From Liolophura sinensis (lineage: Eukaryota; Mollusca; Polyplacophora; Chitonida; Chitonidae): 64,000 nt of DNA. The notes beneath the pieces are model-generated. The model saw nothing but the letters and a program-made list of their open reading frames with translations, had not been told where the DNA came from and did no database searches. The stretch is from NCBI RefSeq assembly GCF_032854445.1, contig NC_088301.1, positions 29,560,402 to 29,624,401 of the forward strand. The letters are read 5' to 3'. Of this stretch, positions 1 to 64,000 are shown one piece after another. How positions within the stretch are numbered: the first letter of the stretch is position 1; every line of letters begins with the position of its first letter. Both the position numbers and the translations under genes were made by a program.

Positions 1-1328
1 TGACTTGCCAGCGAAAATTTCTTTTCGGAGGAATTTGATTTCGTCACAAAGACAACAATCCTTACTCTTCAAGAAGTTCTAGTCTAGTCTAGTCAATGGT
101 TTTGAGATTTGGGTGAACGCCAACCCTTCCGCTCGAATTAAATGCTGGGTGTTAGAAACCAGCTTATTGCCAACACAGACTTTTTGAAAAACAAATATTC
201 ACACACTTGTTTGTCTTTGATGTACTCCGACATTGGTATAAATCCTCGTGTAGGCTTGGCTGTTCTTTTTATCTGGTGATCCCGTAACCTGAAGACAAGT
301 TAATAAAATAATCACACCATACGACAGCCATTCAGCCTCGCAACTGAGATAGGACAGGTACACAAGTCCTCTGCCGGTCAATGTAAAGAAGGCCCTTTAA
401 CGACGTCAGCCAAGAGCGAACCCATGTGAGCTGAAGAACGCAAACTAACCATCTTCCTTCGCCTCGATCAGTGATGTCAAGTCGCAAAGAGTTCAGATTT
501 AGTATCCCATGACCTTCTCTGTGCATTAAGATAGGCGATACACATTCGAGCGCGAGAGGCCAGGAATTGCCCTAGAAAATGCACGTATAGTTGAGAATCA
601 GTCGGACAAGATAGTAGCACTGTCTACACAAAAGATAGATTCCTCTTCAGTAACAACCAGCACCGATCTCTAGCTGAGACTTTGCTCAGTAAATGTCTAT
701 CCCTTGAAAACTACCAACTCCCTGAGTTTTCGTGGGATGTACCCACTAGAAATGAAATTCGCATACAAACTCTCCCTGCTCACGATGACTCTAAGCACAG
801 GCTTTCTATCAGACCGGTTCTTTCTCAATAGCTCCTTTTGGTCTATTCAATTCACAGAACTTTGGGACTTTTGTACCATAGAAAACCCCTGGACCGTAAA
901 CGCGAGAATGCGGCTGTATAGCTATAATAGTTCTCCTTTAACATGTTTTGGTGCCGGGTTCTGTGTAAATAGGCCCCAAGCAAAAAACAGTCTGAACATT
1001 GCTACAGTGTTAACAGTATATTCAGAACATACCGTGAAGTATTAGTATACTGGGCTATACTTGAAGACATTTAAGTAGTGGTAAGCTGTAAGGCTATGAT
1101 CAGCTTTCGACGACATGTGTTAATCTCTCTTGTAATGTGGGCAAATGCTTGAGCTATGGGGCTGATGTATGCTGAAAACATGGGTCGCGTTTAAAGAATT
1201 TTGTAAATGACCACATTTGTGGGACCTTGCATGCATACACGTTTATGTACACTCTTAGGTTGTCTTAAACACACTTAAACAATCAATAAATCACCGTTTT
1301 ACCTTCAATATAAGATACATGGCTGGAT

Positions 1329-1451
1329 TATTTATTTATTTATTTGATTGGCGTTTTACGCCGTACTCAAGAACATTTCACTTATACGACGGCGGCCAGC
1401 ATTATGGTGGGGGGAAACCGGGCACAGCCCGGGGGAAACCCACGACTATCC
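1329..1451 (-). mobile_element. SINE family A fragment, minus strand
   Basis: The segment starts with a (TTTA)n tail, then GATTGGCGTTTTACGCCGTAC and the ACGGCGGCCAGCATTATGG core. It stops just past the CCCGGGGGAAACCCACGACT block, so the tRNA-like head and half of the body are missing. A family-A SINE normally runs about 260-270 bp in this window. Confidence 0.85.
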
Positions 1452-2006
1452 ATTGGAAATGCTTCCGTTCCATCGTTATCCAGTCATTCACGTCTGCGGA
1501 CTGGTTAGCTCGTCAGTCCTGGGGAAAGTTTTCGAATTACATGCATCACTGAACATCCCAAATTATATGATGATCTATATTGAAAGGTTATGAAATGTGT
1601 AAAACTATAACGATCATCTCTATCTAATACGGTTTATGGCGAAAATATATATATATATATATACTTTCAACGCGATGTGAGGTCGGCCTATTCGGGTCGG
1701 TCACGCAAGGATGGGCAATAGCTATATGAACCTGAATATGAGCTTTATGGGCTGTGTTATAGCTGGTTGGGTGTGTTCTTACAGTTTAATGAGCTGTCGG
1801 CTATCTCCGAACTTGATAAAATATTTACCTTACCTGTGACCTAAATTTTAAATATCCTCGTATAGGCTCAATTTATTTCTTCTCATATACATATCATATG
1901 TTCAGTGGAATAAGTGGATATCTTGCAAATTACTACCTTCTCATTGGATTTTCGTTCACTTTTGCGGATAGGCCTACTGATACACTGACAATGGAAAGAT
2001 TCAGCG

Positions 2007-2133
2007 CGAAGTTGCGTCTGTTATATTGGATAGATTGGCGAAGTTGCGTCTGTTATATTGGATAGATTGGCGAAGTTGCGTCTGTTATATTGGATAGATT
2101 GGCGAAGTTGAGTCTGTTATATTGGATAGATTG
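2007..2133. repeat. 32-bp minisatellite, 4 copies
   Basis: Four almost identical head-to-tail units begin CGAAGTTGCGTCTGTTATAT and continue TGGATAGATTGG. Only the last unit differs (GCG to GAG, and its final bases). The near-identity suggests a recent expansion. Confidence 0.95.
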
Positions 2134-3572
2134 ACTAACTTCATGTAAATATACCTCCTGATCCTACAAAATTTCACCTCTTCAATTACAACCATCTCCA
2201 ACAACATATTTTTTGTTGCACTGCATGAAGTATCAGAAATACAGCCGTTTTGTTAAATTTGGACATTTGGAATCTTTCATGCACTTTCTGTTGGGTTTTC
2301 CATAAAATTTTAATTAACACTTAATCATCCTTCCGATGTGAGGATAGGTAGACGTTTTAATAACAAAACTAAGCACAAAAACCCTTCTTTGAATTGGAAA
2401 TTTATGGACAGCCTCTATGGAAAAGCGTGCAGGTGGTGTTATCAGAATGTCTTGTTTACTCTCGGCTATATCATGGGTGAACCATCATCTAAGCAGATCT
2501 ATCCTATGAGATGTGACTCATATAAGTATATTGGCTCGTTTCAGTGGTTTGAATTGGACATGTTTTTAGTAGTCGGAAAAGACAGCCAAAGATATGTGGT
2601 TTACCCTTAGCACTACGGTTTATGGCGAGGTAAACATAAATCAAAGAAATATATAAAATTATAAGAAGTGTTATTTTATAGACACGTACATCAATTTTTA
2701 AGCAAACTATATATATTCTGACATTAGATCAGTTATAAAGCAGCAAATGTGAACTCTGACGGGAGAAGGAAGACCAAATATCCTTTGCGCACCTCCCACC
2801 TGATCATTCCCACAATGCAAAGGAAAAACAGGAGATATGTAGCTGTAACAAATTTCTTTACAGATTTCTGAAGAATAGTATCGGTGGGTGTACACGAACA
2901 CTTAGGCCTATGATGGAAGGATTAAGGCTATTTTTCCTTTCATCTCTCCAAAGCAAAAATTCCGAACCTGGCCCGTGTTTAACCCAAAACATTGATGGAA
3001 TAACCATGTATATAATTTGAAAGGTAAAATACTGCTGATTTCAAAAATGCTTTCAAAATTTACATGCCATATTTACAGTGAAATTAAACAGAAAACTGCA
3101 AAGATTCAGAGCTTTTTTTGCCCTTTTTCAACAATTTTAAAGTTTTATGGTCCAAGTGCTAATTAAAGTAAAAAGCGGTCCCACAAATATTTAATATTCA
3201 CCCTAGAGTTTTCTAGTTATTAAAATGGAAAATATATCACAAATAATCTGTAGGACAAATCTTTAGCTTACGTCTTCAGCTATGTGCAGATGTGTGCTGC
3301 ATTTCATAACCTTATGTTGGAAAATAAGCGAGAAACAGAAGTAGGCCTTTTTCCCAACGCGACTCTTTCAAAAACAGAAAGCGAGAAAATGAGCAAAATG
3401 TCTTAAGGAGCCTCAAGTGTGACAAATTCGTCTTTAATTTCATACACTTTCGTTCCGCAAAATATGTAATAATGGTCATGAAGCCTATTGGATGGAAGAA
3501 AATTCCGTGCGTTTTGGAGCACACCAGGTGTCAGTGACGTCACAAAACCGATATGCAAGGGTTGGCTCGATA

Positions 3573-3797
3573 TCTTGGAGTGATTCCACAAAGCCGTTTC
3601 TGACTTAAGTCAAAGTTTGAATTAGGATCTTAAAGCTTATTTTTCGGCTTTAGAAAGTAAAATTTTACTCACCTCATCAGTTTTATCTTGAGACAAAGGT
3701 GTCCATATTTTAACTTTCAGAACCCAAAACTGAGCATTGTGAAGAAATTTTAAATTGTGACGTAAGTCAGAAATGGCTCTGTGGAATTTGCTCCAGA
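3573..3797. mobile_element. Fold-back / MITE-like inverted repeat
   Basis: The left arm contains ATTCCACAAAGCCGTTTCTG followed by ACTTAAGTCA. The right arm, read on the other strand, has ATTCCACAGAGCCATTTCTG followed by ACTTACGTCA. The arms can be extended outward and inward with mismatches to about 45-50 bp, around a spacer of roughly 130 bp. This looks like a small non-autonomous DNA transposon, but I could not define its target-site duplication. Confidence 0.6.
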
Positions 3798-4540
3798 TTT
3801 CTGTGTAACTAGACACATTGCACTATTGGATATCACAGAAGTATATCTTTTTATACTTTTTATATCAAATATGCATACATTTACAGTGAACTAACACTAG
3901 CTAGCGTATACCAAGATAAATACCCGTTCTTTTCTTGTGACAAATAATCAACATGCAGTTTTTATTTGATGTAGGGTTGCGCGAGTTTTCTGCGTCAACG
4001 TACATATAGGCCTAGGTAATGCATTACGTACACGGAAAAAATGTCTGTAATAAAAATTCATGATATTGGGGTGGTTAAAAGTCGCAAAAATTCACACCGA
4101 AATGCTCCTTTCTAACCGATATATGTATACACATTTTCCGGAAGGAGAATATACAGAACAGGAACGACAACTCTAGAAGACACCACAAAGTTCTCGACCG
4201 TCACCGAAGTATGGGGCAAATTCGTCATTAAATAAAATAGATGTATATTTTCAGAAATGCTGGTCCGATCGTGCACTTAACAATTTATGTTCAGTAACCG
4301 CCATTTTAGAGCGATTACGGTGAATAGCAGTGACCAGTCCCAGTGTGGCGCACCAGTTCCCTGGTGCCGGTCCCGTAGTGTGAATGCAGTAGTGGAACCT
4401 ACTCATTTCATACTGTTGGCCAGGCGGCGCTAACTGACAAATGACAGATGAAATAATATGCAAGGCATTGGCGTAATACTGGTACTTACGTGTCGATCGG
4501 GAAGTTCTTCAAACTCAGTAGTTAAGTCAGACAGATCACT

Positions 4541-25648
<21,108 letters not shown>

Positions 25649-26721
25649 TGATTTTTGTCATTTTTTAAGGACTTTTGTATTGAAAAACAGCTATTTGAAT
25701 ACAATCAAATGATTCCATTATTGACATAGAAATTCATTTACTGGGTCAGCAGTGTCATCACACAACAGAAGTTTACGAAAGTATGCAACTTATAAAAGGG
25801 CCACACTGAGTTACCTCCTTCACTTTCATTTAAATGTCATTTAAATACGATTTTAGTCGTAAGCTGTGGTTAGGTGGAACTTCAGAAAATGGCACTTGAC
25901 GAATGCACTGATGTCACATTTTTTCTTCATTGTGTTCCAGAAAATATTTGTCACAGTCATGACATAGCCTAACCTACATACGGCATAGGAATCTGAAGTA
26001 CGCAAGGCCCCATTTCCTCAAAATTTAATCCTTGGGCTGTGTCATAGCTACTGTCAATTGACAAGGGAGGTAATTCAGTTGAGATTGTTACGTAAAAAGT
26101 GGAGAAGTGAATCCAATTCAACTGTATACTGTGATAATGCCTTAAGTAAGCTTCATATTTGTGAAGTCAGTAAGTTAAAAAGTTAATGAAGGACTTTGTA
26201 GGCTGCTAAGACATGCTTTAAGTGCTAATTTATCCTTTAGATGATAATTTTAAATGTTTTAAAGTTGAAGTGTACATTTAAAGAGAAAGAGCAAATAATG
26301 GAAAGGGCATATTTCTACTCAGTGGTCCAAAGAAGGCAAAAGTAGGAATTTTTGAAAAATATCATGATGTAAATTTTGTGACTCCTCTGTTTTTAGAAAA
26401 GGCATTTAAATGTCATGAAAGACTACAGATAGCAACATAATCACTGGTTCTGTGAGCAAATATTAGCCAATCAGACCAGTTTAGTATTCATTTCTCCACA
26501 CAGGAAGTGATACATACAACCTCTGAGTCAGCAGTAATGTCTCCGTCCGTTGTCAGGCATCTGATTGGCTTTGCATACACCACACTTTATCTAAACATGA
26601 ACATTATGTGGAGAAACTTTTTTTATTCATATCCAGATGTAGGGCTGTCACAGTTGTTTTGCATCAGCTGTGGATTGTTTGTACGACTACCGAAGTGTTC
26701 ATCTGAGTGTTTGCTAAAGTT

Positions 26722-26803
26722 TACACCCATAAAGCTAACAGCCATTGTATAAGTGAAAAATTAAATATGCATTTAAACAAGAATTAAATAAATAAATAAA
26801 TAA
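26722..26803 (+). mobile_element. Possible decayed SINE family A tail
   Basis: ACAGCCATTGTATAAGTGAA is followed by an AT-rich stretch and (AAAT)n. It resembles GCCGTCGTATAAGTGAA plus the tail, but is too decayed to be sure. Confidence 0.4.
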
Positions 26804-29352
26804 TCAGTGCCAAACAGGTGCAACAGACTGCTGTTCATGTTTGTCTTGTCCCAGTATATTCATACACAAACATTATATTTCACCAAAAAATGCTGATGAT
26901 AAATATAATTCATTGATTGGATACTGACATCTGTTTTGTATGTACATCTAGATAAAAGCTGAAGGGTTTGGACGGTTCATGCCTTATTTGCTGGAGTAGG
27001 TACATGAACAGTAACTCTGAAACGAATATTGTGGTATCTTATATTTGTGAAATAAAGAAACCGTGAACATGCCAAACCAAGGGGACCAGCAAACGTCTTC
27101 TGTAAGGACTCTGTTGACGTCACAACTGCAGGCTACTTAATATCAAGACCAACCGCTGGGGTATTAGGAAGACAAGTCTGAAACCACGTTTACCCTCCTT
27201 CAAAGAACATGGGTGAGAATTTTTTTTTGTATTATATGTTAGGAAACGACTTAAAGTGTATTTTAAGAAATAAAAGTCATAGGTTTCATGTATACTTTAA
27301 ATCATTTAAAATCCGTGATGTTCCAGGATTTGAAGAGCATAAAAACCGACTTTATCACATTTTTTCACAAGAACGGTTATTAATTCCCCAGGACTAACGC
27401 TTGATTCCACTACATCTAGCACTTCGGTGTCGCTAATGTAGTTTTCTTCACAAAAATGTTGCCGATTTGGCTACGGAACATTTGAAAGGGGTTATTTTCT
27501 GTGAAATACCTAGTAGCAATGTACTACCTTAGCACACCTCTGGTAAATTTTAATAGATTTTTATCGCTTCACACAATATGAAATACTTTTGGAAAATCAG
27601 TTCACGAAAATCCTGCTTATAAAGGAAATATTTTTGTGGAATTCCCTTTTGAGGAGGGATGAGCCAAAAATTTAAAGTAGTTCTGCGCAGAGCTCTCTTA
27701 CTTTATTTGAGGGACAAATTATTTTTGACTCGATGTACACTTTAAGAATCTATGCCATGCGTCAAGATGTTTGGTAGTTGCGATGAACATGTCCAGTATT
27801 AATGATATGCTGGACAGGATTAGCTTGATCAGGGGAATTTGAACCTAATTCAATGTTGTCAAGAGTACTCCTAGCAAATTCTATGGGTGGTATTTGTAGG
27901 AGAGGAAAGTTACTATTATGTATGTCCCGGAGGTATGGATTATTAAAGCTGTCTGATGACCGAGTCTTCACTTGAATGCAGAATGGTCCACCGAAAGATG
28001 TACTGGCTCGTCAATAGGGCATGGTAGGTCTAGTTTTAGACGAATGGTTCCATGGAAGGATGTCAGTAAGTGTCTTGGTCCGACCAATATGTGTACCTTC
28101 AACAATGGTGCCTAGTCTGTCGCCGCGTTATTAAAAGATGGTCACCATAACCTTCTAGTTGCGTACTCATAGCTAAGCTGTGATCAGTATTACCACAAGT
28201 GATGGCGTCGTAAAGGGCATCTGGATTGCATGCCTCTATTTTCAGAATAGTCCGTTTTCTCCAGATTTCAACATAACGTCACACCTTATTAATAGGAAAG
28301 ACGTCGCCGTGCAGAATAAAACGAGCGCGGCGATAACAGTGAGATTGCTAACAAATGGTCACTCGTAATCCGTGAAATCCAGCCTCTTGTCAATTTTCCT
28401 TAATGCCATATTGTAACTGTTCATATAAATGCTTAAATGGTGCTCTGTAAAATACATCAACACGGAGAACAAAACAAAGGCATCGACGACATATCCCATT
28501 TTCTCTTGTATCAATTAGAATACGTACAGATGTGCCAAAGGATTTTGTATGCTCCGCGTCCACAGTGCTTTTCCCTTGGGTGATGTTAATGTGATGTTCG
28601 TTTAAGAAAGTGATTGCCGAAAGTGCATATTCACCAATGCTTTTGACGGTGTAAACTGCGTGTATCTTAGTTGGGCTTGGCTTACGTTCGGCAAAGTTGT
28701 AATGACAAATTCACTGTCCCTTTTCTGAAATGCCTAAACTAGACTTGTTCGTCAACGATTAAAATGTGTTAACCTCTAGCCAGCCAGCACATGGACATGT
28801 CAGGTATTACTGGTGTACTATAGACAAGATTATTTATTAGCCCAACACATCACAATTTGGCCTCCAATCTTGGCGCAAACCAATATTGGTTTTCCTGACA
28901 TTCGTTGACATCGTTGGACCTAGGCTTTCTTTACCGCTGGCCGTCTCCGAACAGCGTACGGCCGTTGTCCGGGCAATCTCTATCATAATCGTCCTCCTGG
29001 TGGGATAATATAACCCTCTGAACCAGACTGCCTTGTGCGAGTCTCGTGAGTATGACTGGGAAAAGCGGTAGTATGGACGGCTTGGTGATTGCATCACTGG
29101 AATAGGCGTGCGGCCGTCCTGAAGTGGAGAAGCGTGTCCTTCACGTCTACTCGTAGGGATGAAAGGGGCGAAGAGCCTGTGGTATAATCAAGATAGAGTT
29201 ACGCCTTTACTTTTTATACCTATTCTTCTCGGTGAATGAATCGTGATCACTTTTTACCACTGGGTTTTCTATGCCTTTCCAGAACAATGGATTTAAGATA
29301 AGCTACGTTCCTTATCACTCTCAACCACTGCGATGTATGACAGTTAGTTACA

Positions 29353-30377
29353 GAGTGGGGTAACTCTCATTTCGACCAACGCAGTTGCGTGAGCTACCAT
29401 TGTGAAACAACCCCAAATATGTCGAATTTACGATAAGAAAAATTTACCACTGTTCACACGCGTGCTAAAGCTTCTCTGGCATAAATCGATGTCAACCTTA
29501 CATTCTTACGCATTATCTAACTTGTCCGTTGGTCTTTGCCAAAAATGGGCATAACAATAATTTAAAAAATTGACAAAGAAGGACAGAGGGTCTACCCAAC
29601 ATCAGCCACTGTCTCGATCTGGTAGCATTTGGGCTGATAAAGTTCATGGCCTCAAGGTCAGCCTCGTTAAAGCAGCAAGATGGAGGCTGGCTAACTAACT
29701 TTGATGGCATCTATAGGCTCGTGAAATGTGCTACGTAGAGCCCTGGGTGGCTGCCTTTGTTTCACGCGGAAAATTTCACAAGAGAAACCCGTCCTCGCAT
29801 TTGATGTGTACTGATACTTAAGTTATTCGAAGTGTGAATATTTCAAAGCCAGCATAACTAAACCATTTTCGAACAGTAATCCAGACGCCTGAACTTTGAA
29901 TCGATCAGGTCAAAACAACGTGCTTAATGTTTTGAGTTCGTACCTTACCTGAAGTTCGAGCAAGAAACATGGCGGACGTCAGTTAGACTTTTCGATTCAA
30001 AACGGCAGGATTGTTGAGGGTTTACCGGTGCACGTTTTGAGATGTTTTCAACGCGGATAACTTAACTGAGAATTCAAGTTATACCAACATTAGGATAGAC
30101 TCGAGGTATAAGGGTTTGTGAAATTTTCCTACTGAGCGAGATATGGCAACGAGACGGGCTATACGTACTAAGTCAGTATGTCATTGCTTTTGGATTGAGT
30201 TTCCCAAAAGGTTGTTAATCACAGAGACCTCATTGTTGGCGTCAGTTTGTGTTAGGGAAGTTTTAATGGGCATGTGAACAGCGATAAATGTACCTTACGG
30301 TAAATCCGAGGCATCTGGGGCTGTTTTATATCGTAAATCTCGCAACTGCGATGCTCGAAATGAGAGTTACCCCACTC
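29353..30377. mobile_element. Terminal-inverted-repeat element, about 1.03 kb
   Basis: The left end reads GAGTGGGGTAACTCTCATTT, CGACCAACGCAGTTGCG. The right end on the other strand reads GAGTGGGGTAACTCTCATTT, CGAGCATCGCAGTTGCG. Similarity continues inward with mismatches for about 110 bp (to about 29464, and from about 30268). No transposase-like frame lies between, so it would be non-autonomous. I could not fix a target-site duplication. Confidence 0.75.
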
Positions 30378-30961
30378 CGCATCTATACAACATTCGGCTT
30401 TGAAACTTAACGGACACAGACTCCCACATGAAGACCTTTTATCCCGCTCACTTTTGTTCAAGCACATATGACTGGCCAGTCTATGAGAATCTCTTCGTAA
30501 AAGGCGTAACGATTGGCCATTCTACTTGTATTCTTTTCTTGCATAATCTAACAGGAAATCCACCCTGCCACTTTGCCTTTATTGGCGCATACAGAGAACT
30601 TGCTCAGCCTGATTCTAGCTAGTTTCATCCCACTGATATCACGTGGCGCTCATCGCTCCAGTGGTACTTTCAAAGCGCCCAGAATACGTCAGTGGACCAG
30701 ATAAGTGATAAGGACAGAAATTTACTGTCATATCGTGTTGTAAATATAATATCTGTTATGCATACAGCTAAATTATTGCCTGAAAAGTGAATTGTTCAGC
30801 GACACGTAGATGATATTGAACAACTGAACATAAGCATTTACATGTATGTTATCACTGGTTGCTTCAAAGCGTGTCGGATATGTTAGAGTGTAAATTGGTT
30901 GATATGGGCTTCCATAAACACTGCAATTACGTTTTATTTATGTTTTGGGAGCAGGCCGTTA

Positions 30962-31286
30962 TTTTGTGGCTAGAGGCGCTTCCTTTTCAATCGCTAGGAA
31001 ACAAGGGCTTCGGGTTCAACCCCGGCTTTGGAGAGGGAATTTGTATTTCCCCACGGTCTCTGCTTGAGGGGTCAGGGTGACAATGAGCGGCTGACGACGC
31101 TCGCGTTGCCATTCGCATAGTATAACTTTCGTTGAATACCACTTGTCTTACACCGATATGTTCTGTGTATCTACCCGTCACGGTTTACGCCGGCCACGCC
31201 TATTTCATCCAAAAGTGGAAACTTCTTGAATGGTCAAAAGAGTTAAGCAACAATGAAATAAATAAATAAATAAATAAATAAATATT
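30962..31286 (+). mobile_element. SINE family C (third tRNA-headed SINE)
   Basis: The head has an A-box-like TGGCTAGAGGCGCTTCC and a B-box-like CGGGTTCAACCCCGGC. An unrelated body follows, then an (AAAT)n tail of about eight units. Neither head nor body matches families A or B; only the tail type is shared. The head/tail layout is a typical tRNA-SINE of about 320 bp. Confidence 0.7.
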
Positions 31287-31434
31287 TATGATTGTTGTTT
31301 TTCACCACACTCAGTGAAATCATAAGAAATACCCTTGCAACTTACTTAAGGTGACAAAGTGTTATGCCTTCACTTCAAGGAACAATACCTCAAAAAATGG
31401 TGGCCATGCTATATGTTGACTTTTGATATTTTGA

Positions 31435-31702
31435 TTTATTTATTTATTTGATTGGTGTTTTACGCCGTACTCAAGAATATTTCACTTATACGACGGCGAC
31501 CAGCATTATGGTGGGTGGAAACCGGGCACAGCCCGGGGGAAAACCACGACCATCCGCAGGTTGCTGCCAGACCTTCCCACTTAAGGCCGGAGAGGAATCC
31601 AGCATGAGCTGGAGTTGAACTCACAGCGACCGCAATGGTGAGGGACACCTGGGTCATTACGCTGCGCTAGCGTGCTAACCGACTGAGCCACGGAGGCCCC
31701 TG
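31435..31702 (-). mobile_element. Full-length SINE family A, minus strand, with 11-bp TSD
   Basis: Complete from the (AAAT)n tail to the GGGGCCTCCGTGGCTCAGT head, with both Pol III-like boxes. It is flanked by TGATATTTTGA at 31424-31434 and 31703-31713. This is a good reference copy for the family. Confidence 0.97.
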
Positions 31703-32562
31703 TGATATTTTGAAGAGATAAGTGTAAGCTTAATGTGGGGAATAAGTTTAATATTTTATCTTATTTTTCACGTTGCCCGGCATTATTTCTACATCCTTTT
31801 AAGGCTTACTTTTGCTAATTTGAACTCAATGCTGAGAATAACATCAAATCAAGACTTCTTTAAGGAACTGAGGGAAAACACTCTATGCCTGAGACAACCC
31901 TGTCGTGAATGTTAATTTTCGCTGCCGAATATAAACAGAGAGATTGCCAAAGTTCTGTTCGACATCCCCTATGTCAAAGACACTGACACGGAAATGTCAG
32001 CATTAGGCTTTGCTTTGAACCATGGAGGATGTAAACAAGAGGTAACTGAATTAGCTCATTCTGTAACTTTCTTGTTTAAAGATGTGGCATCTTCTTGGGC
32101 TTTGTCTAAGACTGTGAGAATATGGTGTTTTTCCTCTTGGATATTCCTGTTTTTTGCGTCGCAAATCTGACAGCCAGCGTGAGTTAAATGATCTTTAATC
32201 AGTACAGGCGTGGCGTAAAATACCAATCAGTTAAGTTCATGTGGTCTTGAACTGGGAACTGCTTTTGATAAAATTAGATTAGATACCGGCTCCTTGTAAA
32301 TTTTCTTTCAGATTTCTAACGTTAATGCTAAGTGTTGTGCTTGGAGCAGTAAGAATGAGTTGCCTCTGTTGGTTATTGTGTAGTATCTAAACAGCTGCAG
32401 ACCTTCTTACGGATCTTGAGGAAACAAAGGTTATGTGGATAGTGCTTTAGAAATAACTAATCACTTCTGCATGATTTATACTTTCACTCCGTGGTTCGAT
32501 TTTGTAGGATTGTTTGACAGCCTGTTTGTTTCGATGTCATAATTGCGAAAATATTGCCAATT

Positions 32563-32808
32563 TAGTTTGTTTATTTATTTTATTTTTTTACGCCATATTC
32601 AAGAATATTTAACTTTTACATCGGCGATCAGCATTATGGTGGGAAAAACCAGACAAATCACGACCATCCGCAGGTTGCTGCTAGGCGCTTTCTCGTGCCA
32701 CCGGAGAGGAAGCCAGCATGAGCTGGACTTGAACTCACAACGACTGCATTGGCGATGCATGGTTCATTGCGTCGCGCTGGCACGCTGACCAGTAGGCTAC
32801 GTAGGCCC
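32563..32808 (-). mobile_element. SINE family A, minus strand, diverged
   Basis: The tail, CGGCGATCAGCATTATGGTG core, GGAAGCCAGCATGAGCTGG and a degraded head (GGGCCTACGTAGCC) are all present. TTTAGTTTG and CTAGTTTG lie on the two sides and may be the duplication. Confidence 0.9.
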
Positions 32809-32857
32809 GTTGCTAGTTTGATGCTTGTTCGATGCTAGCTCAAGCTATATGAAACAC

Positions 32858-33034
32858 TATTTATTTATTCATTTGATTGGTGTTTTATGCCGTACTCAGG
32901 AATGTTTCACTCATATGACTGTAGCCAGCGTTATGATTTGAGGAAACCGGGCAGAGCCCGGGGGAAACCGACGCCCATCCGCAGATTGCTGACAGACCTT
33001 CCCACGTACGGCCGGAGAGGAAGCCAGCATGATC
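32858..33034 (-). mobile_element. 5'-truncated SINE family A, minus strand
   Basis: Tail and body as far as GGAAGCCAGCATGATC; the head is absent. TGAAACAC flanks both sides (32850-32857, 33035-33042). Confidence 0.9.
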
Positions 33035-33283
33035 TGAAACACCACTATAAAAGCATAGCCACCTGCATCGGTCCAATCTACCTCGACGCGGATATCTTCA
33101 TTGTAACGTGAACTCTAACCCATCCTTATATTTGGTATGCACTGATTCCCCAAGTCTTCAAAAATGTATATATGTCAAAGCGAGCAAAAGGAGCTTTTAA
33201 CAGTAAGTCAGTCATTTAAACTTTTACATTGAACAAGTCCGTCATGTTTTGAATTCGAACTTGCCCCATGTTCCGGAATGTTC

Positions 33284-33509
33284 AAGAATATTTCACTTAT
33301 ATGAGGGCGGCCAGCATTATGGTGGGAGGAAACCGGGCAGAGGCCGAAAAATACCCACGGCCATCCGCAGGATGCAGACAGACCTTCCCACGTGCGGCTG
33401 GAGAGGAAGCAAGCATGAGCTGGACTTGAACTCACAGCGACCCATTGGTGAGAGGCTCCTAAATCATTACGCTGCGCCAGCGCGCTAACCAACTGAGCCA
33501 CGGAGGCCC
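33284..33509 (-). mobile_element. SINE family A lacking its 3' tail, minus strand
   Basis: The head and body are complete (GGGCCTCCGTGGCTCAGTTG on the minus strand), but the element stops at GAAATATTCTTGAA and lacks the GTACGGCGTAAAAC block and AAAT tail. Confidence 0.92.
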
Positions 33510-33687
33510 GTTGTCGTATCTGTAGGATACTCTAGCCACTGGACGTAGTTGTCAACGGCCAACACGAACATTGCCAGGGCTTGGCGTTAGTTCGAATTCA
33601 AAACATGGCGGACTTTGTTTTTTTTTTCTTCACATTACTTACTCAAATTTTTCTCACCAGGTGCGTGGTCATACCCGTCGTTGGGCA

Positions 33688-33873
33688 GGAAGTTTGTAGA
33701 TACCCCTACTTTGACTGCTTGTGGGGCCGTGACAATAAGAGGTCGATAAGTTCGTATATAACGTGCCAAGGTTCGTGGTTTATATGGTTTCGTCTACCCA
33801 TAAAATTTATCTGCTATCGTATAAGTAAAAAAATTCTTAAGAATGACGTAAATCAACAATCAGATAAATAAAT
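33688..33873 (+). mobile_element. Decayed SINE family A
   Basis: Traces only: TATCGTATAAGTAAAAAAA, TTCTTAAGAATGACGTAAAT and (AAAT)n at the end, with a scrambled body before. Confidence 0.55.
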
Positions 33874-34295
33874 AACAAAATGTGTCGTGTGTTCAATAAC
33901 CGAACTAAATTTACTCTCCTCGGATTTCTGCTATTGCATATTGGCAAAAACTAACTGTGCATTAATGTTTGGGAGACAGGATAGCTGTGAGGTGCTGTTC
34001 TTTGTGAACTGTTCAGACTGAATGCAGCTCGATGACAGCTTCACCACTTTGTCCATGTTCTGTTCTAGCTTACCCAGGACAGGCTAAAGTTGACCTGACT
34101 GCTGTCGTGGTTTTCCATTACACTGATGTCTATTGGCGCAGTGAGTCGATCGGCCCTTGCCATCAGTGTAAGGACTGCCAAATGGTCAGTACGCTCTGAA
34201 GCCTCTGAGCTTTAGAGTCGTAGATCAGATACTACTCGTAGGTCCTTTCTCATCGCCAGCACAGTAGGTAACATTCTTTGCACCAGGGCGACATC

Positions 34296-34589
34296 ATGAG
34301 CTCAGATGTATTATCTACGATATCTTCACCAGGTAACGTTACAGAGTCCGTGGAAAACTTTACAGACGAATATTTTTACGATTACGATGCCTCATTCACA
34401 ATTGCTGCAGAGGAGTTGGTACCAGTTGCTCTTGTTTACGGAACCACACTGATTCTTGGAATCATCGGTAATTCTTTGGTGATTCTCTCAGTAACCAGGT
34501 ACCGAAGAATGAACAACATCACGAACACGTTTTTGTTGGGCTTGGCTACAGCTGACTTACTTTTGCTTTTGACATGTGTACCAATTAAG
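34296..34589 (+). CDS. GPCR coding exon 1 (N-terminus, TM1, TM2)
   Basis: 98 codons starting MSSDVLSTISSPGNVTES. TM1 about 42-66, TM2 about 77-97. The ATG at 34296 is the first in this frame; the more upstream open sequence lacks ATG. Donor AAG|GTAAGT, phase 0. Confidence 0.9.
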
Positions 34590-37500
34590 GTAAGTGAATC
34601 TGTTCTAGATGAGTGGAATTAACAATAGCAAAGATATCCCTTTGAATAAACATCCATTTTGTTTAAACATTCCATACGTAACCACATTTCCAGACTTTGT
34701 TTTATAAAATATACATCCTCGACCCATATACAGAATTCTTCGATTCCTAGCCGCTTTACATATATTATCACAAAACATACTTATTTTCACGAGCACTAGT
34801 ACAGGAGCACTAAATACAGGAGCTCTAAATACAGAAGACAATACATTTATTACGCTATTTATATACTCTCCGCCTAGGGCTTTAGATTCGGCTATTTTTT
34901 TTTTTTTTTTTTACAAATACTTCTGTTTTAGACTGCGTTTATTTCTGTACCGGATATATATTTTATTCACCTTGACCTTCATTCAAGCAAATTAAATTCA
35001 AATGCACAGAATCGACATAAAACAGAACGCCGATAGAGCTATATACCTGTATGACAAGATTCTGTGCTGATGTTTAGATCTATCTATTTGTATGAGTTTT
35101 ATCATGTGTCAACTATATTCGTGTTTCATGACAGACTGAATAAAATATGAATTTGGAATGCGTTATATACTGACATTTATCAAAATCTGAACAAAGTAAG
35201 GACGGGCTGTGGATATTTCAATGTACCGAGCAGCAATAGAAACGCAGTTCTCAAAACTTAAGATATCAAGTCACTATAACGTCATGACTTCCTCAATGTC
35301 ACCAGCAAGAAGGGCCATGACAGCTGCCGGGCAATTTCGACATAAGATCGGTTCATCCGGGTCACTCATCCTAGGAACAGAACTCAATCAGCAACAAAAA
35401 CAGCGGCCTTAGTTCATGGACCAAAAAAAAAAAAAGAAGTAGAAAAAAACATGCACAAGCGTAAGGGTGGCGTCCATTGTATTGAAAGCCTGTCACTTTC
35501 CACCACGGGCGGTATCTTCCTTTGAAAGCGGGTCAATTGTAAACTCCTGCAGTAACAATTTCAAGAGCCATTTCCAGCCGTCAAACTGGCTGTTGCAATA
35601 AATAAGTGATTAAAGGGGATAAGGTTTGACTTCAGTTTGAAAAATAGCGAAAAATTCGGACTTGGCGTTTCTTTTGCTGTCAATATAAATACAATCAGCA
35701 TTTAGTCAGTGCAACACCAGCATTTTGCATGTGTCCATGCACAAATGCAGACAACGTATTAATTTGTCAGTTGCACGTATATATCTTTTACGTTGACCTA
35801 TCTGAGCTTTAACATACGTCTTTCGCTAATAGTCATATTATTTGTCATTATAAATTAATTAATGGTAAATAAGGTATAGATTTAAACTCATATTTTGTTA
35901 ACGTTTATTCGCCACCACGACAAGCTGTGTAGAGTCCTTGCCTTAATTTAATGATAACAGTATTTATTCTAAAAATCAAACAAAACCGTAATGTAGGTTT
36001 ATTTATTTGATTGGTGTTTTACGCCGTGCTCAAGAATATTTCATACGACGGCAGCCAGCAGTATGGTGAGAGGAAACCGGGCGGAGCCCCGGGGAAACCC
36101 ACGGTCATCTGCAGGTTGCCGAGGGATCTTCCCACTTACGGCTGGAATGAAAACCAGCATGGCCTGGACTTGCCGTTATGTAGAAATAAATCAATACAGT
36201 GCTGTAACTTGTTCGTTTACTACATTGCTTAATTAGATGTTTACCAAAATGTACGAGTTTATATTTCCATGTGTTTATATATAACTTGTCCTTTCATTGC
36301 TTAATTAGATGTTTACAACAATGTACGAGTTTATCCATTCCGACTGTCCTTATATTTATGCAGTAAAGCAATTATTTTTGTTTTGCAATATTAGCTTACA
36401 CTCTGTGTTGATCTTGAAGCTGTTCTTCAAGTAGGCCTATTTGTCCTGTGGCTTTGTATACCCTTGTGTGTACTAGACTGACTACATGCTATTTGAGTGT
36501 CACAGGCCAGGCCTGTCTCATGTGCAAAGTATTTTCCTTAGATTACTTTATAGGTTAATGCCGGGTCTCCTTTAGCTTCCAAAACCTGCGTCTTTCGTCG
36601 AATTGTTTGACTTGTATATTTGTACATCTGATCTACATAAGCTGACCATTCTGTGTAGACTGACTCTTAATGCGCGAAATATCGATGAATTAAGCATTCC
36701 CATAGACTGGTCAGTTTTCCTTCTTTTCTTGGGATTGTTTATTAAATGCAATAGTCTTCAAATTTTGTTGTATTTACCAAGAAAAGCTCAAACTATTGCC
36801 TCTCAGTCAATGTCAGACTTGTACGTGTGCTATTTATAGTGTTACAATGATTTGATTTGAAAAAGTGATAAATGCCACCCGCTTTGTTAAGAAATGTCAG
36901 GAACCTGTCAGGAACTGATTTTGAACGGTAACACATGCAGAAGGGAGGCTGACACCTTGTGAATGGTAAGTACTTGGGCTATTCTAAAATAACAGCAAAA
37001 CTTCCATCGGATTTGGGTTGATTGATTTTTTGTTGTTGCCAAAAATGCCCTCCTTAATGTCAAATACATGCATTGCATGGTGACGTAAATGACTTTAGGC
37101 GGATTTTTGTCACATATAACTTTCAGGGTTCATTACACACTAGGAAACTGAGCTCTGGTTATGGTAGCAATAGGCATTGTTTTGACAGGCTATGGTAACA
37201 TTTCAGGTCTCTCAATGCGTAGAAGGGGCCTCCGTGGCTCAGTTGGTTAGCGCGCGAGCGCAGCGCAATGACCCAGGAGTCTCTCACCAATGCGACCGCT
37301 GTGAGTTTAAGTCCAGCACATGCTGGCTTCCTCTCCGGCCGTACGTGGGAAGGTCTGCCAGCAACCTGCGGATGGTCGTGGTTTTCCCCCGGTTTCCACC
37401 CACCATAATGCTGGCCGCCGTTGTATAAATTAAATATTCTTGAGTACGGCGTACTCAACACCAACGTAAAACACCAATCAAATCAATAAATAAATCAATG

Positions 37501-40500
37501 CGTAGTATCAGTTTTGTTTTACAGACTCGTGATAATAGATCAGTCAAATCATGTCGTGTCATTAGATCTACTCCTGGCATTTTGTCTGTACAACCAATCG
37601 TAGAACCTGAAGATCGTTATGCTTCCAGATATGTTTATTTATTTATTGATTTATTCCACTGGTGTTTACACCGTTCTCAAAAATATTTCATTTATACGAC
37701 GGCCGCCAGCATTATGCTGAGAGGAAACCGGGAAGTGCCTGAAGAAATCCACGACCATTCGCAGGTTGCCGCAGTCTTCCCTCGTACGACCGATGAGGAA
37801 GTCAGCATTTTTTATTTGATGTTTGATGGCAGCTGAAGAGAATTTAAGGCTGACTTGACCCAGGTACAGTTTCCAAATTAAGGAGGAATCAAGGGCTATA
37901 TCGTTGTTCTGTAAGTCAAGCGTCCCCAGAGACTTTAACCTCAAAAATACAGATACATCAATAGTCTGGATTTTGTTGTCAGAAGCAAACAAGATTTCTA
38001 GTTTTTCTAAGCTATACAAAACCTCTGGAAATTCTGGTAACCCAGATCGCATTGTTGAGAGACTCTTAGGTCGCTGTGCTGCGCTAGCACGCCACTTCCA
38101 GATATAGATACAGAATATACATTCCATATTCCATACTGACTCACGTAACGAAGTGACTTAGTAAAACGTATCACTAATGACTAGATGTGAGTGCAACAAA
38201 TTTATAAATGAATAAATGATGATGGCATAACGTCACATCGGCAGTATTTCAACCATACTGTGGCGAAACAAATTTATACTCATCAGTAGCATTTGTATTG
38301 TGAGCTCCTTGATGTTGTGAATATCTAACTTTGGTGTCAGGATAACTGTCATGAAGTCAAAACAATGAAAACCATGATAATAATGAACAGGTATACCAGC
38401 CGTCAATCAAAATTGACAATCCGGCTCAATAATCACGAGGACAATCCCCAAAACTATGCTCAACACTCACCACCAAGGAACTAAGAAAATATACATAACA
38501 TACGAAATTAGGACGGAATCTTGTAAAGAGAAACGGTCATCAGTTTCATTGGTAATGGAAGGGCGGAATGACTGTCCATGCAGGCGAATGCATGAAATCA
38601 TAAGGCCTATTCAGAACGTTTACCATGCATATAAATTGTCGATAATATCATCGTTGTTCATTTCAGCTGCGAAAGATATTAATGTGACTCGGCTTTACGT
38701 AAGTTAGAAGACTTCGTTTGAACTTCCTTCGTAATATGCCGAAAAATGTAATAATTTTTATTCAGAAACCCATATATACATTACATACATGTAATGTATA
38801 CATAATACATCTACATCTCACACAATGGACTATTTTCTCTATCTTTCCTAGTTAATTTGGGTGCAGAAAGCGTTGCATTTTTAAATACATTCGTTGCGAT
38901 TTGTAAAAAAGGAGCTGTCCTAAAAAAAAAGAGCTATTTTTCAAAATGTACATCAAACTCCATCTATTATAAATTGCTTCGTGATCCCCTATGGACTATA
39001 AATGTGTCAAACTTTTTCCCATCCTGTGCGTTACCGGAATATTTGCCGAGAAAGGATTCATGTATCTTCATCAAGTTAGATAAAATTTCATATCTCTGCT
39101 CTTTGAGGAGCCCAGTGGAAAATGAACGGCACCATTTTCTCGACCGCCGGGCTACATTCAAATGGTCAAAATTTGGTTTCCAAATATTATATCGCCAAAG
39201 CTGATGAGTCAAATTTAGTGACGCTGTAAGTCTGGACTGACTGGTGACCCATAATAACGTACTGGAGTTTGATCGACTTAAATGGCGTTTCTCATAGTCT
39301 GCGTGGGTGGAGTTCATATTTGGCATATAACACAGGGCGATAGAGGCTGTTGAAGGACATGTAGTTCGCCACGTTGGGTCAGTTGCAGTTCAAGGGAAAC
39401 TAAGACACTTGTATGGACGTACAAGTTACCAGTATATACTAGTGCACGATTTGAAAACCGGTACTACGGGCCAAGATAGCATAATTGGTAGAGCGTCTCG
39501 CTTCCGGAGAGGTAGATCATTGATTCCAGGATCAATCCTGGGCCGAGTCACACCTAAGACGTTAAAAGAGGAAGTTGTCACTTCCTCGCCTGGCGTTCAG
39601 CATGAAGGGGATAGTGCAACGACTGGTTGACCCGTATCAGTATAATGGGCGGGGCGCCTTACTTGCCCTTTGGTAAGTCATCTCAGTGAATCAGCACTAG
39701 ATAAAAGAGCGATGGAAATCCGTCCTGCAACAAGGATTTACATACACCCTAAGGGTTCCTTCGTTGTCATATGACTGAAAAATTGTTGAGCACGACGTTA
39801 AACCCCAAACACTCATTCAATACCGGTAATGACTTCGTTCATTCGCCTTGAACATTTCTTGCGTCTTCCCAACATTATTGGAAACTGTTGATTGCTTCTC
39901 TTTGCATGATTCCATCCTAGTTTTGTACTTTATATCCTTTCTTAGTTCCTTGGTAGTTTGTGCTAAACGTCGTTTTGGGAATTGTCCTTGTGATTATTGA
40001 CCTGGAACTTACATACTGGCTGACGGCGGGTATACGAATGTCTATTTCGAAGCATAGACCTTTTGCAATATTTGATAGTTTCAGATCTAACGACATGCTT
40101 CTCGCATAATGCCGATTCTGTTGACTTTGTCAAAATTGTCAGAGCTTAAAGCGAGAGTAAGGTTTTATGTTTGGGTCAACCACATGTACTTTCACAGTTT
40201 TTATTACATCTTTATGAAACAACATGGGCTTGATGAGCATGCTTTGAAGATCTACGCGTGTTAACTTCGAAATTATATTGGGTAAGTCTGGACGAATTTC
40301 TTTCCATGTAGTCAATAGTAAGTTAGTCGAGTTAGCGCCACTTAAATATGAAATAATATCAGAATTTTGGCAAAACTATCAGGTTGTGATCTACTTGTCT
40401 TCTGTTGTTTGAATCCGTATGATTAGATTGACAAAGGAGTGGCTTGTGGGTAAAGAATAACGGTTTTGTATGGTCCTACAAATGTTCTCATGACCTTGTT

Positions 40501-43500
40501 TCTATGAAGTTTGCATTAAACGTGTGCTCATAGATCCGTTAGATAGTTGATTTCATATGGTGTGGAACTCTCGGGAAATAAAGGAGCTAAAGGCCTGACC
40601 ACATTAATGCTTTGTGATCGTCTGGTACAAAAGCATGTCCAAAATTATGGCGGCAAGGACTTTCAAGATCTGGAATCTAAACGTCAAGTCCGAAATCCGT
40701 GTACTTTACGTAAACCGTTCCAAAGGGCTTTCCAAATCGACAATCGCAAGGCCTATTTCCAAACCAAACTAAAACAAGAGATATGAAAGAAATAATACAT
40801 GAATAGTAAATGACCCCCTGGTTAATCGGAATTAGATACAACAATGGCACTGATCGCCTGAGATCCTGCACGGTCTGTACACATTTGCTAACAAATGTGT
40901 TACAGGACTCGTGGGAAGGTCAAGAGTAACCAAGCTTTGTAGTGGTAAAATGTTTCGTCCCCTGTATTAGGGAACTAGAGGAGTACCGTAGATGACTTTT
41001 TGAGATGGCGGTTGATCGTCCCAAGGCGATGGGATATCTATCAAGTACGAAAAGCAGTCTGACCATTACTAAGTTCTTGATCTAATCGTAGAGCCACATT
41101 CGGAGAACCATCCTTTAAAAACTCGACCCATTTAGATCCACGATAATGCTCGACCGAGCAGACCAAGCTTTTCGAGTTTCTTCATCAGGAGACCTTAGCA
41201 ACTACCCCATGGCCAGCTTGTAGCCCGAATGGGAACACCACAGAGCATATGTATGACTTTATTGGTCGTAGAATCCATCAAAGAGATACTGTCGTACAGA
41301 CTATAGCAGAATTGAATGCTAGTCTAGGAATGTCTGTTACTGACAACTTTAGACATTCAGGGATTTGTGTGACCTCCATAGCTTCTTAGCTATGTCACGA
41401 AGGGAGCCAGCAATGGTTAAGACTGAAGCACTAATATTCACAATATGGACAGATCTGTGGAAAGTCTCGTTTCCAGCGTCGGAATTAATAAATAATACAT
41501 AGCTTGCCATGTTACCCAACTCGGACAGGAGTTGCACACTGCTGAAAAACGAGGGGTCATAGGTCTTGATTTCTCAAAGCTTGGACAACTCCCGCTTACT
41601 GTGTGTTGTCTACGTGATTTGAATATGGTAAGCTACGTCATATTCATTCATTCCATTATTTAAGAAATAATATGGCTTTTTTGATAATTAATGAAACAAA
41701 ATTACCCTGCTACATGTATTACCATGGCCTTCATCCTGTCTCTCCTCCTTCTAGTCAAACGTGGGATCTGCTCATGTGTGCACGAGACCAGGTTTGAATT
41801 CTTTGGAGCATACTTCAGATAAGCTTGTCCTTCGTATTAAGCGTTTCGCAGTATAAAAAATCAACAGGTATTGGGAGCAGCCGGCAGTTGCCTACACAGA
41901 AAAACGTCGTTTGACCTTCCTCCTGTTGCTGAATATATGCATTCCGTTAGTTTTAATGGGGAAGTTTTCCTGAGTTAAACTTTGGCCTAAGCTGTACAGC
42001 CTGTGGTCCACTCCAGCTTTTGCCATGGCGATTTAAGGGTTAACGTAGTACTCATATAACACAAGAGAACAATGGTCCAGCCGGCTTTGGCCCCAGTTGT
42101 CAGGAATAGGAACCTCATTTTCACCAGATAATGTCGCCACTATACGGGTGCAATGTTGCCGAAGTGACATTATGCCATAATCATTGATTCATCACACAGC
42201 GTTCTTTTGATATATTATAAAAACGTGCCAGTGGCACTTTAAGACATGGTCCTTAATAATTAATAAACTTTTGGGAATTGCTCGTCCTCTAGTTCGCCCG
42301 TTCGTCAACATTTTGACATTGTAACAGGCTTGTCCGTGCAATATCGCCAGAATTAATGGACAAAATTTGATCAAATTTTATTGAAGCCTAATGACTAGGG
42401 CCTTAAGGATCTGGCGAACTTTTTGAGTTTCACGTCTGCTCCCTTCGATCCTTCGTCAGGACCATGGCATCGTTGGTGAGAATATAACCTGGTCATTGCA
42501 TTATCTCCAGAACTAATGGGCCAAATCTAATTAAATCTGGTTAGGAAGCTGAATTAAATAGGGCTGCCTGAACGACAGATTGCCTTCTTGGAGTATGTCT
42601 GTTCGTTCCTTTGGCCAGTGGTTTGATCCTTTCGTCCTATGTTCGAAGCAAGCTTCTCCTTGTACACCATTATCACCAGATTAAGAACTATATGTGAACT
42701 ATTAGTGTTAGTAACAAAACTGCATTTTGTTGGCCATTGCTCGTCAAGGGTGCTATTTCACTGGCAACATATCCCTATCCCTAACCCATTTCTGAGGTCT
42801 TATCATAAATAACTGGTAATTTCAGTTATTTTGCTTATTTCAGTTTTAAAGTGCAGGTAGAGTTGGCTATTGCCGAAAAACCCAGTTTTTGAAATTTCTT
42901 AGAAACTGTCTGGAGTGACAAATAACGTGCGATTTGTCCGTGTGATGAGTCCAGAGCTAATGAGTCAACTTTCACCAAGTTAATTTTGAAGTTTAATGAC
43001 ATAGACGTTAAGAACTGATCAACTTTGGAGACAGACGTTTGTCCTTTTATTTCCCAGGTAAACCGCGCCACCCATTTTGCACTTGACTTCAGCGATATGT
43101 TAGCTATAAACAGAAATAAATTACATTTCCCGGCGAGGAAATTGGATATAAAAGGCACCGTGAAACGAGTCTAACTCAAGCATTAGAGGGACGAGTTAGA
43201 ACCGCAACTACATCTAAAGCACATGCAAGATTGAAAGTAGGTCACACCGGTCAGACATTCTGATCGCTGCTAAGGTTCCCGGACGCCTCCCATCGACTCG
43301 GTTCTTTTGGGCCAGGCCAAACATTGGAGGTACCAGATAAAACTAAATTTAAATTATTGGACACTTTTCGCTCTGTGTAAGATAACCTGTCAGAAGTTTT
43401 ACCCGCTGGGTTTGACCCCGCCAGGCGCTGAGAAATTATTGCCCTCCAAGACTCTTGTAACAAGTGGACTGGCTCAAACATTTGTGGTACCGCATAAATA

Positions 43501-46500
43501 CGATGCTTGCTGAACAAGTGGGCTGGCTCAAACATTGGTGGTACCGCATAAATACAATGCTAGCTGAACAAGTGGGCTGACTCAAACATTGGTGGTACCG
43601 CACAAATACAATGCTAGCTGAACAAGTGGGCTGGCTCAAACATTGGTGGTACCGCATAAACACAATGCTAGCTGAACAAGTGGGCTGGCTCAAACATTGG
43701 TGGTACCGCATAAACACAATGCTAGCTGAACAAGTGAGCTGGCTCAAACATTGGTGGTACCGCATAAACACAATGCTAGCTGAACAAGTGGGCTGGCTCA
43801 AACATTGGTGGTACCGTATAAATACAATGCTAGCTGAACAAGTGAGCTGGCTCAAACATTGGTGGTACCGCATAAATACAATGCTAGCTGAACAAGTGGG
43901 CTGGCTCAAACATTGGTGGTACCGCATAAATACAATGCTTGCTGAACAAGTGGGCTGGCTCAAACATTGGTGGTACCGCATAAATACAATGCTAGCTGAA
44001 CAAGTGGGCTGGCTCAAACATTGGTGGTACCGCATAAATACAATGCTAGCTGAACAAGTGAGCTGGCTCAAACATTGGTGGTACCGCATAAATACAATGC
44101 TAGCTGAACAAGTGGGCTGGCTCAAACATTGGTGGTACCGCATAAATACAATGCTAGCTGAACAAGTGTATCATGTATGATTCACACTCTCAAAATGAAC
44201 ATTTGTAGGGGAAATTCTGAAAAAGTTGTCCCTTAATGCAAATCTGTGCTGTAAAAGTGAAAATAAACTGTGCTAGGCCTTTTACCCCATACATACGTTA
44301 TTCTCGACAAATACTTCACTCAGAACGTAAAACGGCCTTTCTTCCTTCAGCGTAGATTATGCCCTCATGTCGCAGCCATCTTTGTGATCAGGCAATACAC
44401 ATCCCAGAGTATGCTTATATATACAGCTCGCTGTTGAGTGTATGATTATTTTGTGGTTACTTCTTGTTAAGATATAGGACTAGGTTTTGTTATCCTTATT
44501 AAGTCATTTTCTCAAGGTAAAACTGATTTATATATCATGTGTAGATTTCCTGTGTGCGTGCACATGTACTTGTCGTTTTCACATACGTGTGTTATAAAGC
44601 TTCTGTGACGAAAGCAGGATTTTAGTTTTAGCAAACTTAAGGGATTATCGCAGCCATTTAATGTAAACGGTCCTAATGATTGGTTTAATGGTAACCAGGT
44701 GGTGACATTTCGTGTAGCGAGGTCTCCCAATATATGCCCTACTAACTGTCTTCTGAAGCTTGCACCATCACCAACCCCCCCGCCAACAAAAAGGAGCTTA
44801 GAAGCAAATTAGTTTTGAATGTCTGGAAAGTTAACTTCATCAACTTTATCGGAATTTCAGACCGAGTGAACGCAGTGGATATAAAAATGCTTTTTATGCG
44901 AGGTAATCTTCTCTCAAACAGCGTATACGTATCAGATAGCATAGGATTTGTTTGATATTTCCAGTGTTTGACCTAGCCTAATAGTTACAGAGTTACAGAG
45001 AGTCAGACGGGGTCAATGTCATTTGCGTCTCAGCATCATACTTGTTCAGAGCGCATTCGATTTATCCAGCACTTGTAATACCATGTTCAAAAAGGCCTTC
45101 AGAAAAAATCTACCCTACATTGCTCGCATAGTGAACAAAAGTCGCATTTAGTTTTTCTTCCTTTCAGCATTGATGCCAGAACTAAGACACGTCTCGTCCA
45201 TTATCCAACCTAACCAGGGGTAAAACGCCATGTGCACGTGTTACCCACTTGTTAAAAGGTGGCGTACGTGGCCTCAGGAAGATATGGAATTACCATTTGG
45301 GAAGCAGCGTCAATAACCCATGAGCAGTAGAGTAACAGAGCTTAGAGTGAATGATAGAAGGATTTATTTATTTATGAACTATCACCACAGCTGTTACAGT
45401 TGTGCAAATGCTAAATGTCTTCTATCAGTTCTGTGTATTCTGTTATGACTAAAGCAGTAATAAAATTATTCATTCCTGTGTATTACACTGCAATCTGATG
45501 TATCCATACTCTCAACAATGCTGAAAAGATGGAATTGTGTCTAGTATGACCGGTAAAAGAATTCCAGTATCTATGCGTGTGTACTTGTTTCTAAGTACAT
45601 CACCTTTCTTTCGCACGTGTATTTATTCATTTTTTCTCTATACTATTGCTTGCGTATTTGAACATATTATGGACTATAATATCTGAAATAAGCACGATAA
45701 TAAAAAATATTTTTTATTTACTCTCGATGTTTTACGTATACCTGGTCATTAGTTTTATTCGTGGAGGAAACCAGAGCTGTCTGGGGAATTCATTGATCGT
45801 TGTTACTGTATTGTTTACTCTTGCCTTGGCGATGATGTATAGTAGGCGATGGCGTTTAATAGGCGATGGCGTTTGGTAGGCCACGACGTTCAGAAGGCGA
45901 TGGCGTTCAGTAGGCGATGATGTTTAGTAGGCGAACTGGCAACGCACTACTCAAGTCACAGTGGAACGGCTAAATTGGTAGCACTCATGTTAGGCTTTAG
46001 CCTCCTAATGAAGGCCAAAGATCGGGATCTAACTCCATGCACCTGGTACTTGGACACATACTTGATCCCAAGTGACGTTTAAACACAAATTATTACGCTT
46101 TGAAGATCAGTTTCTTGCAGTAACACAAAATCAAAATACATAGCAAAATTGGGATATTTTGCGTTTTATTATATTCTCTTTCCCATTTTTTTTCACTGTA
46201 ATAATTATTTTGGAAATGGATTTTGCAATTACTGATTTGGAATGCCCCATTGATTTATTTATTTCATTGGTGTTTTACGCTGTACTCAAGAATATTTTAC
46301 TTATACGACGGCGGCCAGCATTATGGTGGGAGGAAACCGGGCAGAGCCCAAGGCAAACCCACGGCCATCCGCAGGTTGCTGTCAGACCTTCCCACGAACA
46401 ACTGGAGAGGAAGCCAGCATGAGTTGGACTTGAACTCACAGCGACCGCATTGGTGAGAGGCTTCTGGGTCCTTACGCTGCGCTCGCGCGCTAACCTGCCG

Positions 46501-49500
46501 AACCACGGAGCCCCCCCCCCCCCCCGAACGCCCCTTTGAGGATGATGGGTTAAAATCTGACTTTACATTTACGTTTATTTGATTTACATGTACTCTTCTC
46601 ATTTCTTAAAAACACGCTACAAAGATTTTCATTTTTAAGCACATCTTAATATGTTCTTAATAACTCCTCTATTTTTTGCGTGTTTTCTGTCAGTGGCCGG
46701 AAATATTCGTATATGACATGATAGATGAACATAGGCTACTGAGAAGGCCGGACCTGGGCCCAGTTTCACAAAGCAACATACGACATTTTTTTATCCTACA
46801 TTTGTCGTACGACACTTATACGTCACTATCATTTTTGTGAAATTGGACCCTGGTTAGCTTCCTCAATTCGTTCTTTCCCTCTGTATGAGAGTTGTTTTGA
46901 CAGCTATCACCATTTAGGGTACCAAGCTATTTACTTGGGCCTTAGGAAAATTGTAGTTTAAAGAGATGCCAAAAAGTCTTTTGTACTTTTCAGGCCACGT
47001 CATATACTCCGCATTAAGAAATTGCTTTTACCAACTATGTACTGTCGTCGCTGCAAGTGTTACAAATCTTTTATTTTATTGTATTCCTGCACAAACTATT
47101 ATTGTGGTGGTGAACTAAGAATCCCCTAGGCCTGGATGTTCTGTTTAATGCTGTTGTATGTTAAATGTGATGACAACGCAAGATTTTGAGTATTTCTAGA
47201 GCCGTGACGCCTAATAAATAGGAATTAACACCACTGCATTTTTCTTACCCAATTCTGGATTAGCCGTTGTGCTAAATTGAGTGTAATCTGCTGCTATTTA
47301 AGCATTAACAAGAACATTTAGAATAGGTGACCTTATAATCCCAGATGCCAGTTGCCAATTCATCTCCATAGCGGCCAAAAACAATGGCCTGTGTGTGCGT
47401 GTGCAAACTTCTGTGGTCATGTGGAGTTATTAACCCAGATGTCAATTCAGTTGCAATGCAGTTGAATATCGAACTGGCATCTAACTTACTTCTGATTATC
47501 AAACCGTCAACTAAATTCACGAACATTGCCTATTGCTGTGTTCCTTTTGCCACATTTTGCATTGCTTTCACAACGTGGAATTGCCATGTAACCACAAATA
47601 TTTGTAATGATTATTAAAAGGCAATCCATTTCTTTATCGGCTTTTTTTGACTCTTTCCTTTTTCCCCCTTTTTCTTTTCTCTCCCTTTTTTATTTGCTGC
47701 CCAGCTATTGCAATTTACCGACATATGCACTTCCGTACTCCCCTCAGTGCAGGTTTCAAAGATTGCCTATGTTTTTACCAGAGTAATTTTCGGAGCCACT
47801 TCCATTCATCTCTCTCAGTCTCAGGTGGGGTGTCCGGTGTGAGAATAGGACTTCAGCACTTTAGGGAAGAATCGCGTGGAAGGCTACTAACCTGGAGCTC
47901 TCATGCATGTGTAGGCCCGGCGAAGAGAATTTGTCCACTTCTTTTAAAACATAATTTTGTTCTCGATGGGAGCTATGCCCCCAAATGTGTTCAGTCTAAA
48001 AGTTGACTCTATATTTCATTTATTTGCCAGCGTGTCTGGCGCCGCTGTAGTTAAATATTTAAAAGATATTTTAAGCATATAATGATATTGTGTACATGTC
48101 AATCTATATTTAATGTTTTCGACCTTTAAAAGGATTTTTGTTTATTTTGGTTAGTTTTTAGAGCGTCTGTTTCCAATTAGTTCTGATTTTTGATGTTGTC
48201 ATTCTCATGTCGAAAAACAAACGTTTCGTGGCTTAAGCATGTTACCACCACGACAATTGTAACTATGTTTTCCACGCTTGGCTGTGATTTTGTAGCTGTA
48301 CACTTTACTGAGACATACACATAACACTCAAGATCTAATAATTGCTACAAGGTGAGATATATACCCGCCATATGAAGGCTTTTGACAAATTTTGGCTTCG
48401 TTGTTGTTTGTAAGCGATTTAAATGTACTTTGGACTGCTAAATGGTGTCCATCATTCTTGCATGCCGTCCGCGAGAAAGTAACTTCTCCTACCCTGGTTA
48501 TCTCAAATCTTTGAAACTTCAAAAATATTTCCACATACATTATCAACATTAGTTTGAATGAAATCATTCCTTTTATCAAAATAGCAATTTTTTGCACTTA
48601 ACTTATGTACAGCATCAACGAATTTCAAACAAAATCATTTTTGCCCAAATACTGCCTAAGTGCTTGCCACTCACCCTTAATATCTTATCACCATGGTCTA
48701 ACAACAATGTTCAGAACAACCAAATGAAGAGGAAGCTAGATCCAAGGGATGCTTGTTGATATTTGAATAGATTCTTATTAATGAAGTTAAAAGCAATGAT
48801 AGATTACCGGGTGTATTTGCCTCTGACAAACATTCACCGACTTTAACAGGTTGTGCACCCCAGTGGCTACTTAGTTAACATTAATCACACTACTCCAAAC
48901 ACCAAACATGCGAAATATCAAAATTATCTCTGGTTATTTCTGTATTTCGGAAAAGTGCTCCATGTTTCATTTTTAATTACCAGTAACTAGTATGTGCATA
49001 TGGATTTAATAAATAAATTAAAAATATTGTCAGTCAAATTAAGCGCTTTTTCTTTCCAGTTGGCTTCTTTCTTGACGTTTACCTGGCAGTTTGGAGAGAT
49101 CCTGTGTAAGCTCGTCTTTTACTTTCAAAACGTATCCGCCATTTGCTCTGTGACGACCCTAACAACTATGAGTATGGAAAGGTAAGATGTGAAAATGTAC
49201 TTCTGTCCATAGATTTGGTATATATTCACTCCATGAAATCTGAGTCCTACAAAATTTATCTACAAAAAAAAACCCGTATTGTTTTTCTTTTGTATATAAG
49301 GGATCGTTAAGATTTGTATCTGGAAATACTTTCAGTTATATCCTTAGATTGTTTTACTGAATTAAACACAGTGAAATGTTGGGGTTCTAGGATACGTGGG
49401 CTCCATGGGGCTCTGTGTTATACTGATAATGTCTGTCGACATAAACGTCACATCGACTTTACTTTATCGATAAAACAGTAATGTACTGTCAGATTCCCTC

Positions 49501-52500
49501 TTTCGACCACATCCGCATGATACATGATTTAAATCCACAACAATTTTGTTAAAATCTGAAGTAAAGGGTATAAAAAAAGTAATTCACAGCATACCTTATC
49601 AATAAGATCCATAGTACAATCCAAACATTTGAAAACAAAGACAACATAAAACATATATAACAATATTTATAAGATTTATTTTATATTTTCTTTTCCTTTA
49701 AACATATCTTGCAAAATTTTATGATCTCGGTTACTGATATTAACTGATAATTCCTATGGCCACCCTTGTTATTTAGAGCTGAAATATTTACCCACGATAG
49801 CGGAACTATGTGGAAAAAATGTATCTATTGAATTGTACACCTTGCAAGGTGCGAACGATATGACGTGTTTGGAGTTCTAAAATATAAGTGTCAATCGTTT
49901 TAATGGGACAATATCCCCATTTTAGGAAACATGGATGGCTGGAACCAATCAAAATACAAAGCAGAGATTAGTGGATGATGAAGAAACATGAAAAATACAA
50001 AAGAGTATCCAGACGGCCACAAACACGTCCAGCATGGTTTATAAAGGCTACAATCGATTTTAGGAGGGTGTAAAACGTGGAAAGAAGTATGCTAACAAGT
50101 ACATTATTACAAGCCTTCCCAAAGTAAATGGAAGACCATGATGCGAATGTAAATCTACTCTGTTGATAATGACTGCTTTGTTCTGCCAAATTACCTGTAA
50201 TGAATCCGATGATATTTTGACATTTGCTCTACGGAAATCAGGATTTTTTTTGTAGGGTGAGAAAATTTGAATTTTCGAGCTGAGGGCTTTGATTGTTTTG
50301 CATACCTAGGGGGCGTCTCTTGAGCTGGTAGGGGATGGAATTGGTTTCAGGCTGCATCCAGGGAAGGTTCGGCCAAGTCTAAACGACTTGAAAAGACATT
50401 ACCTTGTGGACACCGTATCCAATTGGGACGAAATTAGCAGAGAATGAGCTATCCATGCTGCAGACGAGGCAACCGTGGAAAGACCAACACTTCGTTTCCG
50501 GCAGCTATTATGAACTGTGTCAGAAGAATACCTCCCGGAAATGAAGTCGAGTGGGGTAAACTTAACCGAATATCGGACAGTGGTCAAGCATAAGAATGTG
50601 ACCATCCAGCCACTACGTACGAGATGAACATGTAACGAGAGAGGTGTCAAGACATCTTGTTTGATCTAGTAAGGCCATCGGGCGTATTTGGTATTAAAAA
50701 CCAGCTCTGCCATGCATTCTTCGATTTCCGCCGTGGTTATCTCGCCACATATAGAATAATTTGTTTGCGTTTCTCTGACACTTCATTTCGTATCACATGA
50801 ATGAATTTATACAAGCTCTCATACACATTCACCAAATGACCAATTTATCGGATATTACTAGTCAATTAGATTCAATTTCAGATACTTTCAAATTGCCCGC
50901 TGGAGATATTTTTTTAATAATTTTTTAATATAGTATCACTATTTTCTGATCTATTTCATGTCAAGTGTTTTATGTAAAGCGTCCATTTAAATTTTACAGG
51001 TATTATGTGAAGCGTTCTATTTCATTTTTACAGGTATTATTGAAGCGGGTTTTTTCCACTTGTACAGGTTCATGTATTATGTAAGGTGTTTTATCTAACT
51101 TTTACAGCTAGCATGCACAGCCTCCTATTTCACGTTGGCAACTATTATGCCCTGCGTTTTAATTCAGTTTTACAGGTATTAAACGATGTGTTTTATTTCA
51201 CTTTTATAGGTATTATGCAATACTGCATCCCATCAAGGCCAAGTACAAATGCACTAAGGGAAGAGCAAGACGTGCTATCATTGGAATTTGGCTTCTGTCA
51301 TTCGTTCTTGCTGCACCGGTGCTTCACGTAAGGGTATGTATATGAATATTTTTGTTTGGGTTTTAATTGGAACTTGCCGACCGTTTACCGTTGAAAATGA
51401 TGCGCAAAAGGGGAAATGTGGGACAAATGACGCAGGCAGAGTGGTATCTCTGTAAAGCAATGGCATGGTTTCATAAGTCCCCGTTTTTAAAAGCTTGGTT
51501 GCCATGTTTAATATCTGAAAACGTAGGACACTTACAAGCTTTACAACTTTTGTGAGAAAGGATAATGGCTGGCATTCTGAGGACCACAATTGCAAACTGT
51601 AGTCCAAGGACTCGCACATTATAACTAGTCGCGAAGAAAAGAGAGAAATTGCTATAGAATATAAAAGGCTAGAGTACACAGAGTAAAACTAGTGCAGCGG
51701 GGGCAGTGTGATAATGGGTATTACCAGTGAAATTTGTTCACTTGCAAATTTACCTCAATCAGAGTTCTATCATGACTGTTTATATAAATGCTTAAAAAGT
51801 AGCTTCTAAAGTTAAATGACAAGTTATGTTATAGCTGGTACTACAGTTTTATACACTGAACAAAAAAAAGAACCTTCACATTTGGAGAATATTGAAAATG
51901 GGGAATATGGCAAATATAATAATGGCCCGGTCTAACCTGACGCATGCGATCAGTGCAGTTGTGGTGCATTCAGCTAGCTTTTTTTGTGAAAAATTGACCC
52001 TGCACTTGTACAAGCTCACGTGACGACCGTTTCTTGCGGCTGAGCACCAAGACGTGTGCATAATTTGCTGGTTAGAAAAAAACACGCTATCATTGAGGGA
52101 TAAACAATTCTCAATCCACGCCTTACAAATGTTGAATGTGAACGTGCAGTCGGCATGCTCCGTGCTGGCCAATCTGCTGTGGCTGTTTGCACCTGAGATA
52201 CAGCAGACGGGCAATTCACAACCCGAGAACACGTGTACATCAAACGGATACGACATCTGATCGCCCCCAAGTCAGGACGTCCGCGTGTGACGACACATGA
52301 CAAGGAGAATTAAATTCAACTACGTCATTTATGTAATCGTTTTACGACGGCAGTGCCAGTCAGTAACGTACTGTTTAGGGCTCGAGTGACTGACCAGACC
52401 ATACGAAGCCGCTTGCACGCTGCCCATTTTCATGCCCAACGCCCTTACGATTCTGACACAAGTAAATCGGAACCAGAGACAATGGAATAAGGCTGTGTTA

Positions 52501-55500
52501 AGAGGGTATTAATGCCATGGAGTGACCATTGAGATCACCTGACCCCATTCCCACTGAACACGGATGGGTTGCTCTTGAAAGACGTCTTCGTGCCTTGCGA
52601 TGTCAAGGCTGTTCAAGAGCTGGGCGCCTTGTAGGTACAGCAATGGCGCAGGTTGCCTAATGCTGTGTTCATGGGTGTTAGACAGCCAATCAGACAAAGT
52701 TGCCTTGCTGTTGTGAATGCGAGAGATAGGCATACGCCATGCTGAACAAGCTACAATACAGATTGCTGGTCCCTGTGAAATCATAAAAGTGAACCCTTCA
52801 TGCTACTGTTGACTGTGCAGGGTGTACTAATCGCATCTCTTTGCCTAATTTTGTTTTAGTGTTCACTCATTACGTCCATGAACCAGATTTATCCACTAGC
52901 AACAGGCTTTATTATATACGGGTATGTCTGGAACATAAAGTAACACATGCGGCCAGGTAATGTATTGTCATTCTCCGCAGTCACTAAGTATGAAATATCA
53001 GGAATGATGAATACGGGAACCAGTGTAGCGTAAAGTTGCCTGAAAGCTATCCCTTTTCTACCCCTACAGGTTAGAGTGTATAATGAGCCATCACATTGGG
53101 TTGAAGCGTTTCTGTGATATCAAACTAGCCAAGTCGGTTATGTACAACGAGGCACAGTCTTGAATCAAATATTTGACATGGACATGAAGGGATTCCAATC
53201 ACTGATTGTTTTCTGTCTGTATGGTTTTATCCAACACATTAGGAGCACGGCATCCGGGCAGCCGCTATGAATAATCAAGAAAAAAGATTTGATTTCTTGG
53301 GACTCGACACAGTCACGCTACACAGGGATTTAGGTTTATGTCGATGTACTCGTCAATATGCATTAAGAATTTGACATTCAGTTCTCGGAGAACGGATATC
53401 CCTAAAATTGAACGATATACTTTCAATAATATGAATTCCATAGGAAGTCTTTTACAGGGGATGTTTTAGCGGATTGAAAGACTTAAATCGTCTTTGTATT
53501 GTCATGAATTCTCAAATCTCTATAATGGTAAGAATTTCAGGTTTATCAGATGCATCAGTAAACCTGTTACGGTGAAGACTTTGCGTAAAGGCATGTCTTT
53601 GCCACTACCTGTGAGGAGAATTACCCAAGTGTGGTTTTTGTCATGAAATTTATATCGTGTATTCATTTACATGTAAACATTTTTCACATGTGTTGTTGTT
53701 GTTGTAATGGTTCAATGCGATAAAGCAATGCCGCATAGTTGCAGCATATATGGCAAAGAGCGAGTCATAGTGTCATGTGCAAATAAGTAAAGCTATATAA
53801 CTAAGCAAGGTTTCGTAGAAAACCATCTGTAGTGTCAGTTTAAAAGTTATGATTTCTGGGGCCGCTTGCACAAAGGGATCGTAAGCATAAGTTTGTAAAT
53901 CACTATAAGAATTATTAAGTTTGTAAATCAATAAGATCTCGACCGTTGTCTTAGCTTACAATCGACACCCTCTTGCACCAAAAAGCAGAAGTAACTTTAC
54001 AATCACCAATTACAATCGGGTCAATCCCGTTGTAAAATATTTTCAACTGCCCCAAAATCAACGCAAAGTACAAATACTACGTCAGATAGACTGTTAGTTA
54101 GGTTATTGAACAATAAATATGCTTTAGTTTATTTTCCAAACATACCCATACCGAACAAAGTGTGTTGCTAGAGGATAAATCTAGTTTATGGACTGAGTGT
54201 ACACTAAAATAAGAATAAACATTAAGCTGCGCTTGGTGGACCCTTCACAGTCAACAGCGGCATAACTGAATCACTTTTTTGATTTAGCCATCTGAAACTA
54301 GCCATCTGTACTGGAGCTTTTCCAGTACCGTGTATGCCCACCTCTAGCATTCACAAAGGCAAGATGACGTTGTCTCATCGACTGCCTAACACTCGTGAAC
54401 ACAGCATTACGCAACATGCGCCATTGCTGTACCAACATGGCGCTCAGTTCTTGAACATTTTGAGGTTGACGTGTAAAAGCATGAAGCCAAGATCCCTTAC
54501 GTGTTGGAAGCGATTGAGATCAGGTGATCTCGATGGCCATTCCATGACGTCAATACCCACATTTTGCGGAATATCTCTCGTTGTAACAGCTGTGTATGGT
54601 GTCGCATTGTCATGTTGGAATTGAAGGCCTGTACCATGAGAATCCAAGAACAGTACCGGCTCCGGGACCTGTACCTGGTCACTATATCCCGCGCATTGAA
54701 GTCGGGTATGATCTGGGCAGTTACACGACGTCTAAACAGTACGTTGCTGGTTGACGGTGCGGGAGTAAAACGATTAACGTAAAAACGATGACGTATTGGT
54801 TGAATTTGATTGTCCTCGACATGTGTCGTCACATATGGCCGTCCTGACGTGGGGCGATCAGATGTCGTACCCGTTTGATGCACACATGTCCTCAGGTTGT
54901 GATTTATTTACTGTCCATTTACAGCCTTTCATGGCACGTGCAACAGCGAAAGTAGACTGATCAGCCTGGAGTACGTCAACTCCACGTTAACGTTCAACAT
55001 TTGTAAGACTTGGCTTGAGAATTGTTCTCTCAAGGATTCTTGGCGTGTTTTTTTCCTAATCACCAGCAAATTCTCAGACACATGTGACATTACACGTGAC
55101 GTCTCTTATTCACAAAAGAGCGTACTGAATGCACCTCGTGTGGATCACCACAGTTTTTTTCTTAAGTGTACCTTTCGACTGGGTTTCCAAAGATGCGTAA
55201 TGCAATTGTCTCAAAAAAATGCTGCGAACATATTTGTCATGTTGTTCTTTACTGCTGGATAATTATGATGTAGAACTCTTGAAAATAAAAGCAAGAAAAG
55301 TTATTGACCGGCACATCGTCCATCGGCAGTAACTTCAAAAATTCTTATGTGCAAGCCACCCAACTTATTTGAACAATCATTTGTAAACTCAATTGTAGGA
55401 TCTACAATCGATTGTAGCTACGATGTCTTTGTGCCCTGGACCTCTGAAACAGCGAACATTTATATCATCTTAAACGTCGCCAATACTTCGTCGTTCAAAA

Positions 55501-58032
55501 AGCATGATTCAGCAAGTAAATCCATAGTTGAACCCGTAAATAACATTAGATACATTAATATTTATTTTGTTTACAGATGTTGAGAGAAGTTGGCCATTAC
55601 CGGAAATCGTTCTGGTGCCAGAAACAGTTCACAAAACCAATTTACCACCAACTCTACGAAATCTACATGGCTTGTATTTTACTGCTTATACCTGTTACCG
55701 TTATGAGCTTTGCTTACATAAGCATCTGCAAGGAATTGTGGGCAATGACCTTCCGTAGATCCGAGATGCGCAGTGGAGGGTACGTATGAAAAGCAACAAA
55801 AATCAACATTTACCAGGATGTTTTTACCGGAATCTTAGAACACCAGAAAGAAATAAATATAGACAAAAAGATTGACGTAATGGTTAAAAATCAACAATCC
55901 TAACTTGAACTCGCTATACATGTGTTAAAATAAAGTTTAACGAAAGCCTGGTAATAAAAAGTTAAATTTGCAACATTTTAACTCGACTGTACAAAGTACG
56001 CTCAGGGATCGCTGTCCAATAATAGTTAAAGAAATGTTAAAGGTAGTATCTTAAAAAGTCTTGCATGTATTGAGCTCAAGGTTTGAGACATATAAAGCAC
56101 AATGATGCGAGTGGGTGAGTGGGTTGGGTTGACTGTGCCTGTTTTGTATTGGAATCAATGTTTGGGGTTCTGTTTCAAAGTACCGCATATACTGAACCGT
56201 GGTTTTGCATACATACAAAACACAATAACACGAGCTCAATGTCGCATCGGTGATGCCCCTATGTGTATACTGATTCCTGTAAATCACAAAGTTTCTTGTC
56301 TATTTTGTGTATTAGAATCCATGTGAAAGTAAATGTTTATAGGTATTTTATGTTTGAGTTGAAGCTTTGCATCTACAAAATATGTTTATTATTATTATTA
56401 AATAGGTCGTTTCAGTGGAATGCTCTTTAAACTAAAAATATATTTCTTTTCCCTTTTGCGACAGAGGTATTTTATTCTCACTTGAAATGAATGTAAACTA
56501 ACACCATATCTTGGTGCAAAAATCAAATTTTGAGTTGTTGGGTAGCTGTACCAGTGCAGCGCATTTGATCCAATTTACCTCGCGCCCAAACCTTTAGACC
56601 GTGGAGAATATCCTTACATTGAATTAAAAACTATTTCGACATGGAGAAAACCTTTTTGCTGCAGATAAAATTATTTGCACTGGGGGAGAAAACTTTCGGC
56701 GATGTTTTCCGAAGTGTTTCGCTGAATTTGTCGATGCATCTTTAACATACTGAAATCCGCCGGACGCGCCTACTCACTGAAGCTATTATGCCTCCATGTA
56801 GAAAAATGTGGACGTCATGTCGTCAAAATAGGAATCTTTTAACACCTCAACATATTGCATGGCCACTGTTAACAGAGAAGTTAATTTTCTTCTTGTCCAG
56901 ACCGCCGAAAAATATTTAACCTCTTGTGTGTAGGCACTGTGCGCTTCATTATGAGTTGAGACGGCATTACGTCATAAGACGTCATAAGACGTTATAACAC
57001 GCACAAAATAATTTTGATTTACTCTATCTCATTGTTTTTTATATGACCTGACAAGACATAAAATATATGCTAGATAAACAAATCCATTTAACAGAGTCAA
57101 CGAAGCGTTCTCTCCTAAAATCTACTGAATATTTGTAGGTGTACATATAACTCCGTGTTCCTCTAAATTTCCAGGATCAAGCTTGAGAAGTTTGATGGTA
57201 GGAGAAAAAAGAACTCGTACAGCCCACCACTCACTGAAACAGCCCCGGTATTAAGGAAGAGTGGCTTTAAATATTCCTCCGAAGACGATAAGACGCGGAA
57301 ACAGGTAGTTTTTTTGGTTTTAATTTTCGCCGAGATTTCGTTTGAAATCTCGAAGATCTAATATCTATCTCATGCAAAACAGGAAATGGAATTGAACAGT
57401 ATGATTTTGGTGAAAGAAATGTGGTCATCTGTGATAACAGAGGAAACCTAAGAAACTATGACAGGAAATGGTTTTTATTTGCGTAATGAAGCTTACTATG
57501 CTAAAACGTAGACAGAATTCCGTTTTCATTTATAAAGAATGATTGCCAAACATCTTACCTCATCTCGCTTCCAGTATGGTTTTTTTTATCATTGTTGTAG
57601 GTGATCAAGATGTTGGTCTCGGTCATTGTGCTCTTTGTACTCTGTTGGGCACCTATACTGGTCAATAACGTTCTAGTATCGTTCTCTGTGCTAAACGAGC
57701 TAAACCGTGGGTACCTTAAACCAATGAGGAAAGCCTTCTACATTCTAGCCTACGGCAATAGCTGCGTGAACCCAATTGTGTACGGTTTCATGTCCAAAAA
57801 CTTCCGTGAAACGTTCAAGCACGCATTATGTAGTTGTGTGCGTGGTTGGTCTTACGTCAGGAGAAAGCAGTTCAGTCGACAGAGCTCAATACAGTCAAAA
57901 ACTACACATCTTGAGCTTACCGGAATCAGCAGGGCTGATTTCAAGCCTCACGCCTCCGCCTCTGAAGTCAACCACGAGCTTCGTGATGATGCGGTTTATG
58001 ATTCGGATGGACCAATCGTTGAATACCTCTGA
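34296..58032 (+). CDS. Rhodopsin-class peptide GPCR (6 coding exons, 434 aa)
   Basis: Exons 34296-34589, 49060-49181, 51210-51333, 55577-55779, 57175-57304 and 57601-58032 join in phase to one frame. The N-terminus has two N-glycosylation sites (N14, N21) and an acidic Tyr stretch (DEYFYDYD, 24-31). Landmarks: GN at 58-59 in TM1, LATAD with D87 in TM2, C114 before TM3 pairing with C194 in extracellular loop 2, ERY 138-140, W166 in TM4, FVLCWAP 303-309 in TM6, NPIVY 348-352 in TM7, then helix 8 and cysteines 368/370 fit for palmitoylation. All are diagnostic of class A receptors. The HPIKAKYKCT and CWAPILVNNVL blocks suggest the neuropeptide group near trissin, TRH, orexin and CCK receptors. 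Which one, I cannot say from memory. Expected at the plasma membrane, G-protein coupled. The C-terminus VEYL could be a weak class III PDZ ligand. Upstream non-coding exons are possible. Confidence 0.93.
35998..36175 (-). mobile_element. 5'-truncated SINE family A, minus strand
   Basis: Tail, GATTGGTGTTTTACGCCGTG, and body as far as ACCAGCATGGCCTGGACTTG. The head is missing and TTATAC is lost from the CACTTATACGACGG block. Confidence 0.9.
36222..36340 (+). repeat. Short tandem duplication, 73-bp period
   Basis: CATTGCTTAATTAGATGTTT, ACCAAAATGTACGAGTTTAT is followed 73 bp later by the same text with ACAACAATG. Two copies only. Confidence 0.8.
37223..37494 (+). mobile_element. Full-length SINE family A with 11-bp TSD
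   Basis: Complete head (GGGGCCTCCGTGGCTCAGTT), body and AAAT tail. Flanked by TCAATGCGTAG at 37212-37222 and 37495-37505. The 3' end has a small internal duplication of the GTACTCAACACCAACG type. Confidence 0.97.
37629..38096 (-). mobile_element. Chimeric SINE carrying LRRC40 exon 13
   Basis: Read on the minus strand: a SINE head piece (GTGCTAGCGCAGCAC, then GAGTCTCTCAACAATGCGAT), then LRRC40 exon 13 from its first base, its donor position and about 65 bp of intron 13. The intron runs without a break into the SINE body (ATGCTGACTTCCTCATCGG), and tail (AAATATTTTTGAGAACGG, then AAAT). Only the short SINE segment around the B box is replaced. The structure fits reverse transcription of an LRRC40 pre-mRNA that read into the intronic SINE, with a template switch onto another SINE's head. 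Confidence 0.85.
37789..38042 (-). pseudogene. LRRC40: LRRC40 exon 13 plus partial intron 13, retro-copied fragment
   Basis: The exon part is 37855-38041. By eye it is roughly 85-90% identical to the parent, with the LEKLEILFASDNKIQ core intact. The GQVPPELGNC end has been changed by small indels, which break the frame. The donor GTAAGT is now GTCAGC. Intron sequence (GCCATCAAACATCAAAT) follows, so this is not a copy of fully spliced mRNA. The match starts exactly at the exon 13 boundary. It lies antisense in GPCR intron 1 and cannot be expressed as part of that gene. Confidence 0.92.
39464..39821 (+). mobile_element. Full-length SINE family B
   Basis: tRNA-like head with A box TAGCATAATTGGTAGAGCG and B box GATTCCAGGATCAATCC. 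A body of about 230 bp follows (GAAGTTGTCACTTCCTCGCC, GGGGCGCCTTACTTGCCC, GAGCGATGGAAATCCGTCC), then CATATGACTGAAAAATTGTT, GAGCACGACGTTAAACCCC. ACCGGTA lies on both sides and may be a short target duplication. Fragments occur at 8.6, 11.0 and probably 46.0 kb. Confidence 0.9.
42306..43065 (+). repeat. Degenerate tandem repeat, about three units
   Basis: Three diverged copies of a block with TTGTCCGTGCAATATC-type, CCAGAACTAATGGGCCAAAT-type, GAAGCTTAATGACATAGGGC-type and GACGTTTGTCCTTT-type parts start near 42330, 42507 and 42915. The order is kept but identity is low. No tail, tRNA boxes or coding frame. Confidence 0.6.
43461..44170. repeat. 54-bp minisatellite, about 13 copies
   Basis: Unit: AATGCTAGCTGAACAAGTGG, GCTGGCTCAAACATTGG, TGGTACCGCATAAATAC. 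The copies differ at few sites (GGGC/GAGC, AAAT/AAAC). Both strands stay open for about 190-235 codons because the unit is divisible by three. A diverged single unit (AAACATTGGAGGTACCAGAT) sits about 130 bp upstream at 43320 and may be the ancestral seed. Confidence 0.97.
45843..45927 (+). repeat. 17-bp minisatellite, five copies
   Basis: Five units of TAGGCGATGGCGTTTAA type, each exactly 17 bp, with changes mainly in the last three bases. Confidence 0.85.
45958..46100 (+). mobile_element. Decayed SINE, probably family B
   Basis: A tRNA-like head is visible (GGCTAAATTGGTAGCAC and GATCGGGATCTAACTCC). The end GATCCCAAGTGACGTTTAAA resembles the family-B tail. Most of the body is missing. Confidence 0.5.
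46250..46523 (-). mobile_element. SINE family A, minus strand, C-run at the head
   Basis: Complete tail and body. The head ends GTTCGGCAGGTTAGCGCGC and a run of about 16 C (on +) replaces the usual GGGG start. GAATGCCCC before and GAACGCCCC after suggest the target-site duplication. Confidence 0.92.
46753..46853. mobile_element. MITE-like element of about 101 bp
   Basis: Ends CCTGGGCCCAGTTTCACAAA and, on the other strand, CCAGGGTCCAATTTCACAAA. A second inner inverted pair ATACGACATT / TTTGTCGTACGAC adds to the hairpin. There is no coding capacity. Confidence 0.75.
49060..49181 (+). CDS. GPCR coding exon 2 (ECL1, TM3)
   Basis: Residues 99-138 plus two bases: WQFGEILCKLVFYFQNVSA and TTMSMER. 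The conserved TM3 cysteine and the start of the ERY motif lie here. Acceptor TTTCCAG|TTG, donor AAAG|GTAAGA. Confidence 0.93.
49182..51209 (+). other. GPCR intron 2
   Basis: No repeat is recognised until the last 250 bp, where the 34-bp acceptor array begins. Open frames here are short and look like chance. Confidence 0.65.
50966..51217 (+). repeat. 34-bp tandem array of 3' splice sites, seven units including the real acceptor
   Basis: AG positions fall at 50999, 51033, 51067, 51107, 51175 and the true 51209. Spacings are 34, 34, 40, 68 (34+34) and 34. A seventh unit at 51141 has lost its AG. Each unit reads TTYTATTTCAYTTTTACAG followed by GTATTATGTGAAGCG, so it carries a pyrimidine tract, the AG and the first eight bases of exon 3 (G TAT TAT G). 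I infer duplication of the intron/exon boundary. Confidence 0.9.
51210..51333 (+). CDS. GPCR coding exon 3 (ICL2, TM4)
   Basis: Completes R139, then YYAILHPIKAKYKCTKGRA and IGIWLLSFVLAAPVLH. Two good donors, CAC|GTAAGG at 51327 and AGG|GTATGT at 51333, both keep phase 0, so residues V179-R180 may be optional. The acceptor TTATAG is the last of a 34-bp tandem series of acceptors. Confidence 0.88.
51857..52835 (+). mobile_element. Degenerate Tc1/mariner-type transposon, plus strand
   Basis: The left end is ACTGAACAAAAAAAAGAACC. The right end is close to GTTGACTGTGCAGGG. In broken frames: an N-terminal helix-turn-helix region (SAVAVC), the SGRPRVTTHD linker, IQLRHLCNRFTTA, then a gap, then SPDPIPTEH, the remains of the WPSRSPDLNPIEH catalytic block. 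Several stops and a deletion of the central DDE region make it inactive. Confidence 0.8.
53859..53985. mobile_element. Possible small inverted-repeat element
   Basis: GGCCGCTTGCACAAAGGGAT, CGTAAGCATAAG on the left faces, on the other strand, GTGCAAGAGGGTGTCGATTG, TAAGCTAAG. The resemblance is partial and the ends are uncertain. Confidence 0.35.
54235..55170 (-). mobile_element. Degenerate Tc1/mariner-type transposon, minus strand
   Basis: Same family as the copy 2.4 kb upstream. On the minus strand it has TSGRPYVTTHVEDNQIQPIR, FRRRVTAQII, QHDNATPYTAV and EWPSRSPDLN, in frames broken by stops and shifts. The catalytic block is better kept than in the other copy. The end near 55150-55170 matches the poly-A-like ACTTAAGAAAAAAAC left end. 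Confidence 0.85.
55577..55779 (+). CDS. GPCR coding exon 4 (ECL2, TM5)
   Basis: MLREVGHYRKSFWCQKQF gives the second loop with C194. YMACILLLIPVTVMSFAY is TM5 with its proline, followed by ISICKELWAMTFRR. Acceptor TTTACAG|ATG, donor GG|GTACGT. Confidence 0.93.
55780..57174 (+). other. GPCR intron 4
   Basis: Contains two units of the dispersed unclassified repeat near 56.0-56.3 kb. The remainder shows nothing recognisable. Intron 5 (57305-57600) is short and plain. Confidence 0.65.
56036..56340 (+). repeat. Dispersed unclassified repeat, two units
   Basis: GGTAGTATCTTAAAAAGTCT, TGAGCTCAAGGTTTGAGACA and AAGCACAATGATGCGAGTGG, then a second unit GTTTCAAAGTACCGCATATA, AAACACAATAACACGAG and GGTGATGCCCCTATGTGTAT. 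The block order is the same as at 20.4-20.9 kb. Confidence 0.7.
57175..57304 (+). CDS. GPCR coding exon 5 (third intracellular loop)
   Basis: About 43 hydrophilic, basic and Ser-rich residues (IKLEKFDGRRKKNSYSPP, then KYSSEDDKTRKQ) with no membrane segment. It is supported by splice sites (TTCCAG|GAT, ACAG|GTAGTT) and by phase. Skipping it would remove 130 nt and break the frame. Confidence 0.82.
57601..58032 (+). CDS. GPCR coding exon 6 (TM6, TM7, C-terminal tail)
   Basis: VIKMLVSVIVLFVLCWAPIL is TM6, AFYILAYGNSCVNPIVYGF is TM7, SKNFRETFKHALCSC is helix 8 with two cysteines. A Ser-rich tail follows (RQSSIQSKTTHLE), ending PIVEYL and TGA. Acceptor TTGTAG|GTG. Confidence 0.95.
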   Translation: MIKMLVSVIVLFVLCWAPILVNNVLVSFSVLNELNRGYLKPMRKAFYILAYGNSCVNPIVYGFMSKNFRETFKHALCSCVRGWSYVRRKQFSRQSSIQSKTTHLELTGISRADFKPHASASEVNHELRDDAVYDSDGPIVEYL

Positions 58033-58609
58033 AAAAGTACAATTGTGATGTCTTTTTGCTAACATCGGATCGTTTTGTTCATCTCACTATCATACACATA
58101 AAGGCAGATGTTCATGTCTATATGTGTTTGTATGGGAGCACAAGGTTCTTTCTAGTTAAATCATTTTTGACCCAGTCTTCAATAACACAGTAAAATAGAT
58201 TAACCATTTGTGCTAATCTCGTCAGTCACAGAACAGTTTTATTGCTGTGAGCTGTAACTGACTTCATGAAGCTTGTAAGCCCCAAGCCCACCAATGAGAA
58301 TCGCCAAAACGCAACCAATCCCAAACCTGCAGACGGTATTCAGATACATCAACTTCCAGCATACTGTACACAGCTCTCTTACCAGGTAAAGTGGAAAGTG
58401 CTATAAAAGTAAAGAAAAGTATTTGAAACTAAGGAATGAGAAAAAATACCGATTCTGTTGATGTACTTCAGGATTTAAGATTTAATATGACAGCAAAAAT
58501 GGGTTTTCTTCAGAATTATTTTGGCATGTATTTTTTCAGTACTTGAATGTAACTACAAATGACGCCAAAATATGTATGCACCATGGCTCTAAATCTTAAT
58601 TAATACATA

Positions 58610-58673
58610 TATCAGGAACAGGGCCATATATATATATATATAGATAGATAGATAGATGGCCCTGTTCCTGATA
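58610..58673. repeat. Perfect 18-bp inverted repeat around a TA/GATA microsatellite
   Basis: TATCAGGAACAGGGCCAT at 58610-58627 faces ATGGCCCTGTTCCTGATA at 58656-58673 without a mismatch. The 28-nt loop is (TA)n(GATA)n. Confidence 0.97.
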
Positions 58674-58921
58674 AAATGTGTTCTTTATTTTACAAAACTA
58701 TTAAAATATGCTATTATGGTCTTCCATAAATTGTGGTACAATGCATTAAACAATTTAGATCAACATTTCACGAGAATAAATCGTGTTTAAATGAATCTTT
58801 CCATCATACTTTATACGGAATGTTTTCTTTAATAAATTACGTTAACCTAGAGAGAAAACACGAGAGCTGCTTCCAGCATACGACCTCATTTGTCGAACTC
58901 TGATCAGCACCGGCAAGAGAA

Positions 58922-59152
58922 GCGGCCTCCGTGATTGAGTGGCTCAGGAGCCTCTGACCAAAGAGGTCGCAGTGAGTCCTGAGTCCTGCGCACACTGGCT
59001 TCCTCTCCGGTCGTATATGAGGAAGTCTTCCAGCAGCTTGTGTATGGTTGTCCTTTTTCCCCAGACTTTCTTGTGACCATAATGATGGCCGCCGCCCGAT
59101 AAGTGAACTATTCTTGATTACGGCGCAAAACACACATCAAATCAATAAATAA
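58922..59152 (+). mobile_element. SINE family A, diverged
   Basis: Head GCGGCCTCCGTGATTGAGTG with a deletion in the A-box region. Body CTGGCTTCCTCTCCGGTCGT, end TTCTTGATTACGGCGCAAAA and AATA tail. Confidence 0.9.
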
Positions 59153-59625
59153 TACATTCCATGCTCGAGGTTTTGTCGAATTAAAATAGGGATGAAGGGG
59201 AGATGTTTATCAACATGTGGAATTACCATGCTCTCTTTCCATACCATTGGTGAAGGATTATTGACAAAATGTTACCAACATACAACATAGTGTCAATTAA
59301 ATTTTCTATTTATTCCAATATGCCAAATAAATCGCGGTAAAACACTGTCACCTTCCGTGAAGGTAAACTCATTCGTACAAACACATCCATTCAGTAAATG
59401 AGACAACATCTGGATTCAGGAGAACAGATTCTGACCACAATGTAATCGTTAATACACCAAAGAGGTGACAAGAATCTGCGAGAGTAGGCGAGACTGCCGA
59501 ACGACAACTTTTTGGCGCTGTGTCACCATTTTACAAGCAATTGCACTTTGCATTAGGAGTAATTTCCATGATATATACATGTAGTGATGAGATATGTCAC
59601 GACTGAAGAAAAACGTCTGAAGATG

Positions 59626-60111
59626 CACATGTAGCTTTGCCGATTGATGTACATGTAGCTTTGACGATTGGTGTACATGTAGCTTTGACGATTGATGCAC
59701 ATGTAGCTTTGACGATTGGTGTACATGTAGCTTTGCCTATTGATGCACATGTAGCTTTGACGATTGATGTACATGTAGCTTTGACGATTGGTGTACATGT
59801 AGCTTTGCCGACTGATGTACATGTAGCTTTGCCGATTGATGCACATGTAGCTTTGACGATTGGTGTACATGTAGCTTTGCCGACTGATGTACATGTAGCT
59901 TTGACGATTGATGTACATGTAGCTTTGCCTATTGATGCACATGTAGCTTTGACGATTGATGCACATGTAGCTTTGACGATTGATGTACATGTAGCTTTGC
60001 CGATTGATGTACATGTAGCTTTGCCGATTGATGTACATGTAGCTTTGACGATTGATGTACATGTAGCTTTGCCGATTGATGTACATGTAGCTTTGCCGAC
60101 TGACGTACATG
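59626..60111. repeat. 24-bp minisatellite, about 20 copies, left part
   Basis: Unit GATTGATGTACATGTAGCTT then TGCC, with two-state variation at several sites (GTAC/GCAC, GACG/GCCG/GCCT, GATT/GACT). Because 24 is a multiple of three, long repetitive open frames run on both strands. The array continues at 60374 after a SINE. Confidence 0.97.
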
Positions 60112-60373
60112 TTTTTTTTTTTTTTTTTTTTGATTGGTGTTTTACGCCGCACTCAAGAATATTTCACTTATACGACGGCGGCCAGCATTATGGTGGGTGG
60201 AAACCGGGCAGAGCCCGGGGGAAACCCACGACCATCCGCAGGTTGCTGGCAGACCTTCTCACGTACGGCCGCCAGCATGAGCTGGACTTGAACTCACAGC
60301 GACCGCATTGGTGAGAGACTCCTGGGTCATTACGCTGCGCTAGCGCTTTAACCGACTGAGCCACGGAGGCCCC
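60112..60373 (-). mobile_element. Full-length SINE family A inserted in the 24-bp array, poly-A tail
   Basis: Flanked by TGACGTACATG at 60101-60111 and 60374-60384, a target-site duplication of array sequence. On the minus strand it is complete from GGGGCCTCCGTGGCTCAGTC to GTGCGGCGTAAAACACC. Its tail is about 20 pure A, not (AAAT)n. A small deletion removes part of the CCGGAGAGGAAG block. Confidence 0.97.
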
Positions 60374-60445
60374 TGACGTACATGTAGCTTTGACGATTGA
60401 AGTACATGTAGCTTTGCCGATTGATGTACATGTAGCTTTGCCACA
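60374..60445. repeat. 24-bp minisatellite, right part (three copies)
   Basis: Continuation of the array beyond the SINE: TGACGTACATGTAGCTTTG, then two further units before the pattern ends near 60445. Confidence 0.95.
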
Positions 60446-62902
60446 GCTTTGTAAAACGGATCCAGGACTAAACAGCGTGCGTTTATCGAAACGAATAAAT
60501 CAAATAAATTATCGAATAAATATTTAATCTGATCAGGAAATCCGCTCTAATTCTGACACCCCAAACATTCTGTATCAAGAAAGTATATATTATAAAAGCA
60601 TTAAATGTAAAATTTTCAATAACTACAGGCAAATATTTTACATCAGCATTAACGTGAAACTGTAAAATATGCAAATGATATTTATATTTATGTGTATAAA
60701 TTTTCAAAGCTGTGGAGGAGTTATGATCCGGGTTGATGTGGGCATTCAGTTTCATATAGTTTGAAATCTATGTATACATATACAACACTTTGGAAACTGC
60801 AATCGAAATACAAAACTGTTAATATAGAAAATGAATAAAGGCCCAGTCGTTTTTTGGTCTGCTATTTCTCTGGTGTATTGTATATTTTTATAATAACTGC
60901 CTATGATACTACCAAATTTCTCAACACAACAAGCTACATCACGGACACAACACAGGACATTTGTGAAGCAATATAATATTCTTACAAGCGGGAAGGAATT
61001 GTCCTTTATCATTGCCCTCTTAATTTCACTGATACGAAATAATCAAAATATAGACTTAAACTGAATGGGAATGCAAAGCCATTCTCGGGGGGCAATTTCA
61101 AACCTCAAGATTAAAAATTAAAAAAGAAACAAAGACGGCATGGATTGCTTGAAGCATGTCACCTGGGGAGATTATATAATATAAAATTATAATATTGGGT
61201 TTAGAAAAACACTGGGTTTACAGCTGTTGAATTTAATAATGTATGGAATGCAAATTATCTTGCCAGAATATACGACTTAAAAACACCTTCAAAGACAGAA
61301 AATCAGTAGACTTAATTATCAAAATTAGTTCATTTGTTTCATTCTTCCCAAACCCAACAGAGAGAACACTACACTAATAAATATATAAAGAACATGGTGT
61401 GGTAAGGCAAGGAGTCGACCCCAGTGCAGGAAACTGTGCACAGCAAGAGAAGAAGCTGACTATAGCTACTAGACACACTCGTAAGGCTATTTCTTTTTTC
61501 AGGTCTGTTCTACTTCCCTTCTCCTGTTATCTACCAAGAATGCACTGAAACAATGTATAGGCCATAAAATCGAAAAATTGGTAGCCTGCTCCAGTCACAT
61601 TGATATATCCTTTTTTTTTGCTATTTTGCTAGACACTTCAGAATGGGGAAAATGACTGCACCACAAATGTAACTTTCTGAAAAATTCTTGAGCACACCAT
61701 TATTACTAATCAATTAAATACATATGTAACAAATGTTCAGACTTATACTTCCGCTACGCATAACATCTTAATGCCAACAATAGCTAGAGGACCACATGTG
61801 TTCTCAACCAGGATTTACACATGATTTCGCTATAGTTGCCACACATTAAGTAACACCACGGCTTAACAGTTATCCGCTCTATGATAACACTTATTTAATG
61901 CAATACAGCGTATATCTTCACTCACAAAAGTATGTTGCCATAGAAAAAAAATAGACCCACAAAAATTCGAACTCTTCTTTGAGGTACAACCTATTATCCA
62001 TAGTAACGCTGTTAGTTCACTGTACTAAGAAAGGTGATTGACAGACTAAGGTAGAAATACGCATTTTAAAGTTGCCAAAGTTGTATGAGAAAACTGATCA
62101 CGTTATAAAGTTTATTTTTTACAAATGAAGACAAAAGTTAACCAAACCGAAACTTTGACAGGACGTAGAAATACACTCAGGAAAGTTTCAGTAATGATAC
62201 TTTCTGGTTAACGTTGATCTTCATACTGCAAATAAAAAACACCGTTTCTCGTTTTATCGAAGAAGTGGTGTTTTTGATCAAAAGTGCATTTTTGGCGGGC
62301 TATTACTAAGCAACCATCTCTTTTATGGCATTATAACTTTCTTGAGTGTTTCGACCAAGTTGTACAATTCTGATTCGGAAATTTACAGAAATGTGCTGGG
62401 ATTTTAAAATTTGCACTTTCTTCAACTTACCTTACCGGGGCTGATTCTCCACCTTACCGTACCAGGTCCTTTATTTGGTATGACCTCCACCCTAAACAAC
62501 GACGCGGTGGACTTGGATTGGTAAAATTTAATATCATTTGTACAATCCTTGAAATATCCTAGATAAGAAGATTACTACTCGCGGAACAGAAATGGCAAAA
62601 TGTTAAATTAGTATTTAAATAATTTCTTAAATTACAATTATGAGATGGAATAAAAAAAAACACGCAAAACTACATGTTTAAATTTGCTGATGATTTCAGT
62701 GAAAGCCAAAGATTTAAACGACCCGTTAAATTTAAGAACAACCATTGTAAAAAGAAACATATGTATCTGGGAGAAATAGAAGAAGTCTCTAAAGTGATTA
62801 TCTTTAAAATTAAAATGGCCTAAAAATGTGAATGTTGCGGATAGCCTAAAGGCGACAGCGATTGTGAATGTACAGAATGAATGTAAATACAGAATTATGT
62901 GC

Positions 62903-63545
62903 ACTGCTGGTATTGGGGACATTTACTATTTTCATATGGACTCCTGGTATTGAGGACACTTAGCATTATTATATAGACTCCTGGTATTGGGGACACTTAG
63001 CATTATTATATGGACTGCTGGTATTGGGGACATTTAATATTCTTATACGGACTGCTGGTATTGGAGACATTTACTATTCTTATATGGACTGCTGGTATTG
63101 GGCACACTTAGCATTATTATATAGACTCCTGGTATTGGGGACACTTAGCATTATTATATGGACCGCTGGTATTGGGGACATTTAATATTCTTATACGGAC
63201 TGCTGGTATTGGAGACATTTACTATTCTTATGTGGACGGCTGGTATTGGAGACATTTACTATTCTTATACAGTCTGCTGGTATTGGGGACATATCCCTTA
63301 CGTATACGAACTGACGGTAGAGGGGGACATATATCATGCATAAACGGACTGTTGTTATTAGGGACATTTACCATACAAATGCAGACTGACGTCACTGGGG
63401 ACATTTAACATGCATGTACGGACTCATGGTATTGGGGACATATACCTTACGTATACGAACTGACGGTCCAGGGGGACATATATCATGCATAAACGGACTG
63501 TTGTTATTAGGGACATTTACCATGTATATACGGGCTACTGGTAAT
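62903..63545. repeat. 37-bp satellite with about 148-bp higher-order period
   Basis: Basic unit of about 37 bp: GGACTGCTGGTATTGGGGAC then ATTTACTATTCTTATAT. Groups of four recur: the 62990-63090 block matches 63135-63235, and 63313-63365 matches 63462-63515 about 149 bp later. Near-identical copies therefore sit four units apart, not next to each other. Confidence 0.88.
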
Positions 63546-63742
63546 GGGGGTAATGACCCAGGAGCCTCTCACCAATGCGGTCTCTGAGTTCAAGTGCACT
63601 TCATGCTGGCTTCCTCTCCGGTCGTAAGTGGGAAGGTCCGCGGCCAGCATTATGGTGGGGGGAAACCGGGCAGAACCCGGGAAAAACCCACGACCATCCG
63701 CAGGTTGCTGACAAACCTTCTCACTTACGACCAGAGCACTTT
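63546..63742. mobile_element. Rearranged SINE family A with head-to-head inversion
   Basis: The first 90 bp read in plus orientation (TAATGACCCAGGAGCCTCTC to GTCGTAAGTGGGAAGGTC). The following 100 bp are the SINE body in minus orientation (CGGCCAGCATTATGGTGG to CTTCTCACTTACGACC). GGTCGTAAGTGGGAAGGT and its complement thus face each other and would form a stem. The 3' tail is absent. Confidence 0.88.
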
Positions 63743-64000
63743 TGGTCTGGTTTAGCCAAAAAATTGTAACAATTTTAATTTCATAGTAAATGTTTACTGT
63801 AATTTTCCTTTCTCGATCGCCCATAGAATATTGCTCTGTTAGCAAACATGAGTGATTCAGTGGACAAGGCGTGAAAATGAAGTAATTAGCGTCCGTATGT
63901 AACATGTGCTAGTAAGTTGAACAGCGTTCTCTCGGTGTTGACACTGGCGCGCACTGAACTCATTTTCCGCTAATATTCAACAGCTGTCACAAAGTAACTG

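Follow-up and report, generated by a model that had tools for sequence, protein, structure and literature searches.

Double template switching by LINE reverse transcriptase has been described for the MGL/Mg-SINE/WEIRD elements of Magnaporthe and for the tripartite B2-U6-L1 retroelements of the mouse, in the portion of that report considered here (PMC2104539). Chimeras of L1 with mRNA are ascribed, in the sections of a second report that we drew on, to cis- or trans-splicing (PMC13174262). Replicative template switches at sites of imperfect similarity have also been described, including one between Alus in opposite orientation, according to the part of a third report used here (PMC6902434). A partial survey of the literature, consisting mostly of titles and the openings of abstracts, yielded no report of a SINE with an internal captured exon. 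Here we analyze such a structure in a window of 64,000 nucleotides from Liolophura sinensis. The published assembly, which was named Liolophura japonica, comprises 632 scaffolds and 609,495,693 bp, and the available part of its description counts 85,584 SINE copies making up 3.24% of the genome (PMC11068029). The species name of that assembly was later corrected to Liolophura sinensis (PMC12441733).

The SINE family was defined by a consensus built from 20 copies and an alignment of 110 stretches. Its copies are short and dispersed and have the head, the body and the A-rich tail in common, as expected of a tRNA-type SINE. The look of the head suggests a tRNA origin; a scan of the window with ARAGORN gave no tRNA. 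We considered and dropped a clean microhomology (GGTT) with a tRNA-like B box, as the consensus at that place reads GCTGTGAGTTC. The consensus of the head contains GTGAGT at nt 77-82, a possible 5′ splice site in the sense orientation.

The parent locus is a leucine-rich repeat (LRR) gene on the plus strand, whose LRR exons were found in the window. From its sequence the gene is presumed to be LRRC40, and the numbering of the parent exon as exon 13, flanked by introns 12 and 13, is assumed here after the preliminary description of this DNA. The exon encodes part of the LRR domain and occupies 23294-23480, with the acceptor TTTTCTTTTTTTCAG/GTTACC and the donor AAG/GTAAGT; intron 12 upstream of it has a polypyrimidine tract. 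The following intron begins at 23481-23525 and runs into a plus-strand SINE at 23526-23705 that is 5′-truncated at consensus nt 96 and retains its tail. The likely target repeats of this intronic SINE are ATCAAACGAAAA at 23514-23525 on its 5′ side and ATCAAATAAAAA at 23706-23717 on its 3′ side. Repetitive ORFs that resemble minisatellite arrays and are open in several frames occur at 17409-17795, 19218-19972, 22271-23035, 43436-44180 and 59553-60314, the first three of them within the span of the LRR gene.

The copy is part of a minus-strand unit, 38105-37622, that lies between perfect 11-bp direct repeats: the 5′ target-site repeat ATATCTGGAAG at 38095-38105 is matched at all 11 positions by the 3′ repeat ATATCTGGAAG at 37622-37632, a duplication absent from the preliminary description. 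The first repeat is followed by a SINE head at 38045-38094, corresponding to consensus nt 24-73 with the first 23 nt missing, which differs from the consensus at 10 of 50 sites (8 of 39 outside CpG). Three junction bases, TGG, come next at 38042-38044; they are either the last SINE bases before GTGAGT, where the consensus has GCT, or untemplated, or the last G is the acceptor G of intron 12. The copy of the LRR-gene exon starts from the exon's first base and fills 37854-38041, and the donor position with 45 bp of the next intron, ending in ATCAAATAAAAA, fills 37809-37853. The SINE resumes at 37808, its body and tail (37808-37634) matching the consensus from nt 96 onward and ending in an AATAAA-type 3′ tail. 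Alignment and consensus matches thus bear out the order that had been claimed, namely a SINE head, the exon from its first base, the donor, the intron and a SINE body; the retained intron stands too, at 45 bp rather than about 65. A target-site duplication round the whole unit together with a 3′ tail is what LINE mobilization by target-primed reverse transcription (TPRT) leaves behind, and both may date from a SINE that was there before the exon arrived. The copy cannot work as an exon because the acceptor AG is absent, the donor is changed (GTCAGC; parent GTAAGT) and a 1-bp insertion is present. No exon shuffling resulted at this locus, where the copy is antisense to the neighbouring gene.

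The exon and intron stretch of the copy (37809-38042) is 88% identical to 23293-23525 over 234 bp. Upstream of the exon, copy and intron 12 agree at only 11 of 60 bases in an ungapped comparison, so the similarity stops at the acceptor, and the flanks of copy and parent do not match. A segmental duplication, the rival that the preliminary description had set against its own account, is ruled out on these grounds, and the retained 45 bp of intron rule out a processed pseudogene. Searching the Liolophura sinensis genome (609,464,459 bases, 632 contigs) with the exon-intron stretch returned the parent and the copy only (2 candidates, both scored), in a search where a missing match does not prove absence; adding intron 12 to the query gave 61 rows, and the 59 beyond parent and copy matched a repeat within that intron. 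The copy lies in inverted orientation at a distance of 14,284 bp from its source. A random insertion this close would have a chance of 4.7e-5, taken as a fraction of the genome, a figure to be read in the light of the case having been found within one window, a mode of discovery that favours a near source.

The junction between intron and SINE is inherited from the parent, as had been claimed. Right before its SINE body the copy carries ATCAAATAAAAA, the form of the parent's 3′ target repeat, and parent and copy share rare changes within the first 45 body columns. Both contain the motif CTCATC, which none of the 95 others that are informative has, and both have a spacing two bases shorter than usual (7; normal 9), seen in 0 of 69 others; three others gave 6 through an early stop of the search pattern. 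These counts come from the sample of 110 SINE stretches, parent and copy included, which is non-random, most of its members having been chosen because they resemble the body or the head of the copy. A SINE subfamily with parent-like changes as the source of the 5′ body was rejected on the same counts. The changes C19T (26 of 95) and G51A (15 of 97) are common among SINEs and were given little weight. As the copy has the parent's form of the target repeat before its body, the sequence points to a parent SINE that was in place first, from which the copy would have taken intron, target repeat and SINE start. The direction, from gene to SINE, is firm owing to the shared body changes; the A-rich target repeat alone would be weak.

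The rest of the body tells a different story from the claim that only the head had been added. Differences of the parent SINE from the consensus recur in the copy at 6 of 16 sites in columns 0-55 and at 1 of 26 in the next 99 columns (Fisher p=0.008), a comparison that assumes the parent's 3′ changes not to be nearly all younger than the capture and could fail if most of them postdate it. A model with a breakpoint is best at column 57 (lnL -175.9; whole inheritance -181.2, no inheritance -183.0), ahead by 5.3 and 7.1 lnL units, respectively, in a scan by steps of three columns in which breakpoints from 21 to 78 lie within 2 units. A breakpoint before about column 45 is unlikely because of the shared deletions, which places the switch at about 37765-37737 of the copy. 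We therefore assign 37754-37808, with CTCATC and two shared 1-bp deletions, to the parent's intronic SINE, its 3′ limit being uncertain over that range, whereas the remaining body and tail (37633-37753) probably do not derive from it; the evidence for this second part is good, not overwhelming. Plain BLAST extends the parent match through the whole SINE at 80% over 404 bp. When only the body is compared, ten of the window's other SINEs outscore the parent's SINE, which is 69.0% identical to the copy. A second SINE in the parent intron (23777-23943) showed by eye no changes shared with the copy's 3′ body, but, its sequence being near the consensus, it may still be the source of that part. Taken together, the head and the 3′ body of the copy are compatible with a single colinear SINE, of which they represent nt 24-73 and the part from about nt 150 onward. 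Both ends of the unit thus seem foreign to the parent, as if a SINE had its middle, about 70-95 bp, replaced by about 290 bp of the neighbouring gene. A change of SINE inside the body is probable.

The recipient site has a second SINE on the plus strand (37225-37494), tail to tail with the copy across a 140 bp spacer, and the inverted SINE pair that it forms with 37634-38094 may be a break-prone site. Plus-strand ORFs with matches to rhodopsin-type GPCRs flank the copy at 34272-34622 (start of the profile) and 57601-58032 (end of the profile); the two probably belong to one gene, which would place the copy inside its first intron. Another inverted pair in the window, 52016-52404 and 54497-55072, is 74% identical, and its ORFs resemble, as judged by eye, a decayed transposase of the Tc1/mariner type.

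Recurrence was examined with motif patterns that need exact matches and overlook old copies such as the present one; they therefore bound a rare class and do not exclude it. A head-body motif pair at a gap of 291-351 bp (normal 116) was found at 43 places, of which 40 were fetched; of 60 full-length SINEs in the sample, 24 have the pair, and it would miss the copy itself. None of the 40 fetched loci has the structure of the copy. SINE pieces that overlap in the consensus account for 38. At one locus (L101; G000:C4:24647670-24648510) the SINE is split by a MITE-like dispersed repeat, seemingly with terminal inverted repeats, which gave 48 match rows with 40 of 1465 candidates scored. At the other (L110; G000:C7:56924940-56925780) the insert contains a long hairpin, and about 9 bp of SINE (AACCTGCAG) are repeated, by eye, on either side. 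The further copies with the same head-exon junction that the preliminary description had proposed to look for were thus not found by these partial patterns. Its suggestion of a general exon-mobilizing mechanism is not supported: the partial searches gave no second case, and the copy is 14.3 kb from its source, a proximity not predicted by random retroposition.

We lean towards an origin of the copy by template switching at the DNA level, locally and into a SINE that was already resident; with locality weighed most, we find this reading somewhat more probable than its negation. A SINE would have been resident first on the minus strand, in the intron of the apparent GPCR gene. In one event, its middle part would then have been replaced by the segment from the LRR gene, which begins with the first base of the exon, continues through the 45 bp of intron and ends within the first part of the intronic SINE. 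The event may have been a template switch at the DNA level, similar to MMBIR or FoSTeS, or a break repair that started in SINE similarity and finished by end joining, possibly with help from the inverted SINE pair. The breakpoint at the exon start could be due to chance or to an effect of the polypyrimidine run just upstream. A nearby source and similarity at a junction are the marks of such a switch, and the locus has both, with the source at 14.3 kb and SINE-SINE similarity at one junction; at the other, between head and exon, at most 1-2 bases are shared.

Several observations count against this DNA-level reading. It gives no reason for an event to begin exactly at the exon's first base, or for an in-register start at the GTGAGT of the SINE. 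A shell older than the insert would speak for the DNA-level reading, and the divergence points that way, but the difference is not significant: 20 changes at 127 non-CpG sites of the shell compare with 11 at 124 sites of codon positions 1 and 2 (p=0.12), with 15 of 180 when the changes of the left body are added (p=0.07) and with 26 of 232 when every difference in exon and intron is counted (p=0.25). If the shell is as old as its 15.7% divergence per side implies, survival of the repeat at 11 of 11 positions is expected in about 2% of cases, and in 13% at a divergence of 9%.

A double template switch during LINE reverse transcription, from SINE RNA to the LRR pre-mRNA through similarity in the body and on to a SINE head, would have made the 11-bp repeat in a single insertion. 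The perfect repeat enclosing the whole unit and the SINE-gene junctions on both sides agree with this route, and tripartite chimeras with repeats of 14-16 bp are described for a fungus and the mouse in the part of the report drawn on here (PMC2104539). An RNA-level switch would, however, be expected to insert at a site unrelated to its source, and the two sites are 14,284 bp apart. The junction at the exon start is again a coincidence, and the 40 loci above hold no further example. We regard the double switch as possible, on balance unlikely.

The exon start would be explained by a spliced RNA in which the GTGAGT of a SINE head acted as the 5′ splice site, spliced in cis or in trans to the acceptor of the exon, with reverse transcription and a further switch inside the SINE body to follow. 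In the ungapped register, the consensus GTGAGT stands exactly where the copy passes to the first base of the exon, two of the listed genome places have a head reading GATCTGTGTGAGTT, and a splice donor marks the end of 6 among 17 L1-mRNA chimeras in the portion of the study consulted (PMC13174262). Nevertheless, the three bases before the junction are TGG and not GCT, from 14.4 kb up to the exon a single SINE piece in sense orientation occurs (21367-21515) and it lacks a head, and locality is left unexplained. A pattern for heads that break at the donor found 4 places in the genome, all of them deletions internal to the SINE, with the low sensitivity of a search that sees a random junction in about one in ten (0.75 to the 8th power) and needs an exact head besides; a control break three bases earlier gave 10 places, of which 8 are plainly small SINE-internal indels and 2 are unclear. 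A donor-mismatch pattern with a gap of 169-229 bp, likewise of low sensitivity, gave 0 places. We thus hold the spliced RNA to be improbable. A variant in which the spliced SINE-exon RNA was held near its site of transcription and reverse transcribed into DNA 14 kb away, a local pickup of exons based on splicing, strikes us as quite doubtful. The route first proposed, in which reverse transcriptase primed on the tail of the parent SINE in the pre-mRNA and switched once to a SINE head, accounts for the inherited intron-SINE junction and for the continuous BLAST match, but fits the mosaic body poorly beyond about column 57, as the lnL and window comparisons above indicate, leaves the locality aside and is very improbable.

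Overall, the case looks like an accident of local copying, not like a general route by which SINEs move exons. If one of the RNA readings were true, ordinary SINEs could carry exons together with their splice context. As the case stands, the SINE seems to have given a small, local error of copying a place to land and dock, and the locus warns against reading a target-site repeat round a chimera as a sure sign of the joint arrival of all its parts.

Within the portions of the three reports considered here, each known system matches the copy in part. The fungal and mouse chimeras resemble it in having three joined pieces, a SINE among them, within one target-site duplication; unlike them, the copy has outer pieces that fit one colinear SINE, a middle of unspliced single-copy gene sequence and a source 14 kb off (PMC2104539). 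The L1-mRNA chimeras share with it the target repeats and a retroelement-exon junction that falls at the position of a splice site, whereas in them L1 stands 3′ of an exon that terminates at a donor, and in the copy the element is a SINE, its head precedes the exon at the acceptor and the intron is retained (PMC13174262). The microhomeology junctions have in common with the copy the template switching, the inverted orientation and the repeat similarity at one junction; they belong to rearrangements of disease scale, whereas here the change is a replacement of about 290 bp inside a SINE (PMC6902434).
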